Notes under the pieces: generated by a model
Databases searched by the model: none
The model's input: the letters and a program-made list of their open reading frames with translations, nothing else
Told to the model about the DNA's origin: nothing
Origin: Epidermidibacterium keratini
GTDB taxonomy: Bacteria; Actinomycetota; Actinomycetes; Mycobacteriales; Antricoccaceae
Reading direction: 5' to 3'
NCBI RefSeq assembly: GCF_009834025.1
Contig: NZ_CP047156.1
Span: forward strand, 2,998,067 to 3,062,066
DNA: 64,000 nucleotides
In this document: piece after piece, positions 1 to 64,000 of the stretch
How positions within the stretch are numbered: the first letter of the stretch is position 1
Layout of the letters: every line of letters begins with the position of its first letter
Position numbers and translations under genes: made by a program

Positions 1-86
1 CCCGATGCTGGACCTGCCGGTGCAGCAGTCCTGTCACGGTGCCGAGGGCCAGGCTCAGGGATCCTGCGGATGTGAAGGCCACGGGG

Positions 87-1511
87 ATGGCCACTGATGA
101 GCTTGATCCGCCACGTGCCACCGACGCGGTAGCAGGCGACGGCCAGGAGCTATCGGCTCACGGCCTGCACGCCAACACCCTCAGCACCTACGAGCTGCTT
201 GCCCAGTCGGTCGCCGGCATCGCGCCCAGCGCGGTGATGGCGACCGGGCCGGCGCTGGTCGCCCTCGGCGCGGGCGACTCGGTGCTCTACTCCTACATCG
301 CCTCGACGATCGTGATGGTGCTCGTTGGCTGGTGCATCTCGCAGTTCGCCAAACGCGAGGGCGAGGACGGCACGCTGCTGACGTATGTGCGCCGCGCGTT
401 CGGACCGGCCGCCGGGTTCGTCAGTGCCGTGGCGCTCTGTTTCGGCTACCTGTGCATCGCGATTGCCTGTGTGGCAGGCATTGTCATGTATGCGGCGCCG
501 CTGCTTGCTCTCGTCGGCATCTCCGACGGGACGGCGTACGCCGTCATCCTCGCGGCGGTCGTCATGGTGCTGGCCATCTACACGATGATCCGCGGCGTGC
601 ACCTTTCGACGCGCATCGGGATGGCTCTGGAAGTGCTGTCGATCCTGGCGATCCTCGCCGTACTCGTTGCGGTGCTGGCAAAGTTCGGCCTCAACGCCGC
701 GCCGCTGGAACCGTCAGACCTTGGCATCAGTGGCGTCACAGGCGGAATGGTGCTGGCGATCCTGGGCTACGTCGGGTTCGAGTCGGCCGCCAACCTTGGC
801 ACGGAGGCCAAGGACCAAGCCCATTCCGTGCCACGTGCCGTGATCGGCAGCGCTCTCGTGGTGGGCCTGCTCTATCTCTTCAGCGCGTACGCCGAGCTGC
901 TCGGCTTCGGCGGTGGCGCTGGTCTGTCGGCGAGCACTGCACCGCTGAACGACCTCGCCACGAACGCCGGCGTCTCGCCGCTGGGCTACTTGGTCGATGT
1001 CGGTGCGGTGGCGTCGTTCTTCGCCTGTATCACCGGATCGTTGAACGCGGCGAGCCGGCTGACCTTCCAGATCGCCGAGGAGGGCTTCTTGCCGACCTCC
1101 TTTGGCAGAGCCCATCCAGAGCACATGACACCGCATCGCTCGATCGTGCTGCTCGGCGCGATTGCCGCTGTGCTGGCGATTGTCACCCTTCCCTGGCTGG
1201 GCCCGCTGCAGGTCTTCGGGGTGTTCGGCACCATCGGCACCTACGGCTACATGGTGTCCTACATCCTGGTCTCGTTTGGCGTGATCCGCTATCTCGCGCA
1301 GCGCCGCGCCAACCTAGTGTTGCCTGCGGTCATTGGCATCGTCGCCGGCGGTGCCTTGATCTTTGTGCTCGTGCGCAACGTATATCCGGCGCCGGCGTTT
1401 CCGTTCAACGTGCTGCCGTGGATCTTCCTCGCGTTCTTGATGATCACGGCCGCGTGGTACGTCGTAGGTGCGCGACGCGGGTCGAAGGAGGTCGGCACGC
1501 ACATCACCTAG
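87..1511 (+). CDS. APC-superfamily amino acid permease
   Basis: Polytopic inner-membrane protein of about 474 residues, probably a proton-coupled amino acid/amine importer. After a polar N-terminus it shows the APC start signature (LSTYELLAQSVAGIAPS, then a Gly/Ala-rich helix), and I count about 12 hydrophobic segments. The short motif GFESAANLGTEAKD around helix 6 is typical of the amino acid/polyamine/organocation family. The reading frame is open to the left edge of the window. I chose ATG 87; an in-frame GTG at 39 would add 16 residues, and neither has a convincing ribosome binding site. It lies 100 bp upstream of a pyruvate-oxidase-like gene on the same strand. Substrate cannot be inferred from sequence alone. 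Confidence 0.85.
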   Translation: MATDELDPPRATDAVAGDGQELSAHGLHANTLSTYELLAQSVAGIAPSAVMATGPALVALGAGDSVLYSYIASTIVMVLVGWCISQFAKREGEDGTLLTYVRRAFGPAAGFVSAVALCFGYLCIAIACVAGIVMYAAPLLALVGISDGTAYAVILAAVVMVLAIYTMIRGVHLSTRIGMALEVLSILAILAVLVAVLAKFGLNAAPLEPSDLGISGVTGGMVLAILGYVGFESAANLGTEAKDQAHSVPRAVIGSALVVGLLYLFSAYAELLGFGGGAGLSASTAPLNDLATNAGVSPLGYLVDVGAVASFFACITGSLNAASRLTFQIAEEGFLPTSFGRAHPEHMTPHRSIVLLGAIAAVLAIVTLPWLGPLQVFGVFGTIGTYGYMVSYILVSFGVIRYLAQRRANLVLPAVIGIVAGGALIFVLVRNVYPAPAFPFNVLPWIFLAFLMITAAWYVVGARRGSKEVGTHIT

Positions 1512-1611
1512 GCGCGCCGGCTGCACCGACGGAGAATCGGACGAATCGCTGGCGATCTAGCTGGGTACGAAGCCTGTCATCCAAGACGGTTACTACCCGG
1601 TGGTGATTTGC

Positions 1612-3402
1612 ATGAGCACGTCCGTGGCCGACTATCTGCTCGACCGGCTTCGTGCCTGGCGAGTCGACCAGGTATTCGGCTATCCCGGCGATGGCATCAA
1701 CGGAATCATCGGCGCCTTCGGTCGAGCCGATAACGACCCGAAGTTCATCCAGTCGCGCCATGAGGAGATGAGTGCCTTCGAGGCCGTCGGCTACGCGAAG
1801 TTCAGCGGCAACCTGGGCGTCTGTCTGGCTACATCGGGTCCTGGGGCGATCCACCTGCTCAATGGGTTGTACGACGCGAAGCTCGACCACGTCCCGATCC
1901 TGGCCATCGTCGGGCAGACTGACCGCTCGGCGATGGGTGGCAGCTATCAGCAGGAGGTGGACCTGCATTCGCTGTTCAAGGATGTTGCCAGCGACTACGT
2001 GCACACCGTGACGGTGCCCGAGCAGCTTCCTAACGTGCTTGACCGGGCGATCCGCACGGCCTTGAGCCGCAAAGCACCGACGGCGCTGATCATCCCGAAC
2101 GACGTTCAGGAGCTGAAGTACTCGCCACCGGGACATGAGTTCAAAATGGTGCCGTCCAGTCTGGATCTCACCTGGCCGCAGGTCATCCCCGACGACACTG
2201 CCGTACGCCGTGCAGCGGAGGTCCTGAACGCGGGGGAGAAGGTGGCCATCCTCGTCGGTCAGGGGGCGCGTAGTGCCAGCGTGGAGGTGCAGCAGGTTGC
2301 CGAGCGACTGGGCGCCGGCGTTGCCAAGGCGCTGCTGGGCAAGGACGTGCTCAGCGACGAGATCCCTTATGTGACAGGGTCAATAGGCCTTCTCGGCACG
2401 CGCCCGACGTACGAGATGATGCGTGACTGCGACACCTTGCTGACGGTCGGTTCGAGTTTTCCCTACAGCCAGTTCCTGCCCGCGCTGGACCAGGCGCGTG
2501 CGGTCCAGATCGACAACGACGCCTCGCTGATCGGCATGCGCTACCCGTACGAGGTCAACGTCGTCGGCGACGCAGCGCCGACACTCCAGGCGCTGTTGCC
2601 GTTGCTCGATGAGCGGGCGGACAAGTCGTGGCAGGCAGATATCGAGTCGAAGGTTGCGCGCTGGTGGGAGACGATGGACAGCGAAGCCCACGTCGATGCC
2701 GACCCGATCAACCCCATGCGACTGTTTTCCGAGGCATCGCCGCGGCTGCCGGACGACGCGATCGTCATTGCTGACAGCGGGTCAGCAGCAGACTGGTATG
2801 CACGGCTGCTGCGGTTCCGCGGACATATGCGCGGCTCGCTGTCGGGCACGCTCGCCTCGATGGGCCCCGGTGTTCCCTACGCCATCGGCGCGAAGTTCGC
2901 CGCTTCCGACCGACCGGTCATTGTGTTCGAGGGCGACGGCGCGATGCAGATGAACGGCTTGGCCGAGCTCATCACCATCGCCCGCTACTGGCAGGAGTGG
3001 ACAGACCCGCGACTGGTGATCGCCGTCCTGCACAACAACGACCTCAACCAGGTCACGTGGGAGCTGCGTGCGATGGGTGGCTCTCCGACGTTCATCGAGT
3101 CGCAGGCGCTGCCGAACGTTGACTATGCCGGGTTTGCAAGGTCGCTCGGGCTGGAGGCGCTGACGGTCATTGTCCCCGACGAGCTCGGCTTGGCATGGGA
3201 CAAGGCGCTCTCTGCTGATCGTCCGACCGTACTTGACGTGCACTGTGACCCGAACGTCCCGCCGATCCCACCGCACGCGACGTTTGAGCAGGCCAGCAAT
3301 GCGGCGCAGGCGTTGTTGCGAGGCGATGCCGAGGCGTGGGGCGTGGTCAAGCAGGGTGTCAAGACGAAGGTCCGGGAGATCTGGCCGGGCTCGTCGTCAT
3401 GA
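1612..3402 (+). CDS. Thiamine pyrophosphate-requiring enzyme, pyruvate oxidase/acetolactate synthase type
   Basis: About 596 residues with the three-domain layout of ThDP enzymes (PYR, central, PP). The N-terminal YPGDGINGIIGAF segment and the probable catalytic Glu in RHEEMSAFEAVGYAK (near residue 51) mark the PYR domain. The ThDP/Mg motif begins at EGDGAMQMNG near residue 440 and ends at HNNDLNQVTW. The closest characterised type is pyruvate:quinone oxidoreductase (PoxB), which converts pyruvate to acetate and CO2 using FAD and ThDP; an acetolactate synthase-like or oxalyl-CoA-like activity cannot be excluded. GTG 1600 would add four residues, and ATG 1612 looks more natural. The gene is convergent with the sigma factor and shares its terminator hairpin. 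Confidence 0.85.
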   Translation: MSTSVADYLLDRLRAWRVDQVFGYPGDGINGIIGAFGRADNDPKFIQSRHEEMSAFEAVGYAKFSGNLGVCLATSGPGAIHLLNGLYDAKLDHVPILAIVGQTDRSAMGGSYQQEVDLHSLFKDVASDYVHTVTVPEQLPNVLDRAIRTALSRKAPTALIIPNDVQELKYSPPGHEFKMVPSSLDLTWPQVIPDDTAVRRAAEVLNAGEKVAILVGQGARSASVEVQQVAERLGAGVAKALLGKDVLSDEIPYVTGSIGLLGTRPTYEMMRDCDTLLTVGSSFPYSQFLPALDQARAVQIDNDASLIGMRYPYEVNVVGDAAPTLQALLPLLDERADKSWQADIESKVARWWETMDSEAHVDADPINPMRLFSEASPRLPDDAIVIADSGSAADWYARLLRFRGHMRGSLSGTLASMGPGVPYAIGAKFAASDRPVIVFEGDGAMQMNGLAELITIARYWQEWTDPRLVIAVLHNNDLNQVTWELRAMGGSPTFIESQALPNVDYAGFARSLGLEALTVIVPDELGLAWDKALSADRPTVLDVHCDPNVPPIPPHATFEQASNAAQALLRGDAEAWGVVKQGVKTKVREIWPGSSS

Positions 3403-3405
3403 CCG

Positions 3406-3446
3406 CCTCAGCGGTGCGGCGGTGTTACGCCGCTGCACCGCTGAGG
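3406..3446. terminator. Bidirectional terminator hairpin overlapping the sigma-factor 3' end
   Basis: A perfect 12-bp stem, CCTCAGCGGTGC (3406-3417) with GCACCGCTGAGG (3435-3446), has a loop of 17 nt. It begins 3 bp after the stop of the ThDP enzyme gene and includes the stop and last codons of the convergent sigma-factor gene (stop at 3425-3427), so it can serve both transcripts. There is no U-tract on either side. Confidence 0.65.
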
Positions 3447-4294
3447 TCGTCGCGAAGGGTGGCGAGGATGCGACGCAGCACCCGAGAGACCTGCATCTGG
3501 GTGATTCCCACTTCGGAGCCGATCTCCTTCTGGGTCAGCTCGTCGTGGAAACGCAGGCGCAGGATGCGCTGATCACGTTCGGACAGGCGACTGATCGCCG
3601 GCGTCAGCAGCAATCGGTTCTCACTGTCAGCGTGTCCCGAGTCGTTGCCTTCCACGAGGTCGCCCACAGTCGTTGTCGTGTCGTCGCTGGCCGGACGGTC
3701 GAGTGACAACAGCGAGTAGTAGCCGTAGGCACAGTAGGTCTCGCCAAGCTCGGCCTCACTGACCCCGAGCTCCTCGCTGAGCTCACGGGTCGTTGGTTCG
3801 CGACCGAGGTCCTGAACGAGCTCGCCGTACGTCAGCTGGATCCTCGACTGAAGCTCCTGGATTCGCCTCGGCGGACGAATTGTCCAACCATGGTCGCGAA
3901 AGTAGCGCCTGATCTCGCCGCGAATCGTCGGAATCGCAAACGAGAGGAGGTCGCCTTCACGGCCGACGTCGAAGCGCCGTACCGCCAGGATCAGCCCCTC
4001 GTAGGCAACCTGACGTAGGTCTTCAAGGGGAACGCCGCGCCCGCTGTAGCGAGCGGCGATCTCCTCAGCGACGGTGGCATTGAGCAGCACTGCTTGCTGC
4101 CTGAACTCGTGTGCCGAGCGGTCATCCGCTGATGCGGATGCGGCCTCAAGCAGCTCACGGGTCCGCCGCCGCCGTTCATCGCCGGATAGCTGCCGCGATT
4201 GCTTCGCGCGCTCGGCGGAGGACATGGATGTGGGTTGTGCAGTGCCGGTGTTTGCTTTCGGCGCTCGAACGAAGGTCGAACTAGATGACACCAT
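3425..4294 (-). CDS. RNA polymerase sigma factor, SigB/SigF/SigG family (group 3)
   Basis: 289 residues containing sigma regions 2, 3 and 4. Region 2 carries the family-typical YEGLILAVRRFDVGREGDLLSFAIPTIRGEIRRYFRDHGW stretch (read as two pieces: AVRRFD and IRGEIRRYFRDHGW). Region 3 includes RPPRRIQELQSRIQ. Region 4 ends in the helix-turn-helix LTQKEIGSEVGITQMQVSRV. This family controls general stress, envelope or developmental regulons in actinomycetes and is usually held by an anti-sigma factor; no RsbW/RsbV-like gene adjoins it here. The N-terminus has a 40-residue polar extension. A candidate promoter of this sigma class lies upstream of the alcohol dehydrogenase about 2 kb away. Confidence 0.92.
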   Translation of the reverse strand: MVSSSSTFVRAPKANTGTAQPTSMSSAERAKQSRQLSGDERRRRTRELLEAASASADDRSAHEFRQQAVLLNATVAEEIAARYSGRGVPLEDLRQVAYEGLILAVRRFDVGREGDLLSFAIPTIRGEIRRYFRDHGWTIRPPRRIQELQSRIQLTYGELVQDLGREPTTRELSEELGVSEAELGETYCAYGYYSLLSLDRPASDDTTTTVGDLVEGNDSGHADSENRLLLTPAISRLSERDQRILRLRFHDELTQKEIGSEVGITQMQVSRVLRRILATLRDDLSGAAA

Positions 4295-4480
4295 GGAAGC
4301 CTGCCCTACGGGTGGGATTCCGGTACGCCGTTGGTTCCAGCGTCAGAGGTGATATGCCGATGTGGTGCTCACGCTACACGGGAGAAGCGGTTCATGGGCT
4401 ACAAGTTTTGAACTTCTTCACATCAAGAGCACATTGGTTGACCTGGCGTAGTGCAGCCGCATACGGGGTACGTGGTGAGC

Positions 4481-5095
4481 ATGGCAGATCCGAAGACCGC
4501 TCAGGACGTCGCCAGCGATCTTCTCGATCGGCATAAGCGAACTTTCGCCGCCGAGGCCTCGATTAGGCTGCGTGACCGACCCAAGCCGCTCTACCAGCTG
4601 CTGGTGTTAACAACGCTGTCGGCGACCCGCATCTCAGCCGACATCGCGGTCGCGGCCGCGCGTGAGTTGTTTCGCGCGGGATTGCTTACACCGCAGCGAA
4701 TGTTGGCATCATCCTGGCAGCACCGCGTCGATGCGCTCGGCCGGGCGCACTATAAGCGTTACGACGAGAGCACGGCGACGAAGCTCGCCGAGAGCGCGCA
4801 GTACCTACAAGACGAGTACTCGGGTGACCTTCGAGCACTGCGACCGGACTCCGCGGACGACGTCGCCGGCGTAGTCGACGCGCTAACTGGCTTCCCGCGC
4901 ATCGGACCGACCGGCGCCGACATCTTCTGCCGTGAAGCGCAACAGGTATGGCCAGCGTTGTCGCCGTACTTCGACAAGCGCGCTCTGCGACGTGCGGGCA
5001 AGCTTGGCTTGCCGACCGAGCCGCGGCGGCTCGCCAAGCTGGCCCCTGACGGGGACGTCGCTCTGCTCGCCGCTGCGCTCGCTCGTGACGCGTAG
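4481..5095 (+). CDS. HhH-GPD superfamily endonuclease III-like protein
   Basis: About 204 residues. An N-terminal helical core is followed by a helix-hairpin-helix segment, LTGFPRIGPTGADIFCREA, like that of endonuclease III/MutY base-excision enzymes. No C-terminal four-cysteine iron-sulfur cluster is present; only one cysteine is visible. The catalytic Lys of bifunctional glycosylases is not evident, so the activity may be structural or monofunctional. I chose ATG 4481; the open frame allows starts from 4451. A weak TTGACC (4438-4443), 17 bp, ATACGG pair would put transcription only a few bases before this ATG. The stop lies 2 bp from the stop of the convergent alcohol dehydrogenase. Confidence 0.7.
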   Translation: MADPKTAQDVASDLLDRHKRTFAAEASIRLRDRPKPLYQLLVLTTLSATRISADIAVAAARELFRAGLLTPQRMLASSWQHRVDALGRAHYKRYDESTATKLAESAQYLQDEYSGDLRALRPDSADDVAGVVDALTGFPRIGPTGADIFCREAQQVWPALSPYFDKRALRRAGKLGLPTEPRRLAKLAPDGDVALLAAALARDA

Positions 5096-5097
5096 TG

Positions 5098-6276
5098 CTA
5101 CGGCGTGAACACCAGCTTGATCATGCCGTCGTCCTTGCGCTGGAAGGCGGCGTACGCCGATGGCGCGTCGCTTAACGGTGCGTGATGCGTCGCAAAACCC
5201 TCGAAACCAAGGGGGTCGGCGTTGTCGGTCGCCAGCGGCAGCAGATCGTCGATCCAGCGTCGGACGTTAGCCTGGCCCATCCGCAACGTGACTTGCTTGT
5301 CGAAGAGCGTCTTAAGGTCGACCGGATCCTTGGTGCCGGCGTAGACCCCGCTGAGTGAGATCGTTCCGCCACGACGAACCAGGGACACAGCGAGCTCGAA
5401 AGCACTCAGCCGATCGACGCCCGCGTGCTGCATCATCTGCCGGGCAACCGCATCCGGCAGAGCACCGGCGACCCACTGGGCGCCGCTGGCTATCGGTGAG
5501 CCGTGGGCCTCCAGACCTACCGCATCGAGCACTGCGTCGGCGCCGCGACCATCGGTTAGCTCACGCACCTGATCCAGCAGACCCTTCGTGCGCACGTCGA
5601 TGACCTCCGCACCGATCGAAGCGGTGCGCTGCAGCCGAGCCGGAACGAGGTCAATGCCGATGACCCGGACGCCGCGGCGCAGCGCGATCCGGCACGCCAT
5701 CTCACCGATCGGCCCGAGCCCGAGCACGACGAGGGTCTGGTCAGCGCCGACGCCGGCGTACTCGACGCCCTGCCAGGCGGTCGGCGCCACGTCGGACAAG
5801 AACACGAACCGGTCGTCTGGCGGTCCGTCCGGGACCTTGATGGGCCCGTAGTTGGCGTGCGGAACCCGAAGGTACTCCGCCTGGGCGCCGGGCACCGCGC
5901 CGTACATGTCGGTATAGCCAAACAATGCGGCGCCGGTTCCGTAGTCTCGGACCTGCGTGGTTTCGCATTGGGTCTGCAACCCACGCTGACACATAAAGCA
6001 ATGACCACAGGCGATCTGGAACGGTACGACGACTCGGTCACCGACCTGAAGGTTAGTGACAGCCGATCCCTTCTCAACGACCCGGCCCATCGGCTCGTGG
6101 CCCAGGACGTCGCCTGGGTGCAAGAACGGACCAAATACCTCATACAGATGCAGGTCTGACCCGCAGAGCCCGGACGACGTGATCTCGATGATGGCATCGC
6201 CTGGATCTTCGATCCGCGGGTCAGCGACCTCTTCCACGGAGATCTCACGTTTGCCTTGCCAGGTGACAGCTCGCAC
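5098..6276 (-). CDS. Zinc-dependent alcohol dehydrogenase (MDR family)
   Basis: 392 residues of the medium-chain dehydrogenase/reductase family. Catalytic zinc ligands are visible in SSGLCGSDLHLYE and LGHEPMG. The structural zinc site is complete, with four cysteines in ACGHCFMCQRGLQTQC. A Rossmann motif VLGLGPIGEMACRIAL binds NAD(P). A 40-residue insert (GLEAHGSPIASGAQW onwards) resembles the glutathione-independent formaldehyde dehydrogenase/threonine dehydrogenase-like branch. The GTG start at 6276 is preceded by a strong AGGAGG. A SigF-type promoter sits just upstream, which suggests stress-induced detoxification of an aldehyde or alcohol; the substrate is inferred only. Confidence 0.85.
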   Translation of the reverse strand: MRAVTWQGKREISVEEVADPRIEDPGDAIIEITSSGLCGSDLHLYEVFGPFLHPGDVLGHEPMGRVVEKGSAVTNLQVGDRVVVPFQIACGHCFMCQRGLQTQCETTQVRDYGTGAALFGYTDMYGAVPGAQAEYLRVPHANYGPIKVPDGPPDDRFVFLSDVAPTAWQGVEYAGVGADQTLVVLGLGPIGEMACRIALRRGVRVIGIDLVPARLQRTASIGAEVIDVRTKGLLDQVRELTDGRGADAVLDAVGLEAHGSPIASGAQWVAGALPDAVARQMMQHAGVDRLSAFELAVSLVRRGGTISLSGVYAGTKDPVDLKTLFDKQVTLRMGQANVRRWIDDLLPLATDNADPLGFEGFATHHAPLSDAPSAYAAFQRKDDGMIKLVFTP

Positions 6277-6311
6277 GAATTCCTCCTCGCTACGTAGGGC
6301 GTCGCATGGAG

Positions 6312-6337
6312 TTACCCGCCCGAGCAGAGCGATAAAC
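6312..6337 (-). promoter_or_regulatory. Candidate SigB/SigF-type promoter for the alcohol dehydrogenase
   Basis: On the minus strand, GTTT (6337-6334), a 16-bp spacer and GGGTAA (6317-6312) match the actinobacterial SigF/SigB consensus (GTTT, about 15-17 bp, GGGTAt/a). Transcription would start near 6305, about 30 bp before the GTG start and its AGGAGG. A sigma factor of this class is encoded at 3425-4294. Confidence 0.55.
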
Positions 6338-6344
6338 GAAGCGG

Positions 6345-7094
6345 CTAGCTCTCAGTGGGCGCGTCTTCGTCAGGTGTCGCCGGTGGAGCCGAGGTCAGGT
6401 TGGGGATCGATCGGGTGGTGACGATCTCGCGCGCCACGTCATTGAGCTTGCGGTTGAGGTTTTGCGAGAGGCGGCGCAGAAACGCGAACGACTGCTCGAC
6501 GGTCAACCCGTAACGTTCGATCAAGATCCCTTGTGCCATACCGATTTCGTGACGTGAGCCGAGTGCTGCCTCCAGGCCGCTGACCAACCTCGCCGAACTC
6601 AGCGCGTTGGCAGCGTGTACGCCGTACAGCAGTGCCACCTCGAGTTCTGCCGGATCGGCGAACGCGCCACGTTTTGAGGAGTACATGTTGAGCGCGCCAA
6701 ACGGTTTGCCCTTTGAGCGCAAGCAGACGCTAAGGAATGAGCGGACTCCATGCTCGAAGGCAGTCGGGCCCCAGCGCGGCCAGCGTTGGTCTTTCGACAC
6801 ATCGCTGCTGCGAAACCATTCGGCGCCATCGAGACCTTCTGCGCTTGCGACGCATGGCCCCTCGCCGAGCTCGTACTGCCCTTGGTCGACCTGCTCGGCC
6901 GTGCTCGAGGTCGCCCCGAGCGTCTGGAAGGTGTGTCGCCGCGCCCGCACCGTCAGGCTTGCCATCTCCGCGTCGGCGACGATCTCAAGAGCGTGCAAGA
7001 GCACTGATTGAGTCGTGACCGCTTCGTCGGGCTCTGCTTGAAGCTCGCGCGCGAGCTGGGTCAGCTTTTCGATGCCGAGGGGTTCGGTCGTCAT
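6345..7094 (-). CDS. GAF-ANTAR domain transcription antitermination regulator
   Basis: 249 residues: an N-terminal GAF sensor domain (about residues 20-165, with ELGEGPC and the GALNMYSS segment) and a C-terminal ANTAR RNA-binding domain (about 170-225, ending SQNLNRKLNDVAREIV). ANTAR proteins bind paired hexaloop hairpins in leader RNAs to prevent termination; GAF-ANTAR proteins are common in actinomycetes. ATG 7094 was chosen over the longer frame to 7157 because a purine-rich GGGAGGGGG (7107-7099) lies just upstream. It is followed by the alcohol dehydrogenase gene on the same strand after 68 bp, which has its own candidate promoter. Confidence 0.88.
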   Translation of the reverse strand: MTTEPLGIEKLTQLARELQAEPDEAVTTQSVLLHALEIVADAEMASLTVRARRHTFQTLGATSSTAEQVDQGQYELGEGPCVASAEGLDGAEWFRSSDVSKDQRWPRWGPTAFEHGVRSFLSVCLRSKGKPFGALNMYSSKRGAFADPAELEVALLYGVHAANALSSARLVSGLEAALGSRHEIGMAQGILIERYGLTVEQSFAFLRRLSQNLNRKLNDVAREIVTTRSIPNLTSAPPATPDEDAPTES

Positions 7095-7331
7095 CGCGCC
7101 CCCTCCCGCGCCGTATGTTCGGAGCGCGAGATGCAGGGCCGACAACGACGTATCCACGTCTCAGCATCCTCCTCCGAGCCAGCGAAAGCCACTACTAGTT
7201 CGGCGCGGACGGACCGGCCGGTCAACTCAGAAGTGAGTCCACTGATTCGGGGATAGATGCGCATGCAGGCTCCTTACGACACAAAACTCCGCGCATCCTG
7301 TACCCAGAAGGCCTGATCGCATGCGGACGGC

Positions 7332-8000
7332 TCAGCCAAGGTCCCCCAAGACCGGACCAAGATCCTTCAGCAGAGCGCGCGGGTCGTCCAGCACGACCGC
7401 GGCGCCGGCCTCGAGCAGCTCGTCGCGGCCAAAACCGCCGCACAGCAAGGCGACGGCAGGGATCTCCCGTTGCTTCGCGGCCTTCATATCCCAGACCGAA
7501 TCCCCAATCACGATGGCGTTAAAGCCGCCGGCTTTTTCCAGTGCCTTATCGAGCAGCTCGGGGTCGGGTTTGCTTTCTTCGGCGTCCTCGCTCGTTGTCG
7601 AGGCATCGAGGTGCTCGCCGTCATCGAGCAGCTTCAGAGCGTTCTCGGTATGTTGTGGGATCCCCGAGCTGGCGAGTACGACGGTGATGCCGCGGTCGCG
7701 CAGCGCGGCCATCAGCTCGGTCGCCCCATCAAAGGCCGCGACCTCAGAGATGATCGCGTCGTACTCCTCGGTCCAGGCATCGCGAAGCGCATCGCCATCA
7801 CGGCTCTCGGCATCCTCGCCGGCGACCGCTGTCACCAGCTTGTCGCCGCCCATCCCGATAGTGCGGTGGATCCGCCATAGCGGGACCCGGTAGTCGAACC
7901 GGTCAAATGCGCGCGACCAGGCCAGGGCGTGGTGGTAGTTCGAGTCGATCAGCGTCCCATCGACGTCCAGGATCGCGGTGTCTATCGCGAGCGGGGCCAC
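7332..8000 (-). CDS. HAD-superfamily hydrolase (phosphatase-like)
   Basis: 222 residues with all four HAD motifs: nucleophile AILDVDGTLIDS near residue 8, the motif II Ser/Thr in VVLASSG, motif III Lys in EESKPDPELL, and motif IV IVIGDSVWDMKAA. A helical cap between motifs I and II indicates subfamily I, the type that acts on small phosphorylated metabolites (phosphoglycolate-phosphatase-like). GTG 8000 is favoured because AAGGAGGACC lies about 8 bp upstream; the longer frame to 8165 would read through a 19-bp tandem repeat and lacks family similarity. The substrate is unknown. Confidence 0.85.
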   Translation of the reverse strand: MAPLAIDTAILDVDGTLIDSNYHHALAWSRAFDRFDYRVPLWRIHRTIGMGGDKLVTAVAGEDAESRDGDALRDAWTEEYDAIISEVAAFDGATELMAALRDRGITVVLASSGIPQHTENALKLLDDGEHLDASTTSEDAEESKPDPELLDKALEKAGGFNAIVIGDSVWDMKAAKQREIPAVALLCGGFGRDELLEAGAAVVLDDPRALLKDLGPVLGDLG

Positions 8001-8012
8001 TAGCTGGTCCTC

Positions 8013-8050
8013 CTTATCAGGTAACAACGTGCTTATCAGGTAACAACGTG
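8013..8050. repeat. Two exact tandem copies of a 19-bp unit upstream of the HAD gene
   Basis: CTTATCAGGTAACAACGTG occurs at 8013-8031 and again at 8032-8050 with no spacer or mismatch. It lies 12 bp upstream of the HAD start codon in the divergent region shared with the 8159 gene. Two helical-phase copies of this size suit an operator or an early tandem duplication. Confidence 0.8.
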
Positions 8051-8158
8051 TCGGATAGCGATGCAGATGCCTTCGCGGTACCCGTTGAGTCGTTGGTGCA
8101 TGCCAGAAAAGCGCGCGGGTAAGGGACGTCATAACAGCGCAAACCGGAGGTGATGGGT

Positions 8159-8485
8159 GTGCCACAGGACAAGTGGAGCGATAAGCGCGAACGGCAGTAC
8201 GAGCACATCAAGGAGAGCCTGAAGGAGCGCGATCACTCCGAAGACGAGGCCGAGGAGATCGCCGCGCGCACCGTCAACAAGGAGCGCGCGCGACACGGCG
8301 AGTCGAAGCAGAAGAGCAAGACATCCACCGACGACATCTCCTCAAGTCGGCGAGGTGGCCTGCGCTCGCACTCCGGTGAGGGCGGCCGCACGCGCGATCA
8401 GCTGTACGAAGAGGCCAAGAAGAAAAACATCAAGGGCCGCTCAAGCATGACCAAGGCTCAGTTGGAGCGTGCCGTCGGGCGGTAG
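8159..8485 (+). CDS. Small charged protein with a C-terminal Rho-N/SAP-like motif
   Basis: 108 residues, highly charged and mostly helical. The first half (DKWSDKRERQYEHIKESL, then an acidic/basic stretch) matches small actinobacterial proteins often labelled 'plasmid stabilization protein'. The C-terminus, RTRDQLYEEAKKKNIKGRSS and MTKAQLERAV, is a Rho N-terminal-like helix-extended-loop-helix that may bind nucleic acid. GTG 8159 fits the GGAGG at 8146-8150 with 8-bp spacing; the earlier GTG 8150 and ATG 8153 overlap or touch that site. I know of no proven function, and the plasmid label is probably historical. Confidence 0.7.
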   Translation: MPQDKWSDKRERQYEHIKESLKERDHSEDEAEEIAARTVNKERARHGESKQKSKTSTDDISSSRRGGLRSHSGEGGRTRDQLYEEAKKKNIKGRSSMTKAQLERAVGR

Positions 8486-8527
8486 AGCCTCCCGCAGTGA
8501 CCACCTCTCCCTTACTAACATCGGCGC

Positions 8528-9217
8528 ATGGATCCCAACACCGAGGCGATCATTCGGATGGCATGGGCGCGCACGCTTGCGGTGCCCGACGACTCGTTTT
8601 CCGGTGCCGCCGAACGACTTGACGTGCCCTCCGACGACGCGACGCAGGTGCTCGCGGTGCTCCTTGGCGATCAGTGCGTGCTGAGCGCGCCGACGTGGGC
8701 GATCGACGAGGCGGCGTCGTACTCGGACGAGGCCCTGGTCTCCACCCAAGGGTTGCTGAGACTGACGCGTGACCACGCGCCGTCGCGGGTCCGGTCGTGC
8801 CGGCTGATGTATGCCGATGAGTACGTCGAGGATCCAGCGTTGGAGTCGGCGATCGTCACAGATGACCCTGCGGCACTGGATGATCTTCTGCGGCGCTGTG
8901 CCCCCGATGACGTCGGGCAGACCGACCTGCGGTCGCGTTCGCACCTGTTCGTGCTGCTCGAAGACGAGACTGATCGGCCGCTCGCGGCCGCGGCGTACGA
9001 CGACGAAGGCGGCATGTTGGCCGACCTGTCAGTGATCGAGGCGATCGACGCGCGCGGATCCGGCGTCGGCGCTTTGGTTGGTGCCATTGCGACCAACGAT
9101 GCCCTCGATGAGGGACTCATCCCGCAGCTGATGATCGATCGCGACGTATCGACGGAGTCGGCGGATGCGCTTGGGTATGTCGAGTTAGGGCAGCTGGCGC
9201 GAGTGCAGGTGCGCTAG
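8528..9217 (+). CDS. GNAT-like acetyltransferase-fold protein
   Basis: 229 residues. The C-terminal half resembles a GNAT fold: a beta strand with AAAAYDDEGGMLADLSV, an acetyl-CoA loop-like ARGSGVGALVGAI (R/Q-x-x-G-x-G pattern), and a final SADALGYVELGQL strand typical of the family end. The N-terminal 110 residues are acidic and not recognised. Acceptor substrate cannot be told. It is on the same strand as, and 42 bp downstream of, the small Rho-N-like gene. The start at ATG 8528 has only a weak ribosome binding site. Confidence 0.5.
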   Translation: MDPNTEAIIRMAWARTLAVPDDSFSGAAERLDVPSDDATQVLAVLLGDQCVLSAPTWAIDEAASYSDEALVSTQGLLRLTRDHAPSRVRSCRLMYADEYVEDPALESAIVTDDPAALDDLLRRCAPDDVGQTDLRSRSHLFVLLEDETDRPLAAAAYDDEGGMLADLSVIEAIDARGSGVGALVGAIATNDALDEGLIPQLMIDRDVSTESADALGYVELGQLARVQVR

Positions 9218-9273
9218 GCGCGTCGGGCGCAAATCGTTCGCGCTGTCGGCTAGGCCGCAGGCATACTTTCCCG

Positions 9274-9780
9274 ATGCCATCACCCGAGTCGACCGTCGAA
9301 CCGGCCGCCATCCGCAACGCGCGGCACGACCTCGCCGTGGGCCGGCCGTGGCAGGCGCGCGACCGGCTCTCGTCGTACTGCGCCGCCCATCTCAACGAGC
9401 GAGCCTTGGATCTTCTCGGCGACGTGCATGCAGCGATGGGTGACCTGCCGGCGGCGGGCGCCGTCTGGTTTGTTCTTGACCGGACGGACCCGCTCGCCCG
9501 AGATGCAGCCGTGGCGTTTGACGAGTACTACGGACACAGCCGTGAGCGCACCTGGAGCGCGCTGCCGCGCGCTGTCCGAATGGGCTCAGAAGTGCCACGG
9601 GTGGCTGATCTTCGGGCTGAGTTCGGGGCATCGCGGGGAGCCGATGGGAACGAGACCCTTGGCTCGCGTGCGGCCGACGCGCTGTTTATGACGTCGCTGT
9701 TTGCCGGGTGCGGTGGGTTGCTCTCGGCGGCAGCGGTCGGCGTCGTGACAATCATCCGCTGGATCTTCGGCGGCAGCTGA
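9274..9780 (+). CDS. DUF6584-like hypothetical protein with a C-terminal membrane segment
   Basis: 168 residues. The N-terminal half has two short helical, TPR-like segments (ARDRLSSYCAAHLNERALDL and LGDVHAAMGDLPAAGAVWF) similar to proteins I recall as DUF6584, which are small and uncharacterised. A hydrophobic helix near the C-terminus (LSAAAVGVVTIIRWIF) probably anchors it in the membrane. It is convergent with the LysR gene. Function is unknown; the family assignment is from memory. Confidence 0.55.
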   Translation: MPSPESTVEPAAIRNARHDLAVGRPWQARDRLSSYCAAHLNERALDLLGDVHAAMGDLPAAGAVWFVLDRTDPLARDAAVAFDEYYGHSRERTWSALPRAVRMGSEVPRVADLRAEFGASRGADGNETLGSRAADALFMTSLFAGCGGLLSAAAVGVVTIIRWIFGGS

Positions 9781-9787
9781 TCGGCCG

Positions 9788-9803
9788 GCGTCAGCTCTGA
9801 CGC
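9788..9803. terminator. Short hairpin between convergent genes
   Basis: GCGTCAG (9788-9794) and CTGACGC (9797-9803) form an inverted repeat 7 bp after the stop of the DUF6584-like gene and 20 bp from the end of the convergent LysR gene. The central spacing is only 2 nt, so a real RNA stem would open one or two pairs. There is no U-tract. Confidence 0.35.
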
Positions 9804-9822
9804 ATCGACGGATTGCGGCGCG

Positions 9823-10761
9823 CTACCGCGAGCCCGCTGACGGCGGGAGCGCATAGCGCGGACGGCGGTCGTCGCGGAGGATCGCCAGCATTCGCTGCAC
9901 CAGCGCGTCACCGTCGGACATCGGAGTCCAGATCGCGGCGACCGTCAATGGCCGCACAGGCGGGTCGGACTGCACGGTGTAGACCCCGTTGCGCTCGTTC
10001 TGAAACGACTGCGGCAGCAGCGAAATGCCCATACCGGCTGCGACGAGTGGCACCGCGGTTTGAGGTGTGGCGACCCACCGAACGCGCGGCGGTGGCATGC
10101 CAGCGGCTCGCCACGCGTCCTCCGCGATCACGTCGACCCCGGGATACTCAGGCGTCCCCTGCGGTAGCAGCCACGTCTGATCAGCGAGGTCGGTGAGCGG
10201 CAACGGCAGGTCACGATCGGCGAGCGCGCGTGGCACCCCGACGTACAAGCCCATCTGGGCGATCGGCTCGATCCGGAGCTCGCCGCGTTCGCGATGCGCG
10301 ATGCGTGTGACATCGGCCGTGGCCGCGATGCCCAGGTCGACTTCGCCACGGCGCACGAGCTCGGCGATCGCGAAGGATGGGGGATCGACCAGCTCTACCT
10401 CAACATCTGGCGCTTGCGCATTCAGCTCAGCCAGCCGGGGTGGGAGGTAGTCCCAGGTCATGATCGGTCCGGTTGCGATGCGTACCCGTCCGGCCCGCCC
10501 CGCACCCAAGGCTCTGAGGCGGTCCTCGATGCGCTCAGCTTCGTTGAGCAACCTGCGCCCGGCGCCGACGAGGTAGTGCCCGGCTTCGGTCGGCTCGATG
10601 CCCCGATAGGTGCGGATCAGCAACGTCACGTCGAGTTCGCGTTCCAGCTTGGCGATGGCCAGGCTGAGCGGCGGTTGGGTGAGATGCAATCGCACTGCCG
10701 CTCGGGAGATGCTGCCCTCCTCGACGACGGCCAGAAAGTAGGCGATCTCCCTTAGGTTCAT
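9823..10761 (-). CDS. LysR-family transcriptional regulator
   Basis: 312 residues with the family N-terminal winged helix-turn-helix (YFLAVVEEGSISRAAVRLHL and the following LTQPPLSLAIAKLERELDV) and a C-terminal periplasmic-binding-like effector domain. It is divergent from the ABC importer operon that starts at 10885, the classical arrangement in which LysR proteins control the adjacent operon in response to a substrate of that pathway. The 123-bp shared region is AT-rich for this genome and includes GATA/TATC arms. The inducer is unknown but is probably the imported compound or its product. Confidence 0.92.
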   Translation of the reverse strand: MNLREIAYFLAVVEEGSISRAAVRLHLTQPPLSLAIAKLERELDVTLLIRTYRGIEPTEAGHYLVGAGRRLLNEAERIEDRLRALGAGRAGRVRIATGPIMTWDYLPPRLAELNAQAPDVEVELVDPPSFAIAELVRRGEVDLGIAATADVTRIAHRERGELRIEPIAQMGLYVGVPRALADRDLPLPLTDLADQTWLLPQGTPEYPGVDVIAEDAWRAAGMPPPRVRWVATPQTAVPLVAAGMGISLLPQSFQNERNGVYTVQSDPPVRPLTVAAIWTPMSDGDALVQRMLAILRDDRRPRYALPPSAGSR

Positions 10762-10791
10762 TTATAAAGCATATGACCTCGCCTAGTTTTT

Positions 10792-10806
10792 GATATTTCC
10801 TGTATC
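10792..10806. promoter_or_regulatory. Candidate LysR operator between divergent genes
   Basis: GATA (10792-10795) and TATC (10803-10806) form an inverted repeat with a 7-bp spacer, giving the 15-bp partly symmetric layout usual for LysR sites. It lies in the only AT-rich stretch between the LysR gene and the ABC operon. The match is weak and rests on position. Confidence 0.3.
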
Positions 10807-10884
10807 GCCTCCCGGGGCCCTAGCGTGACGCAGAACATCGACGACTGACGAGGTCGCCGACTGCATCACCCCACGGGAGCAGCG

Positions 10885-11892
10885 ATGGCGCGGACCTTTC
10901 AACCAGGGCGAGTACGCCCACGCGGCGTGTCGTTGCTCGTCGGCCTACTTGCGCTCACGAGCGTGAGTGCCTGCAGCGTCGGGCAAGGAAGCGCGATCAC
11001 GATCGGCAAGGGCGACCCAATCAAGGTCGGGGTGATTCCGGTTGTGGATTACGCGCCGGTCTACATCGCCATCGAACGCGGCTACTTCAGCGACGAAGGG
11101 CTGAATGTGCAAACCCAGGTGATGCAGAACGCTGCCGCGATCGCCCCTGGGGTCATCAATGGGCAACTGCAGTTCGGTACGGCAGCGACTACTGCGTTCA
11201 TCGCCCCGGCGGCCAAGGGGCTGCCGCTGGTTGCGGTCGCCGACCAGGCCGACGTCGCCGTCGACGAGGCCGCCGATCCGGCCGCAGTGCTGGTGGGCGC
11301 AGACTCCGCAATCACCCGGCCGAAGGAACTCGAGGGCAAGACGGTCGCGACCAACGCACTCGGCTCGATCGCCTACGTCTCGATGGCCGCCTTGGTCAAG
11401 GGCGATGGCGGCGACCCATCGAAGGTGTCGTGGGTTGCGATGCCCTTCCCTGACATGGTCGGTGCCCTCGCCGAGGGCCGGATCGACGCCGCGTTTGCCA
11501 ACGAGCCGTTCACCACGCTGCATCAGCAGGCCGGAGCGGTGGTGTTGAGCCCGGGGTTGTTCCCGGTCTTCACCCCCGGCGAGTCGTATGCGCTCGTGTT
11601 CTCGGCCAAGCCGTTCGTCGAGAAGAACCCCGAGATCGTCGAGGCGTTCGTCAGCGCGCTCGCGAAGGCAAGCGAACTCGCGCGCACCGATCCGCAGGTC
11701 GTCGTCGACGTTCTCGTCAAGTACGGCGGGATGAAACCTGAGGTGGCAGCGGCAATGAAGCAGCCAACGTTCGGCGACAATGTCGATCCCGCCGCGCTCA
11801 CCCAAGCGTCAGAGGTGATGGCCGATCTCGGCATGCTGCCCGGTCCGGTCGACGGTACGACGCTCGTGATGGATGGCGGTGAGACGCCGTGA
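10885..11892 (+). CDS. ABC transporter substrate-binding lipoprotein (NMT1/SsuA/ThiY-like)
   Basis: 335 residues. A signal peptide with the lipobox TSVSACSVG indicates a lipid-anchored extracytoplasmic binding protein. The mature part begins with VGVIPVVDYAPVYIAIERGYF, characteristic of the NMT1/THI5-like family that binds aliphatic sulfonates, taurine, pyrimidine thiamine precursors or aromatic acids. It heads a four-gene operon and its stop overlaps the next start (GTGA). Together with two permeases, an ATPase and the MBL hydrolase it likely brings in a small anionic or heteroaromatic compound; which one is not decidable here. Confidence 0.88.
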   Translation: MARTFQPGRVRPRGVSLLVGLLALTSVSACSVGQGSAITIGKGDPIKVGVIPVVDYAPVYIAIERGYFSDEGLNVQTQVMQNAAAIAPGVINGQLQFGTAATTAFIAPAAKGLPLVAVADQADVAVDEAADPAAVLVGADSAITRPKELEGKTVATNALGSIAYVSMAALVKGDGGDPSKVSWVAMPFPDMVGALAEGRIDAAFANEPFTTLHQQAGAVVLSPGLFPVFTPGESYALVFSAKPFVEKNPEIVEAFVSALAKASELARTDPQVVVDVLVKYGGMKPEVAAAMKQPTFGDNVDPAALTQASEVMADLGMLPGPVDGTTLVMDGGETP

Positions 11893-12719
11893 CCGCCACG
11901 GTAACTGTCGCCGCGCCGCGAGCGGGCGCCTCGACCGAGCGCCGTCGGCGGTCTGCGCGCGGACTGGGGCTCGGCGTACTCGCCGTCCTGATCGTCCTCG
12001 CCGGCTGGCAGCTGCTGAGCGTGACCGGCGTACTCAATGAGCAGGCCGTCCCGTCAGCGGTGCAGGTTGCCGCCGCGATGCTCACGCTGCTTGGCACATC
12101 GACGTTCTGGGCCTCGATGTGGGCGACACTCGCGAGTGCGCTCGCGGGACTCGCCATCCTGACCGGCATCGCCGTGGTGATCGCCGCGCTCGTTACTCGC
12201 AGCAAGTTCCTCTACGAATCGACCTGGTTCATCTTCGAGTTCCTCAAGCCGATCCCGCCGATCGCGCTAATCCCTCTCGGTCTGCTGCTGTGGGGCCCGT
12301 CGCCAACCATGAAGATCACCCTGATCACCTTTGGTGCACTGTGGCCGCTGTTGACCCAGCTCATCTACGCCAGCCGCGCGATCGACGGGGTCAGCCTCGA
12401 CGTCGCCCGAAGCTATCGGCTCGGGTTGGCGCGCACGGCACGCTACGTCGTCCTTCCTAGTGTGTTGCCGTACGCGTTGACCGGCCTGCGAATCAGCGCG
12501 TCAATCGCGATCATCATCTCGGTCGTCACCGAGATGGTCGGCGGCGCCGCGGGCATCGGACAGGACATCATCGTCGCGCAGAGCGCCAACGACCTGCCGA
12601 CGATGTACGGCTTGATCATGATGACCGGCATCCTCGGCCTGCTCATCAACGTGATCTTCGCGCTCGCCTCGCGATCGCTGCTGTTCTGGCATCCGTCCCA
12701 GCGGGAGGACCTGCGATGA
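11889..12719 (+). CDS. ABC transporter permease (SsuC/TauC type)
   Basis: 276 residues, six or so membrane helices. The BPD_transp_1 coupling motif (EAA loop) is visible around ASRAIDGVSLDVARSYRLG, ahead of the last helices. It starts at GTG 11889 overlapping the binding-protein stop by 4 nt and itself overlaps the second permease by ATGA, which implies translational coupling. A charged, Arg-rich N-terminus precedes the first helix. It forms one half of the membrane channel, presumably as a heterodimer with the next gene product. Confidence 0.88.
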   Translation: MTATVTVAAPRAGASTERRRRSARGLGLGVLAVLIVLAGWQLLSVTGVLNEQAVPSAVQVAAAMLTLLGTSTFWASMWATLASALAGLAILTGIAVVIAALVTRSKFLYESTWFIFEFLKPIPPIALIPLGLLLWGPSPTMKITLITFGALWPLLTQLIYASRAIDGVSLDVARSYRLGLARTARYVVLPSVLPYALTGLRISASIAIIISVVTEMVGGAAGIGQDIIVAQSANDLPTMYGLIMMTGILGLLINVIFALASRSLLFWHPSQREDLR

Positions 12720-13519
12720 GTGCACCCCTGTCAGCGCCGAGGTTCTCCTGGCGCCTGCTCCTGCTGCGGTCGTGGCTACCGATCATGCTCGTACTGGTGT
12801 GGTGGTTTGTCAGCGATGGTCGTGACTCGCTCTACTTCCCGTCGCTGCGGACGATCACCGAGACCCTCACGACGGACTGGCTGGGTCCGGCGTTCGGCTC
12901 GGCGTTCGTCCCCAGCGCGACCAACTTTGTCGTCGGCTTCCTGATCGCTGGTATAGCTGGAATTATTCTAGGCACGGCGATTGGGCTCTCGCCGGTGTTG
13001 CGCGCGATGACAGAGCCGCTGATTCAGTTCGTTCGCTCGATCCCGCCGCCGGCACTGCTGCCGTTTGTGCTGCTGATCTTTGGGATCGGGCCCACGATGA
13101 GCATCGCGATCATCGTGATCGGCGCGATCTGGCCCACGCTGCTGAACACCATCGACGGGGTTCGCGGGATCGACGGCCAGCTGCTTGATGTTTCGCGCAG
13201 CTATCGGCTCAACTTCTGGCGGCGCCTGTGGTACGTCGTCCTGCCGGGTGCGTCGCCGCAGATCTTCGCCGGGCTACGCATCACGCTGCAGATGTCGATC
13301 ATCCTCATCGTCGTCTCGGAGATGGTCGCTGCCACCCGTGGGATCGGCTACTACCTGCTGAACTCGCAGCAGACCTTCGCCGTGCCGCAGACCTGGGCAA
13401 GCACGATCGTTCTCGGAATCCTCGGCTATATAGCGAATCTGGTGTTTTCGGTAGTCGAGCATCGCGTCTTGCGATGGCACAACGAGCGCAACGCTCTCAC
13501 CACGAAAGGCTCATCATGA
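12716..13519 (+). CDS. ABC transporter permease (SsuC/TauC type), second subunit
   Basis: 267 residues, with the same fold as the preceding permease and a clear EAA loop (NTIDGVRGIDGQLLDVSRSY). The two permeases are paralogous, so the channel is probably a heterodimer, unlike the homodimeric SsuC and TauC systems in which one permease gene suffices. Start and stop both overlap neighbours by 4 nt (ATGA). It is expected in the cytoplasmic membrane with the ATPase encoded next. Confidence 0.88.
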   Translation: MSAPLSAPRFSWRLLLLRSWLPIMLVLVWWFVSDGRDSLYFPSLRTITETLTTDWLGPAFGSAFVPSATNFVVGFLIAGIAGIILGTAIGLSPVLRAMTEPLIQFVRSIPPPALLPFVLLIFGIGPTMSIAIIVIGAIWPTLLNTIDGVRGIDGQLLDVSRSYRLNFWRRLWYVVLPGASPQIFAGLRITLQMSIILIVVSEMVAATRGIGYYLLNSQQTFAVPQTWASTIVLGILGYIANLVFSVVEHRVLRWHNERNALTTKGSS

Positions 13520-14352
13520 CCAGCTCGGCAACGTCAGTTCCGTCGACCGCAGCCGGCCCGCCGGAGGACGGGACCGTCATGCTCAAGACCCGCGACCTGC
13601 ACAAGAGCTACGGTCAGGTCGACGTACTCGCCGGCGTCGACTTTGCCGCTAGGGCAGGGGAGTTTGTCTGCGTCGTCGGCCCGAGCGGAGCCGGCAAGAC
13701 CACCTTGCTGAAATGTATTTCCGGCCTGATGCGTCCGACCTCTGGTGAGGTGGTGTTTGAAGGAGTCCCGGTCACCGAGCCACCGGCGAAGCTGGCTGTT
13801 GTCCTGCAGGACTACTCGCGCTCCTTGATGCCGTGGTTGACCGTCGGCGGCAATATCGACTTGGTGCTTCGCGCCAAGTCGCTGAGCCGCACCGAGCGCG
13901 TCGCGGTGATCGCCGAAGCGCTTACCGCCGTGGGGCTGGAAGGCCGCGAAGATATGTATCCGTGGCAGATGTCCGGCGGTATGCAGCAACGCGTGTCGAT
14001 TGCGCGCGGATTGGCTTACCAGCCGGATGTGCTGCTGATGGACGAGCCGTTTGCTGCCGTCGATGCCCAGACCCGTATCGACCTGGAAGATCTGCTGCTT
14101 GCCGTGCAAGCGCGCTACGACATGACGGTCTTGTTTGTCACGCACGACATCGATGAGGCGGTCTACCTGGCCGACCGGGTCATCGTGCTGTCTGGCGCTC
14201 CGACGACCGTCACCGAAGAGATCGCCGTACAACTTCCTGCGCCGCGCGACCAGGTGAGCACCAAGACTCTGCCGGAGTACGGCCAGATCCGAGCTCACGT
14301 ATTCGGGCTCATCCGCGACGCCAAGGCGACCTCGCGGACGACGCCGAAGTAG
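13516..14352 (+). CDS. ABC transporter ATP-binding protein (SsuB/TauB type)
   Basis: 278 residues from ATG 13516, which overlaps the permease stop. Walker A is GPSGAGKTTLL, the Q-loop is VVLQDYSRSL, the signature is MSGGMQQRVSIARGL, Walker B is VLLMDEPFAAVD and the switch His is in FVTHDIDEAVYLADR. The motif set is that of nitrate/sulfonate/taurine-type importers. A frame open upstream to 13228 is not used, because it lies inside the permease gene. It energises the two permeases. Confidence 0.93.
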   Translation: MTSSATSVPSTAAGPPEDGTVMLKTRDLHKSYGQVDVLAGVDFAARAGEFVCVVGPSGAGKTTLLKCISGLMRPTSGEVVFEGVPVTEPPAKLAVVLQDYSRSLMPWLTVGGNIDLVLRAKSLSRTERVAVIAEALTAVGLEGREDMYPWQMSGGMQQRVSIARGLAYQPDVLLMDEPFAAVDAQTRIDLEDLLLAVQARYDMTVLFVTHDIDEAVYLADRVIVLSGAPTTVTEEIAVQLPAPRDQVSTKTLPEYGQIRAHVFGLIRDAKATSRTTPK

Positions 14353-14381
14353 CCGTTACCGAACCACCTGAAAGGACTGAT

Positions 14382-15470
14382 ATGCCCAGCCACCCTGAAC
14401 CGCTCACTCCCGACGACGATCGTGAATACGGCACCGTGGTCACGCTGCTTGGGACGGCAGGTGGCCCGCCCTGGTGGGAAGGCACTGAGCGGCAAGGTAT
14501 CTCGACGCTGCTGACGGTAAACGGCGCGCAATACCTCATCGACTGCGGGGAGGGTTGGACACGCTCGTTCCGCCGCAGTGGCCAGGGGGTGGCCGGTTTC
14601 GAGCACGGGATCGACAACTTCCGGGCAGTCTTCCTCACCCACCAGCACTCCGATCACACGGTCGACCTGCCTAACCTGCTGCTGCTGGCATGGCACAACG
14701 GCTCGAGAGCGCTGGACGCGCCGATCCGGATCATCGGCCCGGGAGACCGCGGCAGCCTCCCGCCGATCTTTGGCGAGCCTGAGGTCGAGCCCGAAGTGTG
14801 GAATCCATCGTCGCCGACTCCGGGCACACGCGAGTCGGTCGATCGGCTGCTACAGGCATACGCGACCGACATCAACGACCGGATGCGCGATAACGCGAAG
14901 CAAGATCTGCGGGAGATCTTCGAGGTCAGCGACATTGAGCTGCCGGAGTCGATCGTCACGCGGGCCAACGTGGACCCCGCACCGGGCATGGATCCGATCG
15001 AGATCTATGCCGACGAGAACGTCCGGGTCAGCGCCATCCTGGTTGACCACCGCCCGATCTTCCCGGCGTATGCATTCCGGTTCGACACCGCCGATGGCTC
15101 TGTCGTGATCTCCGGTGACACGGGGGTGTGCGCGAACCTGGTGAAGATCTCCGAAGGCGCTGACATTCTGCTGCACGAGTGCCTCGATATGGCGTGGATC
15201 GACTCGATGATGGGTCCGCAGACTCAGAACTTCGACCCGTTCCTGCGACAGCACATGGTTGCGGCGCACACCAGCATCGAGCAGGTGGGGTTGCAGGCCG
15301 AGCGCGCTGGCGTGGGCACGCTCGTGTTGACACACCTTGTTCCCGCGAACGCGCCCGATGAGCTGTTCGAGGCAGCGGCCGCCGACTTCCCCAGCGGTAG
15401 ACTGATCGTCGGACACGATCTGATGCGGTTCGGTCTACGTGCCGAGGTGCCCGTGGTCGGACGGAGCTAG
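14382..15470 (+). CDS. MBL-fold metallo-hydrolase (RNase Z/arylsulfatase-like)
   Basis: 362 residues of the metallo-beta-lactamase fold. The dinuclear zinc motif is LTHQHSDHTVDLPN; further ligands are probably Asp in SGDTGVCANL and the late His in IVGHDLM. A central insertion (residues about 125-190) distinguishes it from tRNase Z. It lies 29 bp downstream of the ABC ATPase gene with a clear AAAGGA site and is probably co-transcribed. I infer hydrolysis of the imported compound, for example an ester, lactone or sulfate ester; no secretion signal is present, so it should act in the cytoplasm. Confidence 0.82.
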   Translation: MPSHPEPLTPDDDREYGTVVTLLGTAGGPPWWEGTERQGISTLLTVNGAQYLIDCGEGWTRSFRRSGQGVAGFEHGIDNFRAVFLTHQHSDHTVDLPNLLLLAWHNGSRALDAPIRIIGPGDRGSLPPIFGEPEVEPEVWNPSSPTPGTRESVDRLLQAYATDINDRMRDNAKQDLREIFEVSDIELPESIVTRANVDPAPGMDPIEIYADENVRVSAILVDHRPIFPAYAFRFDTADGSVVISGDTGVCANLVKISEGADILLHECLDMAWIDSMMGPQTQNFDPFLRQHMVAAHTSIEQVGLQAERAGVGTLVLTHLVPANAPDELFEAAAADFPSGRLIVGHDLMRFGLRAEVPVVGRS

Positions 15471-15495
15471 GAACCGGGCCGGCGTCGCCAGAAGA

Positions 15496-16368
15496 CTAGT
15501 TGTCGTCCTTGCGGCCGCGGTGACCGGCGTACAGAGCTGCTCCGCCTGAGGCGAGCAGGCCCGCGGCCAGCCAGCCCAGCATGGCGGCGTCGGTGCCGGT
15601 GTTCGCCAGCTTCGGCGTACTCGTCGTCCCACTGGTGCTGACATCGACCGTGCTTCCGCCGCCGGAGACCGGCGGGGTGGTGGCGGTGCCGGGCGTGCCG
15701 GGGGCGACGACCTGGATCGGCACCGTCAGCCTCGTGCCGTCGGCAGCAACGACGGTGATCAGGTGACCGCCCAGCCCCGTGCCCTGGGGGATGACGCCGG
15801 TGATCGAGACCGTGCCGTCCAACCCGACCGTCCCCGTGCCGAACGTGACGTTGGGGTCATCGAACGTCACGGTGACCTGCTGGCCGGACTGCAGACCGAC
15901 CGCGGTGACCGTAACCTGCTGGCCCGCCGTGACGGTGGAGTCGTTGACCCGTGCGGCGGGGTCGGCGACCTCGTCCTGGGCCATGAACTGGACCGCGCCG
16001 TAGGTCAGCTTGCCGGTGTAGAGGTCGCACACGGCATTGATCGTGTAGGTGCCGGGTGGGACCGCACCGGAGTCGTTGGGGGAGTACTCGACCGACCACG
16101 TGCCGTCGGCGTCGACGCTGTACGGGCCGGTGTACTCATCGTGGCCGTCGGGGTAGATCAGCGTCGCGCTGATGGTTCCCGTCGTACCGCCGTCGGTGAT
16201 GCAGCCCGCACCGGAAAGTGTGAAGGCGGCGCTGGTGTCAACCGGGCTCGGGTTGACCGTCGGTGCCGGCAGATCGGCCGCAAAGGCGCCACTCGCACCG
16301 GCTAGAACGACCCCGAAGCCGAGTGCGCCGGAGGCGGTAGCGGTGACGAGCTTGCGGGTGACGGTCAT
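15496..16368 (-). CDS. Secreted LAxTG-type cell-wall protein with a two-cysteine module (paralogue 1)
   Basis: 290 residues: Sec signal peptide (cleavage near GAFAADLP), a module of about 90 residues with SGAGCITDGGTTGT, DADGTWSVEY and AVCDLYTG, a second Ig-like beta domain (about 125-215) without cysteines, a Thr/Ser/Gly/Pro-rich linker, and a C-terminal sorting signal LANTG followed by a hydrophobic helix and RGRKDDN. The LAxTG pattern suggests a class E-type sortase, which is not encoded here. RBS AAGGA precedes ATG 16368. It is the first of three tandem paralogous genes on this strand. Function is unknown; the architecture suggests a surface or appendage component. Confidence 0.8.
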   Translation of the reverse strand: MTVTRKLVTATASGALGFGVVLAGASGAFAADLPAPTVNPSPVDTSAAFTLSGAGCITDGGTTGTISATLIYPDGHDEYTGPYSVDADGTWSVEYSPNDSGAVPPGTYTINAVCDLYTGKLTYGAVQFMAQDEVADPAARVNDSTVTAGQQVTVTAVGLQSGQQVTVTFDDPNVTFGTGTVGLDGTVSITGVIPQGTGLGGHLITVVAADGTRLTVPIQVVAPGTPGTATTPPVSGGGSTVDVSTSGTTSTPKLANTGTDAAMLGWLAAGLLASGGAALYAGHRGRKDDN

Positions 16369-16438
16369 GATGCGGGTCCTTGCGCAGAAGGCCCCACGCC
16401 GGATCGGCCTACCGAACGTGAGGCGGGGGTGAAACTAG

Positions 16439-16466
16439 CCGTAGAAGCATGCTCTAACGCCTACGG
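16439..16466. promoter_or_regulatory. Inverted repeat upstream of wall-protein gene 1
   Basis: CCGTAG (16439-16444) and CTACGG (16461-16466) flank a 16-bp spacer containing the palindrome AGCATGCT. It lies 70-100 bp upstream of the start codon at 16368, where an operator could sit. No known regulator consensus is matched. Confidence 0.3.
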
Positions 16467-16530
16467 TGGCGCTGCAACGCAATTCGCGAAGTGTTCACCG
16501 TGGGCGCGGTCACATTAGGTGAGATCTGGC

Positions 16531-16752
16531 GTAAAACGCCGGTGCGCCGTACGACCGCGGGGGCTCGGTCGTACGGCGCACCGGGTGTTGCTAGGTGCAG
16601 ATCCCCTTAGGAGGTCTTGCGGCGGCGGCCGGCGTACAGCGCGGCGGCGCCGCTGGCGACCAGGCCGCCGGCGAGCCAGCCGAGGCCGTCGGTGTCGGCG
16701 CCGGTGGCGGCCAGCTGCGGGCCGGTTGCCTTCGAGCCGCCGGTGCCGGTGC
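16531..16752. repeat. 222-bp near-identical direct repeat, copy A (gene 3' end plus terminator)
   Basis: Positions 16531-16752 match 17680-17901 (offset 1149) over 222 bp with a single difference, G16717 versus C17866. The block covers the last 49 codons of each wall-protein gene, the stop, and the downstream terminator. The one difference changes Gln to Glu just before the LAATG motif. Upstream of the block the two genes diverge completely. Confidence 0.9.
16541..16582 (-). terminator. Rho-independent terminator of wall-protein gene 2
   Basis: A perfect 17-bp stem, GGTGCGCCGTACGACCG (16541-16557) and its complement (16566-16582), with an 8-nt loop. Read on the minus strand the stem is followed by GGCGTTTTAC, a short U-tract. 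It lies 24 bp past the stop of the 16607 gene. Confidence 0.8.
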
Positions 16753-17491
16753 TCGCGGGAACGGTCGTCCCAGATCCGCCCGAGGGATGGGTGGACGGGC
16801 CGGTCGCGGTGTCATAGACCTCGAAGGCGATCGGCTCGTACGCGGACTCCCAGTCAGTAGTAGTGCACACCGCCGCGAACTCGTAGTTACCGAGGTTGGC
16901 CGGATAGCTGACACTCCAGCTCCCATCGGCACCGGCGGTAAACGTGGTGTCGACCTGCGTGCCGTCCTGGAGCGTGCCGACCAGATTTACCTCTCCCGGA
17001 GCGCCGGCGGCACTGATGCAACCCGCGCCGACGATCATGATCGTCGATCCGTCCGCGCTGAGAACTGCGCTCAGATCGGGAAGCGCCGCGGGGACCTGCA
17101 CGCTGCTGGGCGGGTAGCTGACGGTGGACTGGTAGATATCGCAGCTCGCCGCGACCGTCGCCGTGCCGGACGCGACATCATCCGCACTGATGTTGGCCTG
17201 CCACGATCCGTCATCCGCCGTGGGAGCCGTGCCCGACCACGTCTGTCCGGCTGCGTCGGTCACGGTGAGGGTGACAGTTCCGGTCGTCGTGCCTTCGGTG
17301 CCGATGCATCCGGTTCCGGAGACGCTGAAACCCTCAGCCGGGTCGCTATCGGGAACGTCGACGGTGTAGTTGTAGTAGGCGACCGACGGTGCGCTCAGGT
17401 CGGCAGGCGGGTCGGCGTACGCCGACGTGGCCGGGATAATTGCGGTCGCGATGCCAGCGGCGAACAGGGAACCTACGAGGCGTCGGCGCAT
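16607..17491 (-). CDS. Secreted LAxTG-type cell-wall protein with two two-cysteine modules (paralogue 2)
   Basis: 294 residues. After a signal peptide (cleavage near SAYADPPAD) come two copies of the shared module: SVSGTGCIGTEG, ADDGSWQANIS, AASCDIYQ; then MIVGAGCISAAG, GADGSWSVSYP, AAVCTTTD. A Ser/Gly/Thr linker leads to the sorting signal LAATGAD, a hydrophobic helix and GRRRKTS. ATG 17491 follows GGAGG by a good distance, so I prefer it to the longer frame to 17569. The last 49 codons are almost identical to paralogue 3. It probably displays a disulfide-stabilised beta module on the wall; its role is unknown. Confidence 0.8.
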   Translation of the reverse strand: MRRRLVGSLFAAGIATAIIPATSAYADPPADLSAPSVAYYNYTVDVPDSDPAEGFSVSGTGCIGTEGTTTGTVTLTVTDAAGQTWSGTAPTADDGSWQANISADDVASGTATVAASCDIYQSTVSYPPSSVQVPAALPDLSAVLSADGSTIMIVGAGCISAAGAPGEVNLVGTLQDGTQVDTTFTAGADGSWSVSYPANLGNYEFAAVCTTTDWESAYEPIAFEVYDTATGPSTHPSGGSGTTVPASTGTGGSKATGPQLAATGADTDGLGWLAGGLVASGAAALYAGRRRKTS

Positions 17492-17679
17492 AGCCAACCT
17501 CCATCTCATGATGCGGGCAAGCACCACGTGCTGAACGCGATGCTGTCGGTGAGTCGCCCGGGGATACACGCGTCATATACACGAAGGTGAAGGTGGCGTG
17601 TGGGCTGAGCAGAGCGTAGCGCCGCGTGGCGGTTCGGTGAGATTTCGTTGCCGATCGGTGACCAGCCGTTTTGTGGCCG

Positions 17680-17901
17680 GTAAAACGCCGGTGCGCCGTA
17701 CGACCGCGGGGGCTCGGTCGTACGGCGCACCGGGTGTTGCTAGGTGCAGATCCCCTTAGGAGGTCTTGCGGCGGCGGCCGGCGTACAGCGCGGCGGCGCC
17801 GCTGGCGACCAGGCCGCCGGCGAGCCAGCCGAGGCCGTCGGTGTCGGCGCCGGTGGCGGCCAGCTCCGGGCCGGTTGCCTTCGAGCCGCCGGTGCCGGTG
17901 C
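17680..17901. repeat. 222-bp near-identical direct repeat, copy B
   Basis: Partner of 16531-16752: 221 of 222 positions are identical. It includes the 3' end of the 17756 gene and its terminator. Such identity only at the 3' ends points to recent gene conversion or a duplicated cassette end. Confidence 0.9.
17690..17731 (-). terminator. Rho-independent terminator of wall-protein gene 3
   Basis: Identical to the terminator at 16541-16582: 17-bp perfect stem, 8-nt loop and a short U-tract on the minus strand. It ends the 17756 transcript 24 bp after the stop and separates it from gene 2. Confidence 0.8.
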
Positions 17902-18337
17902 CGGTGCCCGATCCCGTGCCCGAGCCGCCGGTGTTGCCAGCCGGTGCGGTCGTCGCGGCGTTGATGGCGGCGTCGGGGTAGTTCAGCGTCTCGCCGTAGA
18001 TGTCACAGGTGGCCTTCACGACGTAGGAGTCGCTCGGGTCCAAGGTGGCCTCCAGGCCCCAGCTGCCGTCAGCCTCAGCGGTGTACGTCGGGGAGCCATC
18101 TTCGTTGAAGACCGGCTCGCCAGCGGAGTCATAGACGTAGACGGTGATGGTGCCAGGCGTGCCTTCGGTGCCGATGCAGCCGGCGCCGACGATCTCGTAG
18201 TTGTAGTCGTCACCGTCGACTGCCGTGACGGTGATCGGCGGGACGCTCTCCGGCGGTGCGGCCGAGGCCGGCCCAGCGATCAGTGCGAATCCAGCGGTGG
18301 CGCCCACCACGACGGCGGCGCGGGTCAGTCGCTTCAC
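17756..18337 (-). CDS. Secreted LAxTG-type cell-wall protein with one two-cysteine module (paralogue 3)
   Basis: 193 residues, the shortest paralogue: signal peptide (cleavage near GPASAAPPE), one module (EIVGAGCIGTEGTPGT, EADGSWGLEA, KATCDIYGETLNYP), a Gly/Thr-rich linker with repeated GTGSGTG, then LAATGAD, a membrane helix and GRRRKTS. GTG 18337 has GGGGAG 7 bp upstream. The single module makes it the simplest form of the family. It is divergent from cydA across 215 bp. I do not recognise a described family; function unknown. Confidence 0.8.
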   Translation of the reverse strand: MKRLTRAAVVVGATAGFALIAGPASAAPPESVPPITVTAVDGDDYNYEIVGAGCIGTEGTPGTITVYVYDSAGEPVFNEDGSPTYTAEADGSWGLEATLDPSDSYVVKATCDIYGETLNYPDAAINAATTAPAGNTGGSGTGSGTGTGTGGSKATGPELAATGADTDGLGWLAGGLVASGAAALYAGRRRKTS

Positions 18338-18470
18338 AGATGTTCTCCCCGGGGGATAGGTAAATGCCGCGTTTAATATCCGTACGGCCTCTGTGAAAGT
18401 ACACGAACCATGGCGTGGATCACACCCCGGCCCCTACACCGACTCGATGTGTCCGGACCCACCGCTGACC

Positions 18471-18486
18471 AGGGACCTTGGTCCCT
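18471..18486. promoter_or_regulatory. DosR/DevR-like palindrome upstream of cydA
   Basis: AGGGACCTTGGTCCCT is a perfect 16-bp palindrome that matches the core of the actinobacterial DosR/DevR box (GGGAC-TWWAGTCCC-like, with GGGACC and GGTCCC arms seen in other actinomycetes). Its centre lies 74 bp upstream of the cydA start. It could recruit a NarL-type hypoxia/NO regulator to activate cytochrome bd synthesis, and could also affect the divergent wall-protein gene. Confidence 0.55.
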
Positions 18487-18552
18487 AGTGAGGTTCATGT
18501 GAGGCGCGGACCATGAGTAGCGGAGTTCGGTTTAAGGGAATCGGAGGGCTCC

Positions 18553-20001
18553 GTGAGCGCAGAGCTGATCGACCGGTGGCAGTTCGGGATCATCACCGTC
18601 TACCACTTTCTGTTCGTTCCGCTGACCATCGGCTTGGCGCCGCTGATCGCGGGACTGCAGACGGCATACATCCGCACCGGCAAGCTGCAGTACGTCCGCG
18701 CCGCGAAGTTCTTCGGCAAGCTCTTCCTGATCAACTTCGCCATCGGCGTCGCGACCGGGATCGTGCAGGAGTTCCAGTTCGGCATGAACTGGTCGGAGTA
18801 CTCGCGCTTCGTCGGTGACATCTTCGGCGCCCCGCTGGCCATGGAGGGACTGGTCGCCTTCTTCCTCGAGTCGACCTTCCTCGGGCTGTGGATCTTCGGC
18901 TGGGGCCGACTCTCACCCAAGCTGCACGTGACCTCGATCTGGCTGGTCTCGATCGGCACGATGTTCTCGGCGTACTTCATCCTCGCTGCGAACTCGTGGA
19001 TGCAGAACCCGGTCGGCATGACGATCAACGAAGACGGCCGGCCGCTGCTCGGCTCGATCGGCGATGTGCTCTTCAACCCCGTGCAGCTCGTCGCCTTCCC
19101 GCACGTGATTGCCGGAGCCGCCATGACCGGCGGCGCGGTGATGGCCGTCGTGAGCGCGTGGTATCTCTATCGCGGCAAGTACGCCGACGTCTTCGGCCCG
19201 ACCTTGAAGCTCGGCGCCTGGTCGATCCTCGTGGGCGGTGTCGCGTCGGTGATCACCGGCGACCTGCAGGCCCGCGTGATGACCATGGTGCAGCCGATGA
19301 AGATGGCCGCCGCTGAAGCGCTCTACAACACCACCGACGGCGCCAGCTTCTCGGTCTTCACCATCGGCAGTCTCGACGGAAGCCGCGAGATCTTCTCGAT
19401 CCGCATCCCCAACCTGCTGTCATTCATGGCCACTGGCTCGTTCAACGGCACGGTCGAGGGGATCGACCAGCTGCAGGCCCAGTACGCCGCGGAGTACGGC
19501 GCCGGGACCTACACGCCGATGATTCCGGTGACCTACTGGACGTTCCGGCTCATGATCGGCACCGGCGCGCTCGTCGCGCTGTGGGCGGCATGGGCGCTGT
19601 GGCAGAAGAAGCGCGGCAAGCTCGAGGGCAACAAGTGGCTGTGGCGCGGCGCCATCCTCGCACTGACGATGCCTTTCCTGGCCAACTCCTTCGGCTGGAT
19701 CTTCACCGAGATGGGCCGCCAGCCGTGGGCGGTGTTCGGGCTGCTGAAGGTCAAGGACTCGATCTCACCATCGGTCTCGGCCGGCGAGGCGCTGACCGGG
19801 TTGATCTCGCTCACGCTGCTGTACGGCGTACTCGCGGTCGTCAACCTCAAGCTGATGATCAAGTACGCCAAGTTCGGCCCACCGTCTGAGGAAGAGGTGC
19901 TGGACGCCCTCGAACCGAAGCCGCTGCTGCCCTCGGACAAGTTCGACAACGACGACCATGACGACGAGGACGCCGAGCGCCCGATGTCGTTCGCCTACTA
20001 G
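18553..20001 (+). CDS. cydA: Cytochrome bd ubiquinol/menaquinol oxidase subunit I
   Basis: 482 residues, about nine membrane helices. The heme b595/d-region His is in ITVYHFLFVPLTIG near residue 18, the heme b558 His is in VAFPHVIAGAAMTGG, and the quinol-oxidase signature is EMGRQPWAVFG. The Q-loop is short, as in actinobacterial and other non-enteric enzymes. With CydB it oxidises quinol and reduces O2 to water at high affinity. GTG 18553 follows GGAGGG at 18543-18548. It heads cydABDC, with spacing of 12 bp to cydB. A DosR-like box lies upstream. Confidence 0.96.
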   Translation: MSAELIDRWQFGIITVYHFLFVPLTIGLAPLIAGLQTAYIRTGKLQYVRAAKFFGKLFLINFAIGVATGIVQEFQFGMNWSEYSRFVGDIFGAPLAMEGLVAFFLESTFLGLWIFGWGRLSPKLHVTSIWLVSIGTMFSAYFILAANSWMQNPVGMTINEDGRPLLGSIGDVLFNPVQLVAFPHVIAGAAMTGGAVMAVVSAWYLYRGKYADVFGPTLKLGAWSILVGGVASVITGDLQARVMTMVQPMKMAAAEALYNTTDGASFSVFTIGSLDGSREIFSIRIPNLLSFMATGSFNGTVEGIDQLQAQYAAEYGAGTYTPMIPVTYWTFRLMIGTGALVALWAAWALWQKKRGKLEGNKWLWRGAILALTMPFLANSFGWIFTEMGRQPWAVFGLLKVKDSISPSVSAGEALTGLISLTLLYGVLAVVNLKLMIKYAKFGPPSEEEVLDALEPKPLLPSDKFDNDDHDDEDAERPMSFAY

Positions 20002-20013
20002 CGGGGACACACC

Positions 20014-21081
20014 ATGACACTCGTCGACTTCTGGTTCTACATCATCGCCCTGCTATGGGTGGGATACCTCTTCCTCGAAGGCTTCGACTTCGGCGTCGGC
20101 ATGCTGCTGCCGGTCCTGGCGCGCGACGACAAGGAACGTCGCGTCATGATCAACACGATCGGGCCAGTGTGGGACGGCAACGAGGTGTGGCTGCTCACCG
20201 CTGGCGGTGCGACGTTCGCCGCGTTCCCGTTCTGGTACGCGACCATGTTTTCCGGGTTCTTCCTGCCGTTGTTGATCATTTTGCTCGCGCTGATCCTGCG
20301 AAACGTCGCCTTCGAGTACCGCGGCAAGGGTCGGGCCGGTGACACCCGCTGGATCCGCACGTGGGACCGCTGCCTCATCTACGGCTCGCTGGTGCCTGCG
20401 GTCATGTGGGGCGTCGCCTTCGCCAATATCCTGCGCGGCGTGCCGCTGAACGCCAACGGCGACTACACCGGCGGCTTCTTCAACCTGCTCAACCCATATG
20501 CCCTGCTTGGTGGGCTGACGACGCTGAGCGTCTTCCTGATGCACGGCGCGGTGTTCCTTGCGCTGAAGACGGCAGGCGACATCCAGCAGCGCGCCGAGGC
20601 GCTCGCGAAGAAGCTCGGTCTGCTCGCGCTCGTCATCGCCGCCGTGTTCTTGCTCTGGACCCAGCTCGCGTACGGATCGGCCGGAAGCGCCGTTCTCTTC
20701 GCGATCGCTGCTGTCGCGTTGATCTTCGCCCTGGCGATGATCTTCGGCAGCCGTGAAGGTTGGGCCTTCGTCGGACTCGGCATCACGATCGCCACGTTCA
20801 CCTTCGGGATCTTCGTGGCGCTCTACCCGAACGTGATGCCAGCAACCGACCCACAGTTCACGTTGACCGCCGAAGCGGCCGCATCCTCGCCGTACACCCT
20901 GAAGGTCATGACCATCGTCGCCGCCATCACGGCGCCGGTCGTGGTTGCCTATCAGGCATGGACGTACTGGGTGTTTCGCAAGCGGATCAGCGTCAAGACC
21001 ATCCCCGATGCGCCGAAGGCCCCCCGGCCCAAGGCGCAGGAGGTGGGGCCGCCGGAAGGAACGGTCGAAACCGCGAGATGA
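20014..21081 (+). CDS. cydB: Cytochrome bd oxidase subunit II
   Basis: 355 residues, about eight membrane helices. The N-terminus (FYIIALLWVGYLFLEGFDFG, then the GPVWDGNEVWLL signature) is diagnostic of CydB. It pairs with CydA in the membrane. It follows cydA by 12 bp, and its stop codon overlaps the cydD start by 4 nt, so the oxidase and its assembly transporter are translationally linked. The C-terminal tail is short, polar and Pro/Lys-rich, with no special features. Confidence 0.96.
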   Translation: MTLVDFWFYIIALLWVGYLFLEGFDFGVGMLLPVLARDDKERRVMINTIGPVWDGNEVWLLTAGGATFAAFPFWYATMFSGFFLPLLIILLALILRNVAFEYRGKGRAGDTRWIRTWDRCLIYGSLVPAVMWGVAFANILRGVPLNANGDYTGGFFNLLNPYALLGGLTTLSVFLMHGAVFLALKTAGDIQQRAEALAKKLGLLALVIAAVFLLWTQLAYGSAGSAVLFAIAAVALIFALAMIFGSREGWAFVGLGITIATFTFGIFVALYPNVMPATDPQFTLTAEAAASSPYTLKVMTIVAAITAPVVVAYQAWTYWVFRKRISVKTIPDAPKAPRPKAQEVGPPEGTVETAR

Positions 21082-22718
21082 GGCCCCTCGATTCGAGGTT
21101 GCTCACTCTCGCCTCGGCCACCCGGTGGCTGATGGCCGGCGCCGTCGTCGTTGGTGTGGGGGCCACGGCGGCGGCGATCGGCTATGCCACGGTCCTCGCG
21201 AGCATCATCACCGATGCGATCCGCTACGACCAGCCGGTCGCTGGACTGGCGCGATCCCTTGCCTGGCTGGGGATCTGGATCCTGCTGCGTACGGCGTTCG
21301 CGTGGGCGGGGGAGTACTTCCCACGCACGATCGCGGCGCGCATGACTGCTCAGCTGCGCCAGGCCCTGCTGCGCCACGTGACCACAGAGGACCGTGGGGC
21401 CGGCGTACGCCGCAGCCCCTCGTCGCTGATTGCCCTCGCCACGAGCGGCATCGACGACCTGCAGGGGTACGCCGCCCGCTTCCTGCCGCAGCTGGTCGTC
21501 GCCACGCTGGTGCCGATCGGGGTGGTGGCCTACGTCGGCTGGCTCGATCTCACGTCGGCGTTGATCGTCGCCGGGACATTGCCGTTGATACCGCTGTTCA
21601 TGGTGCTGATCGGCAAGTTCACCCAGACTCGCACCGATCGGCAGTACCGCCGGCTGGAGCAGCTGGCTCATCGCTTCACCGACGTGGTGACCGGGCTGAG
21701 CACGCTGAAGGCATACGGCCGCGCCGAGGCGCAGGGCTCACTGATCGCCGATGCCGACGCCCGTTACAAGAAGGCGGCGATGTCGACGCTGCGTATCGCG
21801 TTCCTGTCGTCCTTCGCCCTTGAGCTGCTCGCGACGCTGTCGGTTGCGCTTGTCGCCGTCGCGATCGGGCTTCGGCTTGCTGGCGGGAGCATGGAGCTGC
21901 AGCCCGCGCTGACCGTGCTGCTCGTCGTACCGGAGGCCTACCTAGCGCTGCGCGCTGTCGGCACCCACTTCCACGACAGCGTCGACGGATTGACTGCGGC
22001 GCAACGATTGTTTGCGGTCATCGAGGATCGGCCGGCGCCCTCCGGGACGGGCCGCGTCCCGGCCGGCCCCGTGCCGATCGAGCTGCGTGACATCGAAGTG
22101 GACTTTGCCGTCGACGACCGCCGGCCAGTCGCGATCGCGGATCTGACGATCGTTCCGGGCACGATGACGGCGCTTCGCGGTCCCAGCGGTGCCGGCAAGA
22201 GCACCGTGCTGAACCTCGTCGCCGGTCTTCTTGCCCCGACGAGCGGCGCGGTAGTCGTCGGCGGCACCGACCTGCGCGAGATCGACCGCGACGCCTGGCG
22301 CTCGCACATTGCCTATGCCGCACAGCATCCGCACCTCATCGCTGGGACTCTCGGTGACAATCTGCGACTGCTGCGACCGGACGCGCCCGACGACGAGCTG
22401 CAACGCGCAGTACACATCGCAGCGCTCGACGATGTGGTTGCCGGACGTGGCGTGGACGCCGAGCTCGCCGACGGTGGGGCCGGGCTCTCGCACGGGCAGC
22501 GGCAGCGGGTCGCACTCGCCCGGGCGCTGGTCGCCCGAAGACCGCTGCTCTTGCTCGACGAGCCGACGTCCGGACTCGACGAGCAGACCGAACGTCTGGT
22601 GCTCTCGCGCCTGCGCGCAGCGTTGCCGGATACGACGGTGATCATGGCCAGCCACAGCCCCGACGTACTCGACTTCGCAGATGTCGTGCTCAGTGTCGGC
22701 GCGGGACTGCGCTCATGA
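21078..22718 (+). CDS. cydD: Thiol reductant ABC exporter subunit CydD
   Basis: 546 residues: six-helix membrane domain followed by an ATPase domain. Walker A is GPSGAGKSTVLNL, the signature is LSHGQRQRVALARAL and Walker B is LLLLDEPTSG. CydDC exports glutathione or cysteine to the periplasmic side and is needed to assemble cytochrome bd. In actinomycetes without glutathione the physiological thiol is uncertain. ATG 21078 overlaps the cydB stop; the frame continues upstream but only inside cydB. Its stop overlaps cydC by 4 nt. The two half-transporters are separate genes, whereas some actinomycetes carry a fused CydDC. Confidence 0.93.
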   Translation: MRPLDSRLLTLASATRWLMAGAVVVGVGATAAAIGYATVLASIITDAIRYDQPVAGLARSLAWLGIWILLRTAFAWAGEYFPRTIAARMTAQLRQALLRHVTTEDRGAGVRRSPSSLIALATSGIDDLQGYAARFLPQLVVATLVPIGVVAYVGWLDLTSALIVAGTLPLIPLFMVLIGKFTQTRTDRQYRRLEQLAHRFTDVVTGLSTLKAYGRAEAQGSLIADADARYKKAAMSTLRIAFLSSFALELLATLSVALVAVAIGLRLAGGSMELQPALTVLLVVPEAYLALRAVGTHFHDSVDGLTAAQRLFAVIEDRPAPSGTGRVPAGPVPIELRDIEVDFAVDDRRPVAIADLTIVPGTMTALRGPSGAGKSTVLNLVAGLLAPTSGAVVVGGTDLREIDRDAWRSHIAYAAQHPHLIAGTLGDNLRLLRPDAPDDELQRAVHIAALDDVVAGRGVDAELADGGAGLSHGQRQRVALARALVARRPLLLLDEPTSGLDEQTERLVLSRLRAALPDTTVIMASHSPDVLDFADVVLSVGAGLRS

Positions 22719-24367
22719 TCAGCGATGTCGCGCGTCTCATCCGGCTGGCGCGGCCAGCGCGCACCCGGCTCATCGGCGCGATCCTGCTGGCTGCCGGCGC
22801 CACCGGCGCGGCGGTCGCGCTCCTCGCGGTCTCCGGGTGGCTAATTGCGCGGGCTTCCTTCGAACCCCCCGTGCTGCACCTGATGGTCGCCGTCGTCGCC
22901 GTGCGCTTCTTCGGGATCAGCCGCGGCGTGCTGCGGTACGCCGAACGTCTGGTCGGCCACGACGCCGCGTTTACCGCGCTCGCCACCGTGCGTCAACGCC
23001 TCTATGCGCAGCTGGAGCGGCTCGCACCGATAGGCCGGCTATGGCGCCGCGGCGACCTGCTTGATCGCCTGGTTGCCGATGTCGATGCCGTCCCGAACGT
23101 GCTCACCCGCGCGGTCGTGCCCGCTGTCTCCGGCGTCCTCGTTATGGCCGCTGCTGTCATCGCCGCCACCATCATCTTGCCGTCGGCTGGAGCGGTGCTC
23201 GCGACTGCGCTTGTTATTGGCGCGATTCTCGGTCCGTGGACGGTGGCGCGCGCTGACCAGCGCGAGTCGGCGCAGCTGCGTGACGTGCAGGCGCGCCGGG
23301 CAGACCTCATCGCCGAGACCGTCCTTGCCGCAAGCGATCCCGGGCTCGCCGAGATCGGTCCGGGCCGGCTCGCCGCAGTCGCCGATCTCGACGTTGCCGA
23401 GGCTCGCCTCGTGCGTCGCGCGGCGCGGCGGGCCGGTGTGGCAAACGCCGCCACCATGCTGTCGCTGACCGCGGCAAGCGCGGTGATCTGGTGGCTGGGC
23501 AGCGGGGCGACCCAGGCCGGCACCCTCGCGGCCGAGAACGCGACGCTGCTGGTGCTGCTGCCGCTCGGCTTGCTGGAGGTCTCGGGCGCGATGCAGCCCG
23601 CCGTGGCTGCCGCCGCTCAGGCCGCCGCAAGCGCGCGCCGGATCTTCGGCGTACTCGACACTCCGGCCGAACGAGCTCGACCCGGCGCGGAGGTGCCCGC
23701 TGAGCCGTGGCCGATCGTGCTGCGCGACGCGGCGCTGACCTGGCCCGGCGCCGACGAGCCCAGCGTGCGCGATGTCGACCTTCACCTGGCGCCCGGACGG
23801 CGCATCGCGATCGCCGGACCGTCCGGCAGCGGCAAGTCCACGGTGTTGGCCGGGTTGATGGAGTACGCCGATGTCACCGGCGGCGATTATCTGGTTGCGG
23901 GCGCCCCACATGCCGAGTACGCCGCCGACACGGTGCGCTCGATCTACGCATGGTGTGACCAGCAAGCCCACCTGTTTGACACGACGATCGCCGAAAACGT
24001 GCGGCTGTCGCGGCCCGGTGCAAGCGACGAGCAGATCGCCGCAGCCCTCGACGCGGCGCGGCTCAGCGACTGGATCGCGAGCTTGCCGCACGGCGCCGAG
24101 ACGATGGTGGGACAGTTCGGCGTACGCGTCTCCGGCGGGCAGCGCCAGCGCATCGGGTTGGCCCGGGCCTTGCTCGCCGACCGCCCGGTGCTGCTCGCTG
24201 ACGAGCCGACCGCGAGCCTGGACCGGGAGACCGCCGATCGGTTGATGCGTGATCTGCTGGCCGCGTCCGGTGACCGCGCCCTCGTGGTAGTCACGCACGA
24301 TCGCCGCTATTTAGGCGATTTTGACGTCGTGCTCGACCTCGAGGCGACGCAGCTGCTCGCGCGATAG
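22715..24367 (+). CDS. cydC: Thiol reductant ABC exporter subunit CydC
   Basis: 550 residues, membrane domain plus ATPase. Walker A is GPSGSGKSTVLAGL, the signature is VSGGQRQRIGLARALL and Walker B VLLADEPTAS has the usual Asp-Glu pair. The switch His is in VVVTHDRRY. It forms a heterodimer with CydD. It starts at ATG 22715 inside the cydD stop and ends 13 bp before the stop of the convergent LuxR-type regulator. The three 4-nt or near-zero junctions from cydB onwards indicate a single transcript. Confidence 0.93.
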   Translation: MISDVARLIRLARPARTRLIGAILLAAGATGAAVALLAVSGWLIARASFEPPVLHLMVAVVAVRFFGISRGVLRYAERLVGHDAAFTALATVRQRLYAQLERLAPIGRLWRRGDLLDRLVADVDAVPNVLTRAVVPAVSGVLVMAAAVIAATIILPSAGAVLATALVIGAILGPWTVARADQRESAQLRDVQARRADLIAETVLAASDPGLAEIGPGRLAAVADLDVAEARLVRRAARRAGVANAATMLSLTAASAVIWWLGSGATQAGTLAAENATLLVLLPLGLLEVSGAMQPAVAAAAQAAASARRIFGVLDTPAERARPGAEVPAEPWPIVLRDAALTWPGADEPSVRDVDLHLAPGRRIAIAGPSGSGKSTVLAGLMEYADVTGGDYLVAGAPHAEYAADTVRSIYAWCDQQAHLFDTTIAENVRLSRPGASDEQIAAALDAARLSDWIASLPHGAETMVGQFGVRVSGGQRQRIGLARALLADRPVLLADEPTASLDRETADRLMRDLLAASGDRALVVVTHDRRYLGDFDVVLDLEATQLLAR

Positions 24368-24380
24368 CTCGACCGGCAGG

Positions 24381-25022
24381 TCAGCGGATGCGCATGGTGG
24401 CGATGGCCGCGGCACGTGAGGTCACTCCGACCTTGAGGAAGATCCGGGTGACGTAGTTCTTCACGGTCTTCTCCGAGAGCCCGAGTCGACGGGCAATGGC
24501 CTTGTTGGACTCTCCGTCCAGCAGCAGCGCGAAGACCCGCGCCTCCTGCCCGGTGAGCTCGGGCGCTTCGTTTTGGTGGGTATGGCGCGTGGGGCAGTCC
24601 GCCGTACGCCCGCAGGCAAAGGCCTGTGCCTGCAGCTCGCCGTCGGGATCGTCGACGACGTCGCGGATGCGGGAGGTCAGTGCCGACTCAGGGATCATCA
24701 CGATCCGCCCGCACTTCGGCGGAGTGAACCCACCGAGGCGTCCGAGGCACACGATGCGTGCCGTGCCCGCGTGGGCGGCGAGGGCGCAGAAGCGGTCGTT
24801 GGCCGTCACGGGGTCGGTGACGTCGTTGGAGGCGATGACGACGTCGATGTCGCACGTCTCCAGGAGGGCAATGGCAGCGGGTAGAGAGCCAGCCTCATGG
24901 ACCGTGCTGATGTGCGGGTCGTCGTGCAGCACCGCGCCGAGCCCCAGGCGCACCACCGGCCGCTCGTCGACGAGAAGGACGCGAAGATCCCGACTCGGAC
25001 TACCGTCGGCTGTGCTGCTCAC
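24381..25022 (-). CDS. LuxR/NarL-type regulator with a degenerate receiver domain
   Basis: 213 residues. Residues about 13-125 look like a receiver domain: VLLVDERPVVRLGLGAVL gives the acidic pair D19/E20. The position of the phospho-acceptor Asp is Ser65 (IDVVIASND), so canonical phosphorylation is not expected, although D67 is near. A six-cysteine set (57, 79, 92, 104, 137, 143) lies between and after the receiver strands. The C-terminal LuxR helix-turn-helix is complete (LTGQEARVFALLLDGESNKA and IARRLGLSEKTVKNYVTRIF). GTG 25022 is preceded by AAGGAAGT. It is convergent with cydABDC, which carries a DosR-like box, so a functional link is possible but unproven. Confidence 0.8.
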   Translation of the reverse strand: MSSTADGSPSRDLRVLLVDERPVVRLGLGAVLHDDPHISTVHEAGSLPAAIALLETCDIDVVIASNDVTDPVTANDRFCALAAHAGTARIVCLGRLGGFTPPKCGRIVMIPESALTSRIRDVVDDPDGELQAQAFACGRTADCPTRHTHQNEAPELTGQEARVFALLLDGESNKAIARRLGLSEKTVKNYVTRIFLKVGVTSRAAAIATMRIR

Positions 25023-25119
25023 CGCACTTCCTTTCCCCTGCTCTCTAGCCTAATGCGGCACGTGTGATAACGGGGAGTGAATGCCTGGTGATCGTCGTCC
25101 TAACGGTGCTGTGGGTCGC

Positions 25120-26067
25120 CTAGCACTCGGCGGTGAAGCCCAGCTCACGCAGCGTGGAGTCGGTGTCCTCGTTCGGAGCGAGAGGCACCGCCTGGCCCGG
25201 CCCGACCTCGATCGCGGGCGGCTCGTGCGGGAGCTCGGTGATCTGCCCGAGGTTGGTATCGAGGCCGGCAAGCTCAAAAATCCCAGTGTTGGAGTCGGTC
25301 ACCAGCTCGCCGGTCAGCTGCCAGGCCAGTCGCTGCAGGGCGATCGGGTTCCAGCGTTCCGCGCGTACGGCATCGCCCAGCGCGCGAAGAACGAGCCCGC
25401 CCCACGAGGTGCGGTCGGTGATGCCGTCGGCGGTCGGCACCCACTGGCCGTCGATGAGCTCCTCGGCGTTGCGTGAGCGGACTAGCGCCAGCGCGGTGGC
25501 ACCGTCGATTGTCTGCGTGCCCGCGGTCTGCAGATCGAGTCCGGCGACCGGATCGCGCACCGGGTTGGGCAGGTCGACCTCAATGCCGCCGAGGGTGTCG
25601 ACGAGCGCGGCGAACCCGCCGAAACCGAGCTGCAGATAGTGGTCGGCCGGGATCCCGAAGTTGGTGCACAACGTGCCGACGAGTGCGTCGGGGCCGTCCA
25701 GCAACCGCAGACCCACTCGTTCTGGATAGCCATCGACGGTCACCAGCATGTCCCGCGGGATGCTCAGGACCCGCGTGCCGGCGTCGGACTCGACCACGAC
25801 GAGGATGAGGTCCGCGCGCTCACCTTCGACCTGCTCGGTGGAGCCGAACTGGTCCTGGCTCGCGCCGTCGGGAATCGACCCGCGACCGTCGGAGCCGACG
25901 ATCACCCATGTCTGCAGGTCGTCATCGACCGCCGGCATACTCACGTCGACGTCGGTGATCCGGTTGCTGAGTACGACGGCATCGGCGATCAGCAGCCCGA
26001 GCACGACCACGAGGATGCTGAGCAGGATCCGGATGCGGCGTGAACGGGGTAGGCGAGAACGCGGCAC
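25120..26067 (-). CDS. LCP-family (LytR-CpsA-Psr) cell-wall polymer ligase
   Basis: 315 residues: a cytoplasmic Arg-rich start, one membrane anchor (RILLSILVVVLGLLIADAVV) and an extracytoplasmic LCP domain. Conserved pieces are SDGRGSIPDG, RADLILVVV, LSIPRDMLVTVDGY and LALVRSRN, which carry the Arg/Asp residues that bind the pyrophosphate lipid donor. LCP proteins transfer glycopolymers from a lipid carrier to peptidoglycan or to proteins. It lies 6 bp downstream of the 26074 paralogue of the wall-protein family, so the two are probably one operon. The GTG start has only a weak ribosome binding site, consistent with coupling. Confidence 0.88.
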   Translation of the reverse strand: MPRSRLPRSRRIRILLSILVVVLGLLIADAVVLSNRITDVDVSMPAVDDDLQTWVIVGSDGRGSIPDGASQDQFGSTEQVEGERADLILVVVESDAGTRVLSIPRDMLVTVDGYPERVGLRLLDGPDALVGTLCTNFGIPADHYLQLGFGGFAALVDTLGGIEVDLPNPVRDPVAGLDLQTAGTQTIDGATALALVRSRNAEELIDGQWVPTADGITDRTSWGGLVLRALGDAVRAERWNPIALQRLAWQLTGELVTDSNTGIFELAGLDTNLGQITELPHEPPAIEVGPGQAVPLAPNEDTDSTLRELGFTAEC

Positions 26068-26073
26068 GTGGGC

Positions 26074-26916
26074 TTAGCCGCGTGCCCGGCCGGCGTACGA
26101 CGCCAGTGCGCCAAGTCCAATCAGTCCGGCACCGATGAGCCCGAGCCGCCCCGCGTCGAGGCCGTCGACCAGGGCGGTGGGGGTCTCACCTGGTGCGGCC
26201 GCGCCGCCGGAGCCACGATCGTCGGCCGAGCTGGGCGCGGGTGCGGCCTGAGGCGCGGACGTACTGCTCTGCTGCGCCGTGGTCGTTGCGGGAGCGCTGG
26301 TCGTCGTCGCCGTGGACGGCGTGCTCGATGGCGTCCCGGGCGCGCTCGGTGACGTCGTCGCGGGAGGCGTGGAGCCTGGCGCCGCCGCCGGAGGCGACGT
26401 CGCTGGCGCCGCAGCCGCGCCAGTCGCGTCGGGCGCCGCCGCGTCGGGCGCTGCGGCGTCGGGGGCGGTTTGGGCTTGTGCGGGCTCGGCGGCGATGGTG
26501 ACGGTGAGCGGGGGATAGGCGGTGGCGCTGCCGTAGAGGTCACAGCTTGCATTCACGGTGATGGTGCCGGCGACCTGGCCCGCGGTGACGCTGATTGTCC
26601 AGGAGCCGTCGCCGTTGACGGTGCTCGCGCTTGAGCTCGTGCCGTCGGGGCCCGAGATTGAGACCGTGACGGTGCCCGCGATGCCCTCGGAGCCCACGCA
26701 GCCGGTGCCGCTCACCTGCACCTCGCCGCCCGACGCGACGACCTGCGGACTCGCCGACAGTGGCCCGAGCGACGTCGGCGCATCGGCGTAGGCCGAGCCT
26801 GCGCTCATCCGCAGACCAAGCAGCACCACGCCCAGCATCGCGACGACCAGCGCCGCGATCGGTATCGCGCGCACGCCAAGGCGCGCGGAGGAGGGGACGG
26901 TGCGGCGGGCTGACAA
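26074..26916 (-). CDS. Secreted two-cysteine-module protein without a sorting signal (paralogue 4)
   Basis: 280 residues. A membrane-spanning signal (residues about 17-42, ending SAGSAYADAP) precedes one module with QVSGTGCVGSEGIAGT, NGDGSWTISV and NASCDLYGSATAYPP. A long Ala/Pro/Ser/Thr-rich linker of about 120 residues, with repeats of PDAAA, follows. A C-terminal helix (GLIGAGLIGLGALASYAG) ends in RARG, but no LPxTG or LAxTG motif precedes it, so it may be membrane-anchored rather than sortase-linked. Start TTG 26916 has a possible TGAGG site; a GTG at 26874 is an alternative. It is in an operon with the LCP gene. Function unknown. Confidence 0.72.
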   Translation of the reverse strand: MSARRTVPSSARLGVRAIPIAALVVAMLGVVLLGLRMSAGSAYADAPTSLGPLSASPQVVASGGEVQVSGTGCVGSEGIAGTVTVSISGPDGTSSSASTVNGDGSWTISVTAGQVAGTITVNASCDLYGSATAYPPLTVTIAAEPAQAQTAPDAAAPDAAAPDATGAAAAPATSPPAAAPGSTPPATTSPSAPGTPSSTPSTATTTSAPATTTAQQSSTSAPQAAPAPSSADDRGSGGAAAPGETPTALVDGLDAGRLGLIGAGLIGLGALASYAGRARG

Positions 26917-26960
26917 GCGGGCCTCACGAACTTCTCGGAGTGACGGACGTTATCGGAATG

Positions 26961-27470
26961 TTATCGCATGGCGCTCGGGGCGGCTGTGAGTAGCGTGAGC
27001 GCTGCCTTGGCCACGTTGGTCAAGACGCGGTCCGTCTTACCCAAAGCGTCGATATTTATCCACTCGACGGCGTCGGTGGAGGAGTCCTGCTCCAGAATCT
27101 GCAGGTCGTCGAGATCCTGCCCGGGCTCGGCCTCGACGAAGTAGACGATCCCGATGCCTTGGAAGTCCTCCAGCACCCCGGCGCGGTTGTAGTCGGTGAC
27201 GTGCAGGCTGGTGACGACCGCGGGCCGGACGGGGTGCACCCGCAGCGAGGTCTCCTCCTCGAACTCGCGGCGCACGCCGTCGTCGGGATGCTCGCCGTGG
27301 TCGATCCCGCCTCCGGGCAGCGTCCACATGCCGGCGCCGTAGTCCCACGGCGAGATTCGGGTGAGCAGCAGCTGACGGGCACCGGCGTACTCTCGGGTGA
27401 GTACGCCGTACGCCCCGACCCGCTGGCGGATCACCGGCGTGACTTCGGACGAGGAGCTCGGCTCAGACAC
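26961..27470 (-). CDS. NUDIX hydrolase
   Basis: 169 residues. The NUDIX box GGIDHGEHPDDGVRREFEEE continues as TSL, fitting Gx5Ex7REUxEExGU apart from Ser for the conserved late Gly. The fold is complete on both sides (WDYGAGMWTLPGG before, and the AGVLEDFQGIGIVYF strand after). It should hydrolyse a nucleoside diphosphate linked to another moiety; the substrate is not determined by the box. GTG 27470 is divergent from the acyl-CoA dehydrogenase pair with 112 bp between. Confidence 0.85.
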   Translation of the reverse strand: MSEPSSSSEVTPVIRQRVGAYGVLTREYAGARQLLLTRISPWDYGAGMWTLPGGGIDHGEHPDDGVRREFEEETSLRVHPVRPAVVTSLHVTDYNRAGVLEDFQGIGIVYFVEAEPGQDLDDLQILEQDSSTDAVEWINIDALGKTDRVLTNVAKAALTLLTAAPSAMR

Positions 27471-27582
27471 GCGCCAACCCTACTGCGCTCCAGATCGAGC
27501 CCGCGATGAGAGCGACTTGACGTGCGTATCAGGTACGCCGGATGCTGGGCGGGTCCCGACGACTCGCATCCAGGAGGCCGCG

Positions 27583-28794
27583 ATGACCGCCCCACCCACC
27601 GCCGAGCGGAGCCAGCAGGCGCGCCGGCTTGCCGAGCAGGTGCGCGAGTTTCTTCGCGACCACGACCCGCAGGCGATGGACCCGCTGGAGTTCTTGCAGG
27701 CCAGGTACGACGCCGGGCTGGCGTGGGTGAACTTCCCTGAAGGCCTCGGTGGGCAGGGCTTGGATCGCTCGCTGCAGGCCGACGTCGACGACGCTTTCGT
27801 CGCCGCCGGGGCGCCGGATAACAACTCGCGGATCAACGTGATCGGGCTCGGCATGGCCGCGCCGACGCTGCTGGCCTACGCCTCGGACGAGGACAAGAAG
27901 CGCCTGTTGCGCCCATTGTGGACCGGCGAGCAGGTGTGGTGCCAGATGTTCTCCGAGCCCGGCGCCGGCTCGGACCTCGCCGGACTAGGGACCTCCGCTG
28001 TGCAGCAGGAGAGCGGGGACTGGCTGGTCAACGGCCAGAAGGTCTGGACCTCGCTGGCCCACCACGCGGCGTACGCCATCCTCGTCACCCGCTCCGATCC
28101 GAGCGCGGTGAAGCACCGCGGGATGACCTACTTCTACGTCAAGATGGACACTCCCGGCATCGAGGTGCGCCCGTTGCGCCAGATCACCGGGCAGGCGGAG
28201 TTCAACGAGATCTTCCTCGACGACGTACTCATCCCGGACTCGCAACGACTGGGCCAGCCCGGCGAAGGCTGGTCGGTCGCGCAGACGACGCTGATGAACG
28301 AGCGGGTCGCGATCGGCGGCAAGGTAGCGCACCGCGAGACCGGCGCGATCGGCGATGCGGTCCGCACCTGGCGCGAGAACCCCGACCAGCAGGACCCAGC
28401 GCTGCGCGAGCGGCTGCTCGCCGCCTGGGCCGATGCCGAGGCGCTGCGGCTCGCGCAGATCCGCCTCGGCCAGCAGCTCGCCGCCGGAGCCCCCGGACCG
28501 GAGGGATCGGCGGTCAAGCTTGGCCTGACGACGCTGACCCAGTCGCTGACCGGCCTCGAGCTGGAGATGCAAGGTGACGACGGGCTGCGCTACGACGACT
28601 ACGCGATGGGCCGTCCGGATGTCAACGCGCGGACGGCGCGCATCCCCGGCTACCGGTTCCTGCGGTGGAAGGGCCTGTCGATCGAGGGCGGTACGTCGGA
28701 GATCATGCGCAACATCATCAGCGAGCGCGTGCTCGGCCTGCCGCCGGAGCCGCGCGTCGACAAGGACGTGCCGTGGAAGGACCTGCCGCGATGA
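27583..28794 (+). CDS. Acyl-CoA dehydrogenase family protein, first of a pair
   Basis: 403 residues of the acyl-CoA dehydrogenase fold. FAD and substrate contacts are typical (QMFSEPGAGSDLAGL, VNGQKVWTSLAHHA, and the C-terminal LSIEGGTSEIMRNIISERVL). ATG 27583 has AGGAGG at 27572-27577, whereas the open frame upstream to 27397 lacks support. Start and stop place it 4 nt overlapping with the next dehydrogenase. Paired acyl-CoA dehydrogenases of this form in actinomycetes act as alpha2beta2 heterotetramers on CoA esters of steroid side chains or other bulky acids; that role is inferred from the pairing only. Confidence 0.87.
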   Translation: MTAPPTAERSQQARRLAEQVREFLRDHDPQAMDPLEFLQARYDAGLAWVNFPEGLGGQGLDRSLQADVDDAFVAAGAPDNNSRINVIGLGMAAPTLLAYASDEDKKRLLRPLWTGEQVWCQMFSEPGAGSDLAGLGTSAVQQESGDWLVNGQKVWTSLAHHAAYAILVTRSDPSAVKHRGMTYFYVKMDTPGIEVRPLRQITGQAEFNEIFLDDVLIPDSQRLGQPGEGWSVAQTTLMNERVAIGGKVAHRETGAIGDAVRTWRENPDQQDPALRERLLAAWADAEALRLAQIRLGQQLAAGAPGPEGSAVKLGLTTLTQSLTGLELEMQGDDGLRYDDYAMGRPDVNARTARIPGYRFLRWKGLSIEGGTSEIMRNIISERVLGLPPEPRVDKDVPWKDLPR

Positions 28795-29900
28795 GTGTGG
28801 TTGACCAGCAAGCACCGCTCGGCTCGCAGTACGAGCTGATCGAGACCGATATTGAACGAGAGGTGGCCAGCAGCCTGCGGCAGCTGCTCGGTCGCGAGGC
28901 GACCTGGCAGGACGTGCTCGCCCGCACCGAGTCCGACGAGCCGGTCGACCGCGCGCTATGGAAGCGGATCGCGGTCGATCAGGGCCTGGCCGGTCTCGCC
29001 GTGCCGGAGTCGCTGGGCGGCGCCGGCGCGTCGTGGCGCGAGGTCGGAGTCGTGATGGAGGAGCTCGGCCGCGCGTGCGCACCGGTGCCGTATCTCGGCA
29101 GCGCCGTACTCTCCACCGCCTTGTTGTTGGAGATCGGCGCCGACGAGCTCGTCGGCCAGCTGGCGTCGGGGGAGCGGACGGCGGCGCTCGCCGTGCGGCT
29201 GACGTGCAGCCCCGCGACGCCCGGCACGCTTCCGGTCAGCGTCGCCGACGACCGGCTCTCCGGCTCGGTGCCGGTGGTCGCCGACGCGCTCGCGGCCGAC
29301 GTACTCATCGTGCCGACCGCCGACGGGGTGTACGCCGTCGAGGCCAGCGACGCGGTCATCACCCCGACCGTCTCGCTGGACATGACCCGCCCGCTGGCCG
29401 ACGTCAGCTTCGACGATGCGCCCGGCGTACGGCTGAGCTCCGGTGACCCGTCGGACGCGCTCGGCTCGGCACTGACGATCGGCGCGGCGATGCTCGCCAA
29501 TGAGCAGGCCGGGGTCGCGGCGCAGTCGCTGGAGACGGCGCTGGCGTATATGAAGCAGCGCTACCAGTTCGGGCGGCTGATCGGCTCCTACCAGGCGCTC
29601 AAGCACCGGATGGCCGACGTGTACGTCGCGTTGAGCCAGCTGCGCGCCGCCGCCAAGTACGCCGCCGCGTGCGCCGGGGAAGCCGACCCGGATCTGCCGG
29701 TGGCCACCGCGGTTGCGCAGGCGCAGGGCTCGACGACCGCCGTACTCGCCGCGCAGGAGTGCCTGCAGATGCACGGCGGGCAGGGCATGACGTGGGAGAA
29801 CCCGTCGCACCTGTATCTCAAGCGCGCCAAGGCCGACTCGCTCGCGCTCGGCCGTGCCGACCAGTACCGCGCCTGGCTCGGCTCGCTCGTCGGCATCTAG
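28791..29900 (+). CDS. Acyl-CoA dehydrogenase family protein, second of a pair
   Basis: 369 residues, divergent in sequence from its partner but with the same domain order: N-terminal helical domain, middle beta domain, C-terminal helical domain (QRYQFGRLIGSYQALKHRMA, then HGGQGMTWENPSHLYLKRAK). The catalytic base cannot be placed with confidence by eye, which is common in one member of heteromeric pairs such as FadE26/27 or FadE28/29. ATG 28791 overlaps the preceding stop (ATGA). A 26-bp perfect hairpin 26 bp after the stop ends the operon. Confidence 0.85.
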   Translation: MSVVDQQAPLGSQYELIETDIEREVASSLRQLLGREATWQDVLARTESDEPVDRALWKRIAVDQGLAGLAVPESLGGAGASWREVGVVMEELGRACAPVPYLGSAVLSTALLLEIGADELVGQLASGERTAALAVRLTCSPATPGTLPVSVADDRLSGSVPVVADALAADVLIVPTADGVYAVEASDAVITPTVSLDMTRPLADVSFDDAPGVRLSSGDPSDALGSALTIGAAMLANEQAGVAAQSLETALAYMKQRYQFGRLIGSYQALKHRMADVYVALSQLRAAAKYAAACAGEADPDLPVATAVAQAQGSTTAVLAAQECLQMHGGQGMTWENPSHLYLKRAKADSLALGRADQYRAWLGSLVGI

Positions 29901-29926
29901 CGTTACGAGCCCCCGCCCACACCCCG

Positions 29927-29985
29927 ACGCGCGGTGGGTTCACCACCGATAATCGGCCGTTATCGGTGGTGAACCCACCGCGCGT
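29927..29985. terminator. 26-bp perfect inverted repeat between convergent genes
   Basis: Arms 29927-29952 and 29960-29985 are exact complements over 26 bp with a 7-nt loop (TCGGCCG), giving a 59-bp element. It lies 26 bp past the acyl-CoA dehydrogenase stop and 42 bp before the end of the convergent 30028 gene. There is no U-tract. A bidirectional terminator is the simplest reading, but the stem is unusually long. Confidence 0.65.
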
Positions 29986-30027
29986 GAGGGAGTGAGCGCG
30001 TCGGGCGACGAGTACGCCGGCGCTCCG

Positions 30028-30984
30028 CTAGTTGACGGCGCCGATCGCACGCATCGCATCCTCGAACGGCCCGACCACGCGGACCTCCGCCTGACCGTTG
30101 TCGGCGAATGAGACTTGCTGCAGCGTCCCGTCCGGCGCGCGGAAGTAGACGTTGGTGCTGACAGTCCCGACCATGTCACCGTTGGCGAAGCCGATCAGTG
30201 TGGTCATCGCGGTCACGACACCTTCTGAATCCAGCACCGGATGGATCGCCAGCCCGCTGCGGCCTGGCATGGCGATCAGCGCGCCGTTGCGTAGATCCAG
30301 CCTGGCGCCTGCCTTGGCGAGGGCATCCTCGAGGACCAGCACGCGGGAGGCACCGAAGAAATCCTCACCCTCGAGCACGTGGATCGCGGCGGCCGGGTTG
30401 TCCGGCGGGGCGAACTGGTCATAGTGCTGCGGCGGCAGCGCCCGCAGGTTGTTCATCGCGACCGGCCAGATCGCGTCCCATCCGCCGTACTGCCCTGGAT
30501 CGGTGACCGTCTCGACCGTCTCGGGCCGGTCGATCGCCGGCAGGATGACCAGCTCGTCGCTCACCCGGCGCCCCGCCGCAATGGCTTTTTCGATCACGTC
30601 TTGGTTGTCACCGAACGCTGAGAGCCCCGTCAGGCGCGGGTAGATGATGGAGCTGACGTCCGCCAGCGTCTCGGTCGAGCCACCCTGTGGCATCGCGAGC
30701 AGTGGGCCGAGGAACGTGTCGATCTCGGCTGGCCACTGCTGCTGCGGGACCTCCCGCAGCTGCGCCCGAAGGTTGTCCAGAAAGATGCGGTGATCGCCGA
30801 CGCGGATCTCGTCCTGACCGGCGTAGGCCGGCTGCAGGCCGCGGTTGGCCAGTGACTGCATCGCGAGATCGACGAGCACGTCGCCTTGGCCAGGCTGTCC
30901 TGGCGGAGCCTGCGGAGCCTGCGGTGCAGGCGGCTGAGGCTGATGAGGCGGCTGAGGCTGATGCTTCTTGCGATTGAAGATCAC
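30028..30984 (-). CDS. Hypothetical protein with Gln/Pro-rich N-terminus
   Basis: 318 residues from GTG 30984, soluble, no signal peptide. The first 40 residues are Pro/Gln/His-rich (repeats such as PQPPHQ and PQAPQAPPGQ). The rest is an alpha/beta domain with motifs DHRIFLDNLRAQLREVPQQQ, GDNQDVIEKAIAAG, and late LIGFANGDMVGTVSTNVYF. I do not recognise a family. The frame is open to 31155, but only the part from 30984 reads as protein. It is divergent from the DUF1707 gene by 152 bp. Confidence 0.6.
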   Translation of the reverse strand: MIFNRKKHQPQPPHQPQPPAPQAPQAPPGQPGQGDVLVDLAMQSLANRGLQPAYAGQDEIRVGDHRIFLDNLRAQLREVPQQQWPAEIDTFLGPLLAMPQGGSTETLADVSSIIYPRLTGLSAFGDNQDVIEKAIAAGRRVSDELVILPAIDRPETVETVTDPGQYGGWDAIWPVAMNNLRALPPQHYDQFAPPDNPAAAIHVLEGEDFFGASRVLVLEDALAKAGARLDLRNGALIAMPGRSGLAIHPVLDSEGVVTAMTTLIGFANGDMVGTVSTNVYFRAPDGTLQQVSFADNGQAEVRVVGPFEDAMRAIGAVN

Positions 30985-31136
30985 CAGATCAACGTAGCTT
31001 TTACAGCGCGATAGCCCAAGTGGAGCGTGCGATTTAGTTCGCTCGTTGTGGCTGGCCGACAACGCGAGCTCGCAACGGCCGACGCCTCCGAGACCACCGA
31101 CGGTCGCGCGCATGACGGCACCGTAGGGTGGCTTGC

Positions 31137-31733
31137 ATGAACGGGGGTCCCACACACGAGCCGGCCGACGACCAGGTGCGCGTCGGGCATGCCGAACGTG
31201 AGCAGGTCGTGCAGCTGCTGCAGGCGAGCGTCGCGGGCGGCTATCTGGACCTCAATGAGTTCGAGCAGCGCGTCAGCACCGTGCATGAGTCCACGACCCG
31301 CGGCGAGCTGCGCGCCGTACTCGCCGACCTGCCGGCCGCCGACCGCTCGCCGGTTGCACCGCAGACGGCACCGGCCGCCGCGAGTACGACGACCGAGACC
31401 ATCAACGCCGACTGGGGGACCGCGCGGCGGCGCGGGAACTGGCGGGTGCCATCGCGGCTGGTGCTCAGCGGCACGATGGGCACGATCGAGCTGGACCTGA
31501 ACGCCGCCGAGCTGCCGATCGGCGACATCGAGGTCGACCTGCAGGTCAGCTGGAGCACCGTGCGGATCTGGCTGCCGCCACACATGCCCCTCGATCTCAC
31601 GGCCTATGAGCCCTCCTCGTGGAGCAAGGTCAAGGACAAGGCCGGCCCTCCCGCCGATCCAGCGGGCGCGGCGCTGCGCCTTCGTGGGCGCCCGTCGGTC
31701 ACCACCGTCGTCGTACGCCGCGGCCCGCGCTGA
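31137..31733 (+). CDS. DUF1707 domain protein
   Basis: 198 residues. The N-terminal 60 residues are a DUF1707 domain: RVGHAEREQVVQLLQASVAG then GYLDLNEFEQRVSTVHESTT and RGELRAVLADLP, a short helical domain common in actinobacterial envelope-stress proteins. The C-terminus (from about residue 95) resembles the DUF2154/cell-wall-active antibiotics response-type domain, with a beta-rich stretch GTIELDLNAAELPIGDIEV. No membrane helix is visible. It lies immediately upstream of the ribosomal operon but is probably transcribed separately. Function is not established. Confidence 0.75.
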   Translation: MNGGPTHEPADDQVRVGHAEREQVVQLLQASVAGGYLDLNEFEQRVSTVHESTTRGELRAVLADLPAADRSPVAPQTAPAAASTTTETINADWGTARRRGNWRVPSRLVLSGTMGTIELDLNAAELPIGDIEVDLQVSWSTVRIWLPPHMPLDLTAYEPSSWSKVKDKAGPPADPAGAALRLRGRPSVTTVVVRRGPR

Positions 31734-31818
31734 GCCGCGACTCGCACACGGGGCAGTCGGGGGTACGGCGTACTGGCCTCACCGGGCGTAGCGTGATCGA
31801 GGTCGCGCCAAAGGGCCT

Positions 31819-31847
31819 TTGTGATAAATCCGGCATCGGCGTAGACT
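31819..31847 (+). promoter_or_regulatory. Sigma-70-type promoter of the infA-truA operon
   Basis: TTGTGA (31819-31824), a 17-bp spacer and TAGACT (31842-31847) closely match the housekeeping consensus. Transcription would start near 31854, giving a leader of about 208 nt before infA. Confidence 0.7.
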
Positions 31848-31936
31848 CATTCGTTGGCGTGCGCGCACCCTGCCCATTCGCTGTGGCCGCGAAAGCAGGA
31901 CAACCCTCCAGCGCAGGCGGCAAGGCACCGACGATC

Positions 31937-31952
31937 CGGCCCGAAAGGGCCG
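31937..31952 (+). promoter_or_regulatory. Leader hairpin with GAAA tetraloop
   Basis: CGGCCC (31937-31942), GAAA, GGGCCG (31947-31952): a perfect six-pair stem closed by a GNRA tetraloop in the infA leader. It may be part of a ribosomal-protein or IF1 control structure. Confidence 0.4.
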
Positions 31953-32061
31953 CGCATCGCTGTGGCCGACTCGCATCGCCACCAGTAGTTCGGGCTCACT
32001 CGGATGGGTGGACTCAGCACCTGACGGATGAGCACCAGCAACAGACGATTGTTTCGAGGTT

Positions 32062-32283
32062 ATGGCGAAAAAAGACGGCGCTATCGAGGTCGAAGGCAAG
32101 GTTGTCGAGCCGCTGCCCAACGCGATGTTTCGCGTTGAGCTAGAAAACGGGCACCTGGTCCTGGCACACATCTCGGGCAAGATGCGCCAGCACTACATCC
32201 GCATCCTCCCCGAGGACCGCGTGGTCGTAGAGCTGTCGCCGTACGACCTGACCCGCGGACGCATCGTCTACCGCTACAAGTAA
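32062..32283 (+). CDS. infA: Translation initiation factor IF-1
   Basis: 73 residues, the standard length. The OB-fold sequence is almost canonical ([20 protein letters not shown] at the start, [20 protein letters not shown] later). IF-1 binds the 30S A site with IF-2 and IF-3 during initiation. It begins the infA-rpmJ-rpsM-rpsK-rpsD-rpoA-rplQ-truA operon conserved in Actinobacteria. rpmJ follows after 34 bp. Confidence 0.98.
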
Positions 32284-32317
32284 CCGAACGACACACCTCA
32301 AAAACTAAGGGCATCAC

Positions 32318-32431
32318 GTGAAGGTCAACCCCAGCGTCAAGAAGATCTGCGACAAGTGCAAGGTCATTCGTCGCCACGGACGCGTCATGGTGATCTGCGA
32401 GAACCTGCGCCACAAGCAGCGCCAGGGCTAG
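32318..32431 (+). CDS. rpmJ: 50S ribosomal protein L36
   Basis: 37 residues from GTG 32318. Sequence begins [20 protein letters not shown] and ends in HKQRQG. The zinc ribbon is complete (C11, C14, C27, H32), so this is the zinc-binding (C+) form. It is the usual small gene between infA and rpsM. The stop TAG is at 32429-32431. After it come 187 bp without a gene, containing paired hairpins upstream of rpsM. Confidence 0.96.
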
Positions 32432-32516
32432 CAGCCACCGACGCGGCAACGCACAGCACCAGCCAGCACAGCACCACCGGCATAACTCCACACACGCACC
32501 GATCCCGCAGGGGAAC

Positions 32517-32558
32517 CCCCGGCATCACGAGGCCGGGGCCGCGACAGGCTCGTCGCGG
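32517..32558 (+). promoter_or_regulatory. Two adjoining perfect hairpins in the rpsM leader
   Basis: Hairpin 1: CCCCGGC (32517-32523), 8-nt loop, GCCGGGG (32532-32538). Hairpin 2: CCGCGAC (32539-32545), 6-nt loop, GTCGCGG (32552-32558). They abut with no spacer, so they can stack coaxially. The 187-nt interval is unusually long for this operon, which suits an autoregulatory binding site for a product such as S4 (rpsD). Confidence 0.5.
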
Positions 32559-32618
32559 AGGGGAGCGTGCACACCTCGTGACAACACCGGGCGCAAGCCC
32601 AAAGGAGAGCCAGCTTCC

Positions 32619-32990
32619 ATGGCACGTATTTCCGGCGTCGACCTACCGCGCGAGAAGCGCACGGTCATCGCACTGACCTACATCTACGGCGTGGGCCGTA
32701 CGTCGTCCGAGCAGGCCCTCGAGGCCACCGGCGTCGACGGCAACATCCGGGTCAAGGACCTGTCCGATGAGGATCTGGTCAAGCTGCGCGACTGGATCGA
32801 CAACAACCTGCAGGTCGAAGGTGACCTTCGCCGCGAGGTGCAGGCCGACATCCGTCGCAAGATGGAGATCGGCTGCTACCAGGGCATCCGCCACCGCCGC
32901 GGCCTGCCGGTGCACGGTCAGCGCACCCGCACCAACGCGCGCACCCGCAAGGGCCCGAAGAAGACCATCTCGGGCAAGAAGAAGAAGTAG
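32619..32990 (+). CDS. rpsM: 30S ribosomal protein S13
   Basis: 123 residues, normal length. N-terminus [20 protein letters not shown] and the C-terminal basic tail ([20 protein letters not shown]) are canonical; the tail contacts the ribosomal P site and S19. The internal [12 protein letters not shown] helix-turn-helix-like region is intact. It has an AAAGGAG ribosome site and follows a structured leader. rpsK starts 60 bp downstream. Confidence 0.98.
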
Positions 32991-33050
32991 CCCGCGGGTC
33001 ACCACATCCTTTTCGACTGATCTCTCAACACACCTGGAGTAGAAGGCCAC

Positions 33051-33452
33051 ATGCCTCCAAAAGCACGCGCGGGCGCCAAGAAGGTGCGCCGCAAGGAAAA
33101 GAAGAACATCGCCAACGGGCAGGCTCACATCAAGAGCACGTTCAACAACACGATCGTCTCGATCACCGACCCGACCGGCGCCGTGATCTCGTGGGCCTCG
33201 GCCGGCCACGTCGGCTTCAAGGGCTCGCGTAAGTCCACGCCGTACGCCGCCCAGATGGCCGCCGAGAACGCTGCCCGCAAGGCGCAGGAGCACGGCATGA
33301 AGAAGGTCGACGTATTCGTCAAGGGACCGGGCTCGGGCCGCGAGACCGCGATCCGTTCGCTCACCGCCGCGGGCCTCGAGGTCGGCACGATCTCCGACGT
33401 GACGCCGCAGGCGCACAACGGCACCCGCCCCAAGAAGCGCCGCCGCGTCTAG
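33051..33452 (+). CDS. rpsK: 30S ribosomal protein S11
   Basis: 133 residues. A Lys/Arg-rich start ([20 protein letters not shown]) leads into the conserved core ([20 protein letters not shown], then [16 protein letters not shown]) and ends in the typical [16 protein letters not shown]. It forms part of the 30S platform, next to S7 and the Shine-Dalgarno pairing site. A GGAG-AAGG site precedes it. Nothing unusual. Confidence 0.98.
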
Positions 33453-33480
33453 GCCCCAGCGAGAGGTTTGAGAAGAAGAA

Positions 33481-34086
33481 ATGGCACGTTACACAGGTCC
33501 CGTGACCCGCATCTCCCGTCGTCTGGGCGTCGACCTCGTCGGCGATGACAAGTCCTTCGACCGCCGTCCCTACCCGCCGGGTCAGCACGGACGCAACCGC
33601 ATCAAGCAGAGCGAGTACCTCTCGCAGATGCAGGAGAAGCAGAAGGCCAAGTACTCGTACGGCGTACTGGAGAAGCAGTTCCGTCGCTACTACGAAGAGG
33701 CCGTTCGTCGCCAGGGCAAGACCGGCGACAACCTGCTGCAGATCCTCGAGTCGCGGCTGGACAACGTCATCTACCGCGCCGGCATCGCACGCACGCGTCG
33801 CCAGGCTCGCCAGATGGTCTCGCACGCGCACTTCACGGTAAACGGGCAGAAGGTCAACATCCCGAGCTACCGCGTCAGCCCGTACGACATCATCGAGGTC
33901 AAGGCCAAGTCGCTGTCGACCACGCCGTTCGAGATCGCCAAGGCGACCATGGGCGAGCGCCCGGTTCCGGCCTGGCTGCACGTCAACCCGAACACGCTGC
34001 AGGTGCTCGTGCACCAGCTGCCCGAGCGCGCTCAGATCGAGATCCCGGTCCAGGAGCAGCTCATCGTCGAGCTCTACTCGAAGTAG
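33481..34086 (+). CDS. rpsD: 30S ribosomal protein S4
   Basis: 201 residues. The N-terminus MARYTGPVTRISRRLGVDLV lacks the zinc-binding cysteines, as in other actinobacterial C-minus S4 proteins. The S4 RNA-binding domain is intact (ESRLDNVIYRAGIARTRRQA, then MVSHAHFTVNGQKVNIPSY). S4 nucleates 30S assembly and in many bacteria represses its own operon; here the likely target would be the leader upstream of rpsM. It lies 28 bp after rpsK and 91 bp before rpoA. Confidence 0.98.
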   Translation: MARYTGPVTRISRRLGVDLVGDDKSFDRRPYPPGQHGRNRIKQSEYLSQMQEKQKAKYSYGVLEKQFRRYYEEAVRRQGKTGDNLLQILESRLDNVIYRAGIARTRRQARQMVSHAHFTVNGQKVNIPSYRVSPYDIIEVKAKSLSTTPFEIAKATMGERPVPAWLHVNPNTLQVLVHQLPERAQIEIPVQEQLIVELYSK

Positions 34087-34177
34087 CCACCTCGCGGGCG
34101 TGGCACCGCCGCCGCATCGCCACGCCCGCGCAGCCCTGATCGTCATATAGCGGGCGATCTGAAAGGAAAGAACCACA

Positions 34178-35242
34178 GTGCTGATTTCGCAGCGTCCTAC
34201 CGTCTCCGAAGAGACCGTCGACGAGCGCCGCTCGAAGTTCATCATCGAGCCGCTGGAGCCGGGCTTCGGATACACCCTCGGCAACTCGCTTCGCCGTACG
34301 CTGCTGTCGTCCATCCCGGGCGCGGCCATCACCAGCATCAAGATCGACGGCGTACTCCACGAGTTCCAGACCGTCGAAGGCGTCAAGGAAGACGTCACCG
34401 AGCTGATCCTCAACCTCAAGGACCTTGTCGTCTCCTCCGAGGAAGACGAGCCGGTCACCATCGTGCTGCGCAAGCAGGGCCCTGGTGAGGCGACCGCCGG
34501 TGACATCCAGGCTCCGGCCGGCGTCACCGTCCACAACCCCGACCTGAAGATCGCCACGATCAACAAGAAGGGGCAGCTGGAGATCGAGCTGACCATCGAG
34601 CGCGGCCGCGGCTACGTGCCGGCCCCGCAGAACAAGCAGCAGGGCCAGGAGATCGGCCGCATCCCGGTTGACTCCATCTACAGCCCGGTGCTGAAGGTCA
34701 GCTACAACGTCGAGGCGACCCGCGTCGAGCAGCGCACCGACTTCGACCGCCTCGTGGTCGACGTCGAGACCAAGGCCTCCATGGCCCCGCGCGATGCGAT
34801 CGCGTCGGCCGGGCGCACCCTGGTCGAGCTGTTCGGGCTGTTCCACGAGCTGAACGTCGATGCCGAGGGCATCGAGGTCGGCCCGTCGCCGTCCGAGGCT
34901 GCAGACCTGGCGTCGTACACCATGCCCATCGAGGACATGGACCTGACGGTTCGCTCGTTCAACTGCCTCAAGCGCGAGGGCATCCACACGGTCGGCGAGC
35001 TCGTCTCGCGCACCGAGTCGGACCTGCTCGACATCCGCAACTTCGGCCAGAAGTCGATCGACGAGGTCAAGCTCAAGCTGCACAGCATGGGCCTGGGCCT
35101 GAAGGACGGCGCGCCGTTCGATCCCGCGCAGCTCGCCGGGATGTACGACGACGAGTTCGACACCGGCTTCAGCTCGGTCGACTCCCGCCCGGCCGGGCAG
35201 AGCAGCGACGAGCAGGACTACGCCGAGACCGAAGAGCTCTAA
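34178..35242 (+). CDS. rpoA: DNA-directed RNA polymerase subunit alpha
   Basis: 354 residues. The N-terminal dimerisation domain is canonical ([20 protein letters not shown], then [20 protein letters not shown]). A flexible linker of about 20 residues leads to the alpha-CTD ([40 protein letters not shown]) that contacts DNA and activators. A 40-residue acidic, Ser/Gly/Asp-rich tail follows, common in actinomycetes. GTG 34178 has GAAAGGAAAG upstream. It is internal to the ribosomal operon. Confidence 0.98.
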
Positions 35243-35293
35243 GCTCGCCGGCTCACCCACCTTGTGAAGAAGTAATCGACAGGAGCACCGATC

Positions 35294-35944
35294 ATGCCCA
35301 CGCCCACCAAGGGCGCCCGTCTCGGCGGCAGCGCATCGCACCAGAAGCTGATGCTGGCGAACCTCGCCACCTCGCTGTTCGAGCACGGCCGAATCACCAC
35401 GACCGAAGCCAAGGCCAAGCGCCTTCGTCCGGTGGCCGAGCGTCTCATCACCTTCGCCCGCCGCGGCGATCTGCACTCGCGACGCATCGTGATGCGCACC
35501 ATCCGCGACAAGGACGTCGTGCATCACCTGTTTGCCGAGATCGGCCCGCGGTACGTCGAGCGTCCGGGTGGCTACACGCGGATCATCAAGCTCGCGCCCC
35601 GCAAGGGCGACAACGCGCCGATGGCCCTCATCGAGCTCGTCGAGGAGGCCAGCGACTCCACCAAGGTCGTGCGTGAGGCCGAGGCCGCCCGCGGCACCCG
35701 CTTCGCCAAGGACGAGGATGCCGCCGTTGGCGCCAGCAGCGCCGAGTCGACCGGCGCCGCCGACGCCACCGACGCGTCTGACGCCAAGGCTTCCGATGAC
35801 AAGTCTTCGGATGCCGAGTCGTCCGATGCCAAGTCCTCGGACGCCGACGCTTCGGATGCCGATTCGGCTCAGGCCGATTCGGCTGACACCGACTCCGACT
35901 CCGACTCGGCCACGGATGCCGACGCGGCTAAGGATGACAAGTAG
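35294..35944 (+). CDS. rplQ: 50S ribosomal protein L17 with a long acidic tail
   Basis: 216 residues. The first 120 are canonical L17 ([40 protein letters not shown]). The last 85 or so residues are almost only Ala, Asp, Ser and Thr, with repeated SSDAxS and [10 protein letters not shown] units, giving a strongly acidic low-complexity tail. Many actinobacterial L17 proteins have a shorter Ala/Glu-rich extension; this one is long. An AGGAG site precedes ATG 35294. The truA frame begins within its last codons. Confidence 0.96.
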
Positions 35945-36869
35945 CAACTCCGCTCGAGAGCCCGCCCACCGCACTGCCGGGGGCGGGCTCTCGGCGTACT
36001 CGGCGCCGCTCGATCCGGTGCGGGTGCGGCTGGAGATTGCCTACGACGGCACGGATTTTTCCGGTTGGGCGATGCAGCCTGATCGGCGTACCGTCTGCGG
36101 CGAGCTGACCGACGCGCTGGCGATGATTCTGCGGACGCCGGTGCGCCTGACCGTCGCCGGGCGCACCGATGCCGGGGTGCATGCGACCGGCCAGGTGGCG
36201 CACGTTGACCTCGAACGTGCCGTCTGGGAGCAGCACCGCGAGAGGCTCGTGCGGCGGCTGGCCGGCGTACTCGATCCCGACGTGCGGGTGCTGGCCGTCA
36301 GTGAGGCGCCGGCGGATTTCGATGCTCGGTTTTCCGGGCTCTCGCGCAGCTACGAGTACCGCATCAGCGACCAGCCGTGGGGCGTAGATCCGTTGCGCCG
36401 CCGCGATGTCATCGCCTGGCCGCGCCCGCTTGATACCGCTCGGATGCAGGCTGCTGCTGATGATCTGTTGGGGCTGCACGACTTTGCGGCGTACTGCCGC
36501 AGGCGCCCTGATGCCTCGACGATCCGCACGCTGTTGCGCTGTGACTGGGGGCGCGGCGCTGACGGGCTCGTTGTCGGGTCGGTGACCGCCGACGCGTTTT
36601 GCCACTCGATGGTGCGCTCGCTCGTGGGTGGGCTGCTCGCGGTCGGAGACGGCAGCGCGCCGGTCGACCTACCGCGAGAACTGCTGCGCGAGAGCGAACG
36701 TTCCAGCCGGATTACGGTTGCGCCCGCGAAGGGCCTGACGCTGGTCGGTGTCGATTACCCTCCGGATGAGCAGCTTGCCGCCCGCAATGAGATCACGCGA
36801 GGACGGCGCGATCTCGAGCACCGTGACGGCCCTGCGTCCGGAGCCGATTCGAGCGCGACGCCGTCCTAG
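35934..36869 (+). CDS. truA: tRNA pseudouridine(38-40) synthase
   Basis: 311 residues. The catalytic Asp is in [17 protein letters not shown]; neighbouring conserved segments are [14 protein letters not shown] and [14 protein letters not shown]. It isomerises U38-U40 in tRNA anticodon stems. I chose ATG 35934, overlapping the rplQ stop by 11 bp; this gives a 25-residue leader before the family start, so a later GTG around 36018 is a fair alternative. It closes the operon; the next gene, 27 bp on, has its own GGAGG. Confidence 0.92.
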
Positions 36870-36896
36870 CCAAGGTCTGACGATCGGAGGACGACA

Positions 36897-37700
36897 ATGA
36901 CCTACCCCCAGAATCCCAACGATCCTTACGGCCAGCAGCCGGGCCAGCCCTACGGGCAGCCTTATGGTCAGCAGCCGAGTTCGCCGTACGACCAGTCTTA
37001 TGACCAGCAGTATGGGCAACCGCCTCAGCAGCCCTACGGCCAGCCATACGACCAGCAGTCCTACGGCCAGCCATACGAGCAGCAGTACGGGTATGGACCG
37101 GCGGGCCCGAGCGGGGCGCCGCCGAAGAAGTCCAAAGCGCCCATCTTCATCGCGCTGGGCGTCGTACTCCTGCTGGCGGTCGGCGTCACGCTCTTTTTCG
37201 TGCTGCGCGACAACGACAACGAGGCCGACGGAGGCGGGGGAGGGACCAGCACGAGCAGCGCCCCGCCACCGCCGACGTCGTCGGATGCCGAGAATCTCGC
37301 CGCTGACTTCTTCCAGGCGGTCGACGACAAGGACACGGCCACGCTGGACGGGATGACGCGCGGCGAGGTAGTCGATGACCTGTCCGGAATCGAGGACAGC
37401 GGAGACATCAACTTCGACTTCGCATCAGGGGAGGCAGCCAACGCCGAGACCGCCTCGGTCGAGGAGGGCACTCTCGCCGTCGTCGACTGGCAGCTCACCG
37501 ACAGCGGCGAGACCGCGTCGCTGTACGTGCTGATGCTGTCTGAGACGAGTGAGTACCCAGAATTCAAGGTGTGCGCTGTCGAGTCCAATGACGATTCCTA
37601 CAGCATGAGCGACTTCGAGCAGGAATACGACTTCCGTTGCGAGATCAACGCGGGCTCGGATGGCGGCGGCAGCGAGCCCTCGGCCTCCAAGAACGACTAA
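36897..37700 (+). CDS. Single-pass membrane protein with a Gln/Tyr/Pro/Gly-rich cytoplasmic region
   Basis: 267 residues. Residues 1-70 are a low-complexity region of Gly, Gln, Pro, Tyr and Asp in irregular repeats such as GQPYGQPYGQQPS and YDQQYGQPPQQP. A single membrane helix follows (APIFIALGVVLLLAVGVTLF), then an Asp/Gly/Ser/Thr linker and an extracytoplasmic domain with FFQAVDDKDTATLDGMTRGE, like DUF4878-type or lumazine-binding-like domains of similar actinobacterial proteins. It has a GGAGG at the start. Function unknown; the low-complexity region could mediate condensation or partner binding. Confidence 0.68.
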   Translation: MTYPQNPNDPYGQQPGQPYGQPYGQQPSSPYDQSYDQQYGQPPQQPYGQPYDQQSYGQPYEQQYGYGPAGPSGAPPKKSKAPIFIALGVVLLLAVGVTLFFVLRDNDNEADGGGGGTSTSSAPPPPTSSDAENLAADFFQAVDDKDTATLDGMTRGEVVDDLSGIEDSGDINFDFASGEAANAETASVEEGTLAVVDWQLTDSGETASLYVLMLSETSEYPEFKVCAVESNDDSYSMSDFEQEYDFRCEINAGSDGGGSEPSASKND

Positions 37701-37706
37701 CGCTCT

Positions 37707-37777
37707 GCACAATCGCACCCGTGACGGGGTACCTCGCCGGATATTGACGAGGCACCCCAAATCCGGTGCGATTGTGC
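37707..37777 (+). terminator. Long hairpin with nested second stem
   Basis: Outer arms GCACAATCGCACC (37707-37719) and GGTGCGATTGTGC (37765-37777) pair perfectly over 13 bp. Inside, GGGGTACCTCG (37726-37736) and CGAGGCACCCC (37748-37758) pair with one mismatch. It follows the stop of the preceding gene by 6 bp and precedes deoD, so it probably ends that transcript. No U-tract. Confidence 0.6.
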
Positions 37778-37835
37778 GCGCCGGTTCGGCGGGACCAGGC
37801 GAGATCGCGATCGGTACGCCGATAGGATCGCTGCC

Positions 37836-38552
37836 ATGAGCATTCATATCGGTGCAGAACCCGGCCAGATCGCGCCCTACGTCCTGATTCCCGGCGACCC
37901 GCTTCGCGCGAAGTGGATCGCCGAGAACTTCCTCGAGGGCGCCAAGCTCTACTCCGACGTGCGCGGCATGCTCGGCTACACCGGCACCTACCAGGGCATC
38001 GAGATCTCCGCGCAGGGCTCAGGCATGGGGCTGCCGTCGTTCTCGATCTACTGCACCGAGCTCTTCAAGGACTACGACGTGCAAAGCGTCATCCGCGTCG
38101 GCTCGTGTGGCGCGCTGCAGGAGGACATCAAGGTCCGTGACGTGATCCTCGCCCAGGGTGCCTGCACCGACTCGGCGATGAACCGGCTGCGTTTCGAAGG
38201 CATCGACTTCGCGCCGATCTCCGACTTCGAGCTGCTGCGTTCGGCGTACGACGTGGGCGAAGCCGCGGGCAAGCCGATGCACGTCGGCAACATCTTCTCC
38301 TCCGACTCCTTCTACAACGATCGCGCCGAGCTGGTCTCGCGCGCCGCGGAGTACGGCGTACTCGCGGTCGAGATGGAAGCCGCCGCGCTCTACACGCTGG
38401 CCGCGAAGTATGACCGCAAGGGCCTGGCCATCTGTACCGTCTCTGACCACATCATCACCGGTGAGGAGACCACCTCGCAGGAGCGCCAGGAGTCCTTCGG
38501 CGACATGGTCGAGATGGCGCTCGAGACGATCGTGTCAGTGCACGGCGTCTAA
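37836..38552 (+). CDS. deoD: DeoD-type purine-nucleoside phosphorylase
   Basis: 238 residues, the length of hexameric bacterial enzymes. Conserved segments are [40 protein letters not shown] and [15 protein letters not shown]; the catalytic Asp lies in [10 protein letters not shown]. It cleaves purine nucleosides with phosphate to base and (deoxy)ribose 1-phosphate for salvage. Actinobacteria more often carry the trimeric type, so the DeoD form may be an additional enzyme here. It is convergent with the carboxyltransferase gene, with a 12-bp gap. Confidence 0.92.
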
Positions 38553-38564
38553 GTAGCCGCGAGG

Positions 38565-40145
38565 CTAGGGTCGGGCGCCGAAGGACGGGCGCCCGACCAG
38601 CTGCGGGACGACCTGATAGGCATCTCGCACCCAGTCGCATAGCCGCGCCCGCGTCTCGCGCGGGTCGATGACGTCGTCAACGCCGAACCGTTCGGCCGTC
38701 CGCAACGGCGTTCGGATCGCTTCGAGTCGTTCGTGGATCTCGGCAAGCAGCGCGTCTGGGTCATCGGCAGCCTCCAGGTCGGCGCGATACGCCGCCTCGA
38801 TCCCGCCTTCGACCGGCAGGGAGCCCCAGTCGCCTGAGGGCCAGGCCCACTGGCGGTAGTGACCGTGCCGGTTAACCTGGCCGGCGCCGCCCACTCCGAA
38901 AACCCGGCGCACGATGACCTCTGCGACCGGGACGGTTGCCTGGTAGGCCGCGGTGATCGCACGGGCACCGTCGCGAATCGCTCCCGTGCGCTCCGCGGCG
39001 AGACCGATCGCAAGTCCTGCCTGGTCGGTCAGCGATACCAGCGGTAGATGGAAAGTTGTGCACAAGTCGATCAACCGGGTCATCGCCTGCGCGCCGGTCT
39101 CAGTCACCGCCGCACCTTTGTACGGGTCGGTCGCGATGACGCCGACGGGGTGGCCGTCCAGTCGCGCGAGACCGGTCCACACCGAGCCGCCGTACTCCGC
39201 GTACTGAAACACCGACCCGCTGTCGAAGACGCCATCGAGCAGGGTCTGCACGCGGTAGACCTTGCGGCGGTTGTGCGGGATGAGACTCAGCAGCGCCTCG
39301 TCGCGCCGGTCTGTCGGGTCGTCGTTGTCGGCGACGGGAGGAGTGCCGAACACCGAAGAAGGCAGGTAGGACAGGAATCTTCGGATCTCGTCGAACGCCT
39401 CCTGCTCGGAGCCAACCCATCGTTCGATGGCGCCGTTGCGTCCGTGCACCTGTGGTCCGCCGAGCTCGTCCTTGCTGAGCTGCTCACCGGTCGCATGGGC
39501 CACGACCGGCGGTCCTGCAACGAACAGCTGCGCGAGACCCTTGACGAAGATCGCGAGATGCGACATCGCCGTACGTCCAGCGCCGAGGCCGGCTACCGGG
39601 CCGCCGCCGTACGCGACAACGGGTACGACGGACAGGTTGTCGACGACGTAGTCCCAGCCCGGGTTTGCCGGGACGTAGGTTGCTCCGTCGACCTCCAGGG
39701 TGCGCACCGATCCGCCGCCGCCGGTGCCCTCGATGAGCCGCACGATCGGCAGCTGCAGGGAGTTGGCAAGCATCTCCGCGTGGATCTGCTTCCCGCGGAT
39801 GCCCGCGTCCGCCGCACCACCGCGGACCGTGAAGTCGTCGCCGGCGACGACGACCTTGCGACCCTCGATGCGGACCGTCCCGAGCACGAAGTTGCTGGAG
39901 CGGAGCGCTTTGAGCTTGCCGTCGGCTTCGTACTCCGAGAATCCGGATATACCGCCGATCTCGTCAAACGAATCGGGATCACCAAGGGCCCCGATCCGTT
40001 CGCGCACGTTGAGCCGGCCGGCATCGCGCTGGCGGGCGAGTTTGGCCTCGCCGCCCATGTGCTGGACCTGTCGCCGGCGCTCGGCGATCTGCTCAACCTC
40101 ATCGGACCAGTCCGACTGCGCGTGGTCGCTTTGCCGCGTGCTCAT
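38565..40145 (-). CDS. Acyl-CoA carboxylase carboxyltransferase (beta) subunit
   Basis: 526 residues of the crotonase-like carboxyltransferase family with N- and C-terminal halves (LVSLTDQAGLAIGLAAERTG; YGGGPVAGLGAGRTAMSHLA). ATG 40145 is preferred over the longer frame. It would transfer CO2 from carboxybiotin to an acyl-CoA in a complex with a separate biotin-carrying alpha subunit, which is not adjacent. It is divergent from the single-chain carboxylase at 40246, 100 bp away, so the two genes probably share regulation. The acyl chain preference is not readable from sequence by eye. Confidence 0.85.
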   Translation of the reverse strand: MSTRQSDHAQSDWSDEVEQIAERRRQVQHMGGEAKLARQRDAGRLNVRERIGALGDPDSFDEIGGISGFSEYEADGKLKALRSSNFVLGTVRIEGRKVVVAGDDFTVRGGAADAGIRGKQIHAEMLANSLQLPIVRLIEGTGGGGSVRTLEVDGATYVPANPGWDYVVDNLSVVPVVAYGGGPVAGLGAGRTAMSHLAIFVKGLAQLFVAGPPVVAHATGEQLSKDELGGPQVHGRNGAIERWVGSEQEAFDEIRRFLSYLPSSVFGTPPVADNDDPTDRRDEALLSLIPHNRRKVYRVQTLLDGVFDSGSVFQYAEYGGSVWTGLARLDGHPVGVIATDPYKGAAVTETGAQAMTRLIDLCTTFHLPLVSLTDQAGLAIGLAAERTGAIRDGARAITAAYQATVPVAEVIVRRVFGVGGAGQVNRHGHYRQWAWPSGDWGSLPVEGGIEAAYRADLEAADDPDALLAEIHERLEAIRTPLRTAERFGVDDVIDPRETRARLCDWVRDAYQVVPQLVGRPSFGARP

Positions 40146-40245
40146 CGACCTGCACCATCCTGTCTGTTGTGGACCCACAGCCATAGTAGTTCGTAGGGCT
40201 AATAGTTATAGTCGGGAAGTCCCGTCGTCGTTTCTGGAGCGCTGC

Positions 40246-43200
40246 ATGCCTACACCTGGTGTCCTGCTCATTGCCAACCGAGGCGAGATCGCGCTGCGCG
40301 TCGCGAGGACGGCTCGGCTCATGGGGCTGCGCACCGTCGCGGTCTACTCGCAGGACGACGCCGACGCGCTGCACGTCCAGCGCTGCGACGAGGCGATCCT
40401 GCTTCCCGGGGTCGGTGCGGCGGCGTACCTGGACGCCGCCGAGCTCATCAGGGCCGCGCAGCAGGCAGGTGCCGACCTGCTGCACCCCGGTTACGGATTC
40501 TTGTCCGAGAGCGCCGAGCTCGCCCGGCAATGCGCCGAGGCAGGGATCACCTTCGTCGGCCCGGATCCCGACGCACTCGAGCGTCTCGGCGACAAGGGTG
40601 CCGCGCGGGCGCTCGCTGCCGAGCTCGGTGTCGCGACCGTCCCGGGCACTGCGGCTGGGTCGAGCCTCGATGACGTCGTGGAGTTCGTCGACGGCCTACG
40701 TTTCGACGGCGACGGACCCTACGCCGGGGCGATCATCAAGGCTGCTCACGGTGGTGGCGGACGGGGCATGCGCATCGTGCGTGACCGCGACTCGGCCGCG
40801 CAGGCCTACGAGTCGGCACAGAGCGAGGCAAAGGCAGCGTTCGGCCGCGACGAGGTGTACGTCGAGGCATTGCTGCGCGACCCGCGGCACGTCGAAGTCC
40901 AGGTCATCGGCGACGGCACGGGCGCCGTCAGCCATCTCTATGACCGGGACTGCTCGATGCAGCGCCGACACCAGAAGCTGATCGAGATCGCACCAGCCTC
41001 TGCCGTCTCGCCGCGGGTACGGCGCGAGATCGCCGATGCCGCAGTGCGGATGCTCTCGTCGCTGTCGTATCGCGGACTGGCGACAGTCGAGTTCCTCGTG
41101 GCCGGCGACGCCTGGTTCTTCATGGAGGTCAACCCGCGCATCCAGGTGGAGCACACCGTTACCGAGGAAGTCCTCGGCCGCGACCTGGTGCGCGACCAGA
41201 TCGACGTGTGCACCGGTCGCCGGCTTCAGGAGATCGGACTTGAGCAGCCTCAGATCCCCGAGCCGGCAGGGCATGCGGTGCAGATCCGGATCAACTCCGA
41301 GAAGATGGGTCGTGGGGGACAGCCGCTGCCACAGGCCGGGACCGTCACCGATCTGAGCTTCCCCACAGGCCGCGGCGTGCGCGTCGACACCGCGGCGTAC
41401 CCCGGCTACGCGATCAACCCGCGGTTCGACTCGATGTTGGCGAAGGTGATCGTCCACGATGCCGTCGCCGACCTACCTGGCGTGCTCCGCCTCGCCGACG
41501 ACGTACTCGCTCACACGGTGATCGGCGGCGTACCGACAAACATCGCCTATCAGCGGGCGATCCTTGCCTCGGATGGCATGGGCGACGCGGCCAGCACGCA
41601 GTACGTCGACCGGCACGCCAAAGATCTCGCGGCGGCCGCGACAACTCTCGAACCCGCGGCCGGATCCGACTCGTCGGGCTCGAGCGCGCTCGCTGCACAG
41701 CCTGCGGCGCTTGACGTTCCCGATGGCGCCGAGCCGTTAGCGGCGCCGATGAGCGGTGTCATCACGGCCGTTGAGGTCGCGGTCGGTGACCAGGTTTTCG
41801 CCGGCCAGACGTTGGTGCTGATCGAGTCGATGAAGATGCAGCATGTCGTCGCAGCTCCATCGGGTGGACAGATCGTGTCGATCACGGTGCAGGAGGGCAC
41901 AGTCGTCGACGCGGGAACTCCCGTGGGATATCTGGATTCTTCGGTCGCTGTCGATGACGACCAAGGCGCAGTGAGCGAGCTCGACCTCGATCGGATCCGC
42001 GCAGACCTCGCTAACGTGCAGGCCCGCAAGCGGCTGCTGCTCGACGAAGCGCGACCAGCGGCGGTCCAAAAGCGGCATCGCACCGGTAACCAGACAGCGC
42101 GCGAGAATGTCGACTTGCTGTGTGACACCGACACTTTCGTCGAGTACGGCGGCATGGCGGTCGCGGCTCAGCGCAAGCGTCGCACCCTCGACGACCTCAT
42201 CCACAACACGCCCGCCGACGGGATGATCACTGGGGTAGGCCACATCAACGGCCGGCGGTTCAGCGCCGACCGCACGAAATGCGCCGTACTCGCCTATGAC
42301 TACACCGTGTTGGCTGGTACGCAGGGCTACTTCAACCACCACAAGACCGACCGGCTGCTTGAGGTCGCCGCTAAGAACGAGCTTCCCGTCGTCTTCTTCG
42401 CCGAGGGCGGGGGCGGCCGCCCGGGCGATCTTGACCCGCCGAAAGCCGGCGGTCTCGTCACGCATACCTGGACCGCGCTCGGCAAGCTCAGCGGCAAGGT
42501 GCCGGTTATCGGGGTCGTCTCTGGGCCGAGTTTCGCTGGCAACGCTGCGATCTTGGGCTGCTGCGACGTCATCATCGCCACGCAGGACTCCAACATCGGC
42601 ATGGCCGGGCCCGCGATGATCGAGGGCGGCGGCCTCGGGGTTTTCGCCCCGACCGAGATCGGACCGATCGACGTGCAGACCGCCAACGGCGTCGTCGACA
42701 TCGCGGTGCGCGACGAAGCTGAGGCCGTCGAGGCAGCGAAACGCTACTTGTCCTACTTCCAGGGCGATCTCGACGAGTGGCAGCAGCACGACCAACGCGA
42801 GCTGCGGCACGTCGTACCGGAGAACCGCAAGCGGGCCTACGACGTACGCCGCGCCGTCGAGCTGGTCGCGGACGTCGATTCGGTGCTTGAGCTACGGCCG
42901 CAGTTTGGTACGACGGTGATCACCGCCCTCGCTCGGACCGAGGGTCGAGCCGTGGGCATCATGGCCAGCAACCCCGCCGTACTCGGCGGTGCGATCGACT
43001 CAGACGGCTCGGACAAGGCCGCGCGGTTTATGCAGCTATGCAACGTCTTCGGGCTGCCCATCGTGTCTCTTTGCGATACGCCGGGCTTCATGGTCGGGCC
43101 AGAGTCGGAGAAAAGCGCTGCGGTGCGGCACTTCTCGCGGATGTTTCTGGCGGGAGCGAATATCGACGTGCCGATCGCTGCCGTCGTACTGCGCAAGGCG

Positions 43201-43551
43201 TACGGGCTGGGTGCCATGGCAATGGTCGGTGGGTCGTTGCATGCCCCGCGGATGACGGTCTCGTGGCCGACGGGCGAGTTCGGCGGCATGGGTCTGGAGG
43301 GCTATGTGCGCCTCGGCTTCCGCAAGGAGCTCGAGGCGATCGAAGATCCGGCCAAGCGCGAGGAGCGCTACGAGGAGCTGCTGGCAGGCATGTACGAGCG
43401 CGGTGGCGCGATCAACGTCGCCATGCATCTCGAGGTCGACGACGTCATCGATCCCATAGATACCAGGAAAGTTTTGATCAGCGCGATGAGCGAGGTCCCG
43501 AAGTCGAAGTGGGTCAACGCCACTCACACGTCGTACCTCGACGCCTGGTGA
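40246..43551 (+). CDS. Single-chain biotin-dependent acyl-CoA carboxylase (BC-BCCP-CT fusion)
   Basis: 1101 residues (about 118 kDa). Domains in order: biotin carboxylase (about 1-450, start GVLLIANRGEIALRVARTAR, ATP-grasp loop KAAHGGGGRGMRIV, HVEVQVIGDG), biotin carboxyl carrier (about 497-565, with ESMKM and the biotinyl Lys at 530), and carboxyltransferase (about 570-1101, QTARENVDLLCDTDTFVEYG, PAMIEGGGLGVFAPTEIGPI). This order and size match the mycobacterial long-chain acyl-CoA carboxylase (LCC), a homohexamer acting on a broad range of acyl-CoAs. ATG 40246 has GGAG upstream; the frame extends to 39700 but only across the divergent neighbour. Confidence 0.9.
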   Translation: MPTPGVLLIANRGEIALRVARTARLMGLRTVAVYSQDDADALHVQRCDEAILLPGVGAAAYLDAAELIRAAQQAGADLLHPGYGFLSESAELARQCAEAGITFVGPDPDALERLGDKGAARALAAELGVATVPGTAAGSSLDDVVEFVDGLRFDGDGPYAGAIIKAAHGGGGRGMRIVRDRDSAAQAYESAQSEAKAAFGRDEVYVEALLRDPRHVEVQVIGDGTGAVSHLYDRDCSMQRRHQKLIEIAPASAVSPRVRREIADAAVRMLSSLSYRGLATVEFLVAGDAWFFMEVNPRIQVEHTVTEEVLGRDLVRDQIDVCTGRRLQEIGLEQPQIPEPAGHAVQIRINSEKMGRGGQPLPQAGTVTDLSFPTGRGVRVDTAAYPGYAINPRFDSMLAKVIVHDAVADLPGVLRLADDVLAHTVIGGVPTNIAYQRAILASDGMGDAASTQYVDRHAKDLAAAATTLEPAAGSDSSGSSALAAQPAALDVPDGAEPLAAPMSGVITAVEVAVGDQVFAGQTLVLIESMKMQHVVAAPSGGQIVSITVQEGTVVDAGTPVGYLDSSVAVDDDQGAVSELDLDRIRADLANVQARKRLLLDEARPAAVQKRHRTGNQTARENVDLLCDTDTFVEYGGMAVAAQRKRRTLDDLIHNTPADGMITGVGHINGRRFSADRTKCAVLAYDYTVLAGTQGYFNHHKTDRLLEVAAKNELPVVFFAEGGGGRPGDLDPPKAGGLVTHTWTALGKLSGKVPVIGVVSGPSFAGNAAILGCCDVIIATQDSNIGMAGPAMIEGGGLGVFAPTEIGPIDVQTANGVVDIAVRDEAEAVEAAKRYLSYFQGDLDEWQQHDQRELRHVVPENRKRAYDVRRAVELVADVDSVLELRPQFGTTVITALARTEGRAVGIMASNPAVLGGAIDSDGSDKAARFMQLCNVFGLPIVSLCDTPGFMVGPESEKSAAVRHFSRMFLAGANIDVPIAAVVLRKAYGLGAMAMVGGSLHAPRMTVSWPTGEFGGMGLEGYVRLGFRKELEAIEDPAKREERYEELLAGMYERGGAINVAMHLEVDDVIDPIDTRKVLISAMSEVPKSKWVNATHTSYLDAW

Positions 43552-43558
43552 CCATAGG

Positions 43559-44335
43559 TCAGACGAAGAGCATGCCGCCGTCGACGAGCACCGACTGGCC
43601 AGTCATGTAATTCGAGTCCGGGCCCGCAAGATAGGACACCAGCCCCGCGACGTCGGCGCCGGTCGAGACACGACCGAGCGAGATGCCGGCGGCCATGGCC
43701 TGCATCGACTCGCCTTTGCCGACCTGGTTGATCTCGCCGAGGTCGCTGTCGATCTGCTCCCACATCGCGGTGTCGACAATGCCCGGACAGTAGGCGTTAA
43801 CGGTGATGCCGTGCTCGGCCCACTCCTGTGCCGCGGCCTGGGTCAGGGCCCGGACGGCGAACTTCGACGAGCAGTAGACACCGAGCAGTGCAAATCCCTT
43901 ATGTGCCGCAATCGAGGCCGCGCCGATGATCTTGCCGCCGTTGCCCTGCTCGATCATCTGACGCGCCGCCTCGGTGTAGCAGAGGAAGACACCGCGTCCG
44001 TTGACCGCGTGCACCTTGTCGTACTCGTCGGGTGAGACCTCCAGCAAGGCCTTGGTCTGCGCGATCCCGGCGTTGGCGACCATCACGTCGAGGGAGCCAA
44101 GCTGAGCCGCGGTGTCACGCACGAGCGCGGCGACCGATTCCTGGTCGGACACGTCACCGGTGAGCGCGATGTGCTCGCCCGCGTCCACCGAGGGGAGCGC
44201 GGACCGGGTTGCCTCAAGCTCCTCGGCCATCGACGGCAGGTCCGACACGGCGACCCGATGACCGTCAGCAGCTAGTCGATCGGCGATCGCCTTGCCGATC
44301 CCTCGCGCTGCTCCGGTGACGTGCACGTTGCTCAT
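43559..44335 (-). CDS. Short-chain dehydrogenase/reductase, acetoin reductase/butanediol dehydrogenase-like
   Basis: 258 residues of classical SDR form: TGAARGIGKAIADRL cofactor loop, NAGIA, and the Ser-Tyr-Lys triad in GAASIAAHKGFALLGVYCSSK. The C-terminal VDGGMLFV tail is usual. Similar proteins reduce acetoin or diacetyl, or oxidise butanediol, but many SDRs cannot be told apart by eye. It lies 7 bp from the convergent carboxylase. A LacI-type palindrome is 75 bp upstream of the start at 44335. Confidence 0.8.
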   Translation of the reverse strand: MSNVHVTGAARGIGKAIADRLAADGHRVAVSDLPSMAEELEATRSALPSVDAGEHIALTGDVSDQESVAALVRDTAAQLGSLDVMVANAGIAQTKALLEVSPDEYDKVHAVNGRGVFLCYTEAARQMIEQGNGGKIIGAASIAAHKGFALLGVYCSSKFAVRALTQAAAQEWAEHGITVNAYCPGIVDTAMWEQIDSDLGEINQVGKGESMQAMAAGISLGRVSTGADVAGLVSYLAGPDSNYMTGQSVLVDGGMLFV

Positions 44336-44402
44336 CGGTACTCCTCGGTCGTCGCTAGTGATGCCGGATACTCGCGACGCTAGGTCCGCCCAGTGCTCGC
44401 AC

Positions 44403-44975
44403 CTAGGGTTGCAACGCGTTGCACTCGAACCGACGCGGATGCGCCGGCGCCGGTAACAGCAGATGCAGCGCAGTGACGGCGATCAGCGAGATGAGCGCCG
44501 CGTCGATCGCGTGGCACAGCAGCGCGCCGAGGTACGTCGGTCCGCCCCACGCGTTAGCGGTAAATGCCGGATCCAGGCCCGCGGTGAGCTGCATGCCCAT
44601 CCGGAATGCGAGGTAGGCGAGAAGCGCGGCGAGCGCCAGCGAAGCCACCGCCCGCGGTGACCGCTCCGTCAGCCCGGCGCGTAGTCGCCTTCCCGCACGG
44701 GCTGACATCGGCGTTAGCAGTGCGCGCCAGCCGCGGAAGCGGACGCGCAGCACGAGGAACGCAAGAAGCACTGCGCCTAAAGCAATGTGCGCGGGCCAAG
44801 CGGTGTCGTCGGGGGACGTCACAGGGACCGGGCGCGGCGCGTCGACGAGGGTGCCCAGGCCCGTGGCCGCCCCGGCAATCACCAGCGCTAGAGCGCCAGC
44901 GATAAGTGGCCATGACGGACGGTTGAGAGCCGGGCGACCGGCTGGATTGAGTGAGACTGGTTCGTTGACGGTCAT
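44403..44975 (-). CDS. Four-helix integral membrane protein
   Basis: 190 residues with four hydrophobic helices: WPLIAGALALVIAGAATGLG, HIALGAVLLAFLVLR, AVASLALAALLAYLAFRMG and AALISLIAVTALHLLL. His residues lie at the ends of helices 2 and 4, which could hold heme as in cytochrome b561-like or ferric-reductase-like proteins, but this is speculative. ATG 44975 was chosen over the frame open to 45011. It is between the SDR gene and the molybdenum cofactor cluster. I do not recognise a family. Confidence 0.5.
   Translation of the reverse strand: MTVNEPVSLNPAGRPALNRPSWPLIAGALALVIAGAATGLGTLVDAPRPVPVTSPDDTAWPAHIALGAVLLAFLVLRVRFRGWRALLTPMSARAGRRLRAGLTERSPRAVASLALAALLAYLAFRMGMQLTAGLDPAFTANAWGGPTYLGALLCHAIDAALISLIAVTALHLLLPAPAHPRRFECNALQP
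44410..44423. promoter_or_regulatory. LacI-type palindrome
   Basis: TGCAACGCGTTGCA is a perfect 14-bp palindrome with the central CG and TTGCA arms usual in LacI/MalR-family operators. It lies in the last codons of the membrane-protein gene and 75 bp upstream of the SDR start on the same strand. No LacI regulator is encoded in the window. Confidence 0.35.
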
Positions 44976-45058
44976 GCCACCAGCGTCACGGTGCGCAGAC
45001 CGGTGGGGCATCCCGCTGCGAGGTGATCTTCGGGTAGTACCGCAGTGCTACCCGAAGG

Positions 45059-45313
45059 TCAGTCTTCGCCGACCAGCCCTTGGATTCGCTGCAACGCCTC
45101 GGCGACCGTGAGCGAAGGGTCGCGCGCGATCGCTAGCCCGACAAGGTAGGTCGTGACCGGCGCCGCCGGCCGGAGCACGTTGTGTGCGGTGAGAGCGGCG
45201 ACCTCAAGTACGTCGCCCATCGCGTCCGGATTCAGGTCGTTGTCGATTCCCAACGTCGCGCTGACTTTGCCTAGCCAGTCAGACATCTCACGGTGCAGGC
45301 CTTCGTTGCTCAT
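45059..45313 (-). CDS. DUF6457 domain protein
   Basis: 84 residues. The sequence (MSDWLGKVSATLGID, then VAALTAHNVLRPAAPVTTYL) fits the small helical DUF6457 domain that in many actinomycetes is fused to or follows MobA. ATG 45313 overlaps the mobA stop by 4 nt and has AAGGAG upstream, so it is translationally coupled. Its role in molybdenum cofactor guanylation is inferred only from this constant association. Family name from memory. Confidence 0.75.
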   Translation of the reverse strand: MSNEGLHREMSDWLGKVSATLGIDNDLNPDAMGDVLEVAALTAHNVLRPAAPVTTYLVGLAIARDPSLTVAEALQRIQGLVGED

Positions 45314-45864
45314 GTCCACTCCTTCGCTCGTTGCAGGTCTTCTGGGGTGTCAATATCGAATGCAGTCCGCTCGTCGGCCGCGACTTCAGCAACGCAGATG
45401 CCGTCATAGATCAGGCGGACCGGAGCGTCCGCAAGCGCGGGCAGCGCAGCCAACGCAGCCGTCAGAGCCGACCGGTCCCAGGCTGCTGTGAGCCAGTGCC
45501 GACGACCACCGGAGACGAGAACCGCAGCCGGTGCAGAGTCGAGCCCCGCTCCCAGGCGATGCAGAGTCGGCCCGTCCAAGAACGGCATGTCGGCAGCCAA
45601 CACCAGCACCTGCGTCACGTCGTCGGCAAGCGTCTCGACTCCGGTCGCGATCGCCGCCAAAGGCCCGGCGTACGGCGGATCTTCGCGCACGAAGGTCACG
45701 CCCACGGTGTCGTCGGCCGGACCGACCACGACAACCGGCGACGATCCGATGGCGTCGAGTATGCGCTGCAGCAGCGAACGTCCGTCGATCTCGAGCTGCG
45801 CCTTGGCTGCACCGCTCAGCCGGCGAGCGCGCCCGCCGGTGAGCACGATGGCTCCCGTCGTCAT
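45310..45864 (-). CDS. mobA: Molybdenum cofactor guanylyltransferase
   Basis: 184 residues. The nucleotide-binding start is AIVLTGGRARRLSGAAKAQL, followed by PYAGPLAAIATGV and VLVLAADMPFLDGP, the metal-binding Asp region. It transfers GMP to Mo-molybdopterin to make the bis-MGD form used by DMSO-reductase-type enzymes. It overlaps both the mogA stop (ATGA at the start) and DUF6457 (4 nt). It is somewhat shorter than E. coli MobA (about 194). Confidence 0.87.
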   Translation of the reverse strand: MTTGAIVLTGGRARRLSGAAKAQLEIDGRSLLQRILDAIGSSPVVVVGPADDTVGVTFVREDPPYAGPLAAIATGVETLADDVTQVLVLAADMPFLDGPTLHRLGAGLDSAPAAVLVSGGRRHWLTAAWDRSALTAALAALPALADAPVRLIYDGICVAEVAADERTAFDIDTPEDLQRAKEWT

Positions 45865-46358
45865 CCGCGCGGGTGATCCCCGCCGCGCAGCTGGCTCACG
45901 ATGTGACCGACCAGCGGTCTCAGCACCGCAAGGCCGTCCTTCACCCCGCCACGCGAGCCCGGCAGGTTCACGATCAGCGACCGCCCTGCGACGCCGGCGA
46001 TCCCACGTGACAGCACCGCGGTCGGCACCTTGTCCGAGCCCGCCCGACGGACAGCGTCGGCTATCCCGGGAGCATCGCGCTCGATGACCGTGCGGGTGGC
46101 CTCCGGTGTACGGTCCGTCGGCGTCAGCCCGGTACCGCCGGTCGTCAGGATGAGGTCGCGTCCCTCGGCCACACCGGCACGCAGCGCGTCCGCGAGCTGC
46201 GCCTCATCGTCGGGAAGCACGACGCGGCGTACGCCGAATCCCAGCTCTCGCAGGGCTTCTTCGGCAAACTCGCCGCTGGAGTCGTCGTACACCCCGGCCG
46301 AGGCGCGGTTGGACGCAGTGACGACGAGGGCCGTGGCGTCGGCCGGCAGATCGCTCAT
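45861..46358 (-). CDS. mogA: Molybdopterin adenylyltransferase (MogA/MoaB family)
   Basis: 165 residues. The MPT-binding fold is clear: ALVVTASNRASAGVYDDSS near the start, and the LTTGGTGLTPTDRTPEATR motif near residue 72. It adenylates molybdopterin before molybdenum insertion by MoeA. ATG 46358 is one base from the moaC stop (TGACATG). It overlaps mobA by 4 nt. MogA and MoaB cannot be separated by eye; the order with moaC, mobA and moeA supports this pathway. Confidence 0.85.
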   Translation of the reverse strand: MSDLPADATALVVTASNRASAGVYDDSSGEFAEEALRELGFGVRRVVLPDDEAQLADALRAGVAEGRDLILTTGGTGLTPTDRTPEATRTVIERDAPGIADAVRRAGSDKVPTAVLSRGIAGVAGRSLIVNLPGSRGGVKDGLAVLRPLVGHIVSQLRGGDHPRG

Positions 46359-46359
46359 G

Positions 46360-46836
46360 TCAGCCCCTCGCCCTGTTCCACTCGCCGGACTTCCCGCCGA
46401 GCTTCTGCTCAAGCTGCACGTCGGTGATCGAGGCTGCGGGATCGACCGCCTTGACCATGTCGATGAGGTTGAGCCCGGCGACCGCGGCGCTGGTGAGCGC
46501 TTCCATCTCGATGCCCGTGCGATCAGCGGTGCGCACGGTCGTGGTGATGTGTACGCCGTCGTCGACGACCGCTAGCTCGACCTGCACGCCATGGATCGCT
46601 ATCGGATGGCAGAGGGGGATGAGGTCCGGAGTGCGCTTGGCGGCGGCGATCCCGGCGATGCGGGCAACGGCCAGGGCATCGCCCTTCGGCATCCCCTCCC
46701 CGCGCAGCAAGGTGACCACCTCGGGCGTCGTACGCAACTTTGCGGTGGCGGTGGCCTGCCGCGGCGTCATGTCTTTGCCGGTCACGTCGACCATCCGCGC
46801 TGCGCCGGTGCTATCGACGTGGGTCAACTCGCTCAT
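46360..46836 (-). CDS. moaC: Cyclic pyranopterin monophosphate synthase
   Basis: 158 residues, standard length. Characteristic motifs are SELTHVDSTGAARMVDVTGK, LIPLCHPIAIHGV (the conserved His) and MEALTSAAVAGLNLIDMVKA. With MoaA it converts GTP-derived intermediate to cPMP, the first step of molybdenum cofactor synthesis; moaA itself is not in the window. It precedes mogA by 1 bp. A 16-bp hairpin just upstream separates it from the SH3 gene. Confidence 0.93.
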   Translation of the reverse strand: MSELTHVDSTGAARMVDVTGKDMTPRQATATAKLRTTPEVVTLLRGEGMPKGDALAVARIAGIAAAKRTPDLIPLCHPIAIHGVQVELAVVDDGVHITTTVRTADRTGIEMEALTSAAVAGLNLIDMVKAVDPAASITDVQLEQKLGGKSGEWNRARG

Positions 46837-46851
46837 GCGGCTCCTTTGGCG

Positions 46852-46910
46852 ACCTGCGGTGGAATCTCTAGCGCTATCGCCCCATTATCGCTACAGATTC
46901 CACCGCAGGT
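46852..46910 (-). terminator. 16-bp perfect hairpin after the SH3/DUF732 gene
   Basis: Arms ACCTGCGGTGGAATCT (46852-46867) and AGATTCCACCGCAGGT (46895-46910) pair perfectly. The 27-nt loop has an inner TAGCG/CGCTA stem. The element starts 4 bp past the stop of the 46915 gene. Its total length, 59 bp, equals that of the 29927 element. No U-tract. Confidence 0.6.
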
Positions 46911-46914
46911 GCGC

Positions 46915-47835
46915 TCAGCAGAGGTAGACGTCGGCGACCTGGGCAACAGCAAGTGCCTGGTCGTAGGTCAGCGGCGTCGTCGTCGTGAGCGATGCTGCGG
47001 TCTCCTCGTAGGTGCCGCCGTTTATCAGCGAGTCACACGCCGACATCCCGTAGCTCTCCAGCTCCGTAGTCGTGTAGGCGCTGCCGACGAAAGCCGGGTA
47101 GCTGATGACGACATCGACGAAGGTGCCGGCATCTCCGCCGCCGCCGGACGTCGGCTCCGCGAACTCGCCGCGAGCCGCCGCAAGGCTGACATAGCCGGTC
47201 TGCCCTTGGTAGCTGACCTTGATCCAGCCGCCGATGTCGAGGCCGGTGAGCGAGGCGCCCGTGGGGATCACCAGCAGGCTCGCGCTGTTCTTGTCCGGCA
47301 GCGCCCGCAGGTGGGCGTCGCCGACAGTGACGAGCGAGATGACCTGTCCCTCGGTCGCGGAGTAGGTCTGCTCTGCCGGTTCGGGTTCGCCGTACTGCCC
47401 GGTGCTGGTCGGTGCGCCGCCGGCAGGAGGGGAGTACGTCGGTGACTGCGCCGTGGTGGCGGTTGGCGGGCTGGCGCTCTCGTAGCTTGGTGCGGCGCTG
47501 GTCGTTGCCGGCGGTGAGCTTGACGACTCTGACGCGTCGGCGGCGACCTCCGTGTCGGTTTTGGCGTTGTCGTTGTCGCTCCACGCGCCGAAGACGCCGA
47601 GGTAGAAGAAGGCGAATATCCCGACGACGAGAAGAGCGTTGGCCAGGACCCCGCCGACAAACGCGACCCAGTAAGGGCCGGTTGGCTGACCCTGCTCTTC
47701 GGCGGCCTTGGCATCGCGGCTCGCGGGGATGAGGCCAAACAGGCTGAAGAGGGTGCTGAACCAGAAGGTCGGTCGGGGTGACGGCACGCGCGGTTGCGGC
47801 GGGGGCGGTAGCGGGTAGTGGCCGTCGGGGTACAT
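46915..47835 (-). CDS. Membrane-anchored SH3-like and DUF732 protein
   Basis: 306 residues: Pro-rich cytoplasmic start (YPDGHYPLPPPPQPRVPSPR), an amphipathic then transmembrane segment (VGGVLANALLVVGIFAFFYL), a Ser/Thr/Pro/Ala-rich linker, a bacterial SH3-like domain (residues about 150-205, with AHLRALPDKNSASLLVIPTG), and a C-terminal DUF732-like region (YGMSACDSLINGGTYEETAA, final DVYLC). The last two cysteines could form a disulfide. ATG 47835 fits GGGAG. It sits inside the molybdenum cofactor cluster without an obvious link to it; probably a wall-sensing protein. Confidence 0.7.
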   Translation of the reverse strand: MYPDGHYPLPPPPQPRVPSPRPTFWFSTLFSLFGLIPASRDAKAAEEQGQPTGPYWVAFVGGVLANALLVVGIFAFFYLGVFGAWSDNDNAKTDTEVAADASESSSSPPATTSAAPSYESASPPTATTAQSPTYSPPAGGAPTSTGQYGEPEPAEQTYSATEGQVISLVTVGDAHLRALPDKNSASLLVIPTGASLTGLDIGGWIKVSYQGQTGYVSLAAARGEFAEPTSGGGGDAGTFVDVVISYPAFVGSAYTTTELESYGMSACDSLINGGTYEETAASLTTTTPLTYDQALAVAQVADVYLC

Positions 47836-47990
47836 AGACAACTCCCTGCTCCGTGCCCATGGACCGGTCGGTGCATATCGACGCTACGCCCTCGCCGCAG
47901 GTGCCTCAAGGCCTTGAATGTGGGGGCAGCCTGCCGTTTTTGCCTGGCTAGGCGCTTCCGGGAGGCCATGGCGCGCTCGGACTGAGCGCG

Positions 47991-48053
47991 ATTTCTCTCG
48001 GATCGACGGATATTTCTCTCGGATCGGCGGAAATAACGTTCGGATCGGGGTTA
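47991..48053. repeat. Three tandem copies of a dispersed 21-bp repeat (site 1)
   Basis: Units at 47991-48011, 48012-48032 and 48033-48053 share the core TCGGATCG; the first two read ATTTCTCTCGGATCGRCGG and the third begins ATAACGTT. The same unit occurs in the opposite orientation at 60049-60133 and once more at the right edge. It sits directly after the moeA stop codon (48051-48053 is the stop itself). Confidence 0.85.
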
Positions 48054-49301
48054 GAGGGCGGAGTCGAGCAGCCAGATCTCGAGCTCGTCGCCCGGCGCGA
48101 GCTCGGTGACCTCCGGCGGTACGACGGCAAGGCAGTTCGAGCGGGCCAGGCTGGCCAACAGGTGCGACGGGGGAGTTCCGACCGGGGTGACGGTGCCCTC
48201 GGGGATGTCGCACTCGCCGCGCAGGAACTGCCGCTTGCCCTCGGGCGAGGACTGCCGCGGCCCCTGCCAGGTGCCGACGAAGCCGGGGCGCTCGGTGTCG
48301 TCGTGGCCCATGAACGACAGCAGTGCGGGGCGCACAAACACCTCGAACGAGACGTAGACGCTGACCGGGTTGCCGGGCAGCGTGACGATGGGTATGCCGT
48401 CAAAGCGGCCACAGCCTTGAGGCATACCCGGCTGCATCCCGACCTTGACGAACTCGACGCCGCCGTCGGCCAGCAGCGCGTCCTTGACGACCTCATAGGC
48501 GCCGGCGCTCACGCCGCCGCTGGTCAGGATGAGATCGGCGTCGGTGATCTCGCTGCGCAGCCGGGAGTTGAAGCTCGCCACGTCGTCCTCGACCAGCTGC
48601 AGCGCACGGGCGTCGGCGCCCACCCGCTGCAGCGCCGCGACGAGCATGACCGAGTTGGACTCATAGATCTGTCCCGGCGCCAGCGGCTCCCCAGGGGGCA
48701 CCAGCTCGCTGCCGGTCGAGAGCACCAGCACGCGGGGTCGGCGGTACGCCGGGACGCTCGCATGCCCGGTCGCCGCGGCAAGGCCGAGCGCCGGAGGCGT
48801 GAGCACCGTTCCCGCGGGAATCACGACGTCCCCCTCGCTGGCCTCCTCGGCGCGGGACCGCACGTGCTGGCCCGGCTTCGGTGCCCGCGACACCGAGACC
48901 TGCTGCGGCAGCGGTGAGCTCGGCTCGGCGTCGGTCCACTCGACCTGCACGATCGTGTCGGCACCCTCAGGAACCGGCGAGCCGGTCATGATGCGTGCCG
49001 CCGTTCCGGGCTCAAGCCGCACCGCGTCAGTGCGTCCCGCGGGAATGTCGGTGGCGACCGGCAGAGTCACCGGTGCCTGCGCCGTGGCGCTCGCGATGTC
49101 CTCGTGGCGCACGGCGAAGCCGTCCATCGCCGAGTTGTCGAAGGTGGGGAGGTCGACCCGCGAGGTCAGGTCAGCGCCCAGCACCAGGCCGTCGGCATCG
49201 CGCAGCGGCACCTGCGCCGGCTCGGGGCGCGGCAGCAGCGCGCGCACTCGCGCGGCGTACTCGGTCGAGTCCAGCAGCGAGACGGGTGCGTGATCGGCCA
49301 T
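48051..49301 (-). CDS. moeA: Molybdopterin molybdenumtransferase
   Basis: 416 residues, full length. Conserved segments include DNSAMDGFAVRHED, RIMTGSPVPEGADTIVQVEW, LVLSTGSELVPPGEPLAPGQ-like region, and TSGGVSAGAYEVVKDAL. It inserts molybdenum into adenylated molybdopterin. It is upstream of the SH3 gene on the same strand, with 215 bp between, and its last codon meets a run of 21-bp repeats. It is divergent from the rplM operon. Confidence 0.92.
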   Translation of the reverse strand: MADHAPVSLLDSTEYAARVRALLPRPEPAQVPLRDADGLVLGADLTSRVDLPTFDNSAMDGFAVRHEDIASATAQAPVTLPVATDIPAGRTDAVRLEPGTAARIMTGSPVPEGADTIVQVEWTDAEPSSPLPQQVSVSRAPKPGQHVRSRAEEASEGDVVIPAGTVLTPPALGLAAATGHASVPAYRRPRVLVLSTGSELVPPGEPLAPGQIYESNSVMLVAALQRVGADARALQLVEDDVASFNSRLRSEITDADLILTSGGVSAGAYEVVKDALLADGGVEFVKVGMQPGMPQGCGRFDGIPIVTLPGNPVSVYVSFEVFVRPALLSFMGHDDTERPGFVGTWQGPRQSSPEGKRQFLRGECDIPEGTVTPVGTPPSHLLASLARSNCLAVVPPEVTELAPGDELEIWLLDSAL

Positions 49302-49374
49302 GCCCCGAGACTAACGCGGCGCTACGCTGTGGCGAGCGGGTGAGCAAGACCACCGGCGGCCATCCTGACGCGCT

Positions 49375-49404
49375 TTGACCGTGCCAGAGGCCGGGGTGTA
49401 AAGT
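49375..49404 (+). promoter_or_regulatory. Sigma-70-type promoter of rplM-rpsI
   Basis: TTGACC (49375-49380), an 18-bp spacer and TAAAGT (49399-49404). Transcription would start near 49411, leaving a leader of about 185 nt before rplM in which I see no open frame with a ribosome site. Leaders of this length are usual for L13 autoregulation. Confidence 0.6.
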
Positions 49405-49595
49405 TGTCTGTCGGTCCACGTCCGCCTGCGCATCCGTGCGGTGCCGGGGCATCGACGAGGGACACACCACAAGCACACCACCCGAACCACCTGCATGGGG
49501 CCGGCCCACTCACGAGCCGCCCGCCGGTGATCGGAAGTCAGCACGAGCCCGGCCTGCGCCGGCTCCCACCGATGTAGCAAGAAGAAGGCAGTCAA

Positions 49596-50039
49596 GTGCG
49601 CACGTACAGCCCGAAGCCTGGCGAGGTCAACCGCGTCTGGCACGTCATCGACGCTAAGGACGTCGTGCTCGGTCGTCTCGCGACGCAGGCCGCGACGCTG
49701 CTTCGCGGCAAGCACAAGCCGCAGTACGCGCCGCACGTCGACACCGGCGACTTCGTCGTCATCGTCAACGCCTCCAAGGTGGCGCTGACGGGCAACAAGC
49801 GCGACGCCAAGCTCGACTACCGTCACTCCGGTCGCCCGGGCGGTTTGAAGTCGCGCACCTACGGCGAGGTCCTGGAGACCCGTCCTGAGCGGATCATCGA
49901 GAAGGCGGTCCGCGGCATGCTGCCGAAGAACAAGCTGGGCGCCAAGCAGATCCGCAAGCTGAAGGTCTACCCGGGTGTCGAGCACCCGCACTTCGCGCAG
50001 GATCCGCAGCCGTTCGAGATCACCCAGGTCGCGCAGTAG
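49596..50039 (+). CDS. rplM: 50S ribosomal protein L13
   Basis: 147 residues, normal length. Sequence runs [39 protein letters not shown] and [20 protein letters not shown], all canonical. L13 is an early 50S assembly protein. GTG 49596 is preceded by GAAGAAGG. It forms the classic pair with rpsI 17 bp downstream. Confidence 0.98.
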
Positions 50040-50056
50040 CGCCCGAAGGAGCATAA

Positions 50057-50464
50057 GTGACCACCCTCATGGAGACCGGCAAGCCGGTTCAGACCGTCGG
50101 CCGCCGCAAGGAAGCCATCGTCCGCGTGCGGCTCGTGCCGGGCACCGGCCAGTTCTCGTTGAACGGCCGCGCGCTCGAGGACTACTTCCCCAACAAGGTC
50201 CACCAGCAGCTCATCAAGGAGCCCCTGGTGACCCTGGAGAAGGACGAGCAGTACGACGTCGTCGCGCTGCTGCGCGGCGGCGGCATCACCGGCCAGGCCG
50301 GTGCGCTGCGTCTGGGCATCGCCCGCGCCCTGATCGAGCTGGACTCTGAGGATCGTCCGCCGCTGAAGAAGGCTGGCTTCCTAAGCCGCGACCCGCGGGT
50401 CAAGGAGCGCAAGAAGTACGGCCTGAAGAAGGCGCGCAAGGCTCCGCAGTACAGCAAGCGCTAA
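50057..50464 (+). CDS. rpsI: 30S ribosomal protein S9
   Basis: 135 residues. The core is [20 protein letters not shown], and the C-terminus ends in the invariant [14 protein letters not shown], whose terminal Arg reaches the P-site tRNA. GTG 50057 follows GAAGGAG. The N-terminal extension before VGRRK is short. A stem-loop ending the operon lies 10 bp after the stop. Confidence 0.98.
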
Positions 50465-50474
50465 AGTTCTTCGC

Positions 50475-50514
50475 CAACGAGGGGGTGTCCGGGCGACCGG
50501 GCTCCCCCTCGTTG
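50475..50514 (+). terminator. Terminator of the rplM-rpsI operon
   Basis: CAACGAGGGGG (50475-50485) and CCCCCTCGTTG (50504-50514) form a perfect 11-bp stem; the 18-nt loop can form a further GC-rich pairing. It begins 10 bp after the rpsI stop. No strong U-tract. Confidence 0.65.
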
Positions 50515-50627
50515 CGTATGGTTCGGCAGCAAGTCTGGCAGCGGGCGCGAACAATCCCCGCCGCAGTGGATCCGGCACGACCGGAACGAGGCCCGGCAAG
50601 GGCTTGAGTGCGAAGGATAGGACTCAT

Positions 50628-51971
50628 ATGGGGCGGCTTTTCGGCACCGACGGCGTACGTGGACTGGCCAATGGCGACTTGACGCCACAGCTGGCGTTGG
50701 CGGTGGGCGAGGCCGCCGCGCGGGTGCTGATCGCGGACGCCCCCAACGGTGAGCGGCCGGTCGCGGTCGTCGGTCGGGACGGTCGCGCCAGTGGCGAGAT
50801 GCTCGAGGCCGCGGTCATCGCGGGCCTCACCTCGGCCGGCGCCGACGTACTACGTGTCGGCATGCTGCCCACGCCGGCTGTCGCGTTCCTGACGGCGTAC
50901 TTCAAGGCCGACATGGGCGTGATGCTCTCGGCCAGCCATAACCCGATGCCCGACAACGGGATCAAGCTCTTCGCCTCCGGCGGGCACAAGCTGCCCGATG
51001 AGATCGAGCTGCAGATCGAGCGGCTGATCAGCGAGCAGGCGCCGTGGCAGCGTCCGACCGGCGCCGCTGTCGGACGGGTCAGCGACCACCTCGAGGGCCA
51101 GAGCTCGTATGCCGACCACCTGCTGGTTGCCACCCCCAACCCGCTCGACGGGCTCAAGGTCGTCGTCGACTGCGCCAATGGCGCGAGCTCGCTCGTTGCT
51201 CCGGACGTCTATCGCCGCGCGGGCGCCGAGGTTGTCGTGATCGGGGCGAGCCCGGACGGCACCAACATCAACGAGGGCGTCGGCTCGACCCACCTCGGTC
51301 CGCTGCAGGCGGCCGTCGTCGAGCACGGTGCCGACCTCGGCATCGCGCACGACGGAGACGCCGACCGGTGCCTGGCCGTCGATGCCTCGGGCAAGCCGAT
51401 CGATGGCGACCAGATCCTCGCGATCTGCGCCCAGGCGCTCGATGAGCAGGACGCGCTCGCCGAGCGCACCGTCGTGGCGACCGTGATGAGCAACCTCGGC
51501 TTCCACCACGCGATGGCGGCCTCGGGCATCTCGGTGCGCACGACCGCGGTCGGTGACCGATATGTTCTCGAAGAGCTGCGTCGCGCGCACCTGTCGCTCG
51601 GTGGCGAGCAGTCCGGGCATGTCGTCTTCGCCGACGTCGCGACCACCGGCGACGGCCTGCTGACCGCGCTGCACCTGATGGCGCGCATGGCCGATACCCG
51701 CCAGAGCCTTGCCGAGCTTGGCAGTGTCGTGACCCGGCTGCCGCAGATCATGATCAACGTGCCGGTGCGCGACAAGGACCGCGTCGCGGCGGCCAAGCCG
51801 GTCGCCGAGGCAGTACGCCGCGCCGAGGTCGAGCTGGGCGGCGGCGGCCGGATCCTGCTGCGCCCCAGCGGCACCGAGCAGCTCGTCCGCGTGATGGTCG
51901 AGGCGCCCAGCGAGGGCGAAGCCGAGTCGGTGGCGCAGAAGGTCGCCGCTGCCGTGGCTGCCGCCAAGTAG
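50628..51971 (+). CDS. glmM: Phosphoglucosamine mutase
   Basis: 447 residues. Active-site phosphoserine loop is [18 protein letters not shown], the metal loop is [12 protein letters not shown] and the sugar/phosphate loop ends [12 protein letters not shown]. It converts glucosamine 6-phosphate to glucosamine 1-phosphate on the way to UDP-GlcNAc. ATG 50628 begins the canonical [12 protein letters not shown]; the frame open to 50604 adds eight unrelated residues. GlmS, the preceding pathway step, is encoded at 57791. The kinase gene follows 21 bp on. Confidence 0.97.
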
Positions 51972-51992
51972 CCGATCGCCGCTGGGGGAGCG

Positions 51993-53024
51993 ATGAGCCG
52001 GATCGTCGCGCACCGCTTCGAGCTGCTGGAGCCGATCGGTCAGGGCGGCACCGGCAGCGTCTGGGTCGCCCTCGACCACGAGCGCGCGACGCTCGCCGCG
52101 GTCAAGCTGCTCACGCACGCCGACGCCGGCGGGGTCGTGCAGTTTGCCCGCGAGCAGGCGATGCGGATCCGCAGCGAGTACGTCATCGCGCCGTACTCCT
52201 GGGCAGCCGGAGACGAGCAGGTCGCGATCGCGATGCCGCTGCGGACCGGCGGGTCGCTCGCTGTACTCGTCGCCGACTTCGGAGCGCTACCGACCCGATG
52301 GATCGCGACCCTGGGATTCCAAGCGGCGCAGGCGATCTCCGCGGTCCACGCCGCCGGTGTGCTGCACCGCGACATCACCCCGGCCAACCTGCTGCTGGCC
52401 GCGACCGGGACCGATGAGCCAGAGCTGGCGCTCAGCGACTTCGGCACCGCGATCGCTGCCGGCAGCCCCCGATTCACCGGGACCGGCACCTACGTCGGGA
52501 CCGAGGGGTACGTCGCGCCGGAGGTCGTCGCCGGCGGCGCCGCGTCCGCGGCTTCGGACTGGTATTCGTTCGGGAAGGTGCTCGAGTTCCTCGGCGCCGA
52601 CGAACCGGAGGTCGATGCGCGGCTGAGCCGGCTCGCCGCCGAGCTCACCAGCAACGATCCGGCGCGAAGACCCACGGACGCGGTCGCGCGGTTGGCCGCG
52701 GTCACTGGCGAGCTCGGGCCGTGGCGCCCCGGCGCCGACGACGTCGAGGTGCTTGCTCACGTCGACTCCGCCGCCGCGCTCGCGCGGGCCGGCTCGGCGC
52801 CGAGCGCCGTCGGGCACCGCGCCGACCGCGAGCCGACCCGCCGGCTCGCACCCACACCCGAGCCGGCAGGTCACACCGAATCCGCCCTCGCACCTGCCGA
52901 GAACGCCGCGCCGCCCGATACCCAGCGGGCATCGGGCGGACGCGCGACCGTATTTCTGGCCGCAGCGCTCGGGCTGGTCGGCTTAGCGTTGCTGGTGCTG
53001 GCCGTCGTACTCGCCGTGCGCTGA
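51993..53024 (+). CDS. Membrane-anchored Ser/Thr protein kinase (PknB-like fold)
   Basis: 343 residues. Kinase motifs are intact: glycine loop PIGQGGTGSVWVA, the Lys in LAAVKLLTHA, catalytic loop LHRDITPANLL and DFG in LALSDFGTAIA, then GTEGYVAPEVVAGG. The domain ends near residue 235, shorter than PknB. A Pro/Ala/Glu-rich juxtamembrane linker leads to one C-terminal membrane helix (TVFLAAALGLVGLALLVLAV), and only a few residues lie outside, with no PASTA or other sensor. It is 21 bp downstream of glmM and might phosphorylate envelope-pathway proteins; targets unknown. Confidence 0.82.
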   Translation: MSRIVAHRFELLEPIGQGGTGSVWVALDHERATLAAVKLLTHADAGGVVQFAREQAMRIRSEYVIAPYSWAAGDEQVAIAMPLRTGGSLAVLVADFGALPTRWIATLGFQAAQAISAVHAAGVLHRDITPANLLLAATGTDEPELALSDFGTAIAAGSPRFTGTGTYVGTEGYVAPEVVAGGAASAASDWYSFGKVLEFLGADEPEVDARLSRLAAELTSNDPARRPTDAVARLAAVTGELGPWRPGADDVEVLAHVDSAAALARAGSAPSAVGHRADREPTRRLAPTPEPAGHTESALAPAENAAPPDTQRASGGRATVFLAAALGLVGLALLVLAVVLAVR

Positions 53025-53032
53025 GGAGCCCG

Positions 53033-54919
53033 TCAGCTGGCGCGCCGACGCAGCAGCCACCAGGCACCGCCCAGGCACACCAACCCGCCGACGGCAGCCG
53101 CGGCGATCCAGATCGGCTTCGAGCTCGAGCCGCTGCTCGGCTCGGACGACGCGCCTTCGGCCGAGGCGGGCTGCGGTACGCCGATCTCCTGCGGTGCCTT
53201 CTCGGTGTACTCCGGCACGCCGTCGGCCTCTCCCTGGACGCCGATGTCCATGGTGAAGGGCACGACGAAGGTGTCACCCAGCTCGGACGGCGTCACGCTC
53301 AGCACGATGTAGTAGTAGCCGCCGATGTAGGACAGGTTGTCGCTCAAGCCGGTCCGGTTGAGGTAGCGCACCTGGGAAGTCTGCGCGTCCAGCTCCGAGT
53401 CGTTGGCGTAGCCGCTCGTGACGCCCGAGCCGTCGACGATGCCGAGCGTGGCGTAGCGCATCGCCGAGTCGTAGACGCCGACGTTTGCCTTGACGTTGCC
53501 GTCCTGGATCTGCTCCTTCAAGACCTCGCCGTTGGCCGGGAAGCTCGTCGTGGTCGACAGGAACTGTCCGAAGAGCAGGGGCACCTTGTAGACCTGCACG
53601 TCGCCGGGAGCGATGGTTCCCTCGTAGCGCCCCGAAGACACCTCCTGAGCGTCAGCCATGCTGCGCCCGCCGAGCGCTCGCTGTGACTTCGACTCGTACG
53701 CCGGGGAGTCGACCGGCTCGACAAACGTGCCGGTTGTCTTGTCGCTGTAATTGTCCTCCTGCGGCTGCGGCAGCCCCTTGACTCCGTCGACCGGCGGCTC
53801 CTCGACGACGATCACCTGCACCGGCAGGAGATCGGTCGCGATCGCGTCGCCGGAGATACTGCGGTCGATGGCGATGTCGACGTACTCGCCCATCGCCTTC
53901 TCGCCCTTGCCGGTGGAGTCCAGCCGCGGGTCGAGGGTCACGCTCGCGGTCAGCAGCCCGGTCTTGGCGCTGGGTCCGATCTTGAAGTCCGAGAAGTCGT
54001 CGTTGGCGGCACGCAGCTTGAGCGAGTCGTCGTCGCCGCCCTTCATGGAGGCCGTGATGTGCAGCGTCGATCCGGGGATGGTCCGCTTCACCCGGTAGAA
54101 CTTCGTAGCGTCGACGGTGCCTGGCAGGCCGATCGAGTCGACCCAGGTGCCGTATTCGATCGTCGGCGCACCGGCGATGGTCGGCGTACCCGCGACCGGC
54201 TCGCCGGTGATCTCAAACGGGTGCGACGCGCGTTCGGCGAGCTTGCTGAGGCTGGCTCCGAGCTCTTCTTGGGTCGTCGCGTCGTAGTACTGCCCGCCGC
54301 CGGCCGAGGCGACACACTGCAGCTGCTGCTGGGCGGTCTGGTCGGCTGCGACACCGAGCCCGATGACGTCCAGGCGTACGTCGATGCCGCTCGCGGTGAT
54401 CTGCGAGGCCACCTCACACGGGTCCGGCGCGCAGGTCGCAACTCCGTCGGAGACCAGGATGATCGAGCGGGGACCGTCGCTGCCGAGGTCGGCCGCGGCC
54501 TGCTCGAGGGCGTAGGAGATCGGCGTCTCGCCCTTCGGGGTGTACGACGAGATCGCCCCCTTCAGCGCATCGCGGTTGCCGGCGGCAAGCGGCGCGGTCA
54601 GCTGGGAGTCCGTGCAGGCCTCGGGCGTGCCGGGGTCGGCCGCGGCGCCGAAGACGCGGAACCCGACCTCGACGTTGTCCGGGATCTCATCGACCACCGC
54701 GTTCAGTGCGGACTTGGCGGCGTCGATCTTCGGCGTACCATCATCGGCCGCGCCGGCCATCGAGCCGGAGGCGTCCATGACGAGCATGATCTTCGGGGCG
54801 GTCGGTGCGGCGTGCGCTGCGGGCACGAACCCGGGGAGGGTGAGCAGCACCGGAGCGGTGGCCGCGGCAAGGACGCCGATCAGGCGGCGTGAGCCGCGGG
54901 AGAAGACTTTCGACAGCAT
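53033..54919 (-). CDS. Secreted von Willebrand factor A-domain protein, membrane-anchored
   Basis: 628 residues: signal peptide (GVLAAATAPVLLTLPGFVPA, then AHAAPT), a VWA domain (about 42-220) with the MIDAS motif LVMDASGSMAGA and partner segments GETPISYALEQA and ILVSDGVATCAPDP, a long beta-rich middle region, a Ser/Glu-rich linker and a C-terminal membrane helix (WIAAAAVGGLVCLGGAWWLL) with basic RRRAS. VWA domains with MIDAS bind ligands via a metal ion. Only 8 bp separate it from the convergent kinase. Divergent from the XRE regulator that may control it. Confidence 0.82.
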   Translation of the reverse strand: MLSKVFSRGSRRLIGVLAAATAPVLLTLPGFVPAAHAAPTAPKIMLVMDASGSMAGAADDGTPKIDAAKSALNAVVDEIPDNVEVGFRVFGAAADPGTPEACTDSQLTAPLAAGNRDALKGAISSYTPKGETPISYALEQAAADLGSDGPRSIILVSDGVATCAPDPCEVASQITASGIDVRLDVIGLGVAADQTAQQQLQCVASAGGGQYYDATTQEELGASLSKLAERASHPFEITGEPVAGTPTIAGAPTIEYGTWVDSIGLPGTVDATKFYRVKRTIPGSTLHITASMKGGDDDSLKLRAANDDFSDFKIGPSAKTGLLTASVTLDPRLDSTGKGEKAMGEYVDIAIDRSISGDAIATDLLPVQVIVVEEPPVDGVKGLPQPQEDNYSDKTTGTFVEPVDSPAYESKSQRALGGRSMADAQEVSSGRYEGTIAPGDVQVYKVPLLFGQFLSTTTSFPANGEVLKEQIQDGNVKANVGVYDSAMRYATLGIVDGSGVTSGYANDSELDAQTSQVRYLNRTGLSDNLSYIGGYYYIVLSVTPSELGDTFVVPFTMDIGVQGEADGVPEYTEKAPQEIGVPQPASAEGASSEPSSGSSSKPIWIAAAAVGGLVCLGGAWWLLRRRAS

Positions 54920-54933
54920 GATTCCTCATTCGC

Positions 54934-54947
54934 AAGATTTGCAGTAG
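54934..54947. promoter_or_regulatory. TTTGC/GCAAA inverted repeat between VWA gene and XRE regulator
   Basis: TTTGC, 4-nt spacer, GCAAA lies about 15-28 bp upstream of the VWA gene start, and a further GCAAA half-site occurs just before the XRE gene (near 55046). Spaced arms of this type suit an XRE operator; the site is close to a TATAGC hexamer near 54964 that could be a -10 element. Confidence 0.35.
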
Positions 54948-55061
54948 CAAACTTCTGGATGAACTATAGCCACGTTTGGTTCCGCCGTCGAGTGCCGGGT
55001 TCGCGTTATCGGATTCGCTCTAGTAAATTCAGGTGCCCTGACCTAGCAAAGTGAGGTGGCC

Positions 55062-55592
55062 GTGGCGAACTCGGTGGAGCACAACCGACAGGCCCAGCGT
55101 GAGCTCTACGGCGAGCCGCTGGGTGAACTGCTCGGCGGCGTCGCCGAACGGTTGTCGCTGACCCAGTCGCGCATCGCGGCCGTGCTCGGTATCAGCGCCC
55201 CCATGCTGTCGCAGCTGATGAGCGGCCAGCGGGTCAAGATCGGCAACCCGGCCGCCGCAGCACGGCTGCAGGAGCTGGTCTCGGTGAGCGCCAACGCTGA
55301 AGGTCTCACCGCGGAGCAGGTCAGCGAGCGGCTCGATCAGATCGCCAGCGCCAGCGACTGGGTGACCTCGACGGCGCACCGCGTGGCCACCCCGCCGGTG
55401 CCTACCGAAGCGCCGTCGGCGCCGTACCGCCTGGTGCAAGACCTGTTTCGCGACGTCGCCTCAGCGGCCGACTACCTCGCCGCCGCGCGCTCGCTGGAAT
55501 CGGCGTACCCGCAGATCGCCGAGCTGCTGGCGGTGTACGGCGCCGGCCGGACCGCCGAGGCCCGCGAGCACTACACCCGCAACCACGCGTAA
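55062..55592 (+). CDS. XRE-family helix-turn-helix regulator
   Basis: 176 residues. The N-terminal helix-turn-helix is LSLTQSRIAAVLGISAPMLS, followed by QLMSGQRVKIGNPAAAARLQ, a lambda-repressor-like DNA-binding domain. The C-terminal half is helical (SAADYLAAARSLESAYPQIA) and could mediate dimerisation. GTG 55062 fits GAGG at 55053-55056 better than GTG 55056. It is divergent from the VWA gene across about 142 bp, so control of that gene or of itself is likely. Confidence 0.82.
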   Translation: MANSVEHNRQAQRELYGEPLGELLGGVAERLSLTQSRIAAVLGISAPMLSQLMSGQRVKIGNPAAAARLQELVSVSANAEGLTAEQVSERLDQIASASDWVTSTAHRVATPPVPTEAPSAPYRLVQDLFRDVASAADYLAAARSLESAYPQIAELLAVYGAGRTAEAREHYTRNHA

Positions 55593-55625
55593 CCCCTGTG
55601 GCCCCGGTCTGGGGTCTCGACAACC

Positions 55626-55697
55626 GGCCTCGTTCCTCGGCCTGCTCGACCACCGAGTGGGGGTGGCCTCGTTCCTCGGCCTGCTCGACCACCGAGT
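55626..55697. repeat. Two copies of a 33-bp repeat, 39 bp apart
   Basis: A 33-bp sequence beginning GGCCTCGTTCCTCGG occurs identically at 55626-55658 and 55665-55697. It lies between the convergent XRE and RlmG-like genes. The reverse complement (GGTGGTCGAGCAGGCCGAGG) resembles an intergenic repeat I recall from other actinomycete genomes, so it is probably a REP-type family. Confidence 0.75.
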
Positions 55698-55709
55698 CTC
55701 CGGCGCGGG

Positions 55710-56840
55710 TTAGCGGGTGGCGACGTGCACGGTGAACTTCGGGGTCGCGGCGAGCTCGCGCACCGATGCGAACCGGCGCCTCAGGAACGCGCCGTGGTCC
55801 AGATGCCGGTTACCCACGACATAGAGCTCGCCACCGGGCCGCAGCGCGCGGTGGGCCTGAGCCAGCAGACGCTGGGCAACCGCGGGCTCGACAGCGAACC
55901 CCTGATGAAACGGCGGGTTGCACAGCACGACGTCGTACTCACCGGGCTCGGCATCGGACAGGCCGTCGGTCAACGCGAAGTCAGCGTCGCGGCCGGGATG
56001 TGCTGCGCCCCAGCCGATCCGGGCCGACTCGATCGCCTGTGACGACTCGTCGACCAATGTGTATGCCGCCTGCGGGTTGTCCGCGGCACTGGTGATGGCG
56101 AGTACGCCGTTGCCGCACCCAAGGTCCGCGACCGCTGCAGATCCGAGCCCGGTCGGCAGGTGGTCGAGCAGCACCCGGGCGCCTTGGTCGAGGCGTTCTC
56201 CGGCGTACGCGCCAGGCAGCGTCGTGAGCGTGATGCCGCGCCCGGGGACCTCGTAGGTGGTCGGTTGCGGCGGGTCGGCGCAGCGGGAGGGGTCGGCCGC
56301 AGCGCGCAGCAGCCGCGCCTTATGACGGCCCAACGACGGAGTCACATCGCCGATATATCTGGAGATTACGTCGTTGGCCCCGCGCGAGAGATGCTTCGTC
56401 ATCGCGCCGGCGACGAACGGCATGCCCGCGGCAAGCTGGCCACTCAGCGCAGCGAGCTGCGCAGCCAGCAGCCCGAGCGACTTGGGCACCCTGGCCAGGA
56501 CAACGTCGTAGTCACCACCGACAGGCAGCCCGCGGCGAACTGAGGCCGAGCGGCCGGCCGCACGTAGGTTGGCCTCGGCCGCGCGAGCGGCGAGCTCGGA
56601 GTCGCCATAGGCCGTGACGTCCGCGACTGACGTGAGCGCCGTCGTCAGCGCACCGTGCTGGTCACCGAGCACGAGGACCCGCGGCCGGGCAGGAAGGCGG
56701 TGCCGCAGGTCGGCATACTCCTCGAGGATCAGCAGGTCAGCGCCGTCATGTGCGCGCAGCCGGCCGGAAGCATCGGGAGGGTAGCGTTCGAGGTGCAGTA
56801 CGCCGAACGGCGAGTCGAATGGGTGCATCGCGATCATCAT
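55710..56840 (-). CDS. Class I SAM-dependent methyltransferase, RlmG/RsmC type
   Basis: 376 residues in two related halves. The C-terminal half holds the SAM motif AVADLGCGNGVLAITSA and the substrate motif YDVVLCNPPFHQGF (N-P-P-F), typical of enzymes that make m2G in rRNA. The N-terminal half is a degenerate copy without the motif. RlmG modifies 23S G1835 and RsmC 16S G1207; length and layout do not separate them. ATG 56840 (or 56828) was chosen. The open frame continues to 57752 only because the divergent gene allows it. The divergent kynA begins 42 bp away. Confidence 0.82.
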   Translation of the reverse strand: MMIAMHPFDSPFGVLHLERYPPDASGRLRAHDGADLLILEEYADLRHRLPARPRVLVLGDQHGALTTALTSVADVTAYGDSELAARAAEANLRAAGRSASVRRGLPVGGDYDVVLARVPKSLGLLAAQLAALSGQLAAGMPFVAGAMTKHLSRGANDVISRYIGDVTPSLGRHKARLLRAAADPSRCADPPQPTTYEVPGRGITLTTLPGAYAGERLDQGARVLLDHLPTGLGSAAVADLGCGNGVLAITSAADNPQAAYTLVDESSQAIESARIGWGAAHPGRDADFALTDGLSDAEPGEYDVVLCNPPFHQGFAVEPAVAQRLLAQAHRALRPGGELYVVGNRHLDHGAFLRRRFASVRELAATPKFTVHVATR

Positions 56841-56882
56841 CGCGCACCGCAGTAAACGCAGGAAGTAGCGCAGGAGGAGCCC

Positions 56883-57719
56883 ATGGAGTCGCGCAGCATC
56901 CGCCAGCTCGAGGACGGCATCGAGCGCGACGTCGCGGGGCTGAACTACGGCAGCTATCTCGATCTCGACACGTTGCTGAGCGCGCAGCGCCCGCTCAGTG
57001 ACCATCACGACGAGATGCTCTTCATCATCCAGCACCAGACGACCGAGCTGTGGCTGAAGTTGATCATCCACGAGCTGCGGGCGGCGATGTCCTTCATTGC
57101 CGCCGACGACCTCGGACCCGCGCTGAAGTGCCTGGCGCGGATCAAGCACATCCAGACCCAGATTACCAACCAGTGGTCGGTGCTCGCGACGCTGACCCCG
57201 GCCGAGTACGCCCAGTTTCGTGGTTCGCTCGGCAAGTCCTCGGGCTTCCAGTCGGCGCAGTACCGGCTGCTGGAGTTCCTGCTCGGCAACAAGAACAAGG
57301 CGATGGTCGCGGTGTTCGCCCACGATCTCGAGACTCAGGCCGAGCTTGAGGCGGCGCTGAACGCACCCAGCCTCTACGACGAGTTCATCCGCTACCTCGA
57401 CCGCGCGGGGTACGCCGTACCGGCCGAGCTGGTCGAACGCGACTGGTCGGCGCCGTACGCCGAGAACCCCGAGCTCACGAAGGTGTTCCTGCAGATCTAC
57501 CGCGACCCTGACGCGCACTGGGCGGTCTATGAGACGTGCGAGGAGCTGGTCGATGTCGAAGACACGTTTCAGACCTGGCGCTTTAGGCACCTGAAGACCG
57601 TCGAGCGGATCATCGGGCACAAGACCGGCACCGGAGGATCGTCCGGGGTGGGCTTCTTGCAGCGCGCCCTGGACCTCACCTTCTTCCCCGAGCTGTACGC
57701 CGTACGCACCGAGATCTAG
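56883..57719 (+). CDS. kynA: Tryptophan 2,3-dioxygenase
   Basis: 278 residues, normal length. Conserved elements: [20 protein letters not shown] near the N-terminus, [19 protein letters not shown] with the substrate-binding residues, and the heme axial His in [20 protein letters not shown] near residue 236. It opens the tryptophan ring to N-formylkynurenine. GCAGGAGGAG precedes ATG 56883. No other kynurenine-pathway gene adjoins it, so kynureninase and formamidase must lie elsewhere. Confidence 0.95.
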
Positions 57720-57790
57720 GCGGCCGGCTGTGCTGCGCGGCACGTGCCACATCCGAAGTGCGCGGACGCTGCTGACGTACGCTGGAGGTT

Positions 57791-59659
57791 ATGTGTGGAA
57801 TCGTCGGGTACGTCGGCCCTCAGCAGGCCCAAGACGTCATCATGGAGGGCCTGCGACGGCTCGAATATCGCGGCTACGACTCGGCGGGCATCGCTGTTCT
57901 GACAGACGAGGGGCTGCAGACCCGCAAGCGGGCCGGCAAGTTGGAGAACCTTCGCAAGCTGCTTGACGAGCGTCCACTTCCGGAGTCGACCGCCGGCATG
58001 GGGCACACCCGCTGGGCCACCCACGGCGCGCCTAACGACCGCAACGCGCACCCGCACGTGTCGTATATCGGCAACGTCGGCGTCGTACACAACGGCATCA
58101 TCGAGAACTTCGCCGAACTGCGCGCGCAGCTGGAGAGCCGCGGCATCGAGATGAGCTCGGACACTGACACCGAGGTCGTCGCGCACATGGTCGAGGACGC
58201 CGTGCAGGACGTCGACCGCAGCCGTCCGGACTGGCTGCGCGAGGCCGTGCGCATCGTCTGCAACCAGCTCGAAGGCGCGTTCACCCTCGTCATCACGCAC
58301 GCTGACGACAAGGACACGATCATCGGCGCGCGCCGCAACTCCCCGCTCGTGGCCGGCCTCGGCGACGGCGAGTATTTCCTCGGCAGCGACGTCGCGGCGT
58401 TCATCGCCTTCACCCGCGAGGCCGTCGAGCTCGGCCAGGACCAGATCTGCGAGATCAACCGCGAGCGCGGCATCACCGTGATCGGCTTCGACGGCAAGCC
58501 CGTCGAGCTGACCCGCTACACCATCGACTGGGACGACGAGGCCGCCGAGAAGGGCGGCTACGACTGGTTCATGCTCAAGGAGATCGCCGAGCAGCCGGCT
58601 GTCGTCGCCGACACCCTGCGCGGGCGGCTCACCGATACCGGTCAGATCGTTCTCGACGAGGTGCGCCTGTCCGATCAGGACCTGCGTGACGTCACCAAGA
58701 TCTTCATCATCGCGTGCGGCACTTCCGCGTACGCCGGCATGATCGCCAAGTACGCGATCGAGCACTGGACCCGCATCCCGTGCGAGGTCGAGCTGGCCAG
58801 CGAGTTCCGCTACCGCGACCCGGTGTTGGATCGCTCCACGCTCGTCATCGCGATCAGCCAGTCCGGCGAGACGATGGACACGCTGATGGCGCTGCGCCAT
58901 GCCAAGGACCAGCACGCGCGCATCCTGGCGATCTGCAACACCATCGGCTCGACGATTCCGCGCGAGTCCGACGCGGTGCTCTACACCCGCGCCGGCGTCG
59001 AGATCGCGGTCGCCTCGACCAAGGCGTTCCTCGCTCAGATCGTCGCGTGCTACCTGATCGCGCTGCATCTGGCGAGCGTGCGCGGCGTCAAGTGGGGCGA
59101 TGAGGTCTCGCTGATCGTCAACCAGCTACGCGAGATGCCCGGCAAGGTCGATCAGGTTCTGGACACCATGCAGCCGGTGCGCGATTTGGCCCGCGAACAC
59201 CTGTCCGACGCCCGACAGGTGCTGTTTATCGGCCGCCACGTCGGCTTCCCGGTTGCGTTGGAAGGGGCCTTGAAGCTCAAGGAGCTCGCCTACATCAACG
59301 CCGAGGGCTTCGCGGCCGGTGAGCTCAAGCACGGCCCGATCGCGCTGATCGGCCAGGACACGCCGGTCGTGGCGATCGTCCCATCGCCGGCTGGGCGCGA
59401 CTCGCTGCACGGCAAGGTCATCTCCAACATCCAGGAGGTGCGCGCGCGCGGCGCGAAGACGATCGTGATCGCCGAGGAGGGCGACGAGGCGGTCGTGCCG
59501 TTTGCCGACCACCTGGTGCGCGTGCCCCGCACGCCCACGCTGCTCGCGCCGCTGGTGACGACGGTGCCTCTGCAGGTGCTCGCCTGCGAGGTTGCGGCCT
59601 CCAAGGGCCTGGACGTCGACCAGCCGCGCAACCTGGCGAAGTCGGTCACGGTCGAGTAG
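57791..59659 (+). CDS. glmS: Glutamine-fructose-6-phosphate aminotransferase (isomerising)
   Basis: 622 residues. The N-terminal nucleophile Cys2 is in [20 protein letters not shown], with the glutaminase segment [18 protein letters not shown]. Two SIS domains follow ([20 protein letters not shown], then [19 protein letters not shown]). It makes glucosamine 6-phosphate from fructose 6-phosphate and glutamine. CTGGAGGTT precedes ATG 57791. It is 5 bp upstream of acpS, so these genes and nnrD probably form one transcript. GlmM, the next step, is at 50628. Confidence 0.97.
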
Positions 59660-59664
59660 GCGCC

Positions 59665-60042
59665 ATGATCGTCGGTGTCGGCGTCGATGTGTGCCCCGTG
59701 GATCGCTTCCACGAGTCACTGATGCGTACGCCGAAACTGGGCGAGCGGCTCTTTACCGAGGCCGAGATGCAGACCCCGAGCGGGGGGGTGCGCGGCCCGG
59801 CATCGCTGGCGGCCCGCTTCGCCGCGAAGGAAGCGCTGGCCAAGGCCCTCGGCGCGCCGGGCAACCTGCACTGGCACGACGCCGAGGTCATCACCGTCGA
59901 GCACGGCGCACCGCGGTTCATTGTGCGCGGCACCGTGCAGGCCCGCGCTGAAGAGCTGGGCGTGCAGTCCTTCCAGCTCTCGCTCTCGCACGACGGCGGG
60001 CTTGCCGTCGCCATGGTCATCGCCCTCGGGATCCCCTCATGA
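59665..60042 (+). CDS. acpS: Holo-[acyl-carrier-protein] synthase
   Basis: 125 residues, normal length. The metal-binding Asp is in [18 protein letters not shown], and the second signature is [15 protein letters not shown]. It transfers the 4'-phosphopantetheine arm from CoA to acyl carrier protein. It sits 5 bp after glmS, as in many actinomycetes, and its stop overlaps a small repeat-encoded ORF by 4 nt (ATGA). Confidence 0.93.
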
Positions 60043-60149
60043 CCACCCCCGCCGATCCGAACGTTAATCCCGCCGATCCGAACGTTAATTCCGCAGATCC
60101 GAGCGTTATTTCCGCAGATCCGAGAGAAATCGCCGGAGTGGCGTCGTGA
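60039..60149 (+). CDS. Possible 36-residue peptide encoded by four 21-bp repeats
   Basis: ATG 60039 overlaps the acpS stop (ATGA) and the TGA at 60147-60149 overlaps the GTG start of nnrD (GTGA), so the frame is coupled on both sides. The peptide starts MTTP and then has four heptads of the form ADP-x-x-x-x: [28 protein letters not shown], ending GVAS. A 21-bp unit keeps the frame by construction, so this could be a by-product of the DNA repeat. Its only ribosome site would be within acpS. Real translation is uncertain. Confidence 0.35.
60049..60133. repeat. Four tandem copies of the 21-bp repeat (site 2, opposite orientation)
   Basis: GATCCGA cores start at 60054, 60075, 60096 and 60117, exactly 21 bp apart. 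The first two units read GATCCGAACGTTAAT, the third GATCCGAGCGTTATT, the fourth GATCCGAGAGAAATC. The fourth matches the complement of the first units at site 1. It lies between acpS and nnrD. Confidence 0.88.
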
Positions 60150-61594
60150 TCGGCGCCTACTCGGTCGCCCAGATCCGCGACGCGGAAGCTGCCGCGATGC
60201 GTGACGTGCCCGACGGCGAGCTCATGCAGCGGGCGTCGTACGCGCTGGCCATGCACTGCCTCGAAGTGCTGCGAGCGCGGCGTGGACACGTGCGCGGATC
60301 GCGCGTCGTACTCCTCGTTGGATCCGGCGGCAACGGTGGAGATGCCTTATATGCCGGGAAGTTTCTCGCGCAACGCGGTATCGCCGTCACCGCACTGCTG
60401 GCCAACCCTGACAAGACCTACCCGGGTGCGCTAGGCGCTTTCCGAGCCGCCGGAGGGTACGCCGAACCACTGCGCGGCAACCGCGCCGCGACCGCACGGG
60501 AGTCGGCGGCGGTCATCGAAACTGCCGATGTCGTCATCGACGGTCTTGTCGGACTCGGCTCGGGCCGCGTGCTCGACCTGCCGGAGCCCATCGCCGCCGC
60601 ACTGGCAGGCCACGCTGGGATCGTGGCGGTCGACGTACCGTCGGGCGTCGACGTCGACACGGGCGTGCCTGCGGAGGACGCCATTCGGGCACGCGTCACG
60701 GTCACGTTCGGCGCCCTGAAGCATGCGCACGTGCTCGCGCCAGGTCACTGCGGCGCGGTCGAGCTCGTCGACATCGGCCTGGAGCGCTACCTACCTATAC
60801 CCGACGCGCGAATATTGACCGATATCGATGTCGCTAGTGCGTGGCCGCAGCCGGCCCACGACGGTCACAAGTACTCGCTCGGGGTCGTCGCGATCGCGGC
60901 CGGTTCGGACCGCTATCCCGGCGCCGCCGTGTTGTGCAGCGGGGGAGCGCTGCGTGCCAAGCCGGGCATGGTGCGCTACCTCGGCGAGCCGCACGCCGCC
61001 GACCGCGTGATCGCCGCCTGGCCCGAGGCCGTCGTAGCCGCCTCGATGCAGGACGCCGGCCGCACCGACGCGTGGGTCGTCGGGCCGGGTATCGGCACCG
61101 ACGAACGCGGGCAGGCATTGGTCGACGAGGCACTGCAACTCGACGTGCCCGTGCTCTTCGACGCCGATGCGCTCACTGTCCTGTCTCAACGCGACGATCC
61201 GCTCACCGACCGCACGGCGCCGACCGTGCTGACGCCGCACACCGGCGAGTTCGCCCGGCTCTTCGGTGAGGTCACCGACCCGCTCACCAGCGCCCGGGAA
61301 GCGGCCGCGCAGACCGGGGCCGTCGTACTGCTCAAGGGCCCATCGACCGTCATCGCCAGCCCGGACGGTACGGCGTACCTCAACACGACCGGCACCTCGA
61401 AACTCGCGACCGCAGGCACCGGCGACGTGCTGTCGGGGATCATCGGCGCGCTGCTTGCCGCGGGCCTTGACCCTGCGCTCGCCGCGGCGCTCGGGGCGCA
61501 CGCCCACGGTGCGGCGGCCGGGCTGGCCGACGGGTTCATCGTCGCCGGCGACCTGCCCAGCCTGCTGCGCACCTACCTCGCGCAGACGCTCTAG
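60146..61594 (+). CDS. nnr: Bifunctional NAD(P)H-hydrate epimerase and ADP/ATP-dependent dehydratase
   Basis: 482 residues. The N-terminal YjeF_N domain (about 1-210) has the NAD(P)-binding GSGGNGGDALYAGKFLAQRG; the C-terminal ribokinase-like YjeF_C domain has GPGIGTDERGQALVD and the anion loop TAGTGDVLSGIIGALLAAG. Together they repair hydrated NADH and NADPH. The first GTG codon follows the repeat-encoded frame, and a GGAG inside that region is 8 bp upstream. Its stop TAG overlaps the stop of the convergent MmpL gene by 4 bp. Confidence 0.93.
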   Translation: MIGAYSVAQIRDAEAAAMRDVPDGELMQRASYALAMHCLEVLRARRGHVRGSRVVLLVGSGGNGGDALYAGKFLAQRGIAVTALLANPDKTYPGALGAFRAAGGYAEPLRGNRAATARESAAVIETADVVIDGLVGLGSGRVLDLPEPIAAALAGHAGIVAVDVPSGVDVDTGVPAEDAIRARVTVTFGALKHAHVLAPGHCGAVELVDIGLERYLPIPDARILTDIDVASAWPQPAHDGHKYSLGVVAIAAGSDRYPGAAVLCSGGALRAKPGMVRYLGEPHAADRVIAAWPEAVVAASMQDAGRTDAWVVGPGIGTDERGQALVDEALQLDVPVLFDADALTVLSQRDDPLTDRTAPTVLTPHTGEFARLFGEVTDPLTSAREAAAQTGAVVLLKGPSTVIASPDGTAYLNTTGTSKLATAGTGDVLSGIIGALLAAGLDPALAAALGAHAHGAAAGLADGFIVAGDLPSLLRTYLAQTL

Positions 61595-63942
61595 CCGACC
61601 GAAGCCGTCTCGCGCCGCTCGTCGCGCTCGTTGCGCTCGTTGCGCTCGAGTCGCTCCATCAGCGCCGTACCCTCCACGTCCACGTTCGGCAGCATGCGGT
61701 CCAGCCACTTCGGCAGATACCAGGCGCGCTCGCCGAGCAGGGTCATGACCGCCGGCACCAGCGTCATCCGTACCACGAACGCATCAGCGAGTACGCCGAT
61801 CGCCAGCGCGAAGCCGATCGAGGCGATGATCGGGTCCGGCGCGAGGATGAATCCGGCAAACACCGAGGTCATGATGATGGCCGCGGCGGTCACGACCCGC
61901 GAGCCCACCATGTAGCCGTCGACGACGGCGCGCTTGGCCGGGGTGCCGTGCGCGTGTGCCTCACGCATACCCGAGACCAGGAACATCTCGTAGTCCATCG
62001 ACAGCCCAAACAGGATGCCGATCAGCAGCACCGGCAAGAACGCGACGATAGGCGCCGGCGTATCGACACCGAACAGGCTGCCGCCCCAGCCGAGCTGGTA
62101 GACCGCCACGACCGCGCCGAAGGACGCGCCGATGGTGAGCAGGAAGCCGACGACGGCCTTCAGCGGTACGACGATCGAACGGAAGACGAGCAGTAGCAGC
62201 ACCAGCGCGAGCCCCACGACGACGGCCAGGTAGATCGGCAGTGCAGCCGCCAGCTTGTCGGCGATGTCGATGCCGACCACGTTCAGACCGGTGACGTCCA
62301 GCGTCGCGCCGTACTCGTCACCAAGATCGGCGATCTCATCGCGCAGCGTGTGCACCAGATCGCTGGTGGCCTCCTCTGACGCACCGGTGCCCGGCACAAC
62401 CTGGATCACGAAGTACTCGCCGTCGGGCGTGCCGCTGACCGGGGTCGCGGCGGCGACGTTGTCCAGCGCAGCCAGGCGGTCGACGTACGGCGCGAGCAAC
62501 TGCGAGGCTTTGGCCTGCTCGACCGCCATGGTGCCGAGTTCCTGCGCGGTCTGCGGATCCAGCGCCGGCGCGCCCGGCATCTGCGCCTGTGCGGCGAGCT
62601 GCTGCTGCACGCCAGCCTCGATCGCGGCGGTTGACTGCGGGTCGAGTTGCAGCGGCTGGTCCGGTTTGACCGTGACGATCAGCGGGTTGTTAGCGCCCTC
62701 CCCGAAGCCGTCGACGACGAGGTCGTAAGCCTGCCGCTTGGTGGTATCCAGCGGTGCCGTCTCGTCGGTCGGCAGCCCGAGACGCAGCTGCATTGCCGGG
62801 ATTGCGATCACGCCGAGCAGGATGATGCTGAGCAGGCTCGCGACGACTGGGCGCTTGCTGACGAACCGGATCCAGCGGTTGGGCTGGTGGTGCTCCTCGG
62901 CGTCAATCTCCGCTGCTGTCGGGGCAACCTCACGCTGCTTCTTGGGCAGAATCTTGCGTCCGGCCAGCGAGAGCAGTGCCGGCACCAGGGTGATCGCGAC
63001 GAGTACGGCGATCGCGACGGTGAACGCTGAGGCCAGGCCCATCACGGTCAGGAACGGGATCCCGACGACCGACAGCCCGGCGAGCGCGATGACGACGGTC
63101 AGCCCGGCAAAGACCACGGCGGTGCCGGAGGTTGCGGTCGCGCGAGCGATCGACTCCTCGATCTCCATGCCGCGGCGTACCTGTTGGCGATGTTTGGAGA
63201 CCACGAACAGCGCGTAGTCGATGCCGACCGCGAGCCCCAGCATCACGGCCAGGATCGGTGCGGTGTTGGACATCTCGATGAAGCCCGAGACGATGAGTAC
63301 GCCGCCCACGCCGATGCCGAGCCCGATCAGTGCGGTGAGCATCGGCAGGCCGGCGGCGACCACTGAACCAAACGTCACCAGCAGCACGACCATCGCGACG
63401 ATGACGCCGATGGCCTCGGTCGAGCCGAGCGCCGGAGTCTGGGCGACGGCGGCGCCGCCGATCTCGGTGTTGAGCCCGTCGACCTCGGCGTTGTCGGCGA
63501 TCTGCTGGATCGACTCCAGGGTCTCCACGGGGATCGCGGTGATCTGGCCTTCGAAGGTGATCGTGAGGTAGCCGAGCCGCCCGTCCTCGGAGATGCTCTG
63601 GCCGGGCAGCGGTGGCAGCACGTTACCGACCTTGTCCAGCCCCTCCGTCTCGGTGACCGCTTCGCCGATCAGCACCTGGTACGCCGGATCGGTGAGCGTG
63701 CTGCCCTCGGGTGCCTCGAACACGATGCGTCCGGTGGTGCCGCCGGCAGCGGGGAGCTTGTCCTGCAGCTCGTTGAGCGCGGCCTGCGACTTCAGGCCCG
63801 GGATCGTCAGCTCGGAGGTGAAGGTGCCGCTGAAGGCCACGGCGAGACCGCCGACGGCCGCGAGCGCGATCAGCCAGATCGCCAGGACGGTCTTGGCGCG
63901 ACGCGCGGCAGCGTGACCGAGGCGGTAGAGCAGGGTTGCCAT
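61591..63942 (-). CDS. MmpL-family RND transporter
   Basis: 783 residues, two halves each with about six membrane helices. Proton-relay signatures are GLAVGIDYALFVVSKHRQQ in the first half and FGLSMDYEMFLVSGMREAHA in the second, and each half starts a large extracytoplasmic loop (for example ELQDKLPAAGGTTGRIVFEA). MmpL proteins export lipids or drugs; without neighbours of a lipid pathway the cargo cannot be inferred. A basic/Glu-rich tail (ERNERNERDERRETASVG) ends it. ATG 63942. It is convergent with nnr by overlapping stop codons. Confidence 0.9.
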   Translation of the reverse strand: MATLLYRLGHAAARRAKTVLAIWLIALAAVGGLAVAFSGTFTSELTIPGLKSQAALNELQDKLPAAGGTTGRIVFEAPEGSTLTDPAYQVLIGEAVTETEGLDKVGNVLPPLPGQSISEDGRLGYLTITFEGQITAIPVETLESIQQIADNAEVDGLNTEIGGAAVAQTPALGSTEAIGVIVAMVVLLVTFGSVVAAGLPMLTALIGLGIGVGGVLIVSGFIEMSNTAPILAVMLGLAVGIDYALFVVSKHRQQVRRGMEIEESIARATATSGTAVVFAGLTVVIALAGLSVVGIPFLTVMGLASAFTVAIAVLVAITLVPALLSLAGRKILPKKQREVAPTAAEIDAEEHHQPNRWIRFVSKRPVVASLLSIILLGVIAIPAMQLRLGLPTDETAPLDTTKRQAYDLVVDGFGEGANNPLIVTVKPDQPLQLDPQSTAAIEAGVQQQLAAQAQMPGAPALDPQTAQELGTMAVEQAKASQLLAPYVDRLAALDNVAAATPVSGTPDGEYFVIQVVPGTGASEEATSDLVHTLRDEIADLGDEYGATLDVTGLNVVGIDIADKLAAALPIYLAVVVGLALVLLLLVFRSIVVPLKAVVGFLLTIGASFGAVVAVYQLGWGGSLFGVDTPAPIVAFLPVLLIGILFGLSMDYEMFLVSGMREAHAHGTPAKRAVVDGYMVGSRVVTAAAIIMTSVFAGFILAPDPIIASIGFALAIGVLADAFVVRMTLVPAVMTLLGERAWYLPKWLDRMLPNVDVEGTALMERLERNERNERDERRETASVG

Positions 63943-63978
63943 GGGGGTTCCTTGGGTTTGTGGGTCGGTGGCGCCGAG

Positions 63979-64000
63979 ATTTCTCTCGGATCGGCGGGAT
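63979..64000. repeat. 21-bp repeat, partial array at the right edge (site 3)
   Basis: ATTTCTCTCGGATCGGCGG (63979-63997) followed by GAT matches the units at site 1 exactly over 19 bases. It lies 37 bp upstream of the MmpL start and runs to the window end, so further copies may follow outside. Confidence 0.8.

Follow-up and report, generated by a model that had tools for sequence, protein, structure and literature searches.

What kind of system is encoded by four Epidermidibacterium keratini genes whose products share an unnamed domain with two cysteines, and what might that domain do at the cell surface? The genes, here called A to D, lie on the minus strand of a 64,000-nucleotide stretch of contig NZ_CP047156.1, which we refer to as the window (Table 1). 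A first-pass annotation had described them as a family of secreted wall proteins and gave the domain no name. Below, we characterize the module, trace it to a described surface protein and consider what its genomic partner suggests about function.

Four genes and five two-cysteine modules

The positions given in the first-pass annotation were reproduced, as was its count of five modules in four genes. When the window modules are aligned, G-x-G-C, D-G-x-W, A-x-C and a later tyrosine are invariant in all five, and the ten cysteines of proteins A to D fall two to a module with none outside. A profile of nine modules from other genomes, which contained no window sequence, was scored on the 392 window open reading frames of at least 90 codons and retrieved exactly C (E = 5e-10), A (1.4e-8), B (6e-7) and D (1.9e-6), with the next frame at 0.12; taken by itself, the second module of B reached only E = 0.54 with this profile. 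Across the whole 4.02-Mb genome, a profile of the five window modules, which match it by construction, found five copies only, and the next match stood at E = 0.87. Two simple possibilities were rejected: chance resemblance, because the outside profile singles out A to D among the 392 frames, and a domain private to this genome, because the module is found in other genomes.

Table 1. Features of the window discussed in the text
Feature	Position	Strand	Description
Gene A	15496..16368	-	290 aa; signal peptide, one two-cysteine module, second cysteine-free beta domain, LANTG sorting signal; cysteine positions 56, 114
Gene A sorting signal	about 15499-15609	-	LANTG
Gene A module	15979-16263	-	profile positions
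3' tract of gene B	16531..16752	-	sorting signal and downstream inverted repeat; blastn
Gene B	16607..17569	-	320 aa as listed; two modules, LAATG sorting signal; cysteine positions 88, 143, 184, 235
Gene B modules	17093-17365 and 16817-17080	-	profile positions
3' tract of gene C	17680..17901	-	copy of the 16531-16752 tract; blastn
Gene C	17756..18337	-	193 aa; one module, LAATG sorting signal; cysteine positions 54, 111
Gene C module	17957-18241	-	profile positions
LuxR-type regulator gene	24381..25022	-	downstream of LCP gene; GerE 2.5e-16; context
LcpA-type LCP gene	25120-26067	-	315 aa, 6 bp after gene D; Pfam LytR_cpsA_psr 1.7e-22
Gene D	26074..26916	-	280 aa; one module, Ala/Pro/Thr/Ser linker, C-terminal helix without LxxTG; cysteine positions 73, 125
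Gene D module	26494-26757	-	profile positions

The products also differ in how they appear to be held at the surface. The sorting motifs of A (LANTG), B (LAATG) and C (LAATG) are each followed by a helix and a basic tail, and inspection of D found a C-terminal helix and no LxxTG motif, in agreement with the three sorting signals and one bare helix annotated earlier. The LPXTG_anchor model is above its cut-off for A, B and C, among thirteen such matches genome-wide, and also in nine of 14 control genomes. The genome has one PF04203 match, located elsewhere: a class E sortase (NF033747, 238 bits against a cut-off of 160), the enzyme for which the earlier annotation had proposed a search. Class E sortases are reported to recognize LAXTG (PMC5148588), so A, B and C, which have this signal whereas D does not, are by their sequences paralogues suited to this enzyme. 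A single VKOR is also encoded, which makes oxidative folding outside the membrane plausible. The earlier picture of a modular, mostly sortase-anchored surface family is therefore supported.

The 3' tracts of B and C are 99.55% identical over 222 bp (blastn), while their modules differ strongly.

An Ig-like domain below every named-family cut-off

Over the module, the window proteins match Pfam and NCBIfam models only below the respective cut-offs, and all of these sub-threshold matches are Ig-like: Big_13 (PF19077; 4.8e-4, 21 bits against a cut-off of 27) and Ca_tandemer (NF033510; 1.4e-5, 25.3 bits against 50). Pfam gave no match above cut-off over 12 aligned modules, and a phmmer search of gene B against solved structures gave 0 matches. 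Five related full-length proteins from other genomes showed only the wall anchor above cut-off, plus Big_3 in one of them (residues 114-170; 22.2 bits against 21.2), a match that we read as lying between the module and the second domain.

The first-pass annotation had raised an Ig-like fold with paired cysteines. For the five window sequences, AlphaFold2 predicted an all-beta domain, a beta-sandwich, with mean pLDDT 82.7. Structural neighbours of the model are adhesin, fibronectin-like and other sandwiches, the best being the adhesin repeat 6xi3 (Z 10.4, rmsd 2.2, 88 aligned). In the model, the first cysteine comes after strand two and its counterpart lies within strand six, from which we infer that the two may pair as in the classical Ig fold; the module is probably an Ig-like domain with one disulfide. 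Both cysteines are retained in 12 of 12 aligned modules, a set picked with a cysteine-containing profile, and in four of four Actinomycetaceae domains described below. The gene A ectodomain is predicted to be all-beta across both halves (best model 84.3; mean pLDDT of the other four, 61 to 71). Structure comparison of the two domains together gave mostly alignments spanning both, at rmsd about 7 to 14, which indicates beta-sandwiches and nothing further.

An LcpA-type LCP encoded directly after gene D

Gene D is followed by an LCP gene, whose product has 5V8C as its best solved-structure match (E = 5.6e-76, 259 bits; next match, 3.6e-16). This structure is LcpA of Actinomyces oris (PMC6381275), and its identity to the window protein is 35.5% over the part compared. 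TagT, TagU, TagV and other LCPs have the same core, but in the same profile search they scored at most 62 bits. A tree of 35 LCPs places the window protein in one group (100/99) with 5V8C and 18 further LcpA-type rows; the remaining 15, among them a single one of the window genome's LCP paralogues, fall outside it. By alignment, R128, R149, R266 and C179 of LcpA correspond to R84, R105, R219 and C134 of the window protein, whose last residue, C315, is invariant in five orthologues and stands at the place of LcpA C365, matched by position only. The report on LcpA describes R149 and R266 as needed, and a C179–C365 disulfide as stabilizing the enzyme and as absent from previously characterized LCPs (PMC6381275). 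The window LCP thus belongs to the LcpA clade and has the same catalytic arginines (R105 and R219) and disulfide cysteine places. A similar LuxR-type gene comes after the LCP gene, by eye, in another genome (G002).

What makes this neighbour informative is that A. oris LcpA is required for glycosylation of the wall protein GspA, and that lcpA lies immediately downstream of gspA (PMC6381275). At the window locus, the surface-protein gene directly upstream of the LCP gene is D, not A, B or C.

The module as a GspA-type ectodomain

Is the product of D, then, related to GspA? As a stand-in for the A. oris GspA sequence itself, we used the gene immediately upstream of the LCP gene in genome G698; that LCP shares 92% identity with the 5V8C part across 282 residues. 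Its upstream neighbour codes for a signal peptide, a module with V-S-G-T-G-C ... G-N-W ... A-G-C, a second domain and LAQTG, and a second such module gene lies downstream of the LCP gene. In profile–profile comparison, the window modules matched four domains of this type, which we call Actinomycetaceae-type on our reading of the match to 5V8C, at 94.7% (E = 6e-8), the two cysteines being aligned, and matched five modules of a further family (f16) at 97.9% (E = 6e-13). Five Big-type repeats, used as a control, matched the window modules at 58.6% over 29 columns (E = 9.5e-5) and the Actinomycetaceae set at 2.2%.

These comparisons bear on the most ordinary account of the module, namely that it is an Ig-like adhesin or spacer repeat of the Big_13 or Ca_tandemer kind and that its link to an LCP is incidental. 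The module does resemble such repeats in its Ig-like beta-sandwich and a D-G-x-W-like turn, the sub-threshold matches are to these very families, and 6xi3 is itself an adhesin repeat. Yet every curated cut-off is missed, the proteins have one or two copies instead of long arrays, the invariant cysteine pair is missing from Big-type repeats, and the module is nearer to the GspA domains than to those repeats. We consider this account highly improbable, and an ordinary Big_13 repeat in particular is rejected on its below-cut-off score and weak profile match.

Instead, sequence comparison identifies the module as the ectodomain of GspA-type surface proteins of actinobacteria: it is homologous to the ectodomain encoded by the gene directly before the 92%-identical lcpA, the outside profile recovers A to D, and module genes pair with LcpA-type loci, as shown below. 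The earlier statement that the domain has no name therefore holds in so far as no Pfam or NCBIfam family exceeds its cut-off, but a precedent does exist. Among the matches listed in a literature search, we found no publication linking GspA with 'Ig-like', and we claim no absence from print beyond that search.

Pairing with LcpA-type LCPs in other genomes

We defined LcpA-type loci by a score of at least 229 bits (best other LCP, 217) and collected 26, from sets of 13, of 9 genomes (10 LCPs) and of 4, with two loci on contigs equal in length to those of second-set loci left out of the last. A module protein is encoded in the flank at 18 of the 26 (10/13, 5/9 and 3/4 by set), as judged with a profile that had been trained on several of the counted proteins. 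Within equal 1.5-kb flanks, one was found by 14 of 22 LcpA-type LCPs (G004 excluded; two LCPs from G713) and by none of 33 other LCP loci, a contrast that may be partly taxonomic as 29 of the 33 come from other classes and four from the same order. An earlier profile, made of twelve modules from G000, G001, G002, G004, G005 and G006 only, matched untrained neighbours in G471, G445, G545, G525, G487, G698, G475, G481 and G713 with E from 1e-16 to 1.6e-4 among the matches listed; it was weak on those in G562 (0.035) and G683 (0.092) and had no match among the listed ones in G670.

The loci where no module protein was scored are varied. Those of G004 and G687 lie at contig ends, and G562 and L051 have, by eye, two-cysteine proteins beside the LCP that fall below the profile threshold. 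The surface protein linked to the LCP in G603 and G547 contains only the second domain, and inspection of the G477 and G459 loci revealed no surface protein; together these four indicate that the module is not required for LCP linkage. Of the two findings that the first-pass annotation had named as speaking against it, a named domain covering the module and homologues lacking the cysteine pair, neither was seen, save that the G603 and G547 proteins lack the module altogether.

The module also occurs outside this locus. At E ≤ 0.001, a phylum-wide search that scored at most 17 candidates per genome found it in at least eight of 296 genomes, our own included (others, 8.3e-4 to 1.2e-8). Among 41 relatives, eight have a match at E ≤ 0.01, those of G033 and G035 being weak, and a scan of genome contigs with gene C found no relative. 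In some gut metagenome-assembled genomes, the unit includes a sortase-like gene of its own, and its substrates have no membrane helix.

Does this pairing reflect glycosylation of the module proteins, or might the LCP be an ordinary wall-glycopolymer transferase acting on peptidoglycan, with structural wall proteins encoded beside it for common regulation? With the exception of A. oris LcpA, characterized LCPs are described as placing polymers on peptidoglycan, and the same report leaves open a possible additional action of LcpA there (PMC6381275). The genome has further LCP genes (five matches), and no surface protein was seen at two LcpA-type loci. On the other side, the window LCP is orthologous to the only LCP for which protein glycosylation has been demonstrated, and the same substrate domain recurs at 18 of 26 LcpA-type loci. 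We regard a peptidoglycan transferase as unlikely here. That D pairs with an LcpA-type gene points to protein glycosylation, and by analogy with A. oris D is the probable substrate of the LCP.

Discussion

The reading we favour, and think probable from sequence and the A. oris precedent, is that D and the LCP form a glycosylation pair of the gspA–lcpA type, with A, B and C as anchored paralogues that are perhaps glycosylated in trans. D would be exported, disulfide-folded and retained in the membrane through its C-terminal helix, and the LcpA-type enzyme would transfer a phospho-glycan to it from a lipid pyrophosphate carrier. As a guess, the acceptor may be the linker of D, in which 14 of 102 residues are serine and 16 threonine. 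The class E sortase would join A, B and C to peptidoglycan through LAxTG, and these proteins may receive the glycan from the same LCP.

In several respects, the locus departs from its A. oris counterpart. D has neither the sorting motif, which 13 of the 18 paired module proteins carry by eye, nor the second domain seen in A and in many GspA-type proteins; without the motif, D is a GspA variant and not a strict member. As GspA glycosylation in A. oris does not depend on the sorting signal (PMC6381275), the loss of the motif is no argument against D as a substrate. The window further differs in having three anchored paralogues away from the LCP gene and a sortase of class E located elsewhere.

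It is quite possible, if in our view short of an even chance, that only D and the LCP form a glycosylation pair and that A, B and C no longer take part, serving just as sortase-anchored wall proteins. They stand apart from the LCP gene, and the second module of B groups (97/95, long branches) with that of an LCP-free, two-module orphan protein in G001, albeit in a module tree that is mostly unresolved (two of 13 inner branches starred), which suggests that LCP-free anchored paralogues may go far back in the family's history. The gspA–lcpA pair of G001 adjoins what we take, by eye, to be a cydA-like gene; the window position there is taken by C, B and A. Against such a departure, A to C share both a genome and the module with D, and two module genes flank a single LCP gene in G698, G481 and G475, making one LCP for several substrates plausible.

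A broader proposal, which we put forward as doubtful, is that the two-cysteine domain serves LCP protein glycosylation across Actinobacteria as a portable acceptor or recognition module, with a multi-substrate locus here comprising a membrane-held D and three wall-anchored, glycan-displaying paralogues. In A. oris, an LCP has been shown to glycosylate a wall protein, and the report on it suggests that this activity is conserved in Actinobacteria (PMC6381275).

Both the GspA precedent and the pairing of D with the LCP gene, within the interval that the first-pass annotation had covered, are new beyond it, and we think it probable that the locus represents a variant form of a protein-glycosylation system about which little is known. 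Linking the unnamed domain to GspA–LcpA provides a searchable signature, the module together with an LcpA-type LCP, for a second job of a major family of cell-wall enzymes. Which part of the substrate the LCP recognizes could be narrowed down with the help of natural variants, including partners that lack a sorting motif, extra anchored paralogues, loci with the second domain only and units that have a sortase-like gene of their own.

Variation at the anchor end

Genes B and C, two of the window's minus-strand genes for proteins with the two-cysteine module, share a 222-bp tract (16531-16752 and 17680-17901; 99.55% identity) that covers the sorting signal and an inverted repeat downstream. Because this tract is near-identical while the modules of B and C are far apart, their anchor end was probably subject to recent gene conversion. 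Elsewhere in the genome, an LPXTG_anchor match (1874162-1874263) lies about 2 kb or less from the class E sortase gene (loci L134 and L001).

Five MAG loci carry a sortase-like gene between the surface-protein gene and the LCP gene (Table). For the two of these five that were scanned, from L051 and L052, class F and general sortase models were the best matches, and no sortase model exceeded its cut-off. Four LCP-linked module proteins from three such loci stop directly after M-P-x-L-G-[ST]-D-V-I and lack a membrane helix; this terminus is possibly an unusual sorting end, or else the proteins could be soluble substrates. At L116 and L117, LCP- and sortase-linked surface proteins have the cysteine-free second domain, with a G-F-x-P-G-E motif, and no two-cysteine module.

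Table. Coordinates of features at the compared loci
Feature	Locus	Coordinates
Sortase-like gene	L051	3962-4744
Sortase-like gene	L052	3765-4622
Sortase-like gene	L054	4071-4919
Sortase-like gene	L055	4109-4903
Sortase-like gene	L056	1078-1857
Module protein, D-V-I end	L052	1905-2735
Module protein, D-V-I end	L052	2907-3692
Module protein, D-V-I end	L054	2984-3796
Module protein, D-V-I end	L056	137-925
Second domain only	L116	2964-3599
Second domain only	L117	2667-3137
Module genes, two sides of LCP gene	L126	3-1103 and 2526-3566

Module genes around one LCP

A cydAB/cydDC-like cluster, named by eye, within window positions 18553-25022 is flanked by module genes and the LCP gene; a LuxR-type regulator gene follows the latter, as it does, by eye, in genome G002. 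In three other genomes (G698, G481 and G475; loci L126, L092 and L094), module genes flank the LCP gene on both sides, and thus a single LCP may serve several substrates.
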